A stretch of 64,000 bases of DNA from Oceanospirillaceae bacterium (GTDB lineage: Bacteria > Pseudomonadota > Gammaproteobacteria > Pseudomonadales > Oceanobacteraceae), in NCBI GenBank assembly GCA_002724925.1, contig PBQA01000005.1:1-64000 (forward strand). The letters are read 5' to 3'. The position numbers and the translations under genes are program-made. Of this stretch, positions 1 through 64,000 are shown in pieces (position 1 is the stretch's first letter; each line of letters starts with the position of its first letter). The notes under the pieces are model-generated. The model was not told the DNA's origin and did no database searches. It worked only from the letters and a program-made list of their open reading frames with translations.

Positions 1-78
1 CCTCTGAAAGCTGTTTAATTAACAGTTTTTGAGGCGATTAGCCCACTGCCCTGACCTTTTGGTTGAGGCAGAGGGCTA
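1..78. other. Two consecutive stem-loops before a terminator
   Basis: Two hairpins are visible. The first is CCTC (1-4) with an inner CTGTT (11-15), pairing with AACAG (21-25) and GAGG (31-34). The second is TAGCCCACTGCC (39-50) pairing with GGCAGAGGGCTA (67-78) around one mismatch. They run directly into the terminator at 86-118, so this is probably the 3' end of a transcript starting outside the window. It could be a structured RNA or an mRNA 3' UTR; I do not recognise the family. Confidence 0.35.
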
Positions 79-85
79 GAAAAGA

Positions 86-118
86 AAAACCGGCACTCGA
101 GAGAGGCGCCGGTTTTTT
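86..118 (+). terminator. Rho-independent terminator
   Basis: The stem is AAACCGGC with its complement GCCGGTTT, followed by a run of six T on the plus strand. The 5' side is also A-rich, so it may work in both directions. It ends a transcript entering from the left edge. Confidence 0.75.
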
Positions 119-479
119 ATTGTATGGACATAATCAGTTCATAGCGGAAATAGGATTTTAACGAGCAGTTTCACACTTTTCTCACCGATAAATTTAGAGC
201 GCAGCGAGTAACTTATCCGCATGCAGCAACTTGGTATACGTTATCTGAGCTGCACAATAATCGCTATACCCACATCCGGCTAATTGTGGAGATTATAACC
301 GCCCCGTTTATCTCCCAAAACCATCCAGATATAGCTTCCTGACTTTTTTGTTTTGTCTATCCTTGACCTCCTTTCCTTAATTTGAGGAAAGTTTACCAAT
401 AGCGAACAACTCCACGAGAATCAACTCATCCCATTACCCTAAAGAAAACCTAGCTCCACCAGTTAACCACAAGCGGCTT
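119..479. other. Intergenic stretch, nothing recognised
   Basis: There is no supportable ORF, repeat or RNA here. The sequence separates the terminator at 86-118 from the 3' end of the minus-strand ABC ATPase gene. Confidence 0.5.
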
Positions 480-2816
480 TTACCAAGCTTCTTTCGCCAA
501 GAGCTGCATGTTAAGCGAACCTGTTTTCAAACCTGCCCTGTTAAACCGGTAGCGCATATATGCAGAGATATCGTCCTCATGCGAGGAGACAATCAATTGG
601 CAATGTTTGAGTTCGCAACGGAGTAGATCTGTCAAGGAAGCAACGTTGATTTCATCCAGAGATTGCGACGGGTCATCGATCAATATGATAGGTACCTTAG
701 CATAGACCTTGTTCAGTGATAGAAAGAAGGCAAGGCTAAGGGCGGACACCTGACCAGAACTCATGGACATGACTGCGTCGTGTTCAGATTTCTCGGCAGT
801 CAGAAACCTCAACTGTGTGCCTTCTCGGCTCTCGATAAATAGGCCCAGACCGCGCTGGTAGTTTTGGATCAGTCGGCCACTGTATATATGGAATATGAGC
901 TCAATAGCCGAAATTGTCTGGTCGGCATACCTTTGCTCTGTCGCCTTCAGTGTGTCTCGGAGCTTTTTGATTTTACCTTGTGCTTTTTGGGCCGCTAAGG
1001 TTTCTTTTTCGATAAGTTTAAGATCGGAAATACAGGTTTGTAACCTAGCATTTTTAGCCTCGTTAGCTTTAATCGATATGTACTGTTCTTTACCCGTCAA
1101 GTCTTCTGCCGTGATTATGTAGAAGTCCTGTAGGTCTTTGAAGGCGCTGCTTGCTGTTTCTCTCCAGTCCTCCGGCAGCGCTACGGCATCGACTTCAATC
1201 TGTTTTTTATTCCTTAGAATCGCTTTTTTCAGCCTTTCAAGTCGCTCATTTACTACATCATCATTTTCCGTAAATGAGTCAGTAAATTGAATATTGTCGT
1301 TAATCAGCCTCTCCCTTAGCTGGGTTATTGCTGGTAGCCGATGTTTGATTTTGGTCAACGCAGCATGAAGATTTAGTTCAAATGTAGGCTCGATAACTCT
1401 CAATCTACCTTGGATATGGCTGTCGATGAGCTTCAGCTCAGCGTCCATAGAAGCGATAAGGTTAACTAACTCCTTACCGTCCTTGCTTAGTGATTCAGAG
1501 ATCTGCTTGGTTCTTGCTTCAATGGCATCCAACATTGATTTATGATCTTCCCAGTCCGTACCACAGAGAGGACACAACTGATCATCGGGGTAGGACTTCT
1601 TATGTTCATCAATCAGCTGCCTTTTCAGGCGTTCCAATTCAGCTATGATGTTCGCATTGGCGCTGTTTTTTTCGATTAGGCTGTTTCGGGATTCAATTTG
1701 TAACTCAAACCACTCAAGGCGCCCATCCGCCCAGCTTGGCAATGATTGGGCTTCTTCGACTTTGATTGTCCTAGCTCCGCGCTTGATGATGGCCGCAGAA
1801 CGCTCCAGTTCATTAACCCCCTTCTTGATTGCTTCAAGCCCGTCAAGCTTGTCCAGGTCTTTACCGAACTGAGATAAGCTCCTCAAAGATTCTTCGTTAC
1901 GTTCGATGTCGGCATCGACTCCCTCGTTATGAACTCTAGTTTTTATCGTGGCTTTGAGCGGTAGAAGGGCAATAATTTTGCGAATTGATTCCTGATAGGC
2001 AGCATGATCTTCCGCTGAGTACGTTGAGAATAGAACCTCCTTGTCCCATATTGGTTGGACATCAGCCGTTGAGATTTTTTTGTACTCAACGTTAATTGTC
2101 TCTGCCTGCAATGTGGTTTTTAAGCTGGCTATCTCATTTTCAAGTGATCGAGCTTTCTCCGTGCGTTCAGGATTGTTGATGAACCTTGTGAATTTATTGT
2201 TTATGGTGTTGCAGTTTTCAATCTCAACTTCAATATCGTTGATGTTAAAAAGGTTTCCTAGTTCATCCTTACGTTCATCTACCCGAGTGTGTAACAGTCG
2301 GTTTTGCCCTTGTTCCAGATAGTTAAGGAAGGAGAAATTTTCCCTGAAGTCTTTACCGAAAACTTCGTCAAGGAAGTTGTTGTCGCGCAGATTGATCTTT
2401 GTAAAGTCAGTTGATTCAAATTCCGGAAGCTCGTAAAGCTTAAAGTTTTCATACTTGTCTGCACGATTATTCGCTGGTTTTTGGAATATCTCAGCAGGGC
2501 AATGTCTTGCTAAAATAAGTTTACGTTCATCATTAATGAATTCAATTTTAATGCAGAGATCGTTCTCGCCGGACCGGTTGTTCCAGAAGAGATTGTCCGC
2601 GTAGTCCCTTTTGTTCTTGGTTAGTAAAGTAGAGAATAGGTTTTTTATTCGATTGATTTGGCCAGTGAGCAGTAGTTCAATGGCGTCGTATATACTGGTC
2701 TTACCATAACCGTTCGGACCGTCAAGAGTTAGCAAGGACGACTCGCCAAGATCCAAGTAGACATGCTTGAATGCTTTGAAACTAGAGACTTCAACCTTAG
2801 ATATTTTCCAATTCAT
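480..2816 (-). CDS. SMC/RecF-like ABC ATPase of a three-component defence cassette
   Basis: This is a 778-residue ATPase with split ABC halves. Walker A is GPNGYGKTS (residues 33-41). A long coiled-coil-like middle carries CPLC (C415/C418), the zinc-hook style motif of Rad50/RecF-like proteins. The signature SSGQ is at 686-689, Walker B with D-loop (ILIDDPSQSLDE) near 710-722, and the switch His at about 746. It is the last gene of a minus-strand operon. Its start overlaps the upstream gene by 20 bp, indicating coupled translation. The set of nuclease-like effector, small middle protein and ABC ATPase matches the architecture described as ABC three-component (ABC-3C) conflict systems. The expected role is nucleotide-dependent sensing of nucleic acid and control of the effector; this is inferred from context. 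A stand-alone RecF/SbcC-like repair ATPase is the alternative. Confidence 0.75.
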   Translation of the reverse strand: MNWKISKVEVSSFKAFKHVYLDLGESSLLTLDGPNGYGKTSIYDAIELLLTGQINRIKNLFSTLLTKNKRDYADNLFWNNRSGENDLCIKIEFINDERKLILARHCPAEIFQKPANNRADKYENFKLYELPEFESTDFTKINLRDNNFLDEVFGKDFRENFSFLNYLEQGQNRLLHTRVDERKDELGNLFNINDIEVEIENCNTINNKFTRFINNPERTEKARSLENEIASLKTTLQAETINVEYKKISTADVQPIWDKEVLFSTYSAEDHAAYQESIRKIIALLPLKATIKTRVHNEGVDADIERNEESLRSLSQFGKDLDKLDGLEAIKKGVNELERSAAIIKRGARTIKVEEAQSLPSWADGRLEWFELQIESRNSLIEKNSANANIIAELERLKRQLIDEHKKSYPDDQLCPLCGTDWEDHKSMLDAIEARTKQISESLSKDGKELVNLIASMDAELKLIDSHIQGRLRVIEPTFELNLHAALTKIKHRLPAITQLRERLINDNIQFTDSFTENDDVVNERLERLKKAILRNKKQIEVDAVALPEDWRETASSAFKDLQDFYIITAEDLTGKEQYISIKANEAKNARLQTCISDLKLIEKETLAAQKAQGKIKKLRDTLKATEQRYADQTISAIELIFHIYSGRLIQNYQRGLGLFIESREGTQLRFLTAEKSEHDAVMSMSSGQVSALSLAFFLSLNKVYAKVPIILIDDPSQSLDEINVASLTDLLRCELKHCQLIVSSHEDDISAYMRYRFNRAGLKTGSLNMQLLAKEAW

Positions 2817-3456
2817 TACTAATCATTTCCCTAATAATATCGTCGGTGTTTTTGTGTGTAACTCTCTGGATAGTCGAATACATTTCAGTCAGTCCAGCTT
2901 CTGCAACCACCTCAGCCGCTTGCAACCTCAAGGGTGTAAGGTTATCTTGATGACTAGGTAACTCTAAGAAAGGAAGTTTGATAAAGGTCTTTGCAGCGAA
3001 ACTGTATTGTGTGGGGGCAAGAGGATTCTCTTTGTAATTAAGAAATTTTTTCTTGTCAGAAATCACGGATTCCAGCTCGTCGTATGTGAAATCAGTTAGC
3101 GCACTTTCTTCCGCAGTACTGTAATAAAGTACATATTTTTTATAAAAGTGCGGGTCTTCTTCGATTGCGAATATCTCTTCTTCTTGTTCCTTGAATTCGG
3201 CCAGAACGTCAAGACGATGAATACAAATTAAATCGCAGTTTTTCTTGAAGCTTGGGTTTCTGAGAAACTCCTCAGGAGCAAGGTGATTGATTCGATTATT
3301 TAACTCGTCTGGGGCAATAAGTTCGTCTAAATTATGTACAACTGCGAACCTAATGGCAGATCCATACTCGCGAAAATAAAAGCTTGTGGTGTCCCGTTCA
3401 TGTTTGTTCACAAAGCCATGGGCACTAAGTGCTTCATCAATGAGTTTTTTAATCAT
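2797..3456 (-). CDS. Middle component of the ABC three-component cassette (hypothetical)
   Basis: This is a 219-residue soluble protein with no membrane segment, signal peptide or catalytic motif that I recognise. It is acidic and helix-rich. It overlaps the upstream effector gene by 8 bp and the downstream ATPase gene by 20 bp, so the three are certainly co-transcribed. Position and size fit the small 'middle component' that bridges effector and ABC ATPase in ABC-3C systems. That assignment rests on gene order rather than a motif. Homology to a named MC family should be tested with a profile search. Confidence 0.6.
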   Translation of the reverse strand: MIKKLIDEALSAHGFVNKHERDTTSFYFREYGSAIRFAVVHNLDELIAPDELNNRINHLAPEEFLRNPSFKKNCDLICIHRLDVLAEFKEQEEEIFAIEEDPHFYKKYVLYYSTAEESALTDFTYDELESVISDKKKFLNYKENPLAPTQYSFAAKTFIKLPFLELPSHQDNLTPLRLQAAEVVAEAGLTEMYSTIQRVTHKNTDDIIREMISNELENI

Positions 3457-4666
3457 TCAGTCGAGCCTCCGCGTCGTCTTTTGTCATTACGCTAATGCAT
3501 AGCGACCTAGTGATGTTACTTTCACGCTTCGCAGTGGCCTGCTTATCGTCAAAATCGTCTGAGTTTGTGAACTTTGAATTGAAGGAGAATGATTCTTTTG
3601 CTTTACTGGCGATTAGATGGTTGTACTCAAAAAGTAGTCTAAGCAGATCTCCGTTGTTTTTCATTTCATTGATCATGTCAGACTCACACTCCTCGCTTTC
3701 ATCCACATCAAGAGCGGTAGGTACGTAAAACCGATTTTCGCTGTCGAGATAATGAGGAAGGTCGTTGAAGATGGGCTCCACAGAAATGGCCTGAATAAGC
3801 TTAGAATATCGCCTTATGTCGTTCGTCTGAACGTCTTGAAAGCGCTCAGAAGGTTTCATCATCTGGCATAGAGTTTTTAATTCGTTGATATCGGTTATCC
3901 GAATGTGCTCACAGAGACGTTTGGCTCTCTCGTATGTTACGTCACTCATAGTTGGAAGAGCCTGATCCAACCTCTCCTCTAGATGAGCTTGGAGCCTTGC
4001 CTTTAGATTAACTGCATAGTAATCCCTATCCTGATAGGGGTTTTGGAGCAGTACTTCATCTAGGATATCTCTCGCGTTGATACGACCATCGTAAGCAGCT
4101 TTTTTTTCTGAAAAGCCGTCTACTTGATTTAGTTTGTGATTATCTATCGCCTTAGCACTTATTTTTTCTGAGAGTAAGCAATAGTTAAAATTTATGAGAT
4201 TATCACTGACCGTGACGGGCTGTTTCTCACATATTTTTTTTATTAGTGCTTTGGTTAGTCCTTCAATTTCACCCAGCCCACAATGAAAGCTGTCTCCGTA
4301 GGGGTAGAATTTCACGATTTCTCCGCTAGCGCCTTTGTGATCACTTGTGTTTTCTAGCGGGACAGATACGTGAAAGTAACGAGTGGTCCCTTCGATTTTG
4401 TCATGTTCAATTAAAGTGGACTGTTCCAAGGCCTTGGCATAGTTCTTTCGATATTTACCTACCTTAGCTTTGACTTGGTGCGCGGTGTGTAATTTTCCAT
4501 TTCTATAGATAGCGAAATCATCAGTACTGTCAAGCTGAAGATCAAAATCAAAGTCGCCATCGAGTATGAGCTTTAGGGAGTGGTAGAGTGCAACTTTCCC
4601 TTGATAAACAAAGCCGCTCCAGGAGGATATGGCGCTGGCCGGATACGTCTCTTCTTGTTGGCTCAT
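3449..4666 (-). CDS. Nuclease-like effector of an ABC three-component system
   Basis: This is a 405-residue protein. I start it at 4666 because AAGGAG lies 5 bases upstream; an in-frame codon at 4681 has no such site. The N-terminus (residues 13-66) reads SSWSGFVYQGK, then DDFAIYRNG and HQVKAK. This gives D50 and Q64-V-K66, in the D...QxK spacing of PD-(D/E)xK nucleases of the DUF4297/Cap4-like kind, which attack double-stranded DNA in several defence systems. The remaining roughly 300 residues are helical and unassigned; they probably form the C-terminal sensing domain. It is the first gene of the three-gene operon. The nuclease assignment rests on motifs and context, not on a database match. 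Confidence 0.6.
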   Translation of the reverse strand: MSQQEETYPASAISSWSGFVYQGKVALYHSLKLILDGDFDFDLQLDSTDDFAIYRNGKLHTAHQVKAKVGKYRKNYAKALEQSTLIEHDKIEGTTRYFHVSVPLENTSDHKGASGEIVKFYPYGDSFHCGLGEIEGLTKALIKKICEKQPVTVSDNLINFNYCLLSEKISAKAIDNHKLNQVDGFSEKKAAYDGRINARDILDEVLLQNPYQDRDYYAVNLKARLQAHLEERLDQALPTMSDVTYERAKRLCEHIRITDINELKTLCQMMKPSERFQDVQTNDIRRYSKLIQAISVEPIFNDLPHYLDSENRFYVPTALDVDESEECESDMINEMKNNGDLLRLLFEYNHLIASKAKESFSFNSKFTNSDDFDDKQATAKRESNITRSLCISVMTKDDAEARLND

Positions 4667-4857
4667 ATGAACTCCTTTCACTGGGATCTACATGATCATT
4701 CCTAATGACCGCTTTGGATCGCAAACGGAATTTGCACGACCATTGTATAACGCTGCGTTAAACTGAGTGAACTTGTGGATTGAAATTTCTATCGAAGTGA
4801 AAATAAAACCACTGTTCTAGTTTCGTCCAAACGTCTATTTATGTTTTTTTACCACTG

Positions 4858-4892
4858 GATTCAAGGGGTCAGGGTAGTTTATTTTTACCCAG
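4858..4892 (+). repeat. Copy 1 of the 'attcaaggggtcag' direct repeat
   Basis: Direct repeat gattcaaggggtcag followed by an AT-rich tail ending in 'tttttaccca'. Similar copies occur at 5648 and 6956. This type of sequence commonly accompanies IS200-like REP-associated tyrosine transposase genes. Confidence 0.65.
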
Positions 4893-4935
4893 TGAGCCCC
4901 TACGCCTGCTCTACGGCTCAAATATCGCCCTTTTA

Positions 4936-4964
4936 TGAGCCGCAAATATGAACTTTACGACTCA
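4936..4964. promoter_or_regulatory. 29-bp palindrome, orphan copy of the Fic operator-like site
   Basis: The arms are TGAGCCGCAAA and TTTACGACTCA around a 7-bp centre. It has the same length and arm sequence as the two palindromes upstream of the Fic gene (7123-7151 and 7167-7195). Here no gene follows directly, so it looks like a relic of a duplication. Confidence 0.5.
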
Positions 4965-5155
4965 TCGAGTTATATGGACGGTCATAGTAAGAGAAAGAGC
5001 CTTGATTTCTGGTTCAAAATTACGCCGGTGGATCTAGTTGGTTTGCCTAGCCTCTCAAGGCCTTGAGTTCGTGGCTTTTCAGGCGAAAAAGCCATATTTC
5101 AGGCAAGCGGCAATCTCAGATTGCTCTGATGGAAGATTTCGATCGGTAGGAGTCT

Positions 5156-5632
5156 TTAAGAAAGGCGCAGTTTACATGCCGCGATGCCTGCCGCTCGCCT
5201 TCGTTCTCGTTGGCCGTCCCAAAACTTGGTGATTTTCGACTTCACTTCATGGGCTGCGCCGACGATGCCTTTGAATTCCGATTCGAAGTTCTGGATGATG
5301 TAGAGCCAATGTTCAGCGTCTATGCCTAAGCGGCTCATGATCGCGTGTTCAGTCTCACAGACTGAACCACGCTTGTTCTCTCGGATTTGACGGCCGGTCC
5401 ACAAAGTGTAGGGAACACTTTGCACAGCCGCTAGGCTGCCCGAAGGGTGAGTCTCATGGATGAGACGATTGAGTCAACTAAATCCAGATAATCCGTCAGG
5501 CGCATTTAAATGCCTTCAGGCATGTCTTGGCGAGGATTACCAGCAAAAGGTAGTAAGCCGTAGGCTTGTTGTTGCGGGTGATTAGGTTCGCGTGCTTCTT
5601 TTGCCTGCTCCGCTCGTCTCTTAACTGACGTG
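5156..5632 (-). pseudogene. Remnant of a REP-associated (Y1-type) tyrosine transposase
   Basis: Only the C-terminal half is recognisable and it is broken. Reading leftward, the pieces are LLPFAGNPRQDMPEGI, a stop codon, then MRLTDYLDLVD, an insertion of about 70 bases, then WTGRQIRENKRGS, and a tail with LGIDAEHWLYIIQNFESEF ending AAGIAACKLRLS. The order and motifs (LxDYLxLVDWTGR, RxxKRG, then a final AC near the C-terminus) are those of transposases in the IS200/REP family. The catalytic HUH and Tyr region is missing. The 70-base insertion holds short palindromes around 5395-5475. It certainly makes no functional protein. The element probably explains the repeats around it. Confidence 0.65.
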
Positions 5633-5647
5633 TACTCTGACTCTTCA

Positions 5648-5680
5648 GATTCAAGGGGGCAGAGTCGTGGATTTTTATCG
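5648..5680 (+). repeat. Copy 2 of the 'attcaaggggtcag' direct repeat
   Basis: gattcaagggggcagagtcg followed by 'tggattttta'. It is very close to the copy at 6956. It sits at the 5' (right) end of the transposase remnant and separates it from the next gene pair. Confidence 0.6.
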
Positions 5681-5802
5681 ATCTGCTTGGCATCGACTAA
5701 ACCCGGTTGTTACGCGTTTTGATGTAGCGTATCTTTCGATACACTGCGTTCGGCGTCGATGGCCGACTCTTTAAATGGATATTTATTACAGGATGTTGTG
5801 TT

Positions 5803-6621
5803 GTGACTATATCTCTCACAAAATATCAAACGATTACTTATGAAATCGACAAAATTCCTGCGCTAACAGGGATTGGTATCATTCTTAATACAAATCAGGG
5901 TTCTTCGACTATTCGGGAAAACAATTCGTGTCTGGCTGCCGGAGATTACCTTGTTATCGACCTCGACGCAGAGGTTGCTTCTCAATATGACTGGGGCAAC
6001 ATTGGCCAGGAAGCCGGGCTGGCAGCTATCAACTGTTCGGCGGCGGTGATTGCTGCCTTGGTTACGTTTGGTTCCACCGCTGCGACCCCTGTCACTGGTG
6101 GTACTAGTCTAGCGTTAACCAGCATTGGGTATGCTGCGACGGTGGCAACTGGTGCATCCTGCGCTGTTTCAGCCGTTCGTACCTATAACGCAATTACAGA
6201 CCCCAAAGCTAACAAGATTTACGATAATATTCCTGCTTATCAAACAACTATGAAGGTCTTGGACGGAGTTTCATTGTTAGGAGTTGGGGCATCCGCTATT
6301 GCTATGGCTAAGGTGATGAGAATAATGGGCCGGGCAGGTATCACTCTGGGCGCAGCAAAGGCAGGCAGTGCAAGCCGACCTGCAAGGACGAGACTTGCGA
6401 GAGAAGTACTTAAATATGAGAACCCTGCCATGACTAACAGGCAGGTAAAAGAATATTTCAAGCTGGGAATGGGCCCCAAGCGAGTGACAACTAAAGCACT
6501 TACTGAAAACACCATTTTGTCTTTGAGGGATTCTCTGGCAGCCGGGTTGTCATTTCTTTCGAGTTCTCTCGATGGGCACGTGAAAAATGCCGCGATCTAT
6601 ATAGTTAGGCTGGAGAATTAA
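5803..6621 (+). CDS. Hydrophobic glycine/alanine-rich protein, possible membrane-acting effector
   Basis: This 272-residue protein matches no family I recognise. It starts with GTG and a weak AGGA site. Residues 1-55 form a short beta-rich head ending in AGDYLVIDL, which loosely recalls the end of a LysM module. Residues about 70-130 and 150-180 are Ala/Gly/Thr-rich hydrophobic stretches of glycine-zipper character, with no signal peptide. The basic C-terminal third contains KAGSASRPARTRLARE. The gene is followed one base later by a small multi-spanning membrane protein. The same architecture (head domain, glycine-zipper hydrophobic half, small membrane partners downstream) appears at 53.1-55.4 kb. 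An antibacterial pore-forming effector with an immunity partner is an inference only. Confidence 0.5.
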   Translation: MTISLTKYQTITYEIDKIPALTGIGIILNTNQGSSTIRENNSCLAAGDYLVIDLDAEVASQYDWGNIGQEAGLAAINCSAAVIAALVTFGSTAATPVTGGTSLALTSIGYAATVATGASCAVSAVRTYNAITDPKANKIYDNIPAYQTTMKVLDGVSLLGVGASAIAMAKVMRIMGRAGITLGAAKAGSASRPARTRLAREVLKYENPAMTNRQVKEYFKLGMGPKRVTTKALTENTILSLRDSLAAGLSFLSSSLDGHVKNAAIYIVRLEN

Positions 6622-6622
6622 A

Positions 6623-6979
6623 GTGCTTGGTAGTGTTACTTTTGTTGTACTGGCGCTGACTATTACCCTGAGCTTGCTAGGCGTGACGTCATTATTAGAC
6701 ATACCGCCTTTGTTGTCAGGTTTGGTGGTACCAATATTGAATAGCGCTATTGCATTATTTTTTGGACTGGCAGCATTCAGAGGAAAGGCTTGGTCGATAC
6801 AGTTAACTGTGCCATTGGCTGCCTTAGCTTTATCGCATCTGGTTAAATTCGATCTGGCACATATTGCAATATTTCTGGTTAATATCGGACTTGCGGCCTT
6901 GTCTTTCTATTTGATGCGGCGCTGTATCGCAGTGCATCGGTCGAAACACTGCGGGGATTCAAGGGGTCAGAGTCGTTGA
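6623..6979 (+). CDS. Small four-helix membrane protein, possible immunity partner
   Basis: 118 residues, GTG start one base after the preceding stop, so the two are co-translated. About four hydrophobic segments fill residues 5-100. The last residues (roughly GDSRGQSR) and the stop codon are encoded by the 'gattcaaggggtcagag' repeat at 6956. The native C-terminus was therefore probably replaced when the repeat arrived. The function is unknown; the pairing suggests an inner-membrane partner or immunity protein for the upstream product. Confidence 0.5.
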   Translation: MLGSVTFVVLALTITLSLLGVTSLLDIPPLLSGLVVPILNSAIALFFGLAAFRGKAWSIQLTVPLAALALSHLVKFDLAHIAIFLVNIGLAALSFYLMRRCIAVHRSKHCGDSRGQSR

Positions 6980-6990
6980 TTCTTACCCAA
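6956..6990 (+). repeat. Copy 3 of the 'attcaaggggtcag' direct repeat
   Basis: gattcaaggggtcagagtcg then 'ttgattcttaccca'. Together with 4858 and 5648 it brackets two modules: the transposase remnant (4.9-5.65 kb) and the hydrophobic-protein pair (5.65-6.96 kb). It supplies the stop codon of the membrane protein gene. Confidence 0.65.
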
Positions 6991-7122
6991 TAAGCCGCCT
7001 ACGCCTGCCTTTACGGCTCAAACACCTAACCGGACATCCACGTCAATCCACGATCTGACAACGCCTGTTTTGCTGCTCACCTGCGTTAAAAAAACACTCC
7101 CGGCTCAAATAACAACCCATAC

Positions 7123-7151
7123 TGAGCCGCAAAACTTGCCTTTACGGCTCA
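7123..7151. promoter_or_regulatory. 29-bp palindrome upstream of the Fic gene (site 1)
   Basis: The arms TGAGCCGCAAA and TTTACGGCTCA form an almost perfect inverted repeat. Its centre is 44 bp (about four helical turns) from the centre of the palindrome at 7167-7195. Extra half-sites (CGGCTCAA) occur at about 7015 and 7101. This is a candidate operator, perhaps for the Fic protein's own C-terminal winged helix. Confidence 0.6.
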
Positions 7152-7166
7152 TATAACCAAAAATAA

Positions 7167-7195
7167 TGAGCCGAAAATATGAAATTTGCGGCTCA
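7167..7195. promoter_or_regulatory. 29-bp palindrome overlapping the first possible Fic start codon (site 2)
   Basis: The arms TGAGCCGAAAAT and ATTTGCGGCTCA are separated by 5 bp, and an ATG (7179-7181) lies at the centre. Either binding here blocks initiation, or the true start is the ATG at 7236. Confidence 0.6.
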
Positions 7196-8390
7196 ATGCA
7201 CGCAACAAGAAGCATCACAGCCACCCGGACAGCCCATGAACTACATCTGGCAACACAAATACTGGCCCCAGTTCAGCTACGACAGCAGTAAGCTGTCGGC
7301 TCTGGCTTACCAGTACGCCAAGCAAGCCTCCCAGCTGTCTGGCCGCTTGTCACAGACGGATGACGGTGACTCTATTGCCGCTCAGTTGGATCTGATGGTC
7401 GATGAGGCGATCAACACCAGCCTGATTGAGGGTGAGAATCTGAACCCGGCCAGTGTGCGCTCGTCATTACAGAACTACCTGAATCTGTCCCCCACTCTGA
7501 TCAATGTCGCTGATGTTAAGGCAGAGGGTATGGCTGCGTTGCTTGTGGATGTACGAAAGCACTTCAATCAACCGCTCAGCAAAGAGATGCTGTTCAACTG
7601 GCACCGTATGGTGCTCGCCGGCTTTGAAGACAATATCCTGCACAGCGACCTGACGGTCGGCCAGTGGCGTGACAGCCCTGAACCGATGCAGATCGTCTCT
7701 GGGCCAGTAGGTTATGAACGTGTGCATTATGAAGCACCGGCTGCTCAGGATGTTGATGCTTTAATGGCTGAATTTCTGAGCTGGTTTAATCAACACGAGA
7801 ACCAGCAAATACCTGGCGTGATCCGCGCAGGTATCGCTCATCTGTGGTTTGAGGTTATTCACCCATTTGATGACGGTAATGGCCGTATCGGCCGTGCCAT
7901 CATTGAATACGCACTGGCACAAGACCTGGGCATGCCGGTCGTGCTCAGCATGTCGACGCATATCGAAAAGAACAAAAAGGAATACTATCGCCAGCTGAAT
8001 ACCGCCAGTTGTTGTGACGGGTCGGAACTCGAAGACCCTGCTGTGCTCGATATCACTGAGTGGCTCTGCTGGTTTATCGAAACCCTAATCGCTGCTCAAC
8101 AAGAGGCCTCAGAAAAAGTAGCGACCATCTTTGAGAAAACCGCGTTCTGGCAACGACACAAGACGACAGAGTTATCAGAGCGGCAGAAGACTGCGCTAAA
8201 CAAGGTATTCAAAGCTGGGAAGGATGGCTTTCCGAATGGCATCAGTGCACAACAGTACGCGGCTCTTGGCAAATGTTCTAAAGCCACCGCGACTCGCGAT
8301 CTGGGCGATTTACTCGCCAAGAACTGCCTACGGTCGGAAGGGGTTGGCCGAGGACTCCGATATTTTATTGCTCTTTCACCTGACGCTTAG
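7179..8390 (+). CDS. Fic family AMPylase with DUF4172 domain and winged helix
   Basis: The long form has 403 residues. Fic proteins transfer AMP (or another nucleotide part) to a hydroxyl on a target protein. The active loop HPFDDGNGRIGR is intact (H228 catalytic). An N-terminal (S/T)xxxE(G/N) inhibitory motif, T80-SLI-E84-G85, marks a class II autoinhibited enzyme. The N-terminus YIWQHKYWPQF is the usual opening of DUF4172. Residues from about 325 (SERQKTALNKVF...) form a winged helix-turn-helix. The family normally begins near YIWQ, so ATG 7236 may be the real start; the earlier ATG sits inside a palindrome. It could regulate itself through the tandem palindromes upstream. Its targets are unknown. 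Confidence 0.88.
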   Translation: MKFAAQCTQQEASQPPGQPMNYIWQHKYWPQFSYDSSKLSALAYQYAKQASQLSGRLSQTDDGDSIAAQLDLMVDEAINTSLIEGENLNPASVRSSLQNYLNLSPTLINVADVKAEGMAALLVDVRKHFNQPLSKEMLFNWHRMVLAGFEDNILHSDLTVGQWRDSPEPMQIVSGPVGYERVHYEAPAAQDVDALMAEFLSWFNQHENQQIPGVIRAGIAHLWFEVIHPFDDGNGRIGRAIIEYALAQDLGMPVVLSMSTHIEKNKKEYYRQLNTASCCDGSELEDPAVLDITEWLCWFIETLIAAQQEASEKVATIFEKTAFWQRHKTTELSERQKTALNKVFKAGKDGFPNGISAQQYAALGKCSKATATRDLGDLLAKNCLRSEGVGRGLRYFIALSPDA

Positions 8391-8407
8391 GCCTGACATT
8401 ACCAAAG

Positions 8408-8417
8408 TTGTATACAA
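8408..8417. promoter_or_regulatory. TTGTATACAA palindrome upstream of acnA
   Basis: A perfect 10-bp palindrome about 105 bp before the acnA start codon. TTGTATACAA-like sites are typical of GntR-family repressors, which often control carboxylate metabolism. It may also overlap a -10 element (TATACAAT). No regulator gene is adjacent. Confidence 0.35.
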
Positions 8418-8522
8418 TCCCGCCCAAACGGCGGCTGTTTACCTTGATTTAGCCCCTTTAACCATTAGAATTGCGGACAATCTTAAAGCTTCCGGCTCAC
8501 CCTATTTCTCTAGGTATCCAGC

Positions 8523-11246
8523 ATGACTTCATTTGACCCATCCAGCTCAATCAAGACGCTGCCAGGCACGTCTCATCGTTTCCATAGCCTGCCAGATACC
8601 GCCGAACGTTTAGGCATCAATCTGGATGAACTGCCCTTTTCTCTGCGCCCGATTCTTGAGGGTATCGCCCGTAATGTCGGTAAAAACGGCATCACGGTTG
8701 AGCAGTTGCAGGCACTGGGTAACTGGCCTTCACATCAGGGTACCGAGCCGGTAGAGATTCCGTTCACGGCGGGTCGTGTGATCATGCACGATCTGAGTGG
8801 TACGCCTGCCATCGTCGATTTCGCGGCGATGCGCTCTGCGGTTGAGCGTATGGGTCTGAACCCTTCTATTATTGAGCCGCTGGTGCGTGCGGATCTGGTG
8901 ATCGACCACACGGTGACGATGGATAACACCGGTAGCCCGGCGTCGCTGCGCATCAACAGCGAGCTGGAAGCGGCGCGTAACAAAGAGCGCTATGGCTTCC
9001 TTAAGTGGGGTGCGCAGGCGTTTAACACGATTCGTATTATTCCGCCTCAGACGGGCATCGTGCATCAGGTGAACCTGGAGTATCTGGCTCAGGGCTACTT
9101 AACACAGGTGAATGGGGACCAGGATGAACTGATGATCCCGGATACCCTGATTGGTATGGACAGCCACACGCCTATGGCCAATGCGCTGGGTATTGTTGGT
9201 TGGGGTGTCGGTGGTATTGAAGCTGGTGCGTCTATGCTGGGTCAGCCGATGGAAATGCTTGCTCCAGAAGTAATCGGTGTTGAGCTGACGGGCGCGCTGA
9301 AAGAAGGCGTGACCGCGACCGACCTGGTACTGACCATCACCGAAATGCTGCGTAAATACCCACGCGGTGTTGTCGGCAAATTCGTTGAATACGTCGGTGA
9401 AGGCAGCGCGAACCTGTCTCTGCCTGACCGTGCGACCATCGCTAACATGTCGCCAGAATACGGCGCGACCATGGGCTTCTTCCCGTTTGACGAAATCGCC
9501 GCTGATTATATGAAAGCTACTGGTAGAGATGGCGACCTGCCGCTGGCGTATTACCAGGCGCAGAACATGGCGTGGAAAGCGGGCCAGAAACTGCCGCGCT
9601 ACACTGACCTGTTGCATCTGGACCTGTCTACCGTTGAGCCGTCTGTCGCGGGCCCTAAAAAGCCACAAGACAGACTGCCGCTGGGTGATATCGGCAAGGT
9701 ATTCCAGCAAACCGCTACAGCGGGCGATCGTACCCCTGAAGAAGTGAAAGTCACGCCTGTTAAGGCCGATGAGAACGGTATCTTCCAGTCACTGCCAGAG
9801 CGCACCTTAAAAGACGGCGACATCGTTATCGCGGCGATTACCGCCTGTACCAACACTTCTAACCCTGGCCTGCTGATTGCCGCAGGTCTGCTGGCGAAGA
9901 AAGCCAACGAGCTGGGCCTGAAGGTGCCAGACGGAGTTAAGACGTCAATGGCACCGGGTTCACCGGTTGCGACTGACTTCCTGACCAAGGCTGGGCTGCA
10001 GGAGCATCTGGATGCGCTGGGCTTTAACACCGCAGGCTACGGCTGTACGACCTGTGTGGGTAACTCTGGCCCGCTGGCGCCGAGCATTGAAGCGGCGTTG
10101 CGTGACCACGACATCATTGTGTCGTCTGTGTTGTCGGGTAACCGTAACTTCGAAGGCCGTGTGCACCCGGATGTCGACACTAACTTCCTGATGTCGCCGC
10201 CGCTGGTGATTGCCATGGCGATTGCTGGCAACGTGAATATCGACGTAACCAAAGAGCCACTGGGCCAAGACGCTCAGGGCAATGATGTGTTCCTGAAAGA
10301 CATCTGGCCAAGCAACGCGGAAATCACGCAAACCATGCACGAGTGCATGGACCCGACCGCCTTCCGCGAAACCTATGAAAACTCCATGGGTGGCCCGGAA
10401 ACCTGGCAGAAGCTGGAATCCCCGACTGGCCCTGTGTATCAGTGGGATGAGAAGTCGAGCTACATTCAGGAAATCTCATTCTTCGATGGCTTCGCCCTGG
10501 AAACCCCAGCGGATTCACTGAACAACATCAGCGACGCACGTATGCTGGTGATGTGTGATGACAACACCACCACCGACCACATCTCACCTGTGAGCCGTAT
10601 CCGCCCTGACTCTCCTCCGGGCGAGTACCTGATGTCGATCGGTGTCGATGCTAACGACCTGACCTCTTTGGGGGCTCGTCGTGGTAACCACCATGTGATG
10701 CTACGCAGTATCTTCGGCAACGTTAAAGCCCGGAACCTGATGCTACCGGGCACTACTGGTGCGGTGACGAACTACTACAACGCCAATGGCGATGCCGAGA
10801 AGATGTCGATCTACGACGCGGCTTCCCGCTACCAGCAGGAAGGCACACCATCGGTGGTATTCGGCGGTAAGCTGTACGGTACTGGTTCATCACGAGACTG
10901 GGCTGCCAAAGGCCCTGCTCTGCTGGGTGTAAAAGCCATCATTGCTGAAAGCTTTGAGCGTATTCATAAATCCAACCTGGTCGGCATGGGCGTACTGCCA
11001 CTGCAGTTGCCTGAAGGCGTGACACTGGGCTCTCTGAACCTGGATGGCTCTGAAACCTTCGATCTGGCGGGCATTGATGCCCTGCAGCCACGCGGTTCTG
11101 TAACGCTGACCATTAAGCGCAAAGACGGCTCAACCGAACAGCATGAACTGCGGTCTCGTGTTGATACCTCGTCTGAGCTTGAGCAGATCCGCCACAAGGG
11201 CATTCTGCCGATGGTGTTGCGCGATATTATTGCAGCTAATAGCTGA
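8523..11246 (+). CDS. acnA: Aconitate hydratase A
   Basis: This is a 907-residue full-length monomeric aconitase of the AcnA/IRP type. It interconverts citrate and isocitrate through cis-aconitate in the TCA and glyoxylate cycles in the cytoplasm. The [4Fe-4S] ligands are visible: the first Cys in ITACTNTSNP and a pair in GYGCTTCVGNSGPL. The swivel domain motif YGTGSSRDWAAKG is present near the C-terminus. The gene is monocistronic, with its own leader and a strong terminator at 11274-11307. Confidence 0.97.
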   Translation: MTSFDPSSSIKTLPGTSHRFHSLPDTAERLGINLDELPFSLRPILEGIARNVGKNGITVEQLQALGNWPSHQGTEPVEIPFTAGRVIMHDLSGTPAIVDFAAMRSAVERMGLNPSIIEPLVRADLVIDHTVTMDNTGSPASLRINSELEAARNKERYGFLKWGAQAFNTIRIIPPQTGIVHQVNLEYLAQGYLTQVNGDQDELMIPDTLIGMDSHTPMANALGIVGWGVGGIEAGASMLGQPMEMLAPEVIGVELTGALKEGVTATDLVLTITEMLRKYPRGVVGKFVEYVGEGSANLSLPDRATIANMSPEYGATMGFFPFDEIAADYMKATGRDGDLPLAYYQAQNMAWKAGQKLPRYTDLLHLDLSTVEPSVAGPKKPQDRLPLGDIGKVFQQTATAGDRTPEEVKVTPVKADENGIFQSLPERTLKDGDIVIAAITACTNTSNPGLLIAAGLLAKKANELGLKVPDGVKTSMAPGSPVATDFLTKAGLQEHLDALGFNTAGYGCTTCVGNSGPLAPSIEAALRDHDIIVSSVLSGNRNFEGRVHPDVDTNFLMSPPLVIAMAIAGNVNIDVTKEPLGQDAQGNDVFLKDIWPSNAEITQTMHECMDPTAFRETYENSMGGPETWQKLESPTGPVYQWDEKSSYIQEISFFDGFALETPADSLNNISDARMLVMCDDNTTTDHISPVSRIRPDSPPGEYLMSIGVDANDLTSLGARRGNHHVMLRSIFGNVKARNLMLPGTTGAVTNYYNANGDAEKMSIYDAASRYQQEGTPSVVFGGKLYGTGSSRDWAAKGPALLGVKAIIAESFERIHKSNLVGMGVLPLQLPEGVTLGSLNLDGSETFDLAGIDALQPRGSVTLTIKRKDGSTEQHELRSRVDTSSELEQIRHKGILPMVLRDIIAANS

Positions 11247-11273
11247 GCTGACTTTTCATCTGAAAGCTGACAC

Positions 11274-11307
11274 ATAAAAAACCCGGCAATTGCCGGGTTT
11301 TTTTATG
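11274..11307. terminator. Bidirectional terminator between acnA and the outer-membrane protein gene
   Basis: AAAAACCCGGCAATTGCCGGG followed by seven T. The flanks are A-rich on one side and T-rich on the other, so it can serve both converging genes. Confidence 0.85.
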
Positions 11308-11334
11308 TTTGCTCGTTCTATGTCGTCAATCGAC

Positions 11335-11919
11335 TCAGAACATGAAAGCAAGACCCGCTGAGGCAAAATCAACATCCGCTTTTACGTTATCTTCGTCAAA
11401 ATCAGCGCGCTCATATTCAAGGCGCAGGTTCAGGTTATCCAGCAGCGCGATGGATGTACCCACACCGTAGAACATGGCTGTACCTTCACGCTCATCGCTG
11501 TAGCCCAGTGGACCTTTTACATCAGCATCCCACCAGAACTGACCACCTTTAACAAATACACGAGTGTGATCGCCAGCAGGAAGACCCAGCATCAGTGACG
11601 CCGTTAAACCGCTTGGGTCAAACTGGAAGCTGCCTTCTTTATATTCACCCAGATTCAGGTACTGACCCTCAATACCCACGTAATCGTTCAGCCACACACC
11701 GGCAAAGCCTTTCCAGCTGGTGCGGTCGTCGTCAAATTCGTCTGCATCACCCAGCTCTTCGACTTCTTCACCACCGATAGAGAGGTTTTCCAGTTTGCTG
11801 TAACTGATTGAACCACCGACGAATGCATCTGCATCATATTCACCTTCTGCCATTGCTGGTGTGCCATACATAGCAGCAGTAAGAAGTGCAGTCGTTGCTG
11901 GGATAGTTAGCTTTTTCAT
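11335..11919 (-). CDS. Outer-membrane beta-barrel protein (OmpA/OmpW-like barrel)
   Basis: 194 residues with a signal peptide (KKLTIPATTALLTAAMYG, cleavage after AMA near residue 24). The mature part is acidic, with alternating hydrophobic strands and a terminal Phe (LAFMF), which is the C-terminal signature for BAM-dependent outer-membrane insertion. The size suggests a small eight-stranded barrel. The role (porin-like, adhesion or structural) cannot be fixed. It is transcribed alone, and its promoter region contains the long inverted repeat at 11981-12026. Confidence 0.75.
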   Translation of the reverse strand: MKKLTIPATTALLTAAMYGTPAMAEGEYDADAFVGGSISYSKLENLSIGGEEVEELGDADEFDDDRTSWKGFAGVWLNDYVGIEGQYLNLGEYKEGSFQFDPSGLTASLMLGLPAGDHTRVFVKGGQFWWDADVKGPLGYSDEREGTAMFYGVGTSIALLDNLNLRLEYERADFDEDNVKADVDFASAGLAFMF

Positions 11920-11980
11920 ATTTGACTCCTTGCCTCATGAACGAGGTCATTAAACATGTGAAAGTGTGAGGCTTGGGAGG

Positions 11981-12026
11981 AAAGTTCGTTCACTGAAACA
12001 ACGCAACGGATTGTTTCAGGAACTTT
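11981..12026. promoter_or_regulatory. Long inverted repeat between divergent genes
   Basis: The inner arms CTGAAACAA and TTGTTTCAG are perfect, with a 9-bp spacer. Outer arms AAAGTTC and GAACTTT extend the symmetry. It lies between the divergent outer-membrane protein and hydrolase genes and has no T-tract. It is therefore a candidate operator rather than a terminator. Confidence 0.4.
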
Positions 12027-12096
12027 CTGCATTTTGACTTCGGGTCAGGCTGGGCCTATGCTCAGCGGCTGTTTTCACTTTTAAAATAAGAAAAAT

Positions 12097-12897
12097 ATGC
12101 GCTTAAAAAATTATTTCGTCCTTGGATCTGCACTGCTTTTTTCGGGTTTTTCTGCAGCCGACGTCTGTCAGATTGAAGTCCCGTCGACTGAAAATTATTC
12201 AGAAGCAGCGTATTTTTACCCCTGTGATGCAGACACTCCTCTACCTGCCATTACGCTGACGGGTGGTTATTCGAATACCTATCACAAACTGCAATGGATG
12301 GCGGAGGCGATCGCCAACTCGGGGTATGTGGTTCTGGCGATGACCCCGACAGATAAGTACGGAAAAGTTGAGCAATGGCGCGATGCGCACCTCAGAGGTC
12401 AGAAAACGCTGGTAGCCACCACTAAAGAAGAAGGCTCCCCACTTAAGAGCCTGATTGATACCAACCTTCGTGGAATCGCCGGGTTTTCGATGGGCGGTGG
12501 CGGTACCCTGCTCGCAGGGAGCATTCTGAAAGATGACGTTAAAGCCCTCGCCGCGTTTGCGCCGTTTTTGCTGAAAGAACAACGAAACGTATCCCCTACC
12601 GCACCGACTATGATCCTGGCTGGTGCTAAGGACTTACTGGTAACGAATGAATCTATCGAGGAAATTTACCAGCACGTTGAAGCTTCCACGGATCAGCGTT
12701 TTATTGCTGTGTATGAGAATGGCCGTCACCAGCAGTGGTACCGACCAGAGATCACCACAAACCGTGACAGCTACATCGAGTTGACGCTCGCCTGGCTGGA
12801 TTACCACCTGAAAGAAAGCAGTTCAGCGGCAAAGGTATTAAGCGAAGCTGAAAGGCAATCACCTGACCGTTTCACCCGGATCAATCACGAGCTTTGA
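12097..12897 (+). CDS. Secreted alpha/beta hydrolase, PETase-like (dienelactone hydrolase superfamily)
   Basis: 266 residues with an N-terminal Sec signal (cleavage after FSA, about residue 20). The nucleophile elbow is GFSMGGGG. The acid is probably the Asp of LAGAKDLL and the base the His of ENGRHQQW. The strand-loop TLTGGYSNTYHKLQWMAE corresponds to the oxyanion-loop region of cutinase/PETase-type enzymes. It should hydrolyse esters in the periplasm or outside the cell. It is the first and most divergent of three tandem paralogues. The substrate cannot be told from sequence. Confidence 0.7.
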   Translation: MRLKNYFVLGSALLFSGFSAADVCQIEVPSTENYSEAAYFYPCDADTPLPAITLTGGYSNTYHKLQWMAEAIANSGYVVLAMTPTDKYGKVEQWRDAHLRGQKTLVATTKEEGSPLKSLIDTNLRGIAGFSMGGGGTLLAGSILKDDVKALAAFAPFLLKEQRNVSPTAPTMILAGAKDLLVTNESIEEIYQHVEASTDQRFIAVYENGRHQQWYRPEITTNRDSYIELTLAWLDYHLKESSSAAKVLSEAERQSPDRFTRINHEL

Positions 12898-13031
12898 GGT
12901 TCAGGTACCTTAAATGGACACGAATAGGACATTTCGTTCCACCTGTGAACGTTTGTAAAATTAGTGCGTGAAAGGCTCAATCAGCTTGGTACCCTGTACT
13001 CACTAAGAATAAAAACAACACAGGTGAATAT

Positions 13032-13910
13032 ATGTCTGTTTCATTCAAGTCCACGCTCCGCTTTCTTCCACTCGCTGCTTCTGTCGCTCTGGCAGGCTGC
13101 TTCGGTGGTGGAGATCCAGATCCGGCCCCAGAAGGCCAGGCTCTGACTAACCCAGGTGATTATGAAATCTGTTCTTACGAGAACAACCTGGACAATAGCC
13201 GTTACTCATCTGCGCGAATGACTTACCCATGTGATCTGAGTGCAGGCCCATTCCCGGCGACAACTCTGACGGGTGGTTTCACCAATAAAAAAGAGCAGAT
13301 GGAGTGGTTGTCTGAGCACCTGACAAGCCACGGCTATGTCGTGCTGACTATGACTCCGACCAACCGCTATGGCCAGCCTCCAGTATGGCGCAGTGCTCAG
13401 ATTGGTGGTTTCGCAGAACTGGAAGACGAAAACAACCGCGCAGGCAGCCCTCTGCAGGGCAAGATTAACCTCGACAAGCGCAACATCATGGGCTTTTCGA
13501 TGGGCGGCGGCGGCGTACTGCTTGCAGCGGCAGATATGGGTGAAGCTCCGGCCAGCGTTATTGCACTCGCACCGTGGCTGGGTGACAACAACGTCTACTA
13601 CAACGGCATTAAAGCACCAACCATGATGCTGGGTAGTGAAGATGACGAACTTGCCTACTACACCGAAGATTTCTACGCTCAGCTACCAAGTAATATTGAG
13701 CGTGGCCTGGCCATGTTCGCAGGTCGTAGCCATTACGACTGGTATGGCAACGGTGACCAGGATGCAAAAGCAGAATTCCGTACACTTGTAACGGCATTCC
13801 TCGAAGTACAACTGAAAGACAATGACTCGGCATACAGCTACTTCGAAGGTGCTGAACACGACGAGCACGTCTCAGACGGTTGGTTCTCGGCCTTTGATTA
13901 TCAGAAGTAA
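13032..13910 (+). CDS. Lipoprotein alpha/beta hydrolase, PETase-like paralogue 2
   Basis: 292 residues. A lipobox (VALAGC, Cys about residue 22) followed by GGGDPDP predicts an acylated envelope protein. The catalytic motifs are [11 protein letters not shown] (Ser), SEDDELAY (Asp) and [11 protein letters not shown] (His). The two Cys in ICSYE and TYPCDL could pair. It is about 80% alike to the next gene by eye, so it arose by recent duplication. The upstream block 'cagcttggta' is shared with the next gene, so the promoter was duplicated too. It has its own terminator at 13931. Confidence 0.75.
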
Positions 13911-13930
13911 CACGCACGCTTCTACTCTTT

Positions 13931-13955
13931 AAGCCCGCTTACTGCGGGCTTTTTT
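13931..13955 (+). terminator. Terminator after PETase-like paralogue 2
   Basis: AAGCCCGC, loop TTACT, GCGGGCTT, then T-rich. A classic intrinsic terminator on the plus strand. Confidence 0.8.
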
Positions 13956-14101
13956 GTGCCTGCTCACTTCAATCGTTAAATCTGGCCATTGTTAGGACAC
14001 TCGCTTCCAACTCAATCTTAGTGGCCATATATGACAAGACTGGTTCATACAGCTTGGTATTCTGGATGGGTTCCTTACAAAAATAACTAAAGGTTAACGA
14101 C

Positions 14102-14980
14102 ATGTCTGTATCTCTGAAAAGCGTATTCCGCGCTCTTCCACTTGCGGCTTCGGTTGCTCTCGTTGGCTGTTTCGGCGGCGGTGATCCTGATCCTTCCCCA
14201 GAAGGCCAGGCTCTGGGTGTGCCGGGAGACTTTGAGATCTGCTCTTATGAATCAAATCTCGAGAATGACGGCTACGCGTCAGCGCGTATGACCTACCCAT
14301 GTGACCTCAGTGGCGGACCAATCCCTGCGACCACACTGACCGGCGGCTTCACTAATACAAAAGAACAAATGGAGTGGCTGGCTGAACACCTGTCATCACA
14401 CGGCTATGCCGTTCTCACCATGACACCTAACAACACCCTGGGTGTTCCGCCAGGCTGGCGCGATGCTCAGTTCGGCGGCTTCGCTGAATTTGAAGACGAG
14501 AACTCACGCTCAGGCAGCCCACTGCAAGGCAAAATCGACCTCAGTAAGCGTAACCTGATGGGCTTCTCCATGGGTGGTGGCGGCGTTATCCTCGCAGCTG
14601 AAGAAATGGTCGACCAGCACACCAGCGCGATTGCACTAGCTCCTTGGTTAGGTGCTTACAGTGTTGATTTCGAAGCGATCGAGTCTCCTATCCTGATGCT
14701 GGGCAGTGAGTTCGACGAACTGGCCTACGCCACTGAACGCTACTATTCTGAGCTTTCACCTAATACAGAACGCGGTCTTGCTATGTATGCAGGCGGTAGC
14801 CACTTCCACTGGTTTGGGAACGGAGAAACGGAATATAAGAAGAAGTTCCGTACGCTGGTTACTGCATTCCTGGAAGTTCAGCTGAAGGGTGACACCAGCG
14901 CTTACAGCTACTTTGATGGCGCTGAGCACGAAGAACACGTAGAAGAAGGCTGGTTCTCAGCCTACGACTACCAGAAGTAA
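14102..14980 (+). CDS. Lipoprotein alpha/beta hydrolase, PETase-like paralogue 3
   Basis: 292 residues and a lipobox (VALVGC). The triad candidates are [11 protein letters not shown] (Ser), SEFDELAY (Asp) and [11 protein letters not shown] (His). The signal peptide, the linker [14 protein letters not shown] and the C-terminal tail YDYQK are nearly the same as in the preceding paralogue. The differences lie in the substrate-side loops, for example [16 protein letters not shown]. The start has an AAGG site and sits after its own promoter region. It is probably an extracytoplasmic esterase or polyester-type hydrolase anchored in the outer membrane. Confidence 0.75.
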
Positions 14981-15000
14981 GTCGACATTACGTGAACACA

Positions 15001-15029
15001 AAGAAGCCCGCTTAAACGCGGGCTTCTTT
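15001..15029 (+). terminator. Terminator after PETase-like paralogue 3
   Basis: AAGAAGCCCGC, loop, GCGGGCTTCTTT. It runs into the region before the MFS-acyltransferase gene and rules out the GTG at 15030 as a natural start of that gene. Confidence 0.8.
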
Positions 15030-15098
15030 GTGATTTGGCCTGACGTCGAACTGGTGGTATTTTCGGTACACCAAATTTCCGCACGACAGGATGTTTTA

Positions 15099-17015
15099 AT
15101 GTCTGACCAACAGACGCCCAACGGCACACCCGATCCTCGTGATCACTCTCAGTTCAGCCTTCTTAAGAGCCGACGCTTTGCGCCCTTCTTCTTTACTCAG
15201 TTTCTAGGCGCCTTTAACGATAACGTCTACAAAAACTCGCTAATGGCGATGATCACCTTCGGTCTGCTTTCCAGCACGATGGACCTGAGCCTGATGAACA
15301 ATTTGGGGGCGATGCTGTTTATTCTTCCCTTTTTCTTATTCTCGGCACTGGCTGGTCAGCTTTCTGATAAATACGAAAAATCTTACCTGATACGACGTAT
15401 TAAGTTACTTGAGATCGTCATCATGGTGCTCGGCGCCTGTGCCTTTTACTTCGGTGCCACCGCGGGGTTGATGTGTCTGCTTTTTCTGATGGGGACACAG
15501 TCTGCGTTTTTTGGGCCAGTAAAATACAGCATCATTCCTCAGCACCTGGATAACCACGAACTCGTTGGTGGTAACGCTCTGGTTGAGATGGGGACTTTCC
15601 TTGCCATTCTGACTGGTACGCTGATCGCCAGTGTGATCGCCACCCGCGAAGACGGAGTGATATGGGTCAGCGCTGTGATTATCAGTGTGTCTTGCCTTGG
15701 GTATCTTGTCAGCCGTCAGATTCCGTCTGCCCCCCCTGCCAACCCGACACAGAAAGTTCGCTTCAACCCGGTGACTGAAACCTGGCGTACGCTGGGTTAC
15801 GCCCGCCAGACAAAAAGTATCTTTCTGGCTGTGCTCGCTATCTCCTGGTTCTGGTTTCTGGGCGCTGCCTACCTGACCCAGATCTACGGCTTCGCTAAAG
15901 ACTTCCTAGGCGGAGATCAAAGTGTCGTCATGGTTTTATTGGCGACCTTCTCTATTGGTATCGCATTGGGCTCGCTGCTATGTGAGCGTCTGTCAGGGCA
16001 TAAAGTAGAACTCGGCCTCGTACCTCTCGGTTCGATTGGTCTGACCATATTTGGTATCGACTTATTCCTGCAGGACTTACCCGCCATTGGCACCGAACTG
16101 ATTAACGCTGGGGAGTTTTTAAGCTCACCGTGGAACCTTCGTATCGTCTTTGACTTTCTGATGATCGGTGTCTTTGGCGGTTTCTACATCGTTCCTCTGT
16201 ACGCTATGGTTCAGGCACGCTCTGAACCTCAGCACCGATCTCAGGTGATCGCCGCAATCAACATTATGAATGCTCTGTTTATGGTCGCGTCAGCCATTAC
16301 AGGGATTATTGTTCTGGGCGTACTAGACCTCTCAATACCACAGTTCTTTATGATCCTCGCGATCCTGAATGCGCTGGTTTCTATCTATATTTATCGTACG
16401 ATCCCTGAATTTGCGATGCGCTTTATCATCTGGGTGCTTACGCACACCATGTACCGGGTAAACCACATTAACCTGCATAAAATTCCGGATGAAGGCGCCT
16501 GTGTGCTCGTGTGCAACCATGTGTCATTCGTAGATGCTCTGTTAATTGGAGGCGCGTGCCGCCGCCCGGTTCGCTTCGTTACCTTTAAGCCCATCTACAA
16601 CATGCCGGTGCTGAACTTCATCTTCCGCACGGCGAAAGCGATCCCGATCGACAGTAAAAAAGCCGACCCTGAAGGGTATGAAAAAGCATTCGAGAGAATC
16701 GCTGAAGAACTTCGAGCTGGCGAAGTGGTGTGTATTTTCCCGGAAGGAAAGCTCACAACAACCGGTGAAATAGACGAGTTTAAAAATGGCATCAGCCGGA
16801 TACTCGATGAAACGCCGGTCCCAGTCATACCAATGGCACTGCGCGGGCTGTGGGGAAGTTTCTTCAGCCATAAAGACCGCCCTGCCCTTACACGATTACC
16901 GCAACGGTTCTGGTCGAAAATCGATATGGTAGTCGGCGATACCGTGCCGCCAGAAGATGCAAGCCCAGGCTACTTAAAAGAGAAAGTCGCCGAATTACGA
17001 GGCGATAGGCAGTAA
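15099..17015 (+). CDS. LplT-type lysophospholipid flippase fused to a PlsC-type acyltransferase
   Basis: 638 residues from the ATG at 15099, which has ACAGGA upstream. The earlier in-frame GTG at 15030 falls in a terminator. Residues about 25-430 are an MFS permease with about 12 helices (FFFTQFLGAFNDNVYKN is the typical LplT opening). Residues about 440-638 are a glycerolipid acyltransferase with NHVSFVD (HX4D, catalytic His) and FPEGKLTTTGEI (phosphate binding). It would flip lysophospholipid inward and re-acylate it. Compared with E. coli, where LplT and Aas are separate, the acyl-ACP synthetase domain of Aas is missing, so acyl-CoA or acyl-ACP must be supplied otherwise. Confidence 0.88.
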   Translation: MSDQQTPNGTPDPRDHSQFSLLKSRRFAPFFFTQFLGAFNDNVYKNSLMAMITFGLLSSTMDLSLMNNLGAMLFILPFFLFSALAGQLSDKYEKSYLIRRIKLLEIVIMVLGACAFYFGATAGLMCLLFLMGTQSAFFGPVKYSIIPQHLDNHELVGGNALVEMGTFLAILTGTLIASVIATREDGVIWVSAVIISVSCLGYLVSRQIPSAPPANPTQKVRFNPVTETWRTLGYARQTKSIFLAVLAISWFWFLGAAYLTQIYGFAKDFLGGDQSVVMVLLATFSIGIALGSLLCERLSGHKVELGLVPLGSIGLTIFGIDLFLQDLPAIGTELINAGEFLSSPWNLRIVFDFLMIGVFGGFYIVPLYAMVQARSEPQHRSQVIAAINIMNALFMVASAITGIIVLGVLDLSIPQFFMILAILNALVSIYIYRTIPEFAMRFIIWVLTHTMYRVNHINLHKIPDEGACVLVCNHVSFVDALLIGGACRRPVRFVTFKPIYNMPVLNFIFRTAKAIPIDSKKADPEGYEKAFERIAEELRAGEVVCIFPEGKLTTTGEIDEFKNGISRILDETPVPVIPMALRGLWGSFFSHKDRPALTRLPQRFWSKIDMVVGDTVPPEDASPGYLKEKVAELRGDRQ

Positions 17016-17029
17016 TAACACCGCAAATA

Positions 17030-17061
17030 AAAACGGGCGCTTACTATAAGCGCCCGTTTTT
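17030..17061. terminator. Bidirectional terminator between the flippase-acyltransferase gene and aspS
   Basis: AAAACGGGCGCTTA and TAAGCGCCCGTTTT form a 14-bp stem with A- and T-rich flanks between converging genes. Confidence 0.85.
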
Positions 17062-17085
17062 AATCGTGATTGCTAAACCGTCAGA

Positions 17086-18861
17086 TTATTCCGCCGGTTT
17101 TGCTTTCTCACGCAGTTTGATATGCAGATCACGCAGTTGCGTGTTGCTGACTTCACCCGGAGCCTGTGTCATTACACACGCAGCCGACTGAGTTTTCGGG
17201 AAGGCAATCACTTCACGGATGCTGGTTGCGCCAGTCAGCAGCATGATCAGACGATCCAGGCCGAATGCCAGACCACCGTGTGGTGGCGCACCGAATTTCA
17301 GAGCGTCGAGCAGGAAGCCGAACTTCTCACGTTGCTCTTCTTCTGAGATGCCCAGCACTTTAAATACGGTCTGCTGCATCGCTTCGTCGTGAATACGGAT
17401 AGAACCGCCACCCAGTTCGCAACCGTTCAGTACCATATCGTAAGCGCGTGACAGCGCTTCCAGAGGTGCTTTTTCCAGCTCTTCTGGTGAACAGCTTGGT
17501 GCAGTGAATGGGTGGTGTAGCGCGGTCATTGAACCGTCGTCGTTCTCTTCGAACATTGGGAAGTCAATAACCCACAGAGCAGCCCACTCTTTGGTGTACA
17601 TGTTCAGGTCTTCACCCAACTTGCAACGCAGTGCGCCAAGGGCTTCGTTCACGACCTTAGTTTTGTCTGCACCGAAGAACACGATGTCGCCGTTCTTAGC
17701 GTCCAGCTTCTCCATGATCTTCATGGTGTTGTCGTCACCAATGAACTTGATGATCGGAGACTGAAGACCTTCTACGCCTTTCTCGATTTCGTTGACCTTG
17801 ATCCAGGCCAGACCTTTCGCACCGTAAATACCAACGAACTTGGTGTATTCGTCGATCTGCTTACGAGACAGCTCAGCACCACCTGGTACTTTCAACGCTG
17901 CAACGCGGCACTTAGGATCTTTCGCGGGCGCTGCGAATACTTTGAAGTCGATGTCCTGCAGGAATTCTTCAACATCAACCAGCTCCATCGGAATACGCAG
18001 GTCTGGCTTATCAGAACCGTATTTGTTCATCGCTTCGGAGAACGGCATGCGTGGGAAATCACCCAGGTCGACGCTCAGCTCTTTCGCGAAGATGTCTTTG
18101 ATCATGCCCTGAACCATACCCATGATTTCGTCTTCATTAATGAAAGACGCTTCGATATCGATCTGGGTGAATTCTGGCTGGCGGTCAGCACGCAGATCTT
18201 CGTCACGGAAGCACTTAGCGATTTGGTAGTAACGGTCAAAACCAGAAACCATCAGCAGCTGCTTGAACAGCTGTGGTGACTGCGGCAATGCGAAGAACGA
18301 TCCTTCGTGAGTACGGCTAGGTACCAGGTAGTCACGCGCACCTTCTGGGGTTGCACGGGTCAGGATCGGTGTTTCGATATCGAGGAAGCCATTGTCTTCC
18401 AGGAAACGACGGGCCGCAGAGGTTACTTTTGAGCGGAAGCGCAGCTTGTCCTGCATTTCAGGGCGACGCATATCCATGTAACGGTACTTCAGGCGAACGT
18501 CTTCACCCACGTCGGTGTAACCGTCGAGTGGGAATGGAGGCGTCGCTGCCTTGTTCAGAACGTTGATCTCTTTACCCAGCACTTCGATCATGCCGGTTTT
18601 CATGTTCTCGTTGGTGGTGCCTTCAGGGCGGCCACGAACACGACCGGTAATCTGAACAACGAACTCTGAGCGAACACTGTCAGCGGTGTTGAATGCATCA
18701 ACGGTATCCGGGTCGAAAACGACCTGTACCAGACCTTCACGGTCACGTACGTCGAGGAAGATGACGCCACCGTGGTCACGGCGACGATGTACCCAACCGC
18801 AGAAGGTTACGGTCTGATCAATCAGTGTTTCGTTGATATCACCACAGTAATGTGTGCGCAT
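17086..18861 (-). CDS. aspS: Aspartate--tRNA ligase
   Basis: 591 residues, the bacterial length. An N-terminal OB anticodon-binding fold ([19 protein letters not shown]) is followed by the class II core: motif 2 [18 protein letters not shown], the bacterial GAD insertion, and motif 3 [13 protein letters not shown]. It charges tRNA-Asp (or tRNA-Asp and tRNA-Asn if non-discriminating; gatCAB is not in view). It is transcribed alone, from the promoter at 18966-18994. Confidence 0.97.
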
Positions 18862-18965
18862 CGTTCGGTCCTAAGTCAGTCTGGGAGGCCGCTGAACGCC
18901 CTTCCCTGTCATCGAAATCCGCCTGGCGCGGTGGAGTTCCGCCGGCAAGTCAGTAAAAGCCGCGC

Positions 18966-18994
18966 ATTATAGCGGATCTGACCAGCCGCGTTAA
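18966..18994 (-). promoter_or_regulatory. Probable sigma-70 promoter of aspS
   Basis: On the minus strand, TTAACG and a perfect TATAAT are separated by 17 bp, about 105 bp before the aspS start. The -35 is weak and the -10 is consensus. Confidence 0.6.
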
Positions 18995-19122
18995 CCGTCT
19001 GGATAGGGTCGTAAGGGTACTATTTCACTGTTCCATGACACTTTCACACCTTGAGATAGCATGGGCACACAGTAAGCTTTGCAGCCATACAGAAATAACA
19101 ATCAACAGAAGGTATTCGAGCT

Positions 19123-19944
19123 ATGCAGTCTTATTCAGAGAAAGTCGTTGTTGTCACCGGCGCAGCGTCCGGCATCGGCCGCGCACTCGCTCAACAGCTC
19201 AGCATGCAGGGCGCTAATCTCGCTCTGTCGGACGTTAATATGGAAGCTCTGGAAGAGACCGCATCTATCCTGCGTGGTACTGGCAAAGTCACCCTGCAGA
19301 AACTCGACGTTGCAGATCGTGGTGCATGGGAAGCCTATGCAGAACAGGTAAAAGCGGACCATGGTCAAGTCGATATGATCATTAACAACGCAGGTGTTGC
19401 TCTGTCTGAAACAGTCGAACGTATGAGCTATGAAGACATGGAGTGGATCGTCAACATCAACTTCTGGGGTGTCGTCTACGGTACCAAGTCGTTCCTGCCG
19501 TTGCTGAAAGAACGTCCTGAGTCTGCCATCGTCAATGTTTCAAGCATCTTCGGCATCATTGCCTTACCGACGCAAGCGGCATACAACGCCACTAAATTTG
19601 CAGTTCGCGGCTTTACTGAGTCACTGCGTCAGGAGCTGAAGGGCACCAACGTCTTTGTGACCACCGTTCACCCGGGTGGCATCAAGACCAATATCGTTCG
19701 CAATGGTCGTATGAAAACCAGTATGACTGGCGACAACCAGACGCTGGAGCAGCAAGCGAAACACTTCGAAAAAATTGCTAAAACAACCCCAGCGCAAGCC
19801 GCTGACACCATTTTGGAAGGCGTTAAAGGCGGTAAACGCCGCATTCTGATCGGTAGTGACGCTCGCCTGATGGATCGCATCCAACGCCTGTTCCCAGTGC
19901 GCTACTCTGACATCTTTGGCTGGGCGTTGAAAAAATTAGGCTGA
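19123..19944 (+). CDS. SDR family NAD(P)-dependent oxidoreductase
   Basis: 273-residue classical short-chain dehydrogenase. The cofactor motif TGAASGIG is at residues about 12-19. NNAG is present, then the catalytic Ser in VNVSSIFG and YNATK (YxxxK). The C-terminus resembles SDRs annotated as acting on long-chain or lipid alcohols, but the substrate is not determined. A single gene with its own terminator. Confidence 0.85.
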   Translation: MQSYSEKVVVVTGAASGIGRALAQQLSMQGANLALSDVNMEALEETASILRGTGKVTLQKLDVADRGAWEAYAEQVKADHGQVDMIINNAGVALSETVERMSYEDMEWIVNINFWGVVYGTKSFLPLLKERPESAIVNVSSIFGIIALPTQAAYNATKFAVRGFTESLRQELKGTNVFVTTVHPGGIKTNIVRNGRMKTSMTGDNQTLEQQAKHFEKIAKTTPAQAADTILEGVKGGKRRILIGSDARLMDRIQRLFPVRYSDIFGWALKKLG

Positions 19945-19968
19945 TTTCGTGATCTATGCCTAAAAAAC

Positions 19969-20000
19969 AGGGGTTAGCGGGTTGCTAACCCTTTTTTTTT
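19969..20000 (+). terminator. Terminator after the SDR gene
   Basis: AGGGGTTAGC, loop GGGTT, GCTAACCCTT, followed by a run of T. Confidence 0.85.
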
Positions 20001-20082
20001 GCTTAAGAATCGAAGAGCCTGTTAGCACTCATCTCTCTACGCATTTCGGGCAGCCGCTTACTCAAGAAAAGGAAAAACCACT

Positions 20083-20454
20083 ATGGCAGCAAAGAAACCA
20101 ACGACGGCTAAAGCCGCACCGGCCCGTAAAATTACAGCCGTTCGTGAAAAATTCACCAAAACTCAGATTCTGAACGAAATTGCAGAGAACACCGGCCTGT
20201 CTAAGAAAGAAGTCAGCGCCGTGCTTGATGAACTGGGTATCGTAATCGAGCGCCACGTTAAGAAGCGTGCCGTTGGTGAGTTCACCCTGCCTGGTCTGCT
20301 GAAAATAAAAACAGTTAAGAAACCAGCGCAGAAAGCGCGTAAAAACGTGCCAAACCCGTTCCGCCCAGGCGAGACGATGGATGTTGCAGCTAAGCCTGCT
20401 TCCACCAAGGTTAAAGTTCTGCCGCTGAAGAAGCTGAAGGATATGGCTCTTTAA
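20083..20454 (+). CDS. HU-family DNA-binding protein with a basic N-terminal tail
   Basis: 123 residues. After a Lys/Ala/Pro-rich tail (AAKKPTTAKAAPARK), the HU/IHF fold runs from about residue 25: TKTQILNEIAENTGLSKKEVSAVLDE, then the DNA-binding arm RKNVPNPFRPGETM and a short tail. Histone-like tails on HU occur in several gammaproteobacteria. It should bind and bend DNA in the nucleoid. The SD AAGGAAAAA precedes the start, and a terminator follows. Confidence 0.85.
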   Translation: MAAKKPTTAKAAPARKITAVREKFTKTQILNEIAENTGLSKKEVSAVLDELGIVIERHVKKRAVGEFTLPGLLKIKTVKKPAQKARKNVPNPFRPGETMDVAAKPASTKVKVLPLKKLKDMAL

Positions 20455-20468
20455 GTCACATCTTCGCA

Positions 20469-20490
20469 GAGAGGGCTTCGGCCCTCTTTT
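20469..20490 (+). terminator. Terminator after the HU-like gene
   Basis: AGAGGGC TTC GGCCCTCT with following T. The next start codon (20494) begins at its foot, so readthrough may help express the downstream gene. Confidence 0.75.
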
Positions 20491-20493
20491 GTT

Positions 20494-21081
20494 ATGCCCG
20501 ACATCCCTCTCAAAAACCTGCTGACCGAAATTCGCAACTGCGACTTATGCGCCCATGATTTACCACTAGGAGCAAATCCGGTCATTCAAGTCGCCAGTAC
20601 TGCAAAGATATTAATTATTGGCCAGGCACCTGGCACACGTGTTCACGAAACTGGCATTCCATGGAATGATCCGAGCGGCAATAAACTGCGCCAGTGGTTA
20701 CAGCTCTCCGATGATGAATTCTATGACGAGAACAAAATAGCCATTATGCCGATGGGGCTATGTTATCCGGGTAAAGGAAAGTCGGGCGATCTGCCCCCAA
20801 GAAAGGAATGCGCTCCGCAATGGCATCAGAAGGTATTTGAGCATCTGCCAGATCTGAGGCTAATTCTGCTGATCGGCCAGTACGCACAGAAATCGTATTT
20901 GAACGACGGCTACAAAACACTGACCGAGCGCGTTATGCACGCGACAGAAGCCAAAGCGCCCTTTTTTCCGCTCCCGCATCCGTCACCCAGAAACCAAATC
21001 TGGTTAAAGAAAAACCCCTGGTTTGAAAGCAAGGTACTGCCGGAATTGCGTAAAAAAGTACACGATGCTCTTAAAGACTGA
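20494..21081 (+). CDS. Uracil-DNA glycosylase superfamily protein
   Basis: 195 residues. The N-terminal CDLCAHDLPLG and then GQAPGTRVHETGIPWNDPSG (the water-activating motif region of the UDG superfamily), with the C-terminal HPSPRN motif. This architecture is the small single-domain UDG-like family, commonly annotated as uracil-DNA glycosylase family protein. The activity on uracil is not proven for this group. No ribosome site is obvious, because the start abuts the terminator hairpin. Confidence 0.75.
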   Translation: MPDIPLKNLLTEIRNCDLCAHDLPLGANPVIQVASTAKILIIGQAPGTRVHETGIPWNDPSGNKLRQWLQLSDDEFYDENKIAIMPMGLCYPGKGKSGDLPPRKECAPQWHQKVFEHLPDLRLILLIGQYAQKSYLNDGYKTLTERVMHATEAKAPFFPLPHPSPRNQIWLKKNPWFESKVLPELRKKVHDALKD

Positions 21082-21095
21082 GCGCCAAAAAAGCC

Positions 21096-21896
21096 TCACC
21101 ACTGATCACGCAATTTCCGCAATGCTTTGAACACATCGCGATCACTTAACCCCAGATGCGGAAACTCCGCCTTTAAACCATCAATGACCGCTGGATGATG
21201 TAATCTCAAAAACGGATTATATAAACGCTCCTGCCCCATGGTCATAACAGGCATATCGTTAGGTTCCGTCTCTGCAACCGACGCCTGCCAATCACTGGCA
21301 TCGTTATTCTCTGGTTCACGCGTTAATGCAAAGGCCAGATTATTCTTCATGTAGTCGTGCCCGGGATACAACAGAGTATCGTCAGGCAGCGGCATAAGCT
21401 GTGACACAAATGAATCGTACATTTCGTCAACGTCACCACCATTTCGACAGTTTCCTGCGCAGGCATTGAATAACGTATCACCTGAAAAAAGGACTGGTGT
21501 TCCGCCATTGTTTTCGGGTTTTACAAGCAAGCATAAATGTACCGGCGTATGACCAGGAGTAAAAAGAACGTGAAGCCTGAGCGAACCCAATTCAATCAGG
21601 TCACCGGCAATCACTCCCCGATCAACATTGGGTATTTTGGCGATCGCGTTTTTGTGCGCAATAACTTCCGCGCCCGTGGCCGCCACAACCGCAGGATTAC
21701 CCTCGACATGATCATGATGCTCGTGCGTATTAATAATATATTTGATGGTGTAACCCTGCTCTTCTGCCAGGGCCACCATCGCATCACCATCCAAAGGGTC
21801 CAGAGCAATGGCTTGTCGAGTTTCTTCACAACCAATCAGGTAATTGAAATTACGTAACGGGTTGTTCATGTAACGTCGAAAAACTTCCACATTCAC
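21096..21896 (-). CDS. MBL-fold hydrolase, hydroxyacylglutathione hydrolase (glyoxalase II)-like
   Basis: 266 residues. The metal-binding motif is THEHHDHVEGN (usual form THxHxDH), followed by FTPGHTPVHLC, FSGDTLF and YPGHDYMKNN. The C-terminus keeps a HAGH-type tail, with NPFLRLHHP recalling the substrate-binding NPFLR motif of GloB. It should hydrolyse S-lactoylglutathione to lactate and glutathione. It is 3 bp downstream of the HIT gene, so the two are probably one transcript. Confidence 0.82.
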   Translation of the reverse strand: MNVEVFRRYMNNPLRNFNYLIGCEETRQAIALDPLDGDAMVALAEEQGYTIKYIINTHEHHDHVEGNPAVVAATGAEVIAHKNAIAKIPNVDRGVIAGDLIELGSLRLHVLFTPGHTPVHLCLLVKPENNGGTPVLFSGDTLFNACAGNCRNGGDVDEMYDSFVSQLMPLPDDTLLYPGHDYMKNNLAFALTREPENNDASDWQASVAETEPNDMPVMTMGQERLYNPFLRLHHPAVIDGLKAEFPHLGLSDRDVFKALRKLRDQW

Positions 21897-21899
21897 CTC

Positions 21900-22358
21900 T
21901 TACCAGTACACAGTGTCCTGAATATCGTCGTCTGCTTCAGACTCTTTAATGAAGTGACTGTTCAATAAATTAATCATTTCTTCTGAGCGCGCTTCCAGCT
22001 CTTCGTCAGAATAGGCTTCTGCAGGACTGTGCCCCCAGACTGGCCCGGGCCAGGCAGGATCAGTTTTGAATCGCGCAATATGATGAACATGCAACTGAGC
22101 AACAACGTTCCCCAGAGCGGCAATGTTCATAGAGTCAGACCCGAAGTGATCTGCCATCTTCTCTGCAACAAATGCAGATTCTTCCATCAACTGAAGGCGA
22201 TCGTCTTTCTTCAGGTGGTAATACTCGAAAACGTTAGAGCGGGAAGGCACCAGAATCAACCAAGGGTAGCGGCGATCCTTCATCATCAGTACTTTGCACA
22301 AAGGCAAGCGGCCCAAATACAGTGTATCGGCTTGCAGGCGTTCATCTAAGCGGAACAT
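21900..22358 (-). CDS. HIT-family nucleotide-binding protein
   Basis: 152 residues. The histidine triad QLHVHHIARF is at about residue 90, and residues about 30-40 read YPWLILVPSR, typical of the bacterial HIT group. HIT proteins are nucleotide hydrolases or transferases acting on AMP or ADP conjugates. SD AGGAGA before the start. It is the first gene of a pair with the glyoxalase II-like gene. Confidence 0.85.
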   Translation of the reverse strand: MFRLDERLQADTLYLGRLPLCKVLMMKDRRYPWLILVPSRSNVFEYYHLKKDDRLQLMEESAFVAEKMADHFGSDSMNIAALGNVVAQLHVHHIARFKTDPAWPGPVWGHSPAEAYSDEELEARSEEMINLLNSHFIKESEADDDIQDTVYW

Positions 22359-22410
22359 AATCTCTCCTGTTTATTGTTTTCATGATAAATCGCCATGCGC
22401 GCAAGGTCAC

Positions 22411-22583
22411 TAGGGCACCTCTAAATAATGCAGTCACGCAGCGCGTGAGTGCTATAGTGCTTCAAATCGCGGCGTTGATCGAAGGTAATGACGAGTCCTT
22501 GGCGAGATCAACTACAAAGAGATGAAATGCCTACAGATCACGCCCTTCGGGGCTTTCATAATTGCATTAATCAGAGGTGCCCT
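22411..22583. mobile_element. MITE-like element with about 23-bp terminal inverted repeats
   Basis: The left end AGGGCACCTCTAAATAATGC and the right end (reverse complement) AGGGCACCTCTGATTAATGC match with two or three changes. The element is about 170 bp. It has no ORF and contains an internal imperfect inverted repeat (GTTGATC...GATCAAC). Its right end lies directly at the ribosome-binding site of the next gene. No clear target-site duplication is seen. This is a non-autonomous IS relic; the parent family is not identified. Confidence 0.6.
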
Positions 22584-22598
22584 GGAGGTTCGCTATAA

Positions 22599-23720
22599 AT
22601 GCACGAATTCATTGCTCTTCCGGCCATAAACGCCATTCCGAAAGACCAGTGGGATGCAGTTTTGCCAGCCAATGCCGGGCCATTCCTGCGCTACGACTTC
22701 TTACATGCTCTGGAGTCCAGCGGCTCAGTGTCAGCAGACACCGGCTGGACACCGTGCCACCTGATCAGCCTTGATGACACAGGGGCTCCCTGTCTTGCTC
22801 TCCCTGCCTATATTAAAGACCACAGTTACGGCGAGTACGTATTCGACTGGCAATGGGCAGAGGCCTACGCCAGTTATGGCATGCAGTATTACCCTAAGCT
22901 ACTTATTGGCGTTCCTTTCACGCCCGTTCCAGGGCCACGATGGTTGAGTACTAATTCAGTAGATCGCGAAAGTCTGGCTCAGGGGTTATCGGAGTTTTGC
23001 ACAAGCAAGGGGCTGAGTGGCTGGCACATGAACTTTCCCGCGGAAGAACTGGCTCCGAATACAGACGCATCAGAACGTAAAGGGTGTCAGTTTATATGGA
23101 GAAACAACGACTTCAGATCCTTCGACGAGTTTCTGGCAACATTCGCAAGCCGTAAACGTAAGAACCTGCTTAAAGAGCGTCGCCGTATATCTGAACAAGG
23201 AATCAAAGTTTCGCGCCTTCAGGGAGAAAGAATTACCCCTGAGATGATTGATATCTTCTATCACTGCTACTGCGACACCTACTACCGCAGACGCTCTCAT
23301 CCTTACCTTACGCCCAGTTTCTTTCACCAACTCCGTGAGACCATGGCAGATTCGATGATGTTGGTACTCGCAGAAGACGAAGAAGGCCCATGCGCTGCCG
23401 CCCTTTGTTTCTTCGACGATAACGCACTTTATGGCCGCTACTGGGGTTGTCTACGCGACTACGATGCCTTGCATTTCGAGGCCTGCTATTACCAGGGGAT
23501 TGAGTTCTGCATCGAGAAGAACCTGGGTATGTTTAACCCGGGCACTCAGGGAGAACACAAGATCAGCCGTGGCTTCGCCCCCGAGTTCACACGAAGCTAC
23601 CATTGGCTCGCACATCCGGAATTTCACGACGCTATTGGCAGATTTACACGTGAAGAAGCGGCGTACATTGAAGAATATGCCACTGCCGCCTCAGAAAGAC
23701 TGCCGTTCAGGCGGGATTGA
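22599..23720 (+). CDS. FemAB-like N-acyltransferase (DUF482/PF04339 family)
   Basis: 373 residues. The N-terminus FIALPAINAIPKDQWDAV and LPAYIKDHSYGEYVFDW, and the core QYYPKLLIGVPFTPVPGPRWL, are typical of the PF04339 'peptidoglycan biosynthesis/recognition' GNAT-fold family. The function is not settled: GNAT-type aminoacyl or acyl transfer is expected. The SD GGAGG is at 22584, just beyond the MITE end, so the promoter lies in or upstream of the MITE. Confidence 0.8.
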   Translation: MHEFIALPAINAIPKDQWDAVLPANAGPFLRYDFLHALESSGSVSADTGWTPCHLISLDDTGAPCLALPAYIKDHSYGEYVFDWQWAEAYASYGMQYYPKLLIGVPFTPVPGPRWLSTNSVDRESLAQGLSEFCTSKGLSGWHMNFPAEELAPNTDASERKGCQFIWRNNDFRSFDEFLATFASRKRKNLLKERRRISEQGIKVSRLQGERITPEMIDIFYHCYCDTYYRRRSHPYLTPSFFHQLRETMADSMMLVLAEDEEGPCAAALCFFDDNALYGRYWGCLRDYDALHFEACYYQGIEFCIEKNLGMFNPGTQGEHKISRGFAPEFTRSYHWLAHPEFHDAIGRFTREEAAYIEEYATAASERLPFRRD

Positions 23721-23771
23721 TCTGGCTGTCTCATCCCAGCTTTGCTATAACCCCACCCGGAGGTAATTATC

Positions 23772-23984
23772 ATGGCTATGAGAGCATACAAAGTTCAGGA
23801 CATTGTTGTATTCGCATCACGCGGTACCGAAGCGAAACTTCTGGCTGCGCCCGAACTACGCCCAGCGGAAGAATGGCGCGAAGACGTTGCAGCCTGGGTA
23901 GCACTGCGCGCAGAACGAGCACCAGAGTTAGATGACAAGGTCGCGTCCGAACGCACATCCCCTTACATTTACGAGCCTGAATAG
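23772..23984 (+). CDS. Small conserved-looking protein of unknown function
   Basis: 70 residues with a strong GGAGG site 8 bases before ATG. It is soluble, charged and Ala/Glu-rich, with no signal peptide or motif (MRAYKVQDIVVFASRGTEA). It lies 51 bp after the FemAB-like gene and may be co-transcribed with it. I do not recognise the family. Confidence 0.6.
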   Translation: MAMRAYKVQDIVVFASRGTEAKLLAAPELRPAEEWREDVAAWVALRAERAPELDDKVASERTSPYIYEPE

Positions 23985-23985
23985 A

Positions 23986-24822
23986 CTACCAGTGATGCGG
24001 AAGCCCTTTTGTCTGTATCAAGGCAGCGATATCCATCATTAAGGCAATCGACACATGCACCATCACACCGCCCCAGATGGATCGCGACATCAAAGCTAGA
24101 ACCCCGAGAAAAAAGCCGAAAAGAATCGCGCCAAAAGACTCCGGCCAAAGCTTCGGAAAGTGCAGCATCAAGTACGGCAAACACATCACCGCAATCGACA
24201 GACTACCGAACTGGCGCTTGAGTCCATTGACCAGATACCCCCTGAAAAAGAACTCGACAGCAATAAATTGCAAAACGTAGATCACTTCCCAACTTAACAG
24301 ATCGAACCAGCTTCGATGTGCGCGGTTATAGAAGGGATAATGTTTCGAAAAGTCATCACCAAAACTGGCGATAATGGCAAAGATCATAATGGGCGAGGCT
24401 AACAGGACGTAACCACGCCAGTGATGGTGCACACTTCCCCACTGCCACCCGTATTCACGCAATGAATCTTTAAACCAGAACCGAATAGCAAGCATCGGAA
24501 TGATCAGAAATCCAAGCAGGTTAATGCTGCCCCACCAGATATATCCCAGTAGCTCCCGATATTCGTAACGATGATAGTCACGATATATCGAGGGGTCAGA
24601 CATTACGTCTGAACACCACTTCACCAGTGCGGTCAGGTTACTGCTGTACTTTCCGTAATGCACCAAAAGCAGACACACACAGGCGATACCGATAATCTGC
24701 CAGACACGGATGCGTTCTTTCGCTTCTTCGGCAAGCGATAAACCAGCCGGTTTACGCTCTTCGTCAATTGCATTCAGTTGACTAAAAAGAAAATCCGGTC
24801 TCAGCCAGTGTAAAAATCCCAT
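23986..24822 (-). CDS. CPBP family intramembrane metalloprotease-like protein
   Basis: 278 residues with about seven membrane helices. The CPBP motif 1 region reads AVEFFFRGYL, so the usual EExxxR is present as VExxxR with one Glu. Motif 2 is YLMLHFPK, and motif 3 is MVHVSIALMMD (HxxxD). The missing first Glu may weaken peptidase activity. It overlaps the upstream glycosyltransferase gene by 22 bp, so the two are coupled. Confidence 0.75.
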   Translation of the reverse strand: MGFLHWLRPDFLFSQLNAIDEERKPAGLSLAEEAKERIRVWQIIGIACVCLLLVHYGKYSSNLTALVKWCSDVMSDPSIYRDYHRYEYRELLGYIWWGSINLLGFLIIPMLAIRFWFKDSLREYGWQWGSVHHHWRGYVLLASPIMIFAIIASFGDDFSKHYPFYNRAHRSWFDLLSWEVIYVLQFIAVEFFFRGYLVNGLKRQFGSLSIAVMCLPYLMLHFPKLWPESFGAILFGFFLGVLALMSRSIWGGVMVHVSIALMMDIAALIQTKGLPHHW

Positions 24823-25949
24823 GAATTTGATCCGTTGGTGACTTCAGTAACGCCAGCAGGCAGGCTGAAGTAAGTCATTAAATTCCGCCACAGTTCGCGT
24901 GTAGATGCCGTCGTCCATCGTGATATATCGACTTTCTGTCCGTTCAGTAAGGCATCTGTCATCCGGTCTGCTGCATCGTCAACATCGCCCGGCGTATATC
25001 GACAGCAGTCTGGGTACTGTTCGCGGTAACACAAAGCGTCAGGCACGACAGGAATTGCGCCAGCACTCACAGCTTCAATCATCGACAGCCCCTGAAACTC
25101 ATGATCTGCGGTGCTGACAACTACTTGAGCACGCTTCAGCAAAGCTTCATATTCAACGCGCGGAACCATACCGTCGGCAATGATGCAATCCGCATAGCGT
25201 GTACGTATGCGCGACAGTTCCACTGGCACTTTACTGGGCCTTGGGCCCAACAATGCCAGCTGAAAATCGATATCTCGTGACCCGACCGCATCAAGCAACG
25301 CCTCGAAACGATCGGGCCGTTTGTCATATTCCCAGCGGTGATTCCAGAGAATCACAGGCGTCGAGTCTATTTTCTCTGGAGTCGTATCGATAGTTACTGT
25401 ATCGATATTTACTGTATCGACAGGGACAGGTAAAACCGAGCTCTTCGCTCGTAACTGATCAACAACATTGTCGGGGACGGCGTCCGGTAACTTACGCAGA
25501 AGCTCTGCGACTCCTTGCAACATAGACTCGAGATTAAAGCGCGAATTAAACAAACAACGCTCAGAGGCCAAGGCCCCGTACAACTGAACCATCTGTGGGT
25601 CAATCGACGAGTGCTGACGGTCACCCACTGGGTAAGCAAACTGATTCTCGTGAAAATACAAAGTCACAGGAGTACCTGCGAGTTCTGGGTGCAGCCCTTT
25701 GATGGTGGCAATATCCACCATGGATGTTGCGAGAATATGATGAGGGCATTCTTGCCGGAGCGCGTCCCGGAATTCTGCCATCCACGACAACGGGTTACCC
25801 CGGATACGCCAGCGGAAGTAGCGGCCAGGAAGTTCGAAGATACGAAAGCGCACCGGCAAGTCCTGCTGATTCGATAGCCAGTTAACCCAGCTGGCGTGGC
25901 TTTCGGAACGATAGGCTGACAGTAGCCAGACCAGAGGACGTTCAGGCAT
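24801..25949 (-). CDS. GTDC1/DUF3524-type glycosyltransferase, tRNA-queuosine alpha-mannosyltransferase-like
   Basis: 382 residues. The N-terminus PLVWLLSAYRSESHASWVNWL is the DUF3524 signature. In animals this family (QTMAN/GTDC1) mannosylates queuosine in tRNA-Asp. The core ILATSMVDIA, VTLYFHENQFAYP and LFNSRFNLE matches it, and the C-terminal half is a GT-B glycosyltransferase domain (LWNHRWEYDKRP, then EAVSAGAIPVVP). The linker between the two halves carries short imperfect repeats (VDTVNIDTVTIDTT), matching 'actgtatcgat' repeats at about 25385-25425. The bacterial substrate is unproven. Confidence 0.75.
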   Translation of the reverse strand: MPERPLVWLLSAYRSESHASWVNWLSNQQDLPVRFRIFELPGRYFRWRIRGNPLSWMAEFRDALRQECPHHILATSMVDIATIKGLHPELAGTPVTLYFHENQFAYPVGDRQHSSIDPQMVQLYGALASERCLFNSRFNLESMLQGVAELLRKLPDAVPDNVVDQLRAKSSVLPVPVDTVNIDTVTIDTTPEKIDSTPVILWNHRWEYDKRPDRFEALLDAVGSRDIDFQLALLGPRPSKVPVELSRIRTRYADCIIADGMVPRVEYEALLKRAQVVVSTADHEFQGLSMIEAVSAGAIPVVPDALCYREQYPDCCRYTPGDVDDAADRMTDALLNGQKVDISRWTTASTRELWRNLMTYFSLPAGVTEVTNGSNSWDFYTG

Positions 25950-25953
25950 TGAG

Positions 25954-26487
25954 TCAGATCGCCATTCGAGAGCGGTCGCGCTCCTGTTTGGCAGAGTCGG
26001 ACGCCTGATTGATTTCCGACAAGCGTTTTTCGAGTCCGGAGATATTCTCTCGTTGCTGGCGTATCTGCTCGTTATAACGGTCTGCGCCGGTTTTCATCTC
26101 ATCAACGATCGCCTGGGCCCGGTTACGGGCATTCGGGCCTGCAAGAGACTTGGCCAACTCAGATTTTTCTTTGATCATGCGCTCGCGTTCATTCTGAAGA
26201 TCGGTGAGCTTCTTCTTCGCATTTTTCAGATCACGCTGCACGCGAATCCGGTCATTGTTCCGTGATAACTCATCAGCCATACCTTGCAACTCGGCTTCCG
26301 AGGCGCCTCGTGACGGCTTACTGGTATCAACCTGACGTTCTTCCTTCACCGAGTATTCTGACGGGCATGGCGTCTGTGAAAACAGGGTCTCGCCCGCTGC
26401 TGATTTACAGACATAAACTTTCCCCGCGTGTACCGGCAGAGCAGCCGAAAACACGACCATACCGACCAGTAATAAAAAACCACGCAT
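25954..26487 (-). CDS. DUF4124 domain protein with coiled coil
   Basis: 177 residues. Signal peptide (RGFLLLVGMVVFSAALPVHAG, cleavage after VHA). A DUF4124 module follows (KVYVCKSAAGETLFSQTPCP, with two Cys that may form a disulfide). A long charged coiled coil follows from about residue 65 to the end. It is a periplasmic protein of unknown role. It starts an operon with the glycosyltransferase and CPBP genes (4 bp spacing). Confidence 0.75.
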   Translation of the reverse strand: MRGFLLLVGMVVFSAALPVHAGKVYVCKSAAGETLFSQTPCPSEYSVKEERQVDTSKPSRGASEAELQGMADELSRNNDRIRVQRDLKNAKKKLTDLQNERERMIKEKSELAKSLAGPNARNRAQAIVDEMKTGADRYNEQIRQQRENISGLEKRLSEINQASDSAKQERDRSRMAI

Positions 26488-26600
26488 ATTAAGACTCCTT
26501 GTTATCAGAAATGATGGCGAAAAGGCCCGGATTCGCCCTGCGCTAACCTGTGGAGTGACTATACTTTAAAGCGGATTGTACTTTCTACCACGGAGCAGGC

Positions 26601-29600
26601 ATGCCTCAGCCCACCCCCAATATCCCCGAAGCCCCTTCAGGTGATCACTGGCTTTTACAAAAATACGCTCTGGATCAGCACGCGATCGTAGCCGTTACTG
26701 ACAAACAAGGCCGCATTCAATACGTGAATGATCTGTTCTGCGACATCAGCGGCTACGAGCGCGAGGAGTTAATTGGCCGTACACACCACATCGTCAACTC
26801 AGGCCATCACAGTAGCCAGTTCTTCGAAGAAATGTTCGAAACACTGGCTGATAGAGACATCTGGCGTGGCGAGATCTGCAATCGTACTAAGACCGGCGAG
26901 CTTTACTGGGTAGAAACCACCATTTCGACCCAGCGAGATGACCAAGGCGACATAACGGGCTACGTCGCATTGCGCACCGATGTCACAGACCAGCACCGCA
27001 CCCTGGACGCCATGCGCCGCTTGCACGAGATTACCTCTGATCGCCAGGCAACCATCAACACTAAGGCAGAGCGAATTCTTGGTCTGGGCTGCGAGATATT
27101 CAACCTGCCCATAGGCATCATCAGTCACATCAGTGACGAGCACTACACGGTTCGTTTCACCCTGAACCCTGATAATGCTCTTAAGCCAGGTGACAGCTTT
27201 GAACTGGGCAACACCTACTGCTCTGAAACCATAGGCGGTTGCCACGCCGTCGCGCATCACCATGTTGGAGACAGCGACACCCAGCATCATCCTGCTTACG
27301 CCAATTTCGGCCTTGAGTCGTACCTTGCTGCCCCACTGTTTCTGAAGGACAAGCTTTACGGCACAATCAATTTTTCAGGGCCAGAAGCGCGCTCACGGGC
27401 ATTCAGCACCGGCGAGATTGAGCTCATACAACTGTTCGCGAAGTGGATCGGGGACGAACTCGCACGGGAAGAAACCGACAATGCGCTTGAACGTGAGCGC
27501 CTGTTGCTGGATGCCGTCAGTAAACAAGCGCGTATTGGCGGCTGGGAGCTCGACCTCAAAACAGAAAGTCTCTACTGGACGCCAGTCACCCGCTTGATTC
27601 ATGAAGTCGATGACGACTTTATCCCGACCGTGAAGAACGGCATCGATTTTTACGACGGCGATGAAGCCAAAGAGAGTCTGCGTATCGCTATTGCAGACGC
27701 CATAGAGAAAGGCCAGAACTGGGATCTTGAGCTACCACTGAAAACCGCCAAAGGCCGACGGATATGGGCCCGCGCTCTGGGTACACCCGTGATGGTCGAT
27801 GGTACCTGCACTCGCCTACTCGGATCATTTCAGGACATCACTGAAGAACGTGAACAGGAAGCAGAGAAGCGTGAGGAAGCCCAGCGCAATCAGCTGATGA
27901 TTGAGTCAACCGCGGTCGGCTTCTGGGACTGGAACATCAAGACTGGAGAAACGTCGTTCAGTGAGCGCTGGGCCAATATTATTGGCTACACGCTCGACGA
28001 GTTGGCACCAGTATCTATCGACACCTGGCTGGATGCTTGCCACCCGGACGATCTGGAACGCTCAGGCGAGCTTCTTCAACAGCACTGGGAAGGCACACTG
28101 GATCGCTATGAATGCGAAGCCAGAATGAAACACAAAGATGGTCGCTGGATCTGGGTCCACGACACGGGTCGAGTCGTTGAATGGGACGAGGACGGAAAAC
28201 CACTGCGCATGATTGGTACCCACCTCGACATCACAGAGAACAAGCTCGCACAGACCGAAATCAATATCAGTCATCAACGCATTCAACTGGCGACGGAGTC
28301 AGCTGGCATTTGCATCTGGGAGCATAACCTGGCTACCGGAGAAATGACCTGGGATGCCGGGATGCGGGAGCTGTACGCTATCGACCCTGATGTTGCCCCG
28401 CCGAACATCAGAGAATGGGAATCCTATATTCATCCAGAAGACCACGACTGGGTTGTCACGCGCCTCAAAGACGCTATTCGGCACAGCAAACCTTTCGACT
28501 ACGAATTCAGAATCGTGCGCGCGGATGGAAAAGAGCGTCACGTTCGAACGGCTGCAGTCATTCTTGACGACGATCATACGCAGGGGTCCCGGATTGTCGG
28601 AATGACCAGCGATGTGACCCAACAGAAAGAGAATGAGCTTGCATTATTAGCCGCAAAGCGAGAGGCAGAAAGCGCAGCACGCACCAAAAGCGACTTCCTC
28701 GCGACCATGAGTCATGAGATCCGTACGCCAATGAATGGCGTTCTTGGTATGCTCAACCTCCTGAAAGATACTCCACTCACAGACGATCAGCTTAACCGGA
28801 TACGCATTGCGCAAAACAGTGCGCAGTCTCTGCTTACACTGATTAACGACATCCTCGACTTTTCAAAAATCGAAGCGAATAAGCTTGAACTTGAATCCAT
28901 TGAATTTGAGCTTAACGGTGTACTGACAGCCGCTACAGAATCGCTGGCCAGCCAGGCCGAAACAAAAGCCGTGGAGCTATTGGTCGATACTTCAAAACTG
29001 CACACCAATACCGTGATCGGCGACCCTGGGCGGGTCCGTCAGATACTGATCAATCTTCTCAGTAACGCCATTAAATTCACCAATGAAGGAGAAGTCACGG
29101 TTTCTATAGAACAACTCCTGGTTGATGATAAATGGCAACTGTTGATGAGAGTAAAAGACACCGGCATAGGCATTGACGAAACCAAGCGGGTCAATCTCTT
29201 TAATGCATTTAAACAGGTCGACTCCTCCACCACGAGAGAGTTTGGCGGCAGTGGGCTCGGGCTCGCTATCGTAAAAAACCTTTGTGAACGCATGAACGGT
29301 TCAGTTTCCGTTCAAAGCACTCCAAATAAAGGCAGTGAGTTTACCGCCACCGTACAACTCGATATTGCCCCCGAAGCGACCCCCCTTCCCGGCCTTAACG
29401 GCACTCGTGTACTGGCAATTATTAATAACCCTAAATCCCGCGAGATTACCCGCCAGAACCTCGAAGCTTTGGGTGCCAGAGTGGATGCCGTAGGTTCTAC
29501 CGCAGATGCCTCCGAAATACTGATAGGCGACCCCGACAGCGTCGACCTTCTGATCCTGAGCAGCAATATTCCGGGGGAAGACTGGAGAGACAGCTCAGAA

Positions 29601-30839
29601 GCACTCGCTCAACTACCGGCGATGGATACGGCGCTCAGAGTGTTGATGGTGCCAGTCAGCTTCCGTCAATCTGAGCGAGTGCTCGAATCCGGCAGACTTC
29701 ACGGGCACGTGTTAAAGCCACTGAACGTACTTAACCTGGTCGAGTACTTCCATACCCGTAAGGAATTCGGCCAGACTGAAGGTTCAGGCCCGAAACGCGA
29801 TAAGCCTTCCTTCCGTAACAAACGGGTACTATTGGTTGAAGACAACCGGGTAAATCAACTGGTTGCAGAAGAAATGCTCACCGCGCTCGGTATCAAAGTC
29901 GTGGTAACAGAAAATGGCGATGAAGCTATTCAGAAAATTAGCTCCGAAGAGTCTCCTTTTGACCTGATTCTTATGGACTGCCAGATGCCCGTCATGGATG
30001 GCTATCAAGCGACTCGGGCACTGCGCCACGGGCGAGCTGGCGACCAGCACCAGAGCACTCCGGTCATTGCCATGACAGCGCACGCCATGACTGGCGACAA
30101 AGAGAGATGCCTTGCATCCGGCATGAACGACTACCTGGCCAAACCTGTTGACCCTGGTTTACTGACGTCAATGCTCGAACGCTGGTTACTGACAGATGAC
30201 ATAAATCAGGAATCGTCAGTAAGCAACGCTGTCGTCATTAGAAGTCAGCCTCAAGCCGGAGAGACCATCTGGGATCGCCAGCAGGCGCTTAAACGCGTTG
30301 TCGGCAACGAGAAACTGCTCAACCAATTAATCGATATGTTCCGCAGTGAACAACCTGTGCGCTTGTCTGAAATGACACAGCTCCTCGATGGCGGCCGCTA
30401 TGACGCACTCAGAGAGGTAGCACACAACCTCAAAGGCGTCGCAGGCAATCTCGGGCTCGTTGCCCTACAGAAAGTCGCCTCCAAGCTGGATCAGGATATC
30501 CGCACTGGCAACACCAGCACTGCCGGTCAGTTGCTTGACGAGTTGCATGAAGAAACAGGGCGGCTGACAGAACTGCTGGAAAACACTAACAATGCCAAAA
30601 CGCCGACGCCACTTATTGGCCTTAGAGAACAACTGGTTGCAATAAATCACGCTTTGGAACAAAACGACTACATTAGTCAGAAGAGTCTGGAATTCATGCT
30701 TAAACCCCTTGGGAATGCGTATTACGAAGCAGAACTGGGGCAGCTTGCACACGAAATCACCGCATTTGAAAACGCAAAAGCTCAGTCTAGGATTAAATCA
30801 CTGCTTCAGCAGATAACCGAGAGCAATAAAAATGCCTAA
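26601..30839 (+). CDS. Giant hybrid sensor histidine kinase (PAS-GAF-PAS-PAS-PAS-HisKA-HATPase-REC-REC-Hpt)
   Basis: 1412 residues, cytoplasmic, with no membrane span. The first PAS is at about 20-130 (YVNDLFCDISGYEREEL), then GAF (about 145-290) and three more PAS (about 300-420, 430-555, 560-685). HisKA has SHEIRTPMNGVLGML (His about residue 711). The HATPase has NLLSNAIKFTNEGE and GIGIDE. A degenerate receiver-like block spans about 935-1065. A full REC follows (VLLVEDNRVNQLV, MDCQMPVMDGY), and an Hpt domain (AHNLKGVAGN). This is an ArcB/BarA-type phosphorelay kinase. Its probable output is the adjacent REC-GGDEF gene, which overlaps by 8 bp. Confidence 0.88.
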   Translation: MPQPTPNIPEAPSGDHWLLQKYALDQHAIVAVTDKQGRIQYVNDLFCDISGYEREELIGRTHHIVNSGHHSSQFFEEMFETLADRDIWRGEICNRTKTGELYWVETTISTQRDDQGDITGYVALRTDVTDQHRTLDAMRRLHEITSDRQATINTKAERILGLGCEIFNLPIGIISHISDEHYTVRFTLNPDNALKPGDSFELGNTYCSETIGGCHAVAHHHVGDSDTQHHPAYANFGLESYLAAPLFLKDKLYGTINFSGPEARSRAFSTGEIELIQLFAKWIGDELAREETDNALERERLLLDAVSKQARIGGWELDLKTESLYWTPVTRLIHEVDDDFIPTVKNGIDFYDGDEAKESLRIAIADAIEKGQNWDLELPLKTAKGRRIWARALGTPVMVDGTCTRLLGSFQDITEEREQEAEKREEAQRNQLMIESTAVGFWDWNIKTGETSFSERWANIIGYTLDELAPVSIDTWLDACHPDDLERSGELLQQHWEGTLDRYECEARMKHKDGRWIWVHDTGRVVEWDEDGKPLRMIGTHLDITENKLAQTEINISHQRIQLATESAGICIWEHNLATGEMTWDAGMRELYAIDPDVAPPNIREWESYIHPEDHDWVVTRLKDAIRHSKPFDYEFRIVRADGKERHVRTAAVILDDDHTQGSRIVGMTSDVTQQKENELALLAAKREAESAARTKSDFLATMSHEIRTPMNGVLGMLNLLKDTPLTDDQLNRIRIAQNSAQSLLTLINDILDFSKIEANKLELESIEFELNGVLTAATESLASQAETKAVELLVDTSKLHTNTVIGDPGRVRQILINLLSNAIKFTNEGEVTVSIEQLLVDDKWQLLMRVKDTGIGIDETKRVNLFNAFKQVDSSTTREFGGSGLGLAIVKNLCERMNGSVSVQSTPNKGSEFTATVQLDIAPEATPLPGLNGTRVLAIINNPKSREITRQNLEALGARVDAVGSTADASEILIGDPDSVDLLILSSNIPGEDWRDSSEALAQLPAMDTALRVLMVPVSFRQSERVLESGRLHGHVLKPLNVLNLVEYFHTRKEFGQTEGSGPKRDKPSFRNKRVLLVEDNRVNQLVAEEMLTALGIKVVVTENGDEAIQKISSEESPFDLILMDCQMPVMDGYQATRALRHGRAGDQHQSTPVIAMTAHAMTGDKERCLASGMNDYLAKPVDPGLLTSMLERWLLTDDINQESSVSNAVVIRSQPQAGETIWDRQQALKRVVGNEKLLNQLIDMFRSEQPVRLSEMTQLLDGGRYDALREVAHNLKGVAGNLGLVALQKVASKLDQDIRTGNTSTAGQLLDELHEETGRLTELLENTNNAKTPTPLIGLREQLVAINHALEQNDYISQKSLEFMLKPLGNAYYEAELGQLAHEITAFENAKAQSRIKSLLQQITESNKNA

Positions 30840-31755
30840 TGACATTCCGCTATCCACCGTTTTACTCGTCGATGATTCCCCGTCGAATATACGCGTTATG
30901 GCCGCTGTACTTCAGGAACGCTACCGAGTAAAAACAGCGACAAGCGGACAGCAGTGCCTGGACATGGCGCTGAAGCACAAACCTGACCTGATTCTGCTAG
31001 ATATCGAAATGCCTGGGATCTCGGGTTACGAAACCTGCCGCGAACTCAAAGACATGAGCGAGACACGAGACATCCCTATCATCTTTGTCACCGGCCGCGA
31101 CAATATCGAAGATGAAGAGCTGGGCCTGCGCATCGGTGCCGTTGATTACATTACCAAACCGATACGCCCGGTGATTCTGTCCGCGCGCGTTGACACGCAC
31201 ATCACTCTGAAACGTCAACAGGATCGCCTTCTTCAACTGGCCATGCATGACCAGCTCACGGGTCTGTATAACCGCCACTACATGTTAGAGATGGTCGACC
31301 AGCGAATCGCACGGGCTCGCCGCCATAACACACCCCTGACAACACTGATTATTGATCTCGACCATTTCAAAAAAATTAATGACACTCATGGGCACATTGT
31401 CGGTGACCAGATCCTTGAGCAGGTAGCAACTCTGCTCGAACGTCAGTGCCGCACCGAAGACACTGTCGCACGCTTCGGTGGCGAAGAGTTTATCGTACTG
31501 ATGGAACCCTGCAGCCTGAATCAGGCTCACTATAAAGCCGAAGTCATGCGCCACCAGATATCAAAACTCATGCCTTCGGAGATCCCTGTCACGGTGAGTA
31601 TCGGAGCCGCAGAATTGACCGAGCACGATGAAAACTTCAATGCACTTCTCAAACGAGCCGACGATGCTCTCTATCGCGCTAAGGAAAACGGACGAAACTG
31701 TACTGAGCTATCTCACATCGAGCACACGATACAAGCGTCGAAAGCATCCCACTAA
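30832..31755 (+). CDS. REC-GGDEF response regulator (diguanylate cyclase)
   Basis: 307 residues. The REC domain at about 9-125 keeps [10 protein letters not shown], the phosphoacceptor Asp in [15 protein letters not shown], and the Lys in TKPIRP. The GGDEF domain at about 145-300 has FGGEEFIVL, so it should make c-di-GMP from two GTP. I see no clear RxxD inhibitory site. It overlaps the hybrid kinase by 8 bp and probably takes phosphate from its Hpt domain. Confidence 0.88.
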
Positions 31756-31823
31756 AAAGCCCCGCACATATCAGGTACAATCGCCGCCTTGAAATAATTA
31801 CCCCGGCGGCGAAGGTACCCACC

Positions 31824-33200
31824 ATGACAGACCAACCCTCAACCCCAAGTGTCGGTGAAGGCGATGCAATTCCAAGCAGCGGCAAAGTAGGATTTGTCAG
31901 TCTTGGCTGCCCGAAAGCGCTGGTGGACTCTGAGCGCATCCTGACCCAACTCAAACTCGATGGCTACGACGTCGTTAATCAGTACGACAATGCTGATGTC
32001 GTGGTAGTGAATACCTGTGGTTTTATTGATGCTGCAAAACAGGAATCACTGGACGCCATCAACGAAGCCATGAACGAGAATGGCCGGGTCATCGTGACAG
32101 GCTGTATGGGCAAAGGCGCCGACGCCGAGCTGATCAAAGAAAAGAACCCAGGAGTGCTCGCGGTAACGGGCCCTCAGGCCTATGAAGAAGTGATGACCGC
32201 CGTACATGAATGGTCACCCAAGCAGACTGAGCATAACCCCTTTACGGACCTGGTTCCGCCTCAGGGCGTGAAACTGACGCCACGTCACTACTCCTACCTG
32301 AAAATTTCAGAAGGCTGTAACCACAGCTGCACTTTCTGCATTATTCCAGATATGCGCGGCAAGCATGTCAGCCGTCCGATCGGAGACGTACTGGAAGAGG
32401 CTAAACGACTGGTCGACGCTGGTACCAAAGAACTTCTCGTGATCTCTCAGGACACCTCAGCCTACGGTGTCGACCTGAAATACCGCACCGGCTTCTGGGA
32501 TGGCAAACCCGTTAAAACCAAGATGCTCGATCTCTGTGAAGAGCTCGGCAAGATGGGCGTTTGGGTTCGCCTGCATTACGTCTATCCATACCCGCATGTT
32601 GATGACGTGATTCCTCTTATGGCTGAGGGCAAGATACTTCCGTACCTGGATATCCCCTTCCAACATGCCAGCCCACGGATTCTGAAACTGATGAAGCGCC
32701 CTGCCCACGCAGAGAACACTCTGGCGCGCATCAAGAAATGGCGTGAAATCTGCCCTGAGCTGGTATTGCGCTCGACTTTCGTTGTTGGCTTCCCCGGTGA
32801 AACAGAAGAAGACTTCCAGATGCTACTCGACTGGCTCGAAGAGGCTGAACTCGATCGCGTTGGCTGCTTCAAATACAGCCCGGTTGAAGGCGCTAAAGCC
32901 AATGACCTGCCAGATCATGTGCCAGAGGACATCCAGCAGGAGCGCCACGATCGCTTTATGGAAAAGGCTCAGGAAATCAGCACACGCAAGCTTGCGCGTC
33001 GCGTTGGCACCCGCATGACAGTGCTTATTGATGAAGTCGACGAAGAAGGCGCGATTGGCCGCTCAATTGCCGATGCACCAAACATCGATGGGATGGTTTA
33101 CCTGAACGAATTCTTCGATTGTCAGCCAGGTGACTTTATTGAGGTGGATATCGAGCATTCTGACGAGTACGACCTGTGGGGAACGCCGGTCAGCAGCTAA
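31824..33200 (+). CDS. rimO: Ribosomal protein S12 methylthiotransferase RimO
   Basis: 458 residues. The N-terminal MTTase domain begins [16 protein letters not shown] with three cluster Cys. The radical-SAM motif is [13 protein letters not shown], followed by RGKHVSR. The C-terminal TRAM domain is from about 390. RimO methylthiolates Asp-89 of S12. It is transcribed alone after a short intergenic region. Confidence 0.96.
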
Positions 33201-33273
33201 AGACGACCCGTTTGTATTGCGTAATGGATCTCCACCCCGCGAAGGCGTGGGGCGGGAATCCAATCTCTTCGAG

Positions 33274-34188
33274 TTACCCCGCAAGAGCAGCTGCAAGATC
33301 TTCCTGCGACGGCATAAACCAGTAAGAACCCGTCAGTGCGTCACTGAAATCCATCATGGCATCCGTGATGCCATCATCTTTACCCAGCATGCTATCAATC
33401 ACGTTCACAAAGCGATCCATATCACAGGCAAATGCCAGAAAATAAAGCCCCTTATCCTGGCCACCGCCGTACGGAGTTCCCCGGCGGTACATTTTCATCG
33501 GCACATCATCAACATCGATATCCGTGCGCCCCACGTGTGATTCAGGAGGAAGCGCCGTCCCCTCCAGCTCAATATTCGTCTCTTTGGTGCGGCCGATGAC
33601 GTTTTCCTGAGCAGTCACACTCAGGCTAAGAAATTCCTGCAGCCGGTGCGTCCACTTTTGGCCCAGAACAAACGAACCGCCCTCTCCCGGTTGGCCTTCA
33701 GGAATAATTGCCGCAGCACGCTTTTTCTCCGCCGTTCCGGGGTTGCCTGTACCGTCGACAAAGCCAGTAATAATGCGGGCATCACGAGTTTTATAGCCAT
33801 CGAGATCCAGCTCAAGGTCAGCAATGCTATTTAATGCTTCTGTGACCTGCACGACGGCATTCATCACATCGCCACGATCTTCGCCCACCACCCAGATAAA
33901 CATGTCTCGCTGCGAAGCCGGCATAACATGCCCTTTTGCAGAATATTGAGCAGTAAAATCATGCAAGCCATCAGGCGACCAGCCCGGCCCTAATCGCTGC
34001 CAGCTGGCTTGATTGAAGGCGACCAGAATATGAGCGCCATCGACAGGCTTCACCGCCTGAGACAAGGCCTGGCGCAACTCGGCATCGGATGTCGAACGGA
34101 ATTGATATTCGAGGTACTGACTGCTACGACCCGGCTCTTCGAACAGGCCGGCCTGATGTGTCTTCATTGTAACGGCTCCGGTTGTCAT
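33274..34188 (-). CDS. DyP-type haem peroxidase
   Basis: 304 residues. The distal GxxDG motif is in GFVDGTGNP (catalytic Asp). The proximal His is probably in SHVGRTDID, and the Arg in YRRGTPYGGG. There is no Tat or Sec signal, so it is cytoplasmic, of the small DyP type also seen in YfeX-like enzymes. It oxidises dyes or porphyrins with H2O2. A monocistronic gene. Confidence 0.9.
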   Translation of the reverse strand: MTTGAVTMKTHQAGLFEEPGRSSQYLEYQFRSTSDAELRQALSQAVKPVDGAHILVAFNQASWQRLGPGWSPDGLHDFTAQYSAKGHVMPASQRDMFIWVVGEDRGDVMNAVVQVTEALNSIADLELDLDGYKTRDARIITGFVDGTGNPGTAEKKRAAAIIPEGQPGEGGSFVLGQKWTHRLQEFLSLSVTAQENVIGRTKETNIELEGTALPPESHVGRTDIDVDDVPMKMYRRGTPYGGGQDKGLYFLAFACDMDRFVNVIDSMLGKDDGITDAMMDFSDALTGSYWFMPSQEDLAAALAG

Positions 34189-34242
34189 CGCCCTCTGTAT
34201 CTTCAGAGGTTTTAATTATTCTAGCGCCAGACACCCGATAGT

Positions 34243-36651
34243 TCAGCCGTTATTTAAGTCGAACCCTTTTACCCACTCTACAAATCTCAGTGATGGCATG
34301 GAACGCCCAAACAAGAACCCCTGACCGCATCCACATCCCATCTGACGAAGCGTATTAAGCTGATTCTCATTCTCAATTCCCTCCGCCGTAACGTTCATAC
34401 CGAGAACACCACATAGGGCAAAGATAGCTTTGCAGATTTCTATGTCGTTTTCACTATTGGGCAGATCCATCACGAAACTGCGATCAATTTTAACTCGGTC
34501 AAAAGGCAAGGATTTAAGTCGGCTCAGAGAGGAGTACCCTGTACCAAAATCATCGATAGCAAGTCGTATCCCCAAGGCTCGTAGCTCGTCAAGCTGCTGC
34601 TTTGCATTCTTATTGTTCTGGATAGCGGTCTCAGTCACTTCCAGCTCGACTCTATCGGCCGGAACGTCATGCTCCTTTAAAAGATAACTGATAATTGCGG
34701 GGAAGTTCTTATCCGATAACTGACGAGCAGAAACATTGATCGACACAACGAGGTCATCCAGTCCTTGCAGTCGCCAATGATGCAGCTGGGTAAAGCTCTC
34801 ACTTAATACCTTTGTTCCTAACTCCAGTATCACGTTGCTCTGTTCAGCGATAGGAATAAACCGCTCAGGCGGGATCATACCCAGATCATGACTGTACCAA
34901 CGACACAGAGCTTCGGCACCGTAAACACGATTATTTACGACATCGACAAGTGGCTGAAACTCGACACATATTTCGTTGCTGGTTAACGCCCCTTTTATGT
35001 TCCGTTCAATGCGATTTCGCTCGACAGATACCATAGCTAGCTCGAAGTCATAGAACTTAAAGCAACTTTTCCCGGCGTTTTTGGCATGCATCAGTGCTGT
35101 ATCCGCCGCAGTGATAACATCTTCATGGGTAATGAGTTCCCCGCCAGAAATAGCAATACCAATACTGGCTGACACCTCAACGACTTCACGCGACAATGTA
35201 ATGGGCGCTGCCACTGCTCTGAGAAGCTTATTCGCCATGACACGTATTCCTTCATGGTCGCTGAAGTGAGGCGCAACAATAACGAACTCATCGCCACCAA
35301 CGCGAGTCACCGTATCATCTTCCCTTACTGAACTGACGAATCGCTCGGCAATAATCTGCAGCAACCGATCCCCTTCCGCATGACCCAATGTATCGTTGAC
35401 GAGTTTGAATCCATCCAGGTCGATATAAAGAATAGCCACTGGCTCTGCTGATTGTCGCTGTGCACGCAAGCATTCGCTTAATGTTCGCTCCAGATGAACC
35501 CGATTTCCGACACCTGTCAGAGAATCCAGAAAAGCCATTCTCTGCAGGTTTTTCTCAGCGCGGCGAAGTTCACCGATATCAGAAACAGTGAACACATAAT
35601 TTGTGATAATACCGTCATCATCGAACACGCCCGCGATGTGTTCCCATGCTGGGAAGCGCTCGCCCGACTTCGTATTGCAAGCTACTTCTCCACTCCAAAA
35701 ATGATTTCCTTGTTCAAGAAGTTTTGGAGAAAAATGATCTTTATGACGACGAGCGTGAAGAAACTCATCCGGATCACGTCCGGTCACTTCCTCAATGGTA
35801 AATCCGGTAGTAACCTCTAAAGCAGGATTAGCGGATATGACTCTTCGTTGCGAGTCAGTGATCAGAATAGCTTCGGAGATTGATTCAAATACTACTCTGG
35901 CCTGGCGAAGCTCTTCTCTTTCTCTGGCCTCTTTCTCGACGTCGCGAGCAATACCAACGACCTTTTTATGATCTTCTTTATCTGTAACAACTGCAGCAAA
36001 CAAATCCACACTATGGTAGTTATCGGTGTCTTTGAACTGCAACCTGACCTGGCGCGAAAGCTGGCCCTGGTTATTAAGTGAGGAGATCAGAATTTCTCGG
36101 TCATCTGGGTGAACCCGGCTAATAATATCGTCGATAGTACTGGAAAACTTTGTCGCCTCTGACGGGGTCGGCTCCGCCAGGCAACGCTTGTCGTCAGGCT
36201 CCCACTCCCAGGCCGACATATTGGCAGCCTCAAGTGCGAGCTTGAGCTTCATGTCACTCTTTTTTATTTCATCGTCAACCTCATGTTTCGCCAGCGCGAC
36301 CTGAATCGTGGCATCAATCTCACGAGCGTCATAAGGCTTAATCAGATAGCCATAAGGGGTTGACTGCCCAGCTTCCCGAATTACAGATCGATCCGAATAG
36401 GCACTCAAGAAAATGACTGGTATATCCAGTTCTTTCGAAATCAGCTGAGCGGCTTCGGTACCCATCATGGCTGTTTTTAAATGAATATCCATCAAAACCA
36501 GATCGGGCTTTAGGCGTCTCGCATACTCGATAGACTCCTCCCCCGACGCCACACTACCAACCACTAGGTAGCCTAGCTTTTCCAATGTCATTTTCAGATC
36601 GAGCGCAGTGATCCTCTCATCTTCCGTGATCAGTATCTTTTCGCCACTCAT
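34243..36651 (-). CDS. REC-PAS-PAS-GGDEF-EAL response regulator (c-di-GMP turnover)
   Basis: 802 residues. REC at 5-120 (ILITEDERITALDL, DLVLMDIHL), of the type seen with HWE/HisKA_2 kinases. Two PAS blocks follow (about 140-240 and 260-370). GGDEF keeps RVGGDEFVIV. EAL keeps AEALCRW, NVSARQ, EVTET, DDFGTGYS, VKIDRSFV and AEGIE, so phosphodiesterase residues are intact. The domains suggest a bifunctional or regulated enzyme. The gene overlaps the upstream kinase by 4 bp (ATGA), so its input is that kinase. Confidence 0.9.
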   Translation of the reverse strand: MSGEKILITEDERITALDLKMTLEKLGYLVVGSVASGEESIEYARRLKPDLVLMDIHLKTAMMGTEAAQLISKELDIPVIFLSAYSDRSVIREAGQSTPYGYLIKPYDAREIDATIQVALAKHEVDDEIKKSDMKLKLALEAANMSAWEWEPDDKRCLAEPTPSEATKFSSTIDDIISRVHPDDREILISSLNNQGQLSRQVRLQFKDTDNYHSVDLFAAVVTDKEDHKKVVGIARDVEKEAREREELRQARVVFESISEAILITDSQRRVISANPALEVTTGFTIEEVTGRDPDEFLHARRHKDHFSPKLLEQGNHFWSGEVACNTKSGERFPAWEHIAGVFDDDGIITNYVFTVSDIGELRRAEKNLQRMAFLDSLTGVGNRVHLERTLSECLRAQRQSAEPVAILYIDLDGFKLVNDTLGHAEGDRLLQIIAERFVSSVREDDTVTRVGGDEFVIVAPHFSDHEGIRVMANKLLRAVAAPITLSREVVEVSASIGIAISGGELITHEDVITAADTALMHAKNAGKSCFKFYDFELAMVSVERNRIERNIKGALTSNEICVEFQPLVDVVNNRVYGAEALCRWYSHDLGMIPPERFIPIAEQSNVILELGTKVLSESFTQLHHWRLQGLDDLVVSINVSARQLSDKNFPAIISYLLKEHDVPADRVELEVTETAIQNNKNAKQQLDELRALGIRLAIDDFGTGYSSLSRLKSLPFDRVKIDRSFVMDLPNSENDIEICKAIFALCGVLGMNVTAEGIENENQLNTLRQMGCGCGQGFLFGRSMPSLRFVEWVKGFDLNNG

Positions 36652-38468
36652 CCCTCAGTCTCCCGTTTACTAAAGCGTATTTCGTAGCGAGTTCCATATT
36701 CTCTATGCAAGGATATCTCTGCATCCAGCTGCTCCACTAACCCAGGAATCAACTGAAAACCCAGTGAGGTAGTTTTGCCGAGTTCAATACTTTCATCGAT
36801 ACCTTTTCCGTTATCCTCGACAACTACGATATTCGTGTCACCTTTCTGCAACATCGAAATTCGTATCTCTCCATTATTTTGTTCAGTAAATGCATGTTTA
36901 ATCGAATTTGTTACAAGTTCATTCAGAAGCAAGCCGAAAGGCAATGCCTGATCCATCGTCAAAAGTAATTCCTGGTCGCAAGGTACAAGTACCGTTTCGA
37001 TATTTAAATTACTTCCGTTAGTATGACTGCGGCTTATGAGGGTAACTAACTCACTACTGTATTTTTCAGCGCTAATACTTTCGTAGGTTTTGTGTTCGTA
37101 AAGTTGTTGATGCATCAGTGCCATCGCTTTGACCCGCCCCTGACTTTCAAGAAATGCGCCCTCTAACTCCTTCGGTACGCTGCGAGCCTGAAGGTTCAGT
37201 AAACTGGATACCACCTGAAGGTTATTTTTCACACGGTGGTGAACCTCATTCAGGAGCGACGTCTTTTCTTTTAGAGCTTTAATAAGACTCGTCTGAATCT
37301 GCTTCTGAATCGAGATATCGACCACTGTTGCGAGAACGCGCGTCCCTTCCGGGAACTGCAACGGCGTCAGTGCAACCTCAACCGGAAACTCAGAACCATC
37401 ACGACGGCAGGCCATCAGTTCACGCATTGCAGCCATCGCTCGGGGAACTGGGCTTTCCTGATAACGAGACCGCTCCTTGCGGTGCTTATCGCGCAGATGC
37501 GCGGGGATCAGATCTTCGATAGAACAAGAGTAAAGCTCAGACAGCGAGTAACCAAACATTTTGGCCATACTGGGATTAGCGAGCATAATTTCGCCGTATT
37601 CGTTGATCATTACCAGGCCGTCGGCGGTTGAATCAAATACGCGACGAAAGCGTTTTTCACTCAGTGATAACTCAGCTTCTCGGGTCTTTCTTTCTGACAC
37701 ATCATTGGCCGACGCTACCAGGTGTGTGACTTCGCCATCGGCACCCAGCAAAGGAGTGATCATAAAGTCGATCGTAATCCGGGTATCGCCGACCGTACGA
37801 ACCGGCACATCGTAACGAACTGTCTCGCCTGCGCCCGCGCGAATGACCGCTGAGCGCAATTGCATCTGGATTTTCGGCGAGTAGTTCCACCAGATGCAGT
37901 CCCAGAATCTTTTACCCACAACATCGGCCAGATCAATGCCCGCCGCCTCTAGTGGGGCCCGGTTGGCATCTATTAGCAGACCGTCAGGCGATAAAATGCC
38001 AACAAAGGTGAACAGGCTATCAAGAATACGCCGCTGCAGTTCGTGCGACTCTTCGCGAATGCGCTTGAGTTCGTACTCCAGCGTGCGATTGACCGCCATG
38101 ACGAGAATTCCGGACACGTGACCGGGTGATGAAAAAATCGGCAGGTAAGATGCCTTCCAGAAGGAATCCTGCCCCTTCACACTGGGGGTTTCACCATAAA
38201 TCTCCAGGTTTCTTACCGGCTCTCCTGAGTCCAATACTTCCTGCAGAATAGGAATAACCAGAGGGGCGAGTTTTGGTAAAACCTCTGAGACTGTGTGGCC
38301 CACATGCTCGTTGATAGACACGCCATTGAAGCGTGCGAGCAAGGAATTCAACTCCAGATACCGCAGTTCGGTATCAAGAATAGCTATTCCCATATCCTCG
38401 GAGCTCAACAAGGCGTCAAACGCCCCAGACTTCAGCCCCGTCAAATCCCTCTGTACTGTTACCGCCAT
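36648..38468 (-). CDS. PAS-containing HisKA_2/HWE-type sensor kinase
   Basis: 606 residues with no membrane segment. Three PAS domains: about 25-130, 150-265 and 275-390 (EYGEIMLANPSMAKMFGYSLSEL). Then the HisKA_2 phosphoacceptor EVHHRVKNNLQVVSSLLNLQ (His about residue 417), and an HATPase with LNELVTNSIKHAF and VEDNGKGID. SD GGGAGAAGG before ATG. It is the first gene of a two-gene operon with the REC-PAS-GGDEF-EAL gene. Confidence 0.88.
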   Translation of the reverse strand: MAVTVQRDLTGLKSGAFDALLSSEDMGIAILDTELRYLELNSLLARFNGVSINEHVGHTVSEVLPKLAPLVIPILQEVLDSGEPVRNLEIYGETPSVKGQDSFWKASYLPIFSSPGHVSGILVMAVNRTLEYELKRIREESHELQRRILDSLFTFVGILSPDGLLIDANRAPLEAAGIDLADVVGKRFWDCIWWNYSPKIQMQLRSAVIRAGAGETVRYDVPVRTVGDTRITIDFMITPLLGADGEVTHLVASANDVSERKTREAELSLSEKRFRRVFDSTADGLVMINEYGEIMLANPSMAKMFGYSLSELYSCSIEDLIPAHLRDKHRKERSRYQESPVPRAMAAMRELMACRRDGSEFPVEVALTPLQFPEGTRVLATVVDISIQKQIQTSLIKALKEKTSLLNEVHHRVKNNLQVVSSLLNLQARSVPKELEGAFLESQGRVKAMALMHQQLYEHKTYESISAEKYSSELVTLISRSHTNGSNLNIETVLVPCDQELLLTMDQALPFGLLLNELVTNSIKHAFTEQNNGEIRISMLQKGDTNIVVVEDNGKGIDESIELGKTTSLGFQLIPGLVEQLDAEISLHREYGTRYEIRFSKRETEG

Positions 38469-38627
38469 TGCCTTCTCCCGCGCTTTTAGCGCCGAATAGC
38501 CTCTGTAACATAAGGTTAGTCGAATTATATTTTTATAAAAGGTTTATGGCCTCCATGGCCAAATAAACCAGTAGTCAGACATTACCAGCCAGACTTTTGT
38601 TTCGGGAAGTGAAAATTAATCTTTTTA

Positions 38628-39632
38628 CTAAAACTGACTATTCACACTGAACAGCTTGGCGCGAACAGCCCGTCGGTAGTCAGATGGAGCCACGCCCTGC
38701 CACCGGCGAAAGATCCGGCCAAAATGGCTGGCATCACTGAATCCACACAATTGAGCGATCTCGGCAACCGATAAGTCGCTGTTCTTGAGCCACTCTTTGC
38801 CAAAGCGACACTTGAGATGCAGTAAGTATTGGCCTGGGGATTCCCCGGTCACTTTCTTAAAACGACGACTTAATTGCCTCTCACTCAATCCAGCGATCTC
38901 CGACATCCGCCTCATGGACAGAGATTCCTGCCAATGTTGGTGCAACCAACTCTGCGCCAGTGCTATGGCTTCATCAGCGTGCTGCGGGGCTCCTTCTGTA
39001 AACACTCTTTTATCAAAGGACATACGCGCTTCTGGCGAGAACTGCTGCTCTACGTACGCTGCTGTTTCGTTGTTAAACAATGTACCGATCAGATGAATCA
39101 TCAGGTCAGCGCCCGAGTTGATACTGGCGGCACAATAGATACGCCCTGCCTGAGTAAGCAAGTGATCTCGTTGCAGACGAACGTCCGGGAAGTCATGAGC
39201 AAAAGCATCCAGTGCATGCCAATGAGTAGTCGCTGCCTGACCATCTAAGAGACCTGCTTTTCCGAGTAGCCAGGCGCCCGTACCGATACTCATAATGACC
39301 GCTCCTTCTGAATAACGTTGCCTGAGCCAATCGCATAATGGGTCTGACGCATCCAGCTTGCGTAGTGGGTTGCGCCACATCGCAGGCACAATCACCAGAT
39401 CAGTCTCATCTATATCCGCCACAGACGTTCCACTTGCGATCTTAAGTCCACCAACGGGCTGGCAATCATCAGATGTAGAGACCGGTTCAACATTAAGACT
39501 CAGCCGGGAGCGGGTGTTGGTCCGATGGTAACTCACCGCGGCATGCAGCATTTCGAGTGGCATCGCCAGACTCGATAACAGCATCTTATCAAGCTGAAGC
39601 ACGCTGACATGAAAGTCAGATCGATTACGCAA
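38628..39632 (-). CDS. GlxA-type transcriptional regulator (DJ-1/PfpI plus AraC HTH)
   Basis: 334 residues from a TTG start at 39632. I chose this start because GGGAGG lies 5 bases upstream and the domain starts at once (FHVSVLQLDKMLLSSLAMP). A longer frame to 39749 would overlap the divergent gene and add an atypical tail. The N-terminal DJ-1/PfpI-like domain runs to about 190. The AraC HTH from about 210 has SMRRMSEIAGLSERQLSRRFKK, then LSVAEIAQLCGFSDASHFGRIFRRW. It may control the divergent fabY gene, but this is only positional. Confidence 0.85.
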   Translation of the reverse strand: MRNRSDFHVSVLQLDKMLLSSLAMPLEMLHAAVSYHRTNTRSRLSLNVEPVSTSDDCQPVGGLKIASGTSVADIDETDLVIVPAMWRNPLRKLDASDPLCDWLRQRYSEGAVIMSIGTGAWLLGKAGLLDGQAATTHWHALDAFAHDFPDVRLQRDHLLTQAGRIYCAASINSGADLMIHLIGTLFNNETAAYVEQQFSPEARMSFDKRVFTEGAPQHADEAIALAQSWLHQHWQESLSMRRMSEIAGLSERQLSRRFKKVTGESPGQYLLHLKCRFGKEWLKNSDLSVAEIAQLCGFSDASHFGRIFRRWQGVAPSDYRRAVRAKLFSVNSQF

Positions 39633-39780
39633 AACTACCTCCCGATGTTTAGAAGCTGTCTTCTTTATACCACCAAATGTCTTTTTTATTCTATTACAGA
39701 CACTCCATCGCGGAGCACACTGTGTGAGCACACTCGGGTTAACACCCACAACTCAGCTTGAAAACATACCGGAGGCCACT

Positions 39781-41556
39781 GTGTCTGATTCAACTTACTC
39801 TCCTGAAATCACCGATGTAGTGATTGCCGCGTTCGGCGGTATCAACGCCGCTGGGCGTGCCTCCGGTCATCAGGCATATCGACGAATTATCTACGATGCA
39901 CTCTCCCCTGTTCAGCAAGCAGAGCTTCAGAACGAACTGGCGAACCTGACCAACCAGCCACCACATGAAGTTCTCAATAACTCCCTCGTCCGCGCTTGGG
40001 ACGATGACTGCCCTGACCTACGTGGCTGGAACCCAGAGGGCATGATCTTCAATGAGCTCCAGCGTGAAGATACCGACGCGGAATTCAACATAGATAACGG
40101 TATAAATAGAAATATATACCGTGAGACACATAAGCGCTGCGACGTACAAAGCGCGGGACAGATCCCGACTGGGTTTGATGTTGCCAGCCTCTACAACTCG
40201 AAGCATCATCCACGCGGCTTGCAGCTTGCGCTCTACGCAGCGGCCGACGCACTGGGCAACCTCGGCATGAACGCTGACGATATCAAGCAGCACATGCGCC
40301 CGGACGACATCGCGGTATACATGGGCTCGACGGCTGGCCAGCTGGATATGCAAGGCTTCGGTGGCATGTTATGCGCTCCACTGCTAGGCCAGCGCAATAC
40401 ATCGCGTCAGCTTCCGATGGGTATATCCACCATGCCTGCTGACTTTATTAACGCCTACCTGCTGGGCAATACTGGTGCGACGGGCAGCAATAACGGCGCT
40501 TGTGCGAGCTTCCTATACAACCTGCGCATGGCTCTGGACGACATTCGCAGTGGCCGGCGAAAACTCGTATTAGCAGGCAACAGCGAAGCTCCCCTTATCC
40601 CGGGCATCGTCGAGGGCTTTAACGCCATGGGCGCTCTCGCAACCGAAGAGCGACTGCAGAAACTGGAAGGCAAAAACTACGACCAACAACCTGACTTCCG
40701 CAAAGCCTCTCGCCCTTTTGCGCATAACGTCGGCTTTACTCTGGCAGAGTCGGCGCAATGTTTTGTACTGGTGAGCCGCGACACCGCGCTTGAGCTTGGT
40801 CTGAATATACTCGGGAGCATTGGCGATGTGTTCATCCACGCAGACGGCTACAAACGTTCAATCTCGGCACCGGGCATTGGCAACTACATTACCCTGGGAA
40901 AAGCCATGGCCAGCGCGAAGCGCACATTAAGCAAAACCGCACTGGGAGATGACGCGTTACAAAAGAGTTTTGTGCAGGCTCACGGCAGTAGCACGCCACA
41001 AAACCGCACAACCGAGTCTGATATGTTTAACCGCTTAGCCAAAGAATTCGGTATCGCTGACTGGCCTGTCTGTGCGGTAAAAGCCCACTTAGGGCACTCC
41101 ATTTCTGCCGCCTCTGCTGACCAATTATTGATGACGTTAGGCAGCTGGCAGCACGGTATTTTACCGGGCATCACCACCGCCAGCGAAATAGCTCCCGATG
41201 TACACCAATCACACCTGACGATTCCTCTCAGCCATACCAAAGTATCTACCGAGGAGATCCCGGTCTGCTTCATAAACAGTAAAGGCTTTGGGGGCAATAA
41301 CGCCAGTGCCTGGGTGCTGAGCGGGCAAGCAAGCCGTGAACACCTGAAAACACTCGTCACCGAAGCCGAATGGCACAGCTACATAGCAAGAAATGAGAAG
41401 ATCCGGGAGAGTCAGCAGCACTACCTGAGCGCTGTTGCGAAAGAGAACTTACCACTGCCCTACCGCGATAAAGAAGCCCAGCCAGAGCCAGATGATATTG
41501 AACTCACCGCCGACGGCATGAAGTTGCCGGGCTGGGCTGAAAGAGTAAGGTTTTAG
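39781..41556 (+). CDS. fabY: Beta-ketoacyl-ACP synthase of the FabY type
   Basis: 591 residues from a GTG at 39781 with GGAGG 5 bases upstream. An alternative GTG at 39724 has no site and is not needed. The thiolase fold has catalytic Cys in NNGACASFLYNL and His in VQAHGSSTP and VKAHLGHS. Length and the opening VIAAFGGINAAGRASGHQ match FabY, the P. aeruginosa enzyme that starts fatty-acid synthesis by condensing acetyl-CoA with malonyl-ACP. FabY substitutes for FabH in such organisms. Confidence 0.85.
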   Translation: MSDSTYSPEITDVVIAAFGGINAAGRASGHQAYRRIIYDALSPVQQAELQNELANLTNQPPHEVLNNSLVRAWDDDCPDLRGWNPEGMIFNELQREDTDAEFNIDNGINRNIYRETHKRCDVQSAGQIPTGFDVASLYNSKHHPRGLQLALYAAADALGNLGMNADDIKQHMRPDDIAVYMGSTAGQLDMQGFGGMLCAPLLGQRNTSRQLPMGISTMPADFINAYLLGNTGATGSNNGACASFLYNLRMALDDIRSGRRKLVLAGNSEAPLIPGIVEGFNAMGALATEERLQKLEGKNYDQQPDFRKASRPFAHNVGFTLAESAQCFVLVSRDTALELGLNILGSIGDVFIHADGYKRSISAPGIGNYITLGKAMASAKRTLSKTALGDDALQKSFVQAHGSSTPQNRTTESDMFNRLAKEFGIADWPVCAVKAHLGHSISAASADQLLMTLGSWQHGILPGITTASEIAPDVHQSHLTIPLSHTKVSTEEIPVCFINSKGFGGNNASAWVLSGQASREHLKTLVTEAEWHSYIARNEKIRESQQHYLSAVAKENLPLPYRDKEAQPEPDDIELTADGMKLPGWAERVRF

Positions 41557-41557
41557 A

Positions 41558-42253
41558 TCAAAAAGGAATCACACTTCCATCCCAATGCAACAAACGCCCG
41601 TTCTGCTCGGGCGTTAGCGCCTTCATCACGTCCACCAGCCGCTCCGCCGTCTGCTCACGGGTATACAGCTTCCCTTCCGCTATCCCGGCCTGAAACGGCT
41701 CCGACAACTTAGAATCCGTCGTACCCGGGTGTTGCGCCACAACGACGCTGCCCGGCGCCTTACGCGACCATTCAATCGACAGATTACGAATAAACATATT
41801 CAGCGCGGCTTTGCTCATACGATAGCTGTACCAACCACCCAGGCCGTTATCCTCCAGGCTGCCAACCATGGCTGATAGAGAGACCCACTTAATCGGTGCG
41901 GAGCGTTTAACGATTGCTTCAACGGCTTGAGCGAGGTGAACATGGGTTTGAACGTTCACCAGCATGTTCTGCTGCAACCAATCCATCGACAGCTGCGACA
42001 GCGACTTCTCGGGCATATTCCAACCACCGTGCAACAACCCAGTGCCACAGAACACCGCATCCAGTGGCCCACACTTCTCAACGAATGCTTTTACCTGCTC
42101 GACGGAAGATGGCTTGGTAAGGTCAGCAACGCAGTGTGTCGCCGAAGGTTCTCCCGCACGACTCAAGGTGAATACATGATCCCCTTCATCACGCATTCGC
42201 TTAGCGACAGCTTCGGCAATGGCCCCTGATGACCCGGCAATCAACACACGCAT
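41558..42253 (-). CDS. SDR family oxidoreductase (short type)
   Basis: 231 residues from the ATG at 42253, which has CAGGAGA upstream; a longer frame from 42295 lacks a site. It opens with MRVLIAGSSGAIAEAV (glycine-rich cofactor loop, atypical GSSGAI). It has WVSLSAMVGSL and WYSYRMSKAALN, so the YxxxK pair (YRMSK) is present. The enzyme resembles the CsgA/YciK-like SDR group. Convergent and 1 bp away from fabY. Confidence 0.82.
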   Translation of the reverse strand: MRVLIAGSSGAIAEAVAKRMRDEGDHVFTLSRAGEPSATHCVADLTKPSSVEQVKAFVEKCGPLDAVFCGTGLLHGGWNMPEKSLSQLSMDWLQQNMLVNVQTHVHLAQAVEAIVKRSAPIKWVSLSAMVGSLEDNGLGGWYSYRMSKAALNMFIRNLSIEWSRKAPGSVVVAQHPGTTDSKLSEPFQAGIAEGKLYTREQTAERLVDVMKALTPEQNGRLLHWDGSVIPF

Positions 42254-42278
42254 TAGCACTCTCCTGAATCCGATCCAC

Positions 42279-42304
42279 AAAAAAGGCGCGATCACCGCGC
42301 CTTC
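42279..42304 (-). terminator. Terminator after the DUF3127 gene
   Basis: On the minus strand, AAGGCGCG, loop GTGAT, CGCGCCTT, then TTTTT. It ends the 42324-42704 gene just before the SDR gene. Confidence 0.75.
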
Positions 42305-42323
42305 ATTAATTCAGACTGCCCAT

Positions 42324-42704
42324 TTAGAACGGCACGTCATCATCAAAATCATTGTACGCCTGAGACGGTGCTGGCTGCTGCTGAGCAAACTGAGGCACAT
42401 CGTCCATACGCTCCACACGCCACGCCTGCAAACTGGTAAAGCACTTCTCTGGCTTACCCGGCGCATTCCAGAGGCGACCGTTCAGATTGAACTGAACCTT
42501 AATCTCATCGCCTGGCTGGTAGCTGTCCATCAGAGCACACTTGTCTTTGATCAACTCAAGAGCCACGTAGTTCGGGTACTCTTCCTTCTCGCCTTCACCG
42601 GTCAGTTTGACCACAAACTCACGCTTAGTGAACCCGTTCTGACCGAACGACTGCGTCTCACCGATGGTGTGGATGATTCCCGTAACTTCAAAACCCTTGG
42701 CCAT
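42324..42704 (-). CDS. DUF3127 protein with an SSB-like acidic C-terminal tip
   Basis: 126 residues from the ATG at 42704 (GAGG site; a longer frame starting at 42767 is poor). The body is a DUF3127-type OB-like fold (KGFEVTGIIHTIGETQSFGQNGFTKREFVVK). The C-terminus is Gln/Pro-rich and ends DFDDDVPF, nearly the classic SSB tip DFDDDIPF that binds SSB-partner enzymes. A nucleic-acid-binding, SSB-like role is therefore likely. Confidence 0.8.
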   Translation of the reverse strand: MAKGFEVTGIIHTIGETQSFGQNGFTKREFVVKLTGEGEKEEYPNYVALELIKDKCALMDSYQPGDEIKVQFNLNGRLWNAPGKPEKCFTSLQAWRVERMDDVPQFAQQQPAPSQAYNDFDDDVPF

Positions 42705-42768
42705 GCTGTGCTCCTCGTAAATGATGGTGTCATTGTAAGAGGCCTGACGTGTGGGTACAACAGGCACA

Positions 42769-42792
42769 AAAAAGCACGCCGTAGCGTGCTTG
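42769..42792 (-). terminator. Terminator of the toxin-antitoxin-like operon
   Basis: On the minus strand, AAGCACGC TAC GGCGTGCTT TTTT. It ends the transcript running leftward from 44.6 kb and supports the small ORF 42815-42976 as the last gene. Confidence 0.7.
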
Positions 42793-42814
42793 TTTGAACC
42801 GAAAGTCTCTAAAT

Positions 42815-42976
42815 TCAGGCAGAGGCACTGCTGGCCTTATCGACAACAGCTTGCTGCTGCTCTGACACCTTGCGGAGAACAGACTTATATACCTTTTTCT
42901 TCTCAGCAGACGACGCGTTATTCATAAAATCTGCGAAAGAAGAGCTGGTAGCGGGTTTCTTTTTAAGAAATCTCAA
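42815..42976 (-). CDS. Small 53-residue protein at the end of the PIN/ImmA operon
   Basis: It starts with TTG and a clear AGAGGA site 6 bases upstream. The protein is basic at the N-terminus (LRFLKKKPATSSSFADF, first residue read as Met), then FMNNASSAEKKKVYKSVLRK, and a Gln/Ala-rich tail. It lies 9 bp after the PIN gene and before a terminator, so it is probably translated as part of the operon. I do not recognise it by name. An antitoxin or accessory role is an inference. Confidence 0.6.
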   Translation of the reverse strand: MRFLKKKPATSSSFADFMNNASSAEKKKVYKSVLRKVSEQQQAVVDKASSASA

Positions 42977-42985
42977 AATAATCCT

Positions 42986-43480
42986 CTACTTATCGTTCTT
43001 AAACCGCGCTTCTAAAGTACGAAGGAGCTCAAATGTCGAGATACACTGCACACCTAATGCATCGCAGATATTCGGTATCTTTACTTTCTTGGTATCTGCC
43101 GGTGCCTTTCTTGCCTCATGTGTCACTAAAACAGCTCCGGTTGATTTGGACTTGGCAATTAACCAAGGGTCAGCCCCTTCGAGAAAACCATCACGATTAC
43201 CAGGGTTATATTTCCCAGACATCACAAAGTTGACGACTTCATGATACTCCGCCTGAGTATCAAGATCGTTTGACTGAATGAAGTGATCCCGATGTGAGCG
43301 ACACCATTCCCTAAGTTTATCATTGCCTTTCTCAAGCTCTTTACCAACAAAGTCAATGCTGGCCACATTACCCAAGGCGAACTGATCAATGAGCCAATCC
43401 CAATACCCAGGGCAGAAGTCCATGCCATAATATTTGTTCTTTGCTTCGATATAAGTATTTGCATCCATTAAATACTTCAA
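42986..43480 (-). CDS. DUF4411 PIN-like domain protein, probable toxin
   Basis: 164 residues, with a TTG start overlapping the upstream stop codon (TTGA) and AAGGAG 8 bases before. It begins KYLMDANTYIEAK, where the Asp is the first acidic residue of a PIN nuclease site. Later acidic residues are in GADPWLIA and in ICDALG. The DUF4411/XRE-ImmA pair is a known toxin-antitoxin-type combination, often near restriction systems. It is expected to cut RNA. Confidence 0.8.
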   Translation of the reverse strand: MKYLMDANTYIEAKNKYYGMDFCPGYWDWLIDQFALGNVASIDFVGKELEKGNDKLREWCRSHRDHFIQSNDLDTQAEYHEVVNFVMSGKYNPGNRDGFLEGADPWLIAKSKSTGAVLVTHEARKAPADTKKVKIPNICDALGVQCISTFELLRTLEARFKNDK

Positions 43481-44616
43481 ACACCGATCTCCTTTGCAAA
43501 TTTCATAAGATTAGCTGGGCTCATTCCTAATAAATGCCCAGCCTCTCTAAGCATGATCTGACCATTTAACGCCTGAGAAGAAACAGCAAAACTGAAGCGA
43601 TCACTCAGCCAGGCTTTCTGATTCTTGTAATAGCCTCCACCGCCACCTTCGCGCTCGCGGTCTTCGTGTGCTTTTTTCTCTGCCGCAATGTATTTCAGGT
43701 AATCAGGTTTAGTAATAAACCCCAGCGTCATCGCTCGTCGCGCCAATGCCCAGGTGCTGACGTGAAAGTGGGCTTCGAGTGGCTTCAGGTTTTCTTGCCA
43801 GTATTCCACTTCCCGGTCCCAGATCTGCCTGAACTCTTCTTCGGGAACCAAAAATTCCGCTGCAACAGCGTTGCACAGTATTTCAATATGATTATGCGTA
43901 TTAGCGTCACCGTCAGACACCCCAGACTCACCAAGCCAAACATGGCAAAGTTCATGGATAAGAGTAAATAGTCGCGCTCCCGGAGCGTCGGCGTGGTTTA
44001 CAAAAATTAGCGGGGCAACTTTGTCGACCATCGCAAAGCCACGAAATTCTTCGACCTTAAAACGCCGATGATGACTACCAAGGTGTGGTAAGCGCATAAC
44101 CAGAACCCCCAGAGACTCAACCTGCTTCACCAAACCACGATAATATTCTTCCCAAGTGCCGCGCGTAGGGTGTGGAGGTAGGCGCATGGTCTGGCGCATG
44201 TCGGCAACAATAATATCGACGCTGTCGCTCCCCTTACAACGGCCAACGACCCGACACTCATTGCCACCGTTCTCAAACAGGTAATCCTTGTACCATTCCT
44301 GTCTTTCCTGCATTTGCTTCACTACGTCCAGGAGTTCAGCACTGGGGCGGCGTACTTCGCCGTTTTCGATGGTTCGTAGATCGGGAATTGGCAACGTTTC
44401 TTCAGGCGGCTGCCTGAGAAACAGGTATCCGAGCGGGACATAGGCTTTTTCGGCGTATTGGGTAGCCTGATGGAACGTCAGCGGACGAGAACCAGACTCC
44501 CATTCCTGCAGCCATTCGGGCGTTTTGCCCATCTTTCTCGCGAATTCAGGCACGGCGAAGCCCGCGCGTTCACGCGCCCAGCTAAGCATTTCGGGGTTAA
44601 TCATGGCCTGAGTCAT
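43477..44616 (-). CDS. XRE-family regulator with ImmA/IrrE metallopeptidase domain
   Basis: 379 residues from the ATG at 44616 (AGGAGG and 4 bases). Helix-turn-helix about residues 8-60 (SWARERAGFAVPEFARKMG, then TPEWLQEWESG). A peptidase domain from about 150 contains HELCHVWLG (HExxH) and a later acidic residue. In such operons the HTH half is the antitoxin or repressor and the HExxH half may be proteolytic. The last gene in the chain is the PIN gene, with a 4-bp overlap. Confidence 0.85.
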   Translation of the reverse strand: MTQAMINPEMLSWARERAGFAVPEFARKMGKTPEWLQEWESGSRPLTFHQATQYAEKAYVPLGYLFLRQPPEETLPIPDLRTIENGEVRRPSAELLDVVKQMQERQEWYKDYLFENGGNECRVVGRCKGSDSVDIIVADMRQTMRLPPHPTRGTWEEYYRGLVKQVESLGVLVMRLPHLGSHHRRFKVEEFRGFAMVDKVAPLIFVNHADAPGARLFTLIHELCHVWLGESGVSDGDANTHNHIEILCNAVAAEFLVPEEEFRQIWDREVEYWQENLKPLEAHFHVSTWALARRAMTLGFITKPDYLKYIAAEKKAHEDREREGGGGGYYKNQKAWLSDRFSFAVSSQALNGQIMLREAGHLLGMSPANLMKFAKEIGV

Positions 44617-44694
44617 ATGTCCTCCTGGATTGGTCAAATTATAAACTGACCTTGGGTTCCTTCCCAGTCTTGCAACACGCCAGTTAATCTAACA

Positions 44695-44723
44695 GTTACT
44701 CGTGCTGAGTAACACCGAGTTAC
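44695..44723. promoter_or_regulatory. Inverted GTTACTC/GAGTAAC half-sites upstream of the XRE-ImmA operon
   Basis: GTTACTC GTGCT GAGTAAC is a perfect 7-bp inverted repeat, and a further half-site GAGTTAC follows at 44717. The block lies in the 111-bp gap between the hsdR stop and the XRE-ImmA start. It is a candidate operator for the XRE protein itself. Confidence 0.4.
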
Positions 44724-44727
44724 CCCA

Positions 44728-47700
44728 TCAGTCTTTACTAATACTCCCACCAACCCCTTTAAACTTCTCAACAAACGCAGCGATCTTCTGGAACACCGTC
44801 TGCTTCTTGGTGTGATACAGCGGGTTTAACGGGCTCATCTTAGGCAGAACAGAGTTGAGTTCTGTGCCCGCGTCGCTGGCGTACTCGCGTTTCAGCGAGC
44901 TGATGATGTAGCGGCGAGCCTCTTCGGCATTGAGGTTCTCGGTTTCAATCAGCTCCTCAGCTTCGCGCTGCTGTTCGGCTTGCGCAAAGGCAAAGAAGGT
45001 ATCGATGACGGTGGCCTTATCGCCGATCTCATCCAGATCTGTCTGGTTGATGAAATCGACCACCAGACTCTCTTTGGCGCGGTTGCCGAGGCTGCCTCGG
45101 ATCACTCGGCGAACTTCGTCCACGAGGTCAGACTTACTCTTGTTCTTCTTGTTGTGTTCGAAGATCAGCTCAAGAATGTAGTCGAGGTTGATCTCCTGCG
45201 ATTTAAGCAGGTCGACCTCAAATACTACATCATCCCAGTCGATGGTAGATTTCTCTTGTACTTCTGCCGATTTCTGGCGCCGCTGCCAGTCGCGGATATC
45301 GTTGTAACTTGAACGATAATCCTGAATTTTACGGTCCGCGGGCAGACGAATACTCTGCAGTTCGGCCAGCTTGTCATCATCGAGATAATGCTCGGCTTTA
45401 AAGGCTTCAACCGCTTCCGGGTCGCTCATATCGACATTCTGCAAGGCTTTCAGGCTGGCGAATTCATCGTAGTTCTGCAGGATATTTTCAACACGCAGAT
45501 ACTCACCAAAGAGCTTGGCAAAGGCTTTTTTATCAGACTCTTTTTCAATATTCGCAGGATCAGGGAAGCGTTGTTCCAGCTCACTGACCACCGTCATAAA
45601 GCCACGCTTCGCTTCACCAGTAATCACATCAGTGAAGCCTTCGAGGTATTCCTTATAGCTTTTCTCCAGAACCACATTTTTAGTGTTTTTATCACCAAAC
45701 AAGGTAATGGCATCGACGGTCGCCTGCTCTAAATCACGGAAGGTAACGATATTACCGAACGTCTTAGTAGCGTCATAAATGCGATTAGTACGCGAGTACG
45801 CCTGCATCAGGCCGTGATAACGCAAGTTTTTATCAACAAACAAGGTATTGAGGGACGGCGCATCAAAGCCGGTGAGAAACATCCCCACCACAATCAACAG
45901 GTCGACTTCTTTGCTTTTTACCCGCTTTGCCAGGTCACGGTAATAGTTCTGAAAGCCCTTGCTATCCACGCTGTAGTTCGAACTGAAGAAGGCGTTATAG
46001 TCCGCGATGGCCTTAGTCAAAAACTCTTTGGCACTGGAGTTCATTGCTGCCACATCAAAACTTTCATCCACAATATCGCCTATGGCGTCCTGCTCTTCGT
46101 TGGCGGCATACGAGAAAATAGTAGCGACTTTAAGCGGCTTATCTCTGTCTTTGTAAGAAGGCTCCTGCTGAAGCTGGTTGAGCGTCTCGTAATACAACTT
46201 GGCGGCATCTACACTACTCACCGCAAACATGGCGTTAAAGCCTGCTCCTCCGGCTTTCATGCGATGCGTCTTCTGGCGGAAGTTGTTGAGAATATACTGC
46301 GAAATTTCACGAGTACGTTCCGGGTGCAGTAACGCCTGCTTGTTCTCTAACGCACTCAGCTTCTTCTCGTCCTGCTCGGTTTCTGCCTGTCTAAACTGCG
46401 GGCGTACGTCGTTGTAGTCCACCTTGAACTTGAGCACTTTTTCATCGCGGATCGCATCTGTGATTACATACGAATGCAGTTCTCGCCCAAATACGCTGGC
46501 GGTGGTTTCTGCACCCAAGGCGTTTTGCGGGAAGATAGGCGTGCCGGTAAAGCCAAACTGATAGAAACGTTTGAACTTCTTCTTCAGGTTCTTCTGGGCT
46601 TCGCCAAATTGGCTGCGATGGCATTCGTCAAAGATAAACACCACCTGCTGGTTGTACACCGGCAGGTCACCTTCGCTTTTCATCAGGTTGTTGAGTTTCT
46701 GAATGGTGGTGACGATGATCTTATTGTCGTCTTTACTCAGGTTCTGTTTCAAGCCCGCCGTGCTGTCAGAGCCGTTCACACTGTCTGGCGAAAAGCGCTG
46801 GTACTCCTTCATGGTCTGGTAATCCAGATCTTTCCGGTCAACAACGAAGAATACCTTATCAATAAACTCTAACTCCGTAGCCAGCCGTGCTGCTTTAAAG
46901 CTGGTCAGGGTTTTACCCGACCCTGTTGTGTGCCAGATATAGCCGCAATTCTCTGGCATCATGCCTTCTTTAGGGCCGGTCCAGGCTTTAGATTCGTACG
47001 CACACTTGATCTTCCACAGAATGCGCTCGGTCGCAGCAATCTGGTATGGGCGCATCACTAACAAGGTATCGCTGACATCAAACACCGAATAATGCAGCAA
47101 TACATTGACAAGGGTGTGCTTCTGCAGGAAGGTCGCGGTGAAGTCCTTCAGATCTTTTATCAGAGTGTTATCGGCTTTCGCCCAGTTCATGGTGAAGTCG
47201 AAGCTGTTTTTGTTGCGCTTAGTGGTGTTGGCAAAATACCGCGTATCAGTACCGTTAGAGATAACGAATAATTGCAGGTATTTGTACAACGAATGCTCGC
47301 TGTTAAAGCTCTCTTTACTGTATCGGTGAACCTGATTAAACGCCTCACGAATGGCAACGCCACGCTTTTTCAGCTCGATCTGCACCAGCGGTAAACCATT
47401 CACCAGAATAGTGACATCATAGCGGTTGGCATGGCTGCCGGTTTGTTCGAACTGCTTAATCACCTGAACTTTGTTACGGGCAATCTGTTTTTTGTCGACG
47501 AGGTAGATGTTCTTGATACGCCCATCATCAAAGACAAAATCGTGAATATAGTCATCGTGAATCTTGCGGGTCTTATCAACGACATTGTCACTGGGTTTAT
47601 CGAGATAGGTCTCAACAAAGCGCTGCCACTCGCCTTCCTGAAACTCAACTTTATTCAAGCGCTGCAACTGCTCGCGCACATTCGCCAGCATGGCAGTCGG

Positions 47701-47868
47701 GTTGTTCAAACCGGGCAGATACTCATAGCCCTGATTCACCAGATCCTGAATCAGCTCACGTTCCAGATCGCCTTCGCTCTGATAGCTTTCGGCGACCTGC
47801 CAGTCTTTGTTGTATTTATCCAGAACGATAAAGTTATTGGATTCGGCGATGGTTTTGTATTCGGTCAT
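44728..47868 (-). CDS. hsdR: Type I restriction enzyme, R subunit (HsdR)
   Basis: 1046 residues. The N-terminal nuclease region includes QIELKKRG (PD-(D/E)xK, ELK). The SF2 motor has TTGSGKT (Walker A) and [10 protein letters not shown] (DEAH-like box), followed by GFTGTPIF and [12 protein letters not shown]. It is the motor-nuclease that translocates and cuts DNA when HsdM/HsdS finds an unmodified site. It is last in hsdM-hsdS-prrC-hsdR and overlaps prrC by 4 bp. Confidence 0.95.
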
Positions 47869-49235
47869 TTCGCTTCCTGCTTCTTGAAGCCATAAGTATC
47901 AGTCAAATAGTCTACTAGCTCACCCAGCATCTCTTTGTCTCTATCTTCGACATCTGATGCCTCCTCACCAGCATGAGCAGAATGGCTGGAGAGATTCAGA
48001 ATCCTGTTAGCAAATGGATCAGGCTTATCTCCAGTCGTCTTCGGCAAAAGAGCTGGCCAGTAGTTATAGCCTAAGAAAGTTGCCATCTTCTCTAGAAGGT
48101 TCCTGACAAAACTGAAATGATACTTTCTGATCTTTCCGTCTTTTATAGCACGCCGAACCTCGGACAAAAGAAAGAGATGGTAGGAGAATGGGGAATCGGT
48201 CGGCTGATTCAAAAGCTCGAAGCCTCCATCCCCCTGTTTTTCAAGACGGTACTTTTTGAATTCTTTATTCGGGTTATATGAAAGTACATCAGATCCATCT
48301 AGCGCTTTCTCATAGGCTTTATTGCTTAACTCATTACAAAGCACGTTATAAAAAAGCGGGCTATGCGTAGTAACAACAAACTTAAGGCTTGACTTACTAC
48401 CTTTGATCAGCCCTGCCAGATCAACTGCCAATTCAATTAGGTGACTATCATCCAATGAGCTTACAGGGTCATCAATGAACACGTAATCCAGCCCATCAAA
48501 TTTATTCGTTATCCTATTCGATTTATCAGACTCATTCAGCGTAGATACTACCTGCTCCAAGAGGGTATATAAAACACTCCAAACAAAGTTACTCTCTTCG
48601 CCTTTGGATATCTTTATTCTCTCATAACGCCCTTGAACAACCGGATTGGTATCGTTTGAGTTTTGACCAAGATTATTGACAGCAGGAGACTGATCAGCCG
48701 CTACGAGAAAGATGACCTCAGAAAAAGCAGGAACGGTGACCTCAATCTCTTTCTTATTATGATCTTGGGTCTTAACTTTATACTCTTCATTAAAGGTAGG
48801 CGTAGCCTTGCTACCGGTATACCGCTGAAAATTTGTTACGATATTGCCGTCCTCCCCCAACTCCTTAAGAAGATCAATCAGCCAGTCCGTGAATGTATTT
48901 GGCTGTATCTTTAACCTAGGCTCCGTATCCTCTTCTAAATCGTTATCCCAATAGAATAAATCTTCGGTAAACGCATTGTAATAGAGAATCTTATCACGAG
49001 CTGAAGCGCTATCATCCTCCTTCTCGGTTTTCGGAGCTATCAGTTCCTTAAACTCTCGCGACAAACGAGTTTTCCCCGATCCGTTAAACGCATAAATCAG
49101 CTGAGCCTTTGGAACAGGCTTTTCATCCCTCACCTGGACTTTACCTGACCGCTTATTACCTTTTGCTTTCACTTGCCTAGTACTGACAGCAGGGACAGAT
49201 AACTTTTCTGCTATATCCTTTAGCGTCTGACTCAT
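47865..49235 (-). CDS. prrC: PrrC-type anticodon nuclease associated with the type I system
   Basis: 456 residues from the ATG at 49235, one base after the hsdS stop. It matches PrrC of E. coli throughout. The N-domain opens with [11 protein letters not shown]. The ATPase has [11 protein letters not shown] (50-60), [26 protein letters not shown] and [12 protein letters not shown]. The nuclease half keeps R378, E382 (FVRNLLEKM) and H418 (NLSSHSAH), equal to the R320/E324/H356 site recalled for E. coli PrrC. When HsdR is inhibited by a phage (Stp in T4), PrrC is released to cut tRNA-Lys. A loop of about 40 residues at about 180-225 is not in the E. coli protein. Confidence 0.92.
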
Positions 49236-49236
49236 A

Positions 49237-50382
49237 TCAAGCAATCTCCTCAGCAACAGAATTTCGGAAGCTCAGCAACAAATCGCGGTAATATTCGTAT
49301 TGTTTTTGGCGCAGCTCGATTTCGCGGGGTAGGCCTTCGGTGATGGAGTTGGTCAAGGCGTCGAATTTATCGAGGATATTTGCAATACGCTTTTGTTCAG
49401 CCAATGAAGGCACGGGAATTGTTAGCCCTTGAAGTTTGCCTACAGCAAGACCGGGTTGAGCTGACTGCGAGGCATATTGGTTGAGATTCATAACAGTTAA
49501 CATATGAAACGCCCAATCAATATCTATTTCACCACTGCTCGTTACCACAACTGCATGTTCAGTCGCATAGAACTGACCCTTCATTCTCTGCACATTTCCG
49601 CATAGTGCGCCCTGCCTACCAATAAGCAAGTGATCGCCATCATGACTTTTGCTTTCAACAAAACCTCGAATTCCATTGCCGCCGAAACATGGATAAGAAT
49701 GTTCATCACTAGCATTCGACATTATTTTACTTGCTGAGATATGCTGCCCAGCACGCATATGGAGCACATCCCCCAACGTCTTCCACTCTACTTCCCCCTC
49801 TTCAAAACTCAACAACTGATCGCGATAGTAGTTGTATTGTTGCTTGCGCAGGTTAAGCTCGGCGGTCAGCTCGGCGGTCATGGCGGTAAATGCGTCCAGA
49901 ATGCGGACGATTTCGGCCTGGATTTCCAGTGATTTTTGGGGATTGTTTGGACAGGGGATGGGGATTTCCAAACTCTGGATTATTCCAACAGCCAATCCCG
50001 GTTGAGCAGATTTTGAGGCATACTGATTAAGGTTCATTAGTGTTAGCAAATGAAATGCCCAATCAACGTTTATGCCATCACTTGGCGTTACAACGACAGC
50101 ATGCTCTGTTGCGTAAAACTTTCCCTGTGTTCGCTGTACATTTCCGCATAAAGCACCTTGCCGACCGATGAGCAAATGTTTTCCATCGTGGCTATTTTTC
50201 GCAACAAAGCCACGAATCCCATTTCCACCAAAACAAGGATATGGATGTTCTTTGCTAGCTTCATCCATGATGTTGCTTGCCGAAATATGCTGACCAGCTC
50301 GCATATTTACAACATCTCCTAGTGGCCTCCACTCCACCTCAACGCCATCCAGCAGCCGCTCTATAAAGCTTACATCACTCAT
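49237..50382 (-). CDS. hsdS: Type I restriction enzyme, specificity subunit (HsdS) with two near-identical TRDs
   Basis: 381 residues. TRD1 (about 15-140) and TRD2 (about 200-325) are roughly three-quarters identical by eye: both have [23 protein letters not shown] and [16 protein letters not shown]. Conserved helical spacers follow each ([18 protein letters not shown] and [18 protein letters not shown]). Each TRD reads one half of the bipartite target. With two near-equal domains facing each other, the target should be palindromic or nearly so. The DNA repeats about 550 bp apart could recombine. Confidence 0.93.
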
Positions 50383-51950
50383 GCGTCCTGCTCCTCGCCT
50401 TCAATCTCCGCCACAATCGCATCAATCTCTGTGCGCAGTTCGCTGATTCTGGCGACGGTGGTTTTCAGTTCGGCGTTCAGTTGTGTGATGTCCACCACTT
50501 CGCGGGTGTCTTCGGCTTCGACATAGGAGCTGACGGACAGGTTGTAGTCGTTATCGGCCACTTCCTCCACAGGCACGGAGCGGGCAAAGTGGTCGATATT
50601 CTCTTTGCTGTCGAACACTGCCATGATTTTCTGGATATGCTCGTCGGTAAGGATGTTGTTGTTGGTTTCTTTTTTGAACAGGTTACTGGCGTCAATAAAC
50701 TGGGTATCGGTATTGGGTTTGTTTTTTGCCAGCACCAGAATATTCACCGCAATGGTGGTACCGTAGAACAGGTTGGGCGCCAGTGATATCACCGTCTCGA
50801 CGTTATTGTTATCGACCAGATATTTTCTGATTTTCTGCTCGGCACCGCCACGGTAGAAAATACCAGGGAAGCAGACAATCGCCGCCCTGCCCTTGCCCGA
50901 CAGATAACTGAGAGCATGCAGCACAAAGGCAAAGTCGGCTTTGGATTTGGGCGCGAGCACACCGGCGGGGGCAAAGCGGTCGTCATTGATCAGCGTTGGG
51001 TCGTCGCTGCCTATCCATTTTACCGAATACGGCGGGTTGGAGACGATGGCGTCGAAGGGTTTGTCGTCGCCGAAGTGGGGGTCGGTCAGGGTGTTGCCCA
51101 GCTGGATATTGAACTTGTCGTAGTTGATGTTGTGCAGAAACATATTCATACGAGCCAGGTTGTAGGTGGTGTGGTTCAGCTCCTGGCCGAAGTAACCCTC
51201 TTCAATCTTATGCACGTCGATGTGTTTTCTGGCTTGCATGAGCAATGAGCCTGACCCACAGGCCGGGTCGAATATTTTATTTATGCTGCTCTGGCCGTGA
51301 ACCGCGAGCATGGCGATGAGCTTGGACACATGCTGCGGAGTAAAGAACTCGCCGCCGGATTTACCGGCGTTGGCAGCGTAATTAGAGATCAGGAACTCGT
51401 AAGCGTCACCGAACAGATCAATGTGGTTGTCTTCGAATTTACCGCCCGATTCACCATGAAAGTTCAGCCCGGCAACGCCCTTGAGTACGGCGGCCAGGCG
51501 CAGGTTTTTGTCTTTGACGGTATTACCGAGGCGGTTACTGGTGGTATCGAAGTCGGCGAACAGGCCTTTGATGTCCTGCTCAGACGGGTAGCCAAAAGCT
51601 GAGGCTTCGATAGCACTGAAGATGGCCGCTAAATCGGTGTTCAGGCTTTCATTGCTGTTGGCATTTTTCGCTACGTTATCGAACAACTGGCTGGGGTAAA
51701 TGAAATAACCCTTGGTTTTGATGGCGTCTTCTTTGATCTCTGGGGTGATGACGCTGTCGGGCAGTTTGGCGTAGTGGATACTTTCGTCACCGGCCTCAAT
51801 GTAGGCAGCAAAGTTTTCACTGATAAAGCGATAAAACAGAGTGCCCAGTACGTATTGCTTGAAGTCCCAACCATCCACAGAGCCTCGTACATCATTGGCA
51901 ATCGCCCAGATCTGGCGTTGCAGGGCGGCGCGTTGTTGTGAACTTGTCAT
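50379..51950 (-). CDS. hsdM: Type I restriction enzyme, M subunit (HsdM)
   Basis: 523 residues. SAM-binding motif I is [11 protein letters not shown] and the catalytic motif IV is SNPPYSVKW, so it is an N6-adenine methyltransferase. [13 protein letters not shown] is the usual family block. First gene of the RM operon. It overlaps hsdS by 4 bp. SD is weak; the start has an N-terminal [19 protein letters not shown]. Confidence 0.95.
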
Positions 51951-52020
51951 TCGTTTTTCCTGTTCTCTTCGTTTTCGTATGGTTCTGATTTGCAGTCAGC
52001 TATCGCCGGGCTGGCTTTAG

Positions 52021-52938
52021 TCAGCCTTCGGCAAAGTAATCGGTGTCGAGCGATTTTACCTGATAGGTATCTTTGACGGTAACGCCAAGGTCGTAGCGGA
52101 TCATCAGCTCGGCCAGTTGCATGCCGTCGATCAGCACCACCCGCTTTTCAATCATATTCACATAGTCGATAGCATCACGGCTGAAGCGGCTTGTGGTGAT
52201 GAATACGCCCTTTCTGGCACGCTTCATTTCTAAAGCTCCGACAAAGGCCTGTACGTCCGGGCGACCAACAGAGTTGCCGGTGTAGCGTTTGGCTTGCAGG
52301 TAGATGGTGTCGAGGCCCAGAGGGTCTTCGTTGATGATGCCGTCGACACCACCATCATTGGTGTATTGGGTCGCCTGCCCTGCCTTCTCACTCCAGCCGC
52401 CATAGCCCATGGCGAGCATAAGTTCGACGACGAGCTTTTCGAAGAACTCGGGTGTCTGGCGTTTTACTTGTGCGAGTAGATCATCGGCCAGGCTGGCCTG
52501 CAGTTCCTGATGGGCCTGTTCGAGGCGTTCTGTGGGGTCGAGGGCTTCTGATACTTCTATGGTTTGAGTTTCGGCTGCCTCTGTTGAGCGGTTATCAATG
52601 GCTCTGAATTCTTCGAAGGCTTCGAACTGTTTGAGATAACTGGCATCGATTTTTTCTGGGTTCTCTGCCAGTACTTGCCTGCCGATGGCCGTAAGGTGGC
52701 TGATTCCGCGTTGCGGGCTTTCAATGAGTCCGGCTTTGCGCAAATAAGTCGTCGCCCAGGCAACCCGGTTGTACATCAACGGGCTGCGCTTACTGGGCGT
52801 CATACGGCGACGCTCTTCGTCGGTGAGCTGGTATTGATCGCTGAGCAGGTCGACCAGATTACGCAGCGACATATCACCTTGGGTATCGAGAGTGACCAGC
52901 ACCGGGCGCATCAGGGTTTGATAATCAGGTATTGGCAT
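52021..52938 (-). CDS. mrr: Mrr-type restriction endonuclease
   Basis: 305 residues. The N-terminal winged helix (PSKRSPLMYNRVAWATTYLRKAGLIES) is followed by the Mrr_cat domain: GGVDGIINEDPLGLDTIYLQAKRY (D, then QAK in the PD-(D/E)xK form). Mrr cuts DNA carrying foreign methylation. It lies 70 bp upstream of hsdM on the same strand, so it probably belongs to the same defence island and possibly the same transcript. Confidence 0.92.
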   Translation of the reverse strand: MPIPDYQTLMRPVLVTLDTQGDMSLRNLVDLLSDQYQLTDEERRRMTPSKRSPLMYNRVAWATTYLRKAGLIESPQRGISHLTAIGRQVLAENPEKIDASYLKQFEAFEEFRAIDNRSTEAAETQTIEVSEALDPTERLEQAHQELQASLADDLLAQVKRQTPEFFEKLVVELMLAMGYGGWSEKAGQATQYTNDGGVDGIINEDPLGLDTIYLQAKRYTGNSVGRPDVQAFVGALEMKRARKGVFITTSRFSRDAIDYVNMIEKRVVLIDGMQLAELMIRYDLGVTVKDTYQVKSLDTDYFAEG

Positions 52939-53089
52939 TCCGTGTCCTCGGTTTGTTAAGAGGGAATGGTATCAGACTGGTTGTGCAGGTTAAGTGGCAA
53001 TTGGCGCTGTTGGCATCCAAGCCATGCACGTTGACGCGTATCTGAGTCGTCCTTATCATACGGGCAAATCACTCAAGGGGTAGCAGGGA

Positions 53090-54133
53090 ATGCTAAAGCT
53101 CACCAACGATCAGGACATCATTCTCCATAAGGTACAACCGGGGGATACTCTCTCGAAGATTCTTTTGCACTATCACAGCCATCAAGATCGGAATAAGCTT
53201 CAGGGCTTGATCGCCGAGTCGATGACCGCTAATCCCTTCATTAAGAACCCTGACCTTATCTACCCTGGCCAGCTGATTCAGGTACCGGTACCCGCTACAT
53301 ATACTACACCACCACTCGTCGCCCTGAATGTGCCGGCTCTTAAGCTGAACGATTCATCGTGTCTTGGTGCTATATGCAAAAACTGGAACCAAGCAACGGT
53401 TGAAGAGCGAACGCTGATGCCGGGTCTGATTGAGTTGTCACTCATGGGCAGTGCTGCTGTTGCAGAGGCATCGGATAAATGGCTGACCACGAACTCTGCC
53501 TTAATAGGTCAGATCCCGGCAGAATATGAAAAGTATAAAGCAGGTAAAAGCACTAAGGGCCAGTATGACTATGCACGGAAGAAGATCATCACGCAGTTAG
53601 AGCAGAACCTTAAGTCGGCGACTGGGCTATATACCGATGGCAAGAACAGCCGTGAGGTGTTGCGGGTATCACGCACCAAAGGTAGAGCGCCAACGGCGGA
53701 TATTAAAGCGGCGGCTTCGAAGCTCGGGAGTTACGGCAAAGCAGCGACAAAGGCCGGGTATGTTCTTGGTGCAGCGTCCTTAGGCATGACGTGTCATGAT
53801 ATTGCGAGAGAGGCTGATCCGAGGAAGCGGAGTACTCTGCTAACAGAAGGCCTGACCAGCACAATTGTAGGTACATTGGCAGGAGCCGCCTTAACTCTTT
53901 TTATGGTATCGACGCCAGTGGGCTGGGTCGCCGCTTTAGCAATCGGTGCTGCAGTAGCGGCATCAGCTTACGGCCTTGGGAAACTCGCTGGAGGGGTGTA
54001 TGAAAAATACTCGTCTGGCGAATTTTCTGACCAGATTGGGGTTACAAACGCATGTAATGCAATATTTTCCCAATCCAAAAAAGTAAATATAAGAAACAGA
54101 CTGCTATCAACTAACCTGGAATCTGTACTGTGA
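53090..54133 (+). CDS. LysM protein with a C-terminal glycine-zipper membrane region, possible effector
   Basis: 347 residues. A single LysM module at about 10-65 (HKVQPGDTLSKILLHYH, ending IYPGQLIQVPVP), no signal peptide. A middle helical region follows. Residues about 205-320 are Gly/Ala-rich hydrophobic hairpins (VGTLAGAALTLFMVSTPVGW, AALAIGAAVAASAYGLGKL). LysM suggests a cell-wall contact, and the zipper region suggests membrane insertion. The gene is followed by four small membrane-protein genes, the first overlapping by 4 bp. Similar layout to 5.8-7.0 kb. A secreted antibacterial effector is an inference. Confidence 0.55.
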   Translation: MLKLTNDQDIILHKVQPGDTLSKILLHYHSHQDRNKLQGLIAESMTANPFIKNPDLIYPGQLIQVPVPATYTTPPLVALNVPALKLNDSSCLGAICKNWNQATVEERTLMPGLIELSLMGSAAVAEASDKWLTTNSALIGQIPAEYEKYKAGKSTKGQYDYARKKIITQLEQNLKSATGLYTDGKNSREVLRVSRTKGRAPTADIKAAASKLGSYGKAATKAGYVLGAASLGMTCHDIAREADPRKRSTLLTEGLTSTIVGTLAGAALTLFMVSTPVGWVAALAIGAAVAASAYGLGKLAGGVYEKYSSGEFSDQIGVTNACNAIFSQSKKVNIRNRLLSTNLESVL

Positions 54134-54522
54134 TAGAACCTGATGCCCCGATTGTTTTTAATATTTGGCTGTATCTGATGCTATTGAGCGCGTCCTGGGG
54201 CATAGGTACCGTCATCTTTATTGTCATTCTGAAGTTCTATTTTGCAAAGTACGATAAGGTTTTATTAAAAGAGCCACATTTCAACATTGCAGAACAAGAT
54301 AATTACCTGGAGTTTCCCCTCAGCCTTCATAAAACTGTAATATACATTCACTTATTCTCTTTTAAGCGATTAGTTAGGAAGCGTTTTAAAAGTCCACCTG
54401 AAGTCAATCCCGGAAAAACGACAGTTGTACTTTCATACGCGGCGGCAAGTGCAATCTATCTCCAGATAATTCTAGGAATAGCCACGTTATCAGTAATGTT
54501 CTATTTGTATTTTTCGCCATAG
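54130..54522 (+). CDS. Small membrane protein, possible immunity protein 1
   Basis: 130 residues. The GTG start overlaps the LysM gene stop (GTGA). Two membrane helices: about 10-35 and about 105-128. A loop contains FNIAEQDNYLEFPLSLHKT and LFSFKRLVRKRFK. The same motif recurs in the next gene, so they are paralogues. Context suggests immunity to, or partnership with, the LysM protein. No known family was recognised. Confidence 0.5.
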   Translation: MIEPDAPIVFNIWLYLMLLSASWGIGTVIFIVILKFYFAKYDKVLLKEPHFNIAEQDNYLEFPLSLHKTVIYIHLFSFKRLVRKRFKSPPEVNPGKTTVVLSYAAASAIYLQIILGIATLSVMFYLYFSP

Positions 54523-54549
54523 AATAAAATAGAAATAAATATATAAAAC

Positions 54550-54834
54550 ATGAAATTAAATAATGATTTATTATTCGATATTTTCATGACAATGCTAGTC
54601 GTTAGCACACTTCTAGGTGTAGCAACCTGGGGATTGATATTTGTCTTATCTTTTTACTTTAGAAAGCTGGACAAGTCGTTACTCATAAGTCCGTATTTCA
54701 ACGAGGTCGAACAAAAAAATCACAAAGAATTCCCACCAAGCCTATACAAGACACTGATTTATATAACTTTATTTTCTTTCCGAAAAATGACCGGAAAGCG
54801 TTTCAAAGGAGCTTCGATTGAGCCCCCACGGTAA
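54550..54834 (+). CDS. Small membrane protein, possible immunity protein 2 (paralogue)
   Basis: 94 residues. One long hydrophobic helix near the N-terminus (TMLVVSTLLGVATWGLIFVL), then FNEVEQKNHKEFPPSLYKT and FSFRKMTGKRFKG, which match the preceding protein. It lacks the second C-terminal helix and may be truncated. No clear ribosome site before ATG. Low-GC sequence. Confidence 0.45.
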   Translation: MKLNNDLLFDIFMTMLVVSTLLGVATWGLIFVLSFYFRKLDKSLLISPYFNEVEQKNHKEFPPSLYKTLIYITLFSFRKMTGKRFKGASIEPPR

Positions 54835-54940
54835 AGATATCAAAGCGCTTTCATATATTGCTTTTTCAATGTCGTGGCTGCTTATTATTATAGGTTTATC
54901 AATGCTATCGCTAATACTATTCCTATATGGCCAGATATAG
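54818..54940 (+). CDS. Very small membrane peptide, 40 residues
   Basis: TTG start with AAAGGAG 6 bases upstream, overlapping the preceding gene's 3' end. The peptide has one hydrophobic helix (SWLLIIIGLSMLSLILFLYG) after a charged N-terminus (SPHGKDIKAL). It may be the missing C-terminal helix of the preceding protein after a frameshift, since the larger paralogue (54130-54522) also has a second helix there. Low to moderate confidence. Confidence 0.35.
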   Translation: MSPHGKDIKALSYIAFSMSWLLIIIGLSMLSLILFLYGQI

Positions 54941-54961
54941 ATCTCGGAAAATTCATTCAGA

Positions 54962-55399
54962 ATGTCAATCATAAGTTCAGAATTAGCATTCTTTCTACCG
55001 TTTAGTTTGATAGTCGTTTCAGGCCTGGCGGGCTTCATAGCGAGTATTAGCTCTGCAACTATTTGCTTTTACTTAAGAGGCTACAGTGCAGATCCTGATA
55101 TACGTAGGCTTCTAGATAATGGTAGTTATTTTACGCCGTACCTTGTCTTGTTTTCTCCTGTAACAAGTGCAGAGTTTATAGGCACCTTACGAGGCTACAC
55201 AGGCCTGACCATTGGTCGATGGAATCTCATACGAGGACGGAAAACAGGGCAAGTCGATTATTTTAAAGAACACCCCAGACTGAGGAGCGTGATCAACATT
55301 GTTTTCAGTGCTTACCTGCTTTGTATCGCTCTTCTTCTAGTCTCCATTCTTATTCTGATGGCATTTGCGGTAGTAGGAGTTTTGTATATCAAGGCCTGA
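54962..55399 (+). CDS. Membrane protein of the LysM locus, possible immunity protein 3
   Basis: 145 residues. Two helical regions: near the N-terminus (AFFLPFSLIVVSGLAGFIA) and at the C-terminus (LLCIALLLVSILILMAF). The centre has DPDIRRLLDNGSYFTPYLV and FKEHPRLRSVINIVF. It is last in the array of small membrane proteins. Function unknown. Confidence 0.45.
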   Translation: MSIISSELAFFLPFSLIVVSGLAGFIASISSATICFYLRGYSADPDIRRLLDNGSYFTPYLVLFSPVTSAEFIGTLRGYTGLTIGRWNLIRGRKTGQVDYFKEHPRLRSVINIVFSAYLLCIALLLVSILILMAFAVVGVLYIKA

Positions 55400-55456
55400 T
55401 TCCGTCTGTAATCACTGAGACTAAGGACAGTGCCTAATCTACCTGACTGTTCGTTC

Positions 55457-55737
55457 TCGAATAGCCTTCGGCTGATTTACTCCCACGATCAACACAGACC
55501 TGATTAGCGTGAATTTCGCGCATAGCCAGGCAAGCTGGCTGAAGCGTTCCTACAGCGACGCCAAACCTCGAGGCACAGGTCGGGGATATGATCCCCTCCT
55601 ACAGCTATGGGATTTGTGAAGAGCTCCCGGCTGATTCGCTCGCACGGCGAGGTATACCGATCGCGCAAGCTTCGCGTTGCGCTCCTACAGAAGCGGATAT
55701 CTGGCATGGGGTCGGGAAGAAGCTTCCCTCCTACATC
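55457..55737. repeat. Dispersed REP-like palindrome array (six units, three types)
   Basis: Units in order: type c at 55457 (GAATAGCCTTCGGCTGATTT), type b at 55514 (CATAGCCAGGCAAGCTGGCT), type a at 55581 (GGGGATATGATCCCCTCCTA), then degenerate c, b and a at 55618, 55659 and 55711. Each unit ends in CTCCTACA or CTCCCAC. The array fills the gap between the LysM locus and the WYL gene. Confidence 0.65.
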
Positions 55738-55763
55738 ACAACAAATGCGATGCGGCAGACGCG

Positions 55764-56726
55764 TCAGAAATTGCGATTCAGCGCTTCCTGCAGTCGTTTT
55801 CTATAAGCGGCTTTGAGGTCGTCGGGTGCGGTGATGATGACGTTGGGTGCGTAAGAGAGCATGTCTCGCAGCAGTTCGCGCTGGTCGTTATATGGCAGGC
55901 TTAAATGGTATTCGTCGCCTTTCCATTGGCCTTTGGCGTCGGGGTGCCATTGCTGTTGTGCGACGAGGTGGGCGGCACCGGGCATGAAGATGAGTTCGGC
56001 GGTGTGTTGTTCGCCGCCGGAGAATATGCCGTAGCTGTTGTGAAAGTGGTCGTTAAGTTCTTTCTGATCGAATTCTTTCGCCGCGTCGCCCGTCTGGTAG
56101 GCACTATTGATGCGACTGAGCATAAAGGTACGTAGTTGTTGGCGCTTATGGCACCAGGCGTCGAGGTACCAGTGGTCGCGGTAGTAAACCAGGGTTTGCG
56201 GGCTGACGTTACGTTCGCTGAGGCTTTGGTCGCTGGCGACGTAGTGGATGTTGAGCTGTCGCCGGGAGAAGAGTGCGTCACTGACTTGCTGGTAGATGTT
56301 CTGGTTTACCGGACGGCGCGTGGCACTGAGGATGCGGATGCGTTGTGTCAGTTCGCTAAGGTCGACTCCGCGTTCTTCGGTCAGTCGTGATACTTGTTCA
56401 TGGATGCGGTTGAGTTCGCCACTGCCCTGACCGGGGTTCAGGTCATTAAGGATGTTAAGAACGATGGCCAGGCCTCGAAGTTCGGTCGCGGTGAGTTGCA
56501 GGCCCGGCAGTTCGAAGCTTTGTTCCTGCGTTTTGCCGTAACGGTAGGTGCGGCTGTCGGTGTCGTATTCGAGCGGAGCGTTGTAGTCGCTTTTAAGTTG
56601 TTGCAACGCACTTTGTAGTTCAGCCGGACCAACGCCTGTTTCTGCACCGAGCATCATGGTGTTAAGGCCTGTTGTCTGTTCTGAGAACAGGCGATGGAGT
56701 CGCTGGATGAGGTCGCTGCTGGCCAT
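55764..56726 (-). CDS. WYL-domain transcriptional regulator
   Basis: 320 residues from the ATG at 56726; an upstream GTG at 56807 would extend it without a site. An HTH (ASSDLIQRLHRLF, then GVGPAELQSALQQL) precedes a WYL domain with NIHYVASDQSL, VYYRDHWYLDAWCHKRQQLRTFMLSRI. WYL proteins bind nucleic-acid or nucleotide ligands and often regulate defence or stress genes. The gene is divergent from the ABM-domain gene. Confidence 0.85.
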   Translation of the reverse strand: MASSDLIQRLHRLFSEQTTGLNTMMLGAETGVGPAELQSALQQLKSDYNAPLEYDTDSRTYRYGKTQEQSFELPGLQLTATELRGLAIVLNILNDLNPGQGSGELNRIHEQVSRLTEERGVDLSELTQRIRILSATRRPVNQNIYQQVSDALFSRRQLNIHYVASDQSLSERNVSPQTLVYYRDHWYLDAWCHKRQQLRTFMLSRINSAYQTGDAAKEFDQKELNDHFHNSYGIFSGGEQHTAELIFMPGAAHLVAQQQWHPDAKGQWKGDEYHLSLPYNDQRELLRDMLSYAPNVIITAPDDLKAAYRKRLQEALNRNF

Positions 56727-56827
56727 ATTGGTTCTTTGTTCCGCTTTTTGGGTTTTCGTGGTTGCAATAGACACCTTCGGCCCATACCTTACTTGATATT
56801 CAGACACATCAGAAGGAAGTCCCTGTA

Positions 56828-57109
56828 ATGATTAAAGTGATTATCGAGCGTGAGATTGCGGCCGATATGGAAACCACCTATGAAGCGGCGGTAAAGAATA
56901 CCTTGCGCGCGATTCTCGAAGCACCGGGTTATGTTTCAGGTGCCAGCTATAAAGATGTTAAGAAAGAGAACCGTCGGATGATTATCACTAACTGGACGAG
57001 CGTTGAGGCCTGGCAGGCTTGGGCGAAGTCGCCAGAGCGTGCAAATGTGATTGCGTCGATTCAGCCGATTCTGGAGACGCAAGAAAAGATCACCATTCTG
57101 ACGGCATGA
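56828..57109 (+). CDS. Antibiotic-biosynthesis-monooxygenase (ABM) fold protein
   Basis: 93 residues. A ferredoxin-like ABM domain (MIKVIIEREI; then YEAAVKNTLRAILEAPGYVSG and NWTSVEAWQAWAKSPER). SD AAGGAAG before ATG. Such small dimeric proteins are cofactor-free oxygenases or haem-related enzymes; the substrate is unknown. Confidence 0.75.
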   Translation: MIKVIIEREIAADMETTYEAAVKNTLRAILEAPGYVSGASYKDVKKENRRMIITNWTSVEAWQAWAKSPERANVIASIQPILETQEKITILTA

Positions 57110-57122
57110 TGTTCGGAGGTAG

Positions 57123-57330
57123 GTCGGGATTGCTCCCCGGACAGGGTTTGGGGATATGATCCCCTCCTACATGTATGGGTTTCGCGAATAGCCTGCGGCT
57201 GATTCGCTCCCACATTAACCATCGCCTGAACTCATGCAGTTTTCGCGCATAGCCAGGCAAGCTGGCTGAAGCGCTCCTACAAGGAGGCTGTATCTCTAGG
57301 CACTGTCGGGGATATGATCCCCTCCTACAG
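57123..57330. repeat. Second REP-like array (a, c, b, a units)
   Basis: Type a at 57151 and 57307, type c at 57183, type b at 57243, plus a degenerate a at 57123. Nearly the same sequences occur at 55457-55737. The last unit covers the stop codon (CTA on the plus strand, 57325) of the alpha/beta hydrolase gene. Confidence 0.65.
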
Positions 57331-57975
57331 GCAGCGTTTTACGAAGTCTGCGACGTGTTTTGCTGTCGCTTCAAGATGGGCATCATGGGTAAAACCAGAT
57401 GCCTTTCTTGGTTTCAGGTCGTGGTTGCCGTCTTCCAGCCAGACCAGTTCGAGTGTCTTATCTAACCCGCAACCCAAGACTTCTTCTTTTGTGCCCATCG
57501 CATCACGCGTACCCTGGGCAATGAGCGTGGGGGTTGTAAGCCGGAGCAGGTGTTCAGTTCTTAAGTTGTCTGGCTTACCGGGTGGGTGGAATGGGTAGCC
57601 TAAAGCGATGCACCCTTGCACCTGTGCCGGGACATCACTCCCGTTGGCAAGCATGCTTGCGATTCTCCCGCCCATGCTTTTGCCGCCAATCACGCAGGGA
57701 GTGTTCAGTGCTTCGATTAAATCGCTGTATGCATCAATCAGTTTGGGCGCGCGGTCGGGTGGGCGCTTTTTACCGTCTTGTGCTCGTTTGATCATGTAAG
57801 GGAAGTTGAAGCGCACAACTCGAACGCCGTGCGTAGCGATTCGGCCGGCCATGTCTGTCATGAATTCGCTCGATAAATCGGCACCGGCTCCGTGAGCCAG
57901 TATGAGCGTCGGCAACCCTTCTTTCCCATTAATAATGGTGCAGTCGAGCATTTCCTGTGTCTGTTCACTGGCCAT
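57325..57975 (-). CDS. Alpha/beta hydrolase (dienelactone hydrolase-like)
   Basis: 216 residues. Nucleophile elbow GGKSMGGR (GxSxG). The acid is probably the Asp in GTRDAMG, and the His is in LEDGNHDLKPRK. An early HGAGAD is the oxyanion region. The family (TEX30/YqiA-like hydrolases) is cytoplasmic, with no signal. SD GAGGAG. The substrate is not known. Confidence 0.8.
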   Translation of the reverse strand: MASEQTQEMLDCTIINGKEGLPTLILAHGAGADLSSEFMTDMAGRIATHGVRVVRFNFPYMIKRAQDGKKRPPDRAPKLIDAYSDLIEALNTPCVIGGKSMGGRIASMLANGSDVPAQVQGCIALGYPFHPPGKPDNLRTEHLLRLTTPTLIAQGTRDAMGTKEEVLGCGLDKTLELVWLEDGNHDLKPRKASGFTHDAHLEATAKHVADFVKRCL

Positions 57976-58397
57976 ATGGTACTCCTCTTCTATTCTTCTG
58001 GCTGACGCTTCTCAAGCTTCTTAATTGGTGGTTCTGACGGCGCGTATTCTGGCTTTCAGGCGTTCTGCGTCAAGGCTTGAGCTGGGTCAATACTCCGGTT
58101 TACGACAGTAATACCATGCAGGGGCTGCAATTGGGCTGCCGAAGTGCGGTAAAATTGGAGTATGCGCAGGTTGGGTCTGAGTTTTACGCCTTGGCGAGGC
58201 ACGTAAACTTGTCAGACATTCCACCAATCGTCAGTACGACTGATTCTCATTTGATTATCATTCGTGTAAGAACTGCCCTAAGCCGCTGTATTTATGGCAC
58301 TTTTTTTACATGGATTATTTGCAAATGGGGATGCCAGCGACGATAATTGCGCCGATTTTTTAACCCTCTAACCCTCGCTGTTTAATGGAATCTGATC
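57976..58397. other. Upstream region of ccoN
   Basis: No gene is seen. It should contain the cco promoter. A candidate Fur-type sequence lies at 58241-58262. A full TTGATnnnnATCAA (ANR/FNR) site is not visible: only a TTGAT half-site occurs at 58251. Confidence 0.4.
58241..58262. promoter_or_regulatory. Fur-box-like sequence upstream of the cbb3 oxidase operon
   Basis: The minus strand reads AATGATAATCAAATGAGAAT, close to known Fur boxes (GATAATnATTATC-type trimer repeat). It is about 135 bp before the ccoN start. An ANR half-site overlaps. Speculative. Confidence 0.3.
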
Positions 58398-59825
58398 ATG
58401 AGCACAGCATTTGACCATCCAGAATACAACTACAAGGTGGTACGACAGTTTGCCATCATGACTGTTGTCTGGGGTGTTGTTGGCATGGCAGTCGGTGTAC
58501 TCATCGCTGCTCAGCTGGCATGGCCTCAACTGAACTTTGATACCCCTTGGTTCTCTTTCGGACGTCTGCGTCCTCTTCACACCAATGCGGTGATTTTCGC
58601 CTTTGGCGGCTGCGCTCTGTTCGCAACCTCCTATTACATTGTTCAGCGTACCTGTCGTACACGTCTGTTTTCAGACACCCTGGCAAGCTTCACCTTCTGG
58701 GGCTGGCAGGCAGTGATCGTTTCAGCTGCAATCACTCTGCCGATGGGTCTGACCTCAACTAAAGAGTACGCAGAACTGGAATGGCCAATCGATATTCTGG
58801 TGACTCTGGTCTGGGTTGCTTACGTCGTGAACTTCCTTGGCACGCTGGCTATCCGTAAAGAAAGCCACATCTATGTTGCTAACTGGTTCTTCGCGGCATT
58901 CATGATCATGATTGCTATCCTGTACGTGGGTAACAACCTGGCAGTGCCTGTGTCACTGACCAAGTCATACTCTGTATGGGCCGGTACCGTAGACGCCATG
59001 ATTCAATGGTGGTGGGGCCACAACGCGGTAGGTTTCTTCCTGACTGCAGGCTTCCTGGGTATCATGTACTACTTCGTGCCTAAGCAGGCGGGTCGTCCGG
59101 TTTACTCTTACCGTCTGTCGATCGTTCACTTCTGGGCACTGATTTCTATCTACGTCTGGGCCGGTGCTCACCACCTGCACTACTCTGCTCTGCCAGACTG
59201 GGCGCAGACTTCAGGTATGGTTATGTCTCTGATCCTGCTGGCTCCATCATGGGGTGGTATGATCAACGGGATGATGACGCTGTCTGGCGCATGGCACAAA
59301 CTGCGTACCGACCCTATTCTGCGTTTCCTGGTTGTGTCTCTGTCTTTCTACGGTATGTCTACCTTCGAAGGCCCGATGATGTCGATCAAGACAGTAAACG
59401 CGCTGTCGCACAACACTGACTGGACTATCGGCCACGTACACTCAGGCGCTCTGGGTTGGGTTGCGATGGTATCTATCGGTGCTCTGTATCACTTGATTCC
59501 TATTATGTTCGGCCGTAAGGCTGGCCAGATGTACTCTATCGGCCTGATCAATGTTCACTTCTGGCTCGCGACCATCGGTACTGTTCTGTACATCGCAGCG
59601 ATGTGGGTGAACGGTATCATGCAGGGGCTGATGTGGCGCGCAGTTAACGAAGACGGTTCTCTGACCTACTCCTTCGTTGAGTCTGTTGAAGCTTCACACG
59701 GCGGTTATGTAGTTCGTGTACTGGGCGGTGCTTTCTTCCTGACTGGTATGCTGATCATGCTGTTCAACGTTTACATGACCACCCGCGACGCTAAGAAAGA
59801 AGCCGCGGTTGCAGCACACGCTTAA
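58398..59825 (+). CDS. ccoN: Cytochrome cbb3 oxidase subunit I (CcoN)
   Basis: 475 residues with twelve helices. His ligands for the low-spin haem and the haem b3-CuB site are in [42 protein letters not shown] and HVHSGALGW. It reduces O2 to water and pumps protons. First in ccoNOQP. Length as in Pseudomonas. Confidence 0.97.
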
Positions 59826-59837
59826 GGAGTCTGGTAA

Positions 59838-60446
59838 ATGATTAAGCACGAGAATATTGAAAAGAACCTGCCGCTCATGGTGGTGCTGATTGTTATCGCA
59901 CTGAGCTGGGCGGGTCTCGCTGAGATTGTTCCACTCTTCTTTGATAAGAACACTCAACAACCTGCTGAAGGCCTGAAGCCGCTGACTGCACTTCAGGTTG
60001 AAGGCCGTGACATTTATATGCGCGAAGGTTGCGCAGTATGTCACACCCAGATGGTTCGTCCGTTCCGCGCAGAAACTGAGCGTTATGGTCCTCCGTCTAC
60101 GTCAGGTGAACACGTTTACGAGCACCCATTCCTGTGGGGTTCTAAGCGTACTGGTCCTGATCTGGCCCGTGTGGGTGGTCGTTACTCTGATGAGTGGCAC
60201 CGTGCGCACCTGTACAACCCGCGCGACGTAGTACCTGAGTCGATCATGCCATCTTATCCGTGGCTGTTCGAAGACAAGGTCGACGGTCGTGATACACCTA
60301 ACAAGCTGAAAGCTCTGCGTATGGTCGGCGTACCGTACACAGACGAAGACATTGAAGGTGCAAAAGACGCGGTTGACGGTGTCACCGAAATCGAAGCTCT
60401 GGTTGCTTACCTGCAGCAGCTGGGCACAGTCGTCACTAAACGGTAA
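59838..60446 (+). CDS. ccoO: Cytochrome cbb3 oxidase subunit II (CcoO)
   Basis: 202 residues. One N-terminal anchor helix and one haem c motif (CAVCHTQ, residues about 65-69). Axial Met probably in ESIMPSYPW. Receives electrons from CcoP and passes them to CcoN. SD AAGGAG before ATG. Confidence 0.96.
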
Positions 60447-60450
60447 CCCT

Positions 60451-60627
60451 ATGGATATTAACGACGTTCGCGGCCTTGGATCAGTATTCGCTCTGATCGC
60501 TTTCATTGGCATCATCTGGTGGGCTTACGGTTCCAGCCGTAAGCAACGCTTCAAGGATGACGGCGATATCCCTTTCCGGGATAACACAGAAATGCCCGCG
60601 GACGACGATAAAGATCGGAGTAAATAA
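60451..60627 (+). CDS. ccoQ: Cytochrome cbb3 oxidase subunit CcoQ
   Basis: 58 residues. One membrane helix (VRGLGSVFALIAFIGIIWWA), then a basic and acidic tail (GSSRKQRFKDDGDIPF). Starts 4 bp after ccoO, ends 2 bp before ccoP. CcoQ stabilises the complex. Confidence 0.92.
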   Translation: MDINDVRGLGSVFALIAFIGIIWWAYGSSRKQRFKDDGDIPFRDNTEMPADDDKDRSK

Positions 60628-60629
60628 TT

Positions 60630-61544
60630 ATGTTGAGCTCATTTTGGAGTTTCTGGGTCCAGGCGATTGTCATCGGGTCCATGATTGCCTGCGGTATCCT
60701 GATCGTTTACACCAGTAAAGGTCAGAAGAAAGAAGAAACAGACGAAACTACCGGCCACTCATACGACGGTATTGAAGAACTGGACAACCCTCTGCCACGT
60801 TGGTGGGTAGGTATGTTCTGGGCAACCATCGTATTCGGTTTCGGTTACATCGGTATCTATGGCCTGGCTAACTTCGACGGTGTCGGTACCGTTAAAGTTG
60901 ACGGCGAAGACGTTACCTGGACACAGACCAACCAATGGAAAGCTGAAGTTCAGGCGTTCGATGAAAAAATCGCACCTCTGTACGAAGGCTACCTGGCAAC
61001 GCCAATCGCTGAGCTTGCTCAGAACGAAGAAGCAATGCAGACCGGTGGTCGTTTGTTCAAAAGCTACTGCGCGGTATGTCACGGCTCTAACGCGATGGGT
61101 GCACAAGGCTTCCCTAACCTGACGGACCACGACTGGCTGTACGGTGGCGAGCCTGCACAGATCAAACAGACCATCATGTACGGTCGTCAGGCAGCAATGC
61201 CTGCTTGGGAAGCCGCTCTGGGCGAACAAGGCACCAAAGACATGGCTCAGTACGTTCGTAGCCTGTCAGGTCTTGAGCATGATGCAGACGCTGCTGCCAA
61301 AGCGAAGCCACAGTACGACATGCTGTGTGTTGCGTGTCACGGTGCAGACGGCAAAGGTAACCAACTTGTTGGTGCACCTAACCTGACTGACGAAATCTGG
61401 CTCTACGGTGGTTCTACCAAGCAGATTGAAACCACTCTCCGCTATGGCCGTGCCGGTAGAATGCCAGCTCAGGCTGAGATCCTCGGCGAAGAGAAGGTTC
61501 ACGTTCTGTCTGCGTATGTCTACTCTTTGTCTATGGACAAGTAA
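60630..61544 (+). CDS. ccoP: Cytochrome cbb3 oxidase subunit III (CcoP)
   Basis: 304 residues. Two membrane helices at the N-terminus (CcoP of the extended kind), then two c-type haem motifs: CAVCHGSNAMG and CVACHGADGKG. Each domain has a matching Met (AAMPAWEA and GRMPAQAE). Last gene before the terminator at 61591. Confidence 0.96.
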   Translation: MLSSFWSFWVQAIVIGSMIACGILIVYTSKGQKKEETDETTGHSYDGIEELDNPLPRWWVGMFWATIVFGFGYIGIYGLANFDGVGTVKVDGEDVTWTQTNQWKAEVQAFDEKIAPLYEGYLATPIAELAQNEEAMQTGGRLFKSYCAVCHGSNAMGAQGFPNLTDHDWLYGGEPAQIKQTIMYGRQAAMPAWEAALGEQGTKDMAQYVRSLSGLEHDADAAAKAKPQYDMLCVACHGADGKGNQLVGAPNLTDEIWLYGGSTKQIETTLRYGRAGRMPAQAEILGEEKVHVLSAYVYSLSMDK

Positions 61545-61590
61545 TCAGGTGGGGGCTCCGCTCCCCTCTTGAGCTAGAGCAAGAAAATCT

Positions 61591-61620
61591 AAAAAAGCGG
61601 CCCTCGGGCCGCTTTTTTTA
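61591..61620 (+). terminator. Terminator after ccoP
   Basis: AAAAAAGCGGCCC TC GGGCCGCTTTTTTT. It separates ccoNOQP from the assembly operon. Confidence 0.85.
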
Positions 61621-61695
61621 TCCCGGCCACCGACTGAAAACTATATAATCAATGCGTTATATAAGAGTTTTCTAAAGACAAGGTGATCAGTAGTT

Positions 61696-63135
61696 ATGAG
61701 TAAAATCCCGGTCAAAGACGTCACCCCTTCTGGCAGTAAATCCGATAAGAATCCGGAGACCGTCAGCCTGTATCAAAAGCGCGAGAAAATTTACGTTCGT
61801 GAAGTTGAAGGCTTTTTCCAGAAACTTCGTACCTGGTCACTCTGGGCATTAATGCTGGGCTATTTCGGCACTGCCTGGATCAATCTGGGAGACCGCCAGG
61901 CCGTTCTGTTTGATCTGCCTGCACGCCAGTTTCATATTTTTAACGTTACCTTCTGGCCACAAGACTTCATGCTGCTCTCCTGGGCACTGATTATTTGTGC
62001 GTTCGGCCTCTTTACCATTACCAACTTTGCCGGACGAGTCTGGTGTGGCTATACCTGTCCGCAGTCGGCATGGTCATTTATTTTCATGTGGATTGAGGAA
62101 CGCGCTGAAGGTACTCGTAACCAGCGCATGAAGCTGGATAAAGCCCCCATGTCACCAGAGAAGCTGCGCAAAAAAGCACTGAAGCATACAGCGTGGCTGG
62201 TCGTTGCCTTCTGGACCGGCGTTACTTTCGTGGGGTATTTCACACCGATTCGCGAACTGGTTGTCGATATATTCACTTTCGGTGACGTCGGTGCGTGGGG
62301 TATTTTCTGGATCGGCTTCTTTACCGTAGCCACATACCTCAACGCTGGCTGGATGCGTGAGCAAGTCTGTATTTATATGTGTCCTTACGCTCGCTTCCAA
62401 TCGGTCATGTACGACAACGATACTTTAGCGGTCTCTTACGATTACAACCGTGGAGAGCCTCGCGGCAAGCGCAGTAAAAAAGCGAAAGCCGAAAGCAATA
62501 CGGAACAACTCGGCGACTGTGTAGACTGCTCAATGTGTGTGCAGGTCTGCCCGACCGGTATCGATATCCGCGACGGCCTTCAATACCAGTGTATTGGTTG
62601 CGCACTGTGTATTGATGCCTGTGACGACATCATGGAGAAACTCGATAAGCCAAAAGGCCTGATCCGCTACACCACGGAGAATGAACTTGAAGGCAAGAAG
62701 ACCCATATCCTTCGCCCTCGTCTCTTTGGTTACGCCGGAGCCATGATTCTTATGATGGGTGGTTTGGGGTACGCGATTCTCGATCGTACACCGTTTGAGT
62801 TGGATATCGAGCGCGACCGCGGTCGCCTCTATCAGATCACCGTAAACGACACGATTCAGAATGCCTACACCCTGAAGATGATGAATATGTCGCAGGAGCC
62901 TCATACCTACATCCTGAGTGTCGACGGTCTTGATGGTATTCAGCTACTTGGCGACACCGAGTATGACCTGAGTGTCAACGAGCTGAAAGAAACCACGATC
63001 AACCTCGAAATCGACCCTGACGAGGTAAAAACCTCAGCCAGCAAGACCGACATCGAGTTCGTCATTACCAACAAGGAAACCGGTGAAGAAGTGACCCGGG
63101 AAGAAAGCCGTTTTATCGCGCCACGAGCGATTTAA
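61696..63135 (+). CDS. ccoG: Cytochrome oxidase assembly protein CcoG (polyferredoxin)
   Basis: 479 residues. Four membrane helices, a WCGYTCPQSAW motif, MCPYARFQ, and two [4Fe-4S] motifs (DCVDCSMCVQVCPTGIDIR and CIGCALCIDACD). CcoG reduces copper for CuB insertion. C-terminal Ig-like FixG domain (about 360-479). First gene of the ccoGHI(S) set. Confidence 0.95.
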   Translation: MSKIPVKDVTPSGSKSDKNPETVSLYQKREKIYVREVEGFFQKLRTWSLWALMLGYFGTAWINLGDRQAVLFDLPARQFHIFNVTFWPQDFMLLSWALIICAFGLFTITNFAGRVWCGYTCPQSAWSFIFMWIEERAEGTRNQRMKLDKAPMSPEKLRKKALKHTAWLVVAFWTGVTFVGYFTPIRELVVDIFTFGDVGAWGIFWIGFFTVATYLNAGWMREQVCIYMCPYARFQSVMYDNDTLAVSYDYNRGEPRGKRSKKAKAESNTEQLGDCVDCSMCVQVCPTGIDIRDGLQYQCIGCALCIDACDDIMEKLDKPKGLIRYTTENELEGKKTHILRPRLFGYAGAMILMMGGLGYAILDRTPFELDIERDRGRLYQITVNDTIQNAYTLKMMNMSQEPHTYILSVDGLDGIQLLGDTEYDLSVNELKETTINLEIDPDEVKTSASKTDIEFVITNKETGEEVTREESRFIAPRAI

Positions 63136-63175
63136 ACGTCATATAACTTCCTGACACAGAAGCACTGGAGCCCTA

Positions 63176-63203
63176 TCGTCCAAGTGGTTACACTTGGGCG
63201 ATT
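63176..63203 (+). terminator. Hairpin between ccoG and ccoH, possible weak terminator or attenuator
   Basis: CCAAGTG GTTA CACTTGG with GCGATTTTTC. The stem is short and the T-tract is broken, so it may only attenuate. Confidence 0.45.
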
Positions 63204-63230
63204 TTTCATTTTTCTCCCTGGATACTCTGC

Positions 63231-63725
63231 ATGACTAGCGAAACAACAACACCCTGGTACAAAGAACCCATGATGCTTCTTGTTATCGGAGTACCGCTTG
63301 CCGCCATAGTATGGGGCTTCATTATGTTGTCGCTGGCACTTGATACAAAGGATTCTCTGGTCAGTAACAGCTACTACAAAGACGGTATGAGCTACACCCA
63401 GGATCAACGTTTTCACGAAGGCGCCCGTCGTCTGAATGTTCAGGCTGACCTGACCTTCACCGAAGACGAAATTATCGTTAACGCGACATCAATCGCGGAT
63501 GAAGAGCCCGGCTCTCTGCAGCTACAACTTATTCACCCGACCCTGGAAGATCGCGACCTGACGCTCTTCCTGCAGCGCACTCCGGGGGGCCAATATGTTG
63601 CGGCCAATGAACTGGAGCTGCCACAGAAACGTGTCATCTGGCTGACCAGTCCAGATCAGGAATGGCGCGTTACAGCGCGTACAGTCATCGAAAACGGTAA
63701 GAAGATTCAGACAGTCACTCAATGA
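63231..63725 (+). CDS. ccoH: FixH/CcoH family protein
   Basis: 164 residues. One N-terminal membrane helix (LLVIGVPLAAIVWGFIMLSLA) and the typical YYKDGMSYTQDQR block. A periplasmic domain follows. Needed for cbb3 assembly and copper delivery. Its stop overlaps the start of ccoI (ATGA). Confidence 0.9.
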   Translation: MTSETTTPWYKEPMMLLVIGVPLAAIVWGFIMLSLALDTKDSLVSNSYYKDGMSYTQDQRFHEGARRLNVQADLTFTEDEIIVNATSIADEEPGSLQLQLIHPTLEDRDLTLFLQRTPGGQYVAANELELPQKRVIWLTSPDQEWRVTARTVIENGKKIQTVTQ

Positions 63726-64000
63726 CGCAAAGCCTCCGTACGCCCTGCTTTCACTGCGGAGAACCACTGAAAGCAGGCCAGCAGTGGACGGCCATCATCG
63801 ATGGCAAAGAAGAACCCATGTGCTGCCCAGGCTGTAAAGCCGTGGCCGAAACCATCGTTGCGTCTGGTCTGAAAGACTATTACCGCCACCGCACAGAACT
63901 CCCGCAAATCTCACCTGCCAACGAAGACGATGAGGTTCTGACCGCGCGGGAGTCTCTCAGCCTCTACGACAGTGAAGCGCTGCAAAAGCAGTTTGTTGCA
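63722..64000 (+). CDS. ccoI: Copper-translocating P-type ATPase CcoI, 5' part (runs off the window)
   Basis: Partial, 93 codons. Opening CFHCGEPL and CCPGCKAV are the two Cys pairs at the N-terminus of CcoI/FixI. The ATG overlaps the ccoH stop. The ATPase core lies outside the window. Confidence 0.9.
   Translation, partial: MTQSLRTPCFHCGEPLKAGQQWTAIIDGKEEPMCCPGCKAVAETIVASGLKDYYRHRTELPQISPANEDDEVLTARESLSLYDSEALQKQFVA

Follow-up and report, generated by a model that had tools for sequence, protein, structure and literature searches.

The locus described here raises the question of whether a gene found inside a type I restriction-modification operon encodes an anticodon nuclease of the PrrC kind and, if it does, how closely such a nuclease is tied to the operon that carries it. 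The window, as the whole stretch of DNA analysed is called below, comprises 64,000 nucleotides (positions 1 to 64,000 of contig PBQA01000005.1, from an Oceanospirillaceae bacterium), and the operon in question lies on its reverse strand. The four genes are as follows; loci other than the window are designated by L numbers.

50379-51950, minus strand: hsdM, N6-adenine methyltransferase subunit, 523 aa (TIGR00497 hsdM, E 5.3e-196)
49237-50382, minus strand: hsdS, specificity subunit, 381 aa (Methylase_S in two stretches)
47865-49235, minus strand: prrC, 456 aa, predicted ABC-type ATPase at the N-terminus and HEPN-type anticodon nuclease at the C-terminus (AAA_13, 3e-12; PADLOC PrrC, 6.7e-129)
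44728-47868, minus strand: hsdR, restriction and translocase subunit, 1046 aa (TIGR00348, E 1.9e-203; EcoR124_C domain, 1.2e-68)

hsdM overlaps hsdS by 4 bases, as prrC does hsdR, and the gap between hsdS and prrC is a single base. The prrC frame (47865-49235, minus strand) runs from an ATG to a stop codon and gives 456 aa; a longer alternative begins with a TTG at 49256, and the ATG was preferred because it aligns with the start of E. coli PrrC. The promoter scan (8, against 10.2 in shuffles) and the terminator scan (12, against 10.6) gave no signal above shuffles. The preliminary description had recognised a PrrC in a complete type I locus, and both the PADLOC match (E=6.7e-129, covering residues 32-455) and the complete hsdM-hsdS-prrC-hsdR operon bear this out. 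Pfam returned the general AAA_13 match alone, the NCBIfam search of the protein gave no match, and a search of solved structures by sequence found no PrrC-like chain (best E 0.15). The hsdM, hsdS and hsdR genes are of the EcoR124/EcoprrI kind and HsdR carries an EcoR124_C domain, which points to membership of type IC.

The gene order had been likened to that of the classic prr locus, and the likeness holds for the window operon and for most of its relatives. Among 80 genome loci examined, retained from 454 encoding a relative, 68 have exactly hsdM-hsdS-prrC-hsdR among their recognised genes, an order that does not mean strict adjacency, as prrC and hsdR are more than 250 bases apart in 13 of the 80. 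The remaining 12 comprise four with the same order and one further recognised gene, and eight that lack one or more of the recognised genes, mostly at contig ends. In several of the 13 gapped loci an open frame occupies the space between prrC and hsdR, for example a Fic protein in L036; the other frames in these gaps we take, judging by eye, to be RhuM, BRO-N or DUF1016 proteins. RhuM- and Fic-like genes beside PrrC or RloC have already been remarked upon by the authors who treated the HEPN proteins (PMC3710099).

The two halves of the window HsdS (49237-50382) are unusually alike, at 67% over 180 aa and, at the DNA level, 73% over 356 bases; among the HsdS proteins compared, only that of L025 comes near (60%). 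By analogy with BstXI, for which a palindromic split recognition site is described (PMC3874165), a specificity subunit with two like halves may read such a site. An Mrr-type (type IV) restriction gene lies directly upstream of hsdM (52021-52938), so that the region forms a small defence island. Just downstream of hsdR, at 42986-44637, are a DUF4411 gene and an IrrE-peptidase/HTH gene with a 4-base overlap, presumably an arrangement like that of a toxin-antitoxin pair. Further away, at 480-4681, the window holds a three-gene ABC-three-component (ABC-3C) system, consisting of an SMC-like ATPase, MComp1 and CTD1.

The residues on which the assignment of the protein depends are listed below; the coordinates of Walker A were obtained by arithmetic from the ATG at 49235, and those of the loop likewise by arithmetic. 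The reference numbering is that of L104, a 396-aa PrrC from the E. coli plasmid NZ_CP116245, in which D287, R320, E324 and H356 fall at the published E. coli numbers (PMC2610378, PMC3014915). Conservation was judged in a set of 105 PrrCs (the window, 100 loci and L104-L107), which were picked by likeness to the window protein or by hand and include near-duplicates such as L007/L008 and L014/L015.

49068-49091, minus strand: Walker A, AFNGSGKT, residues 49-56 (N51, G54, K55 and T56 invariant in 95/95)
48624-48785, minus strand: loop region, about residues 151-204, the site of 37 residues beyond E. coli PrrC
48195-48197, minus strand: codon of D347, equivalent to E. coli D287 (Asp in 103/105)
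48102-48104, minus strand: codon of R378, equivalent to E. coli R320 (kept in 105/105)
48090-48092, minus strand: codon of E382, equivalent to E. coli E324 (kept in 105/105)
47982-47984, minus strand: codon of H418, equivalent to E. coli H356 (kept in 105/105; with R411 it forms the HEPN Rx6H)

The R378/E382/H418 triad, already named in the preliminary description, is exact in its positions and aligns with R320/E324/H356; the alignment with E. coli PrrC which had been suggested there was carried out, and matches D347 to D287 in addition. The motif R411-x6-H418, both residues of which are invariant in 95 of 95 PrrCs, agrees with the Rx4-6H motif of the HEPN RNase superfamily (PMC3710099). In the ATPase part the Walker A motif, the SKGEE signature, the DDPVSSLDD motif and the switch His are present, and S210, E213, D255, D256, P257, S260, L261, D262 and H291 are likewise invariant in 95/95.

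An RloC-type, DNA-damage-responsive anticodon nuclease would share the domain order seen here, an ATPase followed by an R-x3-E...H nuclease (PMC2610378). However, the window protein has 456 aa with no long coiled-coil insert, its single cysteine, C300, leaves no CXXC zinc hook, the gene is embedded in a type I operon, and the PrrC model matches over residues 32-455; an RloC assignment is thus extremely improbable. The gene very probably encodes a PrrC-type anticodon nuclease, which would give its type IC restriction-modification system a second line of defence.

In the EcoprrI system, PrrC is silenced by the linked Hsd complex and released by the anti-restriction peptide Stp (PMC3014915). From E. 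coli PrrC and from PrrC170 of Klebsiella we infer how the window PrrC would be silenced, triggered and set to cleave. The HsdM2S complex would methylate the host DNA and, together with HsdR, cut unmodified phage DNA, while PrrC, produced from the same operon, would be kept inactive by the Hsd complex. A phage product that blocks the restriction enzyme would bring about a change of state in the N-terminal ATPase of PrrC; this switch would free the C-terminal HEPN nuclease, host tRNA-Lys(UUU) would be cut beside the wobble base, and translation would halt, with phage growth aborted.

A substrate of the expected kind is encoded in the same genome, where ARAGORN finds two tandem tRNA-Lys(UUU) genes on contig 27, the matched stretch having the loop CTTTTAA. 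A pattern scan for tRNA-Lys gave 10 places at no more than two mismatches and, because the reversed control gave as many, proves nothing by itself; the two genes are those which ARAGORN confirmed. Asp287 of E. coli PrrC, the counterpart of D347, is described as contacting the wobble base of tRNA-Lys (PMC3014915). The nuclease could nevertheless have the PrrC fold and act on another tRNA or a broader set of RNAs, its C-terminal third having been re-targeted. This third is the less conserved part of the protein, with a mean pairwise identity of 0.53 compared with 0.64 for the rest (74 sets), dropping to 0.42-0.47 between PrrCs that have been exchanged between loci (L096/L028 and L107/L028; see below), so that a shifted target is possible even with the Asp kept. 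On the other hand, the triad and the Asp287 equivalent are both retained, the tRNA-Lys(UUU) loop is present in the genome, and PrrC170 of Klebsiella quasipneumoniae, which stopped phages T1 and T7, is reported to deplete tRNA-Lys although it is only 35% identical to E. coli PrrC (PMC11555353). Retention of function across such a distance makes it plausible that the window protein has kept it too; re-targeting appears quite unlikely, and the target of the window PrrC is likely to be tRNA-Lys, as for PrrC170.

The preliminary description had also drawn attention to an extra loop of about 40 residues in the ATPase half, absent from E. coli PrrC. The loop is real, but it is not peculiar to this protein. 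It lies after Walker A and before the ABC signature (SKGEES, from residue 210), and the span from NAFTEDLF to SKGEES measures 123 residues in the window and 86 in L104, a difference of 37. Spans of at least 105 residues occur in 25 of the 105 PrrCs and spans of 86 or fewer in 20, the commonest value being 98 (42/105); the set having been selected for likeness to the window protein, such proportions should not be read as frequencies in the population. Loop length varies stepwise across the PrrC family. Across 20 long-loop PrrCs, identity to the window averages 0.65 along the full protein; it drops to 0.26 in the tip of the loop (179-186) and is 0.50 towards the loop's C-terminal end (195-204, the VQGxYE side). 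Read most simply, the long loop would be an extension of the ATPase lobe that is specific to a lineage, its ends conserved and its tip variable. The coiled coil of RloC likewise interrupts the ATPase domain (PMC2610378), at a position that would correspond to that of the window loop. A zinc hook within the loop was ruled out, as the protein has one Cys only.

Whether PrrC follows its Hsd partners can be judged from the 74 loci with complete neighbours (31 of the 105 were left out, a neighbouring gene being cut or missing). Mean pairwise identity among them is 0.81 for HsdM, 0.80 for HsdR, 0.61 for PrrC and 0.39 for HsdS; the identities of HsdM and HsdR correlate at 0.82, and those of PrrC with either of the two at 0.48 and 0.45. 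In 23 pairs both HsdM and HsdR are at least 93% identical, and the PrrCs of these pairs fall into two classes, with identities of 0.82-0.98 in 14 pairs and 0.56-0.59 in nine. All nine discordant pairs belong to a single HsdM/HsdR group, made up of seven loci (L096, L101, L107, L028, L029, L030 and L033), and they represent at least two exchanges, not nine. Loop lengths differ within the discordant pairs, which shows that the Hsd partner does not set the loop.

These pairs bear on the proposal that the long loop is co-adapted with the HsdR and HsdM of this locus as a docking piece, or else that it senses a local phage inhibitor. Conserved ends with a variable tip are in keeping with such a role; variability at the tip would fit with a partner exposed to diversifying pressure. 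However, near-identical HsdM/HsdR sets carry loops of 86 (L096), 98 (L107) and 118 (L028-L030), and L096 differs from L028-L030 at only one uniform HsdM position and 11 HsdR positions. As short, middle and long loops thus occur on near-identical HsdM and HsdR, docking of the loop on the Hsd partner looks unlikely from these comparisons. A sensor role is conceivable, but the reading as a whole is improbable. The simplest account of the lineage-specific extension is that the long loop travelled along when prrC genes moved between loci.

The boundaries of one exchanged segment can be seen by comparing L096 (Marinomonas fungiae) with L028 (Ningiella ruwaisensis). A 6.4-kb stretch reaching to mid-hsdS is 93% identical in DNA. 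Through the remainder of hsdS and through prrC the identity is 67-77%, in short pieces, and 21 bases into hsdR it climbs back to 95%; gene by gene, the identities are 96.8% (hsdM), 80.7% (hsdS), 65.5% (prrC) and 95.0% (hsdR). Six of the 11 HsdR differences between L096 and the uniform residues of L028-L030 lie within the first 14 residues, and L096 and L101 agree at five of these six positions. Since the crossover is just inside hsdR, the first HsdR residues go with the PrrC type. A different combination is found in L036 and L107, where fic and hsdR are common to both loci (84% over 4.3 kb) and prrC is not.

The trees point in the same direction. Of 34 strong splits in the HsdR tree, PrrC contradicts 22 and HsdM 11; of 20 in the HsdM tree, PrrC contradicts 10 and HsdR four. 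The HsdM and HsdR trees, too, are partly in conflict with each other. Forcing the PrrC tree on HsdM or HsdR costs 2019 or 3526 log units, compared with 435 or 845 for the other Hsd tree, and forcing the Hsd trees on PrrC costs 5959 and 5378; the accompanying AU test was run with 1000 replicates, a number too small to make its values firm. Within the HsdR tree, the window clusters with L025, L032, L085 and L095 (0.97), loci with loop spans of 123 (L025, the long class), 97 (L032) and E. coli length (L085 and L095). Taken together, these sequence comparisons suggest that prrC has been exchanged between type IC systems. No description of such exchange was found in the literature by title or abstract, where subscription journals and bioRxiv are thinly covered.

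The distribution of the gene is that of a part which can be absent. Type IC systems without PrrC are known, such as EcoR124I (PMC3014915). PrrC is rare in the order of the window genome, occurring in three of 144 genomes at E<=1e-60, and the genus is accordingly uninformative on its role. A search of GenBank phage records for PrrC gave no match at 1e-5, and relatives are encoded on 20 IMG/VR contigs. In IMG/VR there are 53 close HsdR loci with sufficient sequence upstream of hsdR; prrC precedes hsdR in 16 of them, and in the other 37, many of which look redundant, hsdS takes that place. From the identities, the trees and these hsdR neighbours, PrrC appears as an accessory of a conserved type IC machinery, one that can be absent or exchanged.

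The same genome contains a second complete locus, L107, on contig 32, with the order integrase, hsdM, hsdS, prrC2, fic, hsdR; among the 144 genomes of the order it is the only one with two PrrCs (E<=1e-60).

L107 8095-9693: prrC2, PrrC2 of 532 aa, residues 135-526 of which match PrrC at 9.2e-143

In this locus, as in L036, a Fic-domain protein is encoded between prrC and hsdR (L107 9971-10948, L036 8414-9415), and the PrrCs of the two differ. The first approximately 135 residues of PrrC2 match no Pfam (none better than E 0.16), NCBIfam or PADLOC model, and among the 105 PrrCs this module is found in PrrC2 only. It recurs at the N-terminus of other proteins in 104 plasmid records. Those examined carry TIR_2 (L195), a CAP12-type TIR (L196) or TIR/SEFIR (L197), with a weak nucleoside-deoxyribosyltransferase match, below cut-off, in L198, and several of the genes are annotated as FRG-domain among the 60 of the 104 records listed. 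BLAST of the module against eight such proteins gave 52.8-85.1 bits, the best of 50 shuffles reaching 29.3. In the class, six of 274 genomes contain the module, including this one; the other five frames, of 285-451 aa, are in no case PrrC-like and in our own reading bear FRG-like and other labels. No paper describing the module was found by title or abstract, again with thin coverage of subscription journals and bioRxiv. The second locus suggests that anticodon nucleases can acquire sensor modules from other abortive-infection proteins.

As a PrrC, the window protein is expected: its kinship with a known enzyme is real but unremarkable, and the exchange of prrC and the module-bearing PrrC2 are the parts that call for specialist follow-up. 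A tentative reading of both, which we rate a little short of even, is that the space between hsdS and hsdR is a swappable effector slot, in which prrC, often taking along the initial residues of hsdR and, from hsdS, the second recognition half, recombines among otherwise conserved HsdM/HsdR systems. One chassis could then arm many PrrCs, with a short or a long loop, with Fic beside them or with a fused sensor-like module; the window PrrC would be one such cassette and the second locus another, whose fused TIR/FRG-type N-terminal module would provide an anticodon nuclease with two distinct triggers. The natural pairs, in which HsdM/HsdR sets 95-99% identical hold PrrCs 56-59% identical, offer a direct test of PrrC silencing, as the feature by which PrrC is held must either be common to all these PrrCs or lie in the first HsdR residues that travel with them.

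Comparison with known systems places the window PrrC as follows. RloC resembles it in combining an ABC ATPase with an R-x3-E...H anticodon nuclease, but has a coiled-coil/zinc-hook insert and is described as seldom linked to type I loci (PMC2610378). PrrC170 is like it in standing alongside a type I system, and has itself been shown to be antiphage and specific for tRNA-Lys (PMC11555353); L106, whose PrrC is 30.6% identical to that of the window, is assumed to resemble PrrC170 from its species and gene set only. Among the long-loop relatives, L025 and L024 (Neptunomonas/Neptuniibacter) have PrrCs 76-77% identical to the window protein in the same operon, and the PrrC of L105 (Klebsiella plasmid NZ_MT570100) is approximately 62% identical over its full length, again in the long-loop class and the same operon. 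The loop spans 123-124 residues in the window, L105 and L025, and also 123 in L024, and the HsdS of all three relatives differs from that of the window; a functional test of these three PrrCs was not found in the literature covered. The EcoprrI type IC locus of E. coli, represented by L104, agrees with the window in gene order, and its PrrC agrees in the triad, in Asp287 and in the ATPase motifs. Identity to the window is 80.6% for the HsdM of L104 and 80.8% for its HsdR, while for its PrrC it is just 47.8%; in the window PrrC the loop is longer by 37 residues, the part before the FSYH motif by 18 (54 compared with 36) and the N-terminus by nine (45 compared with 36).
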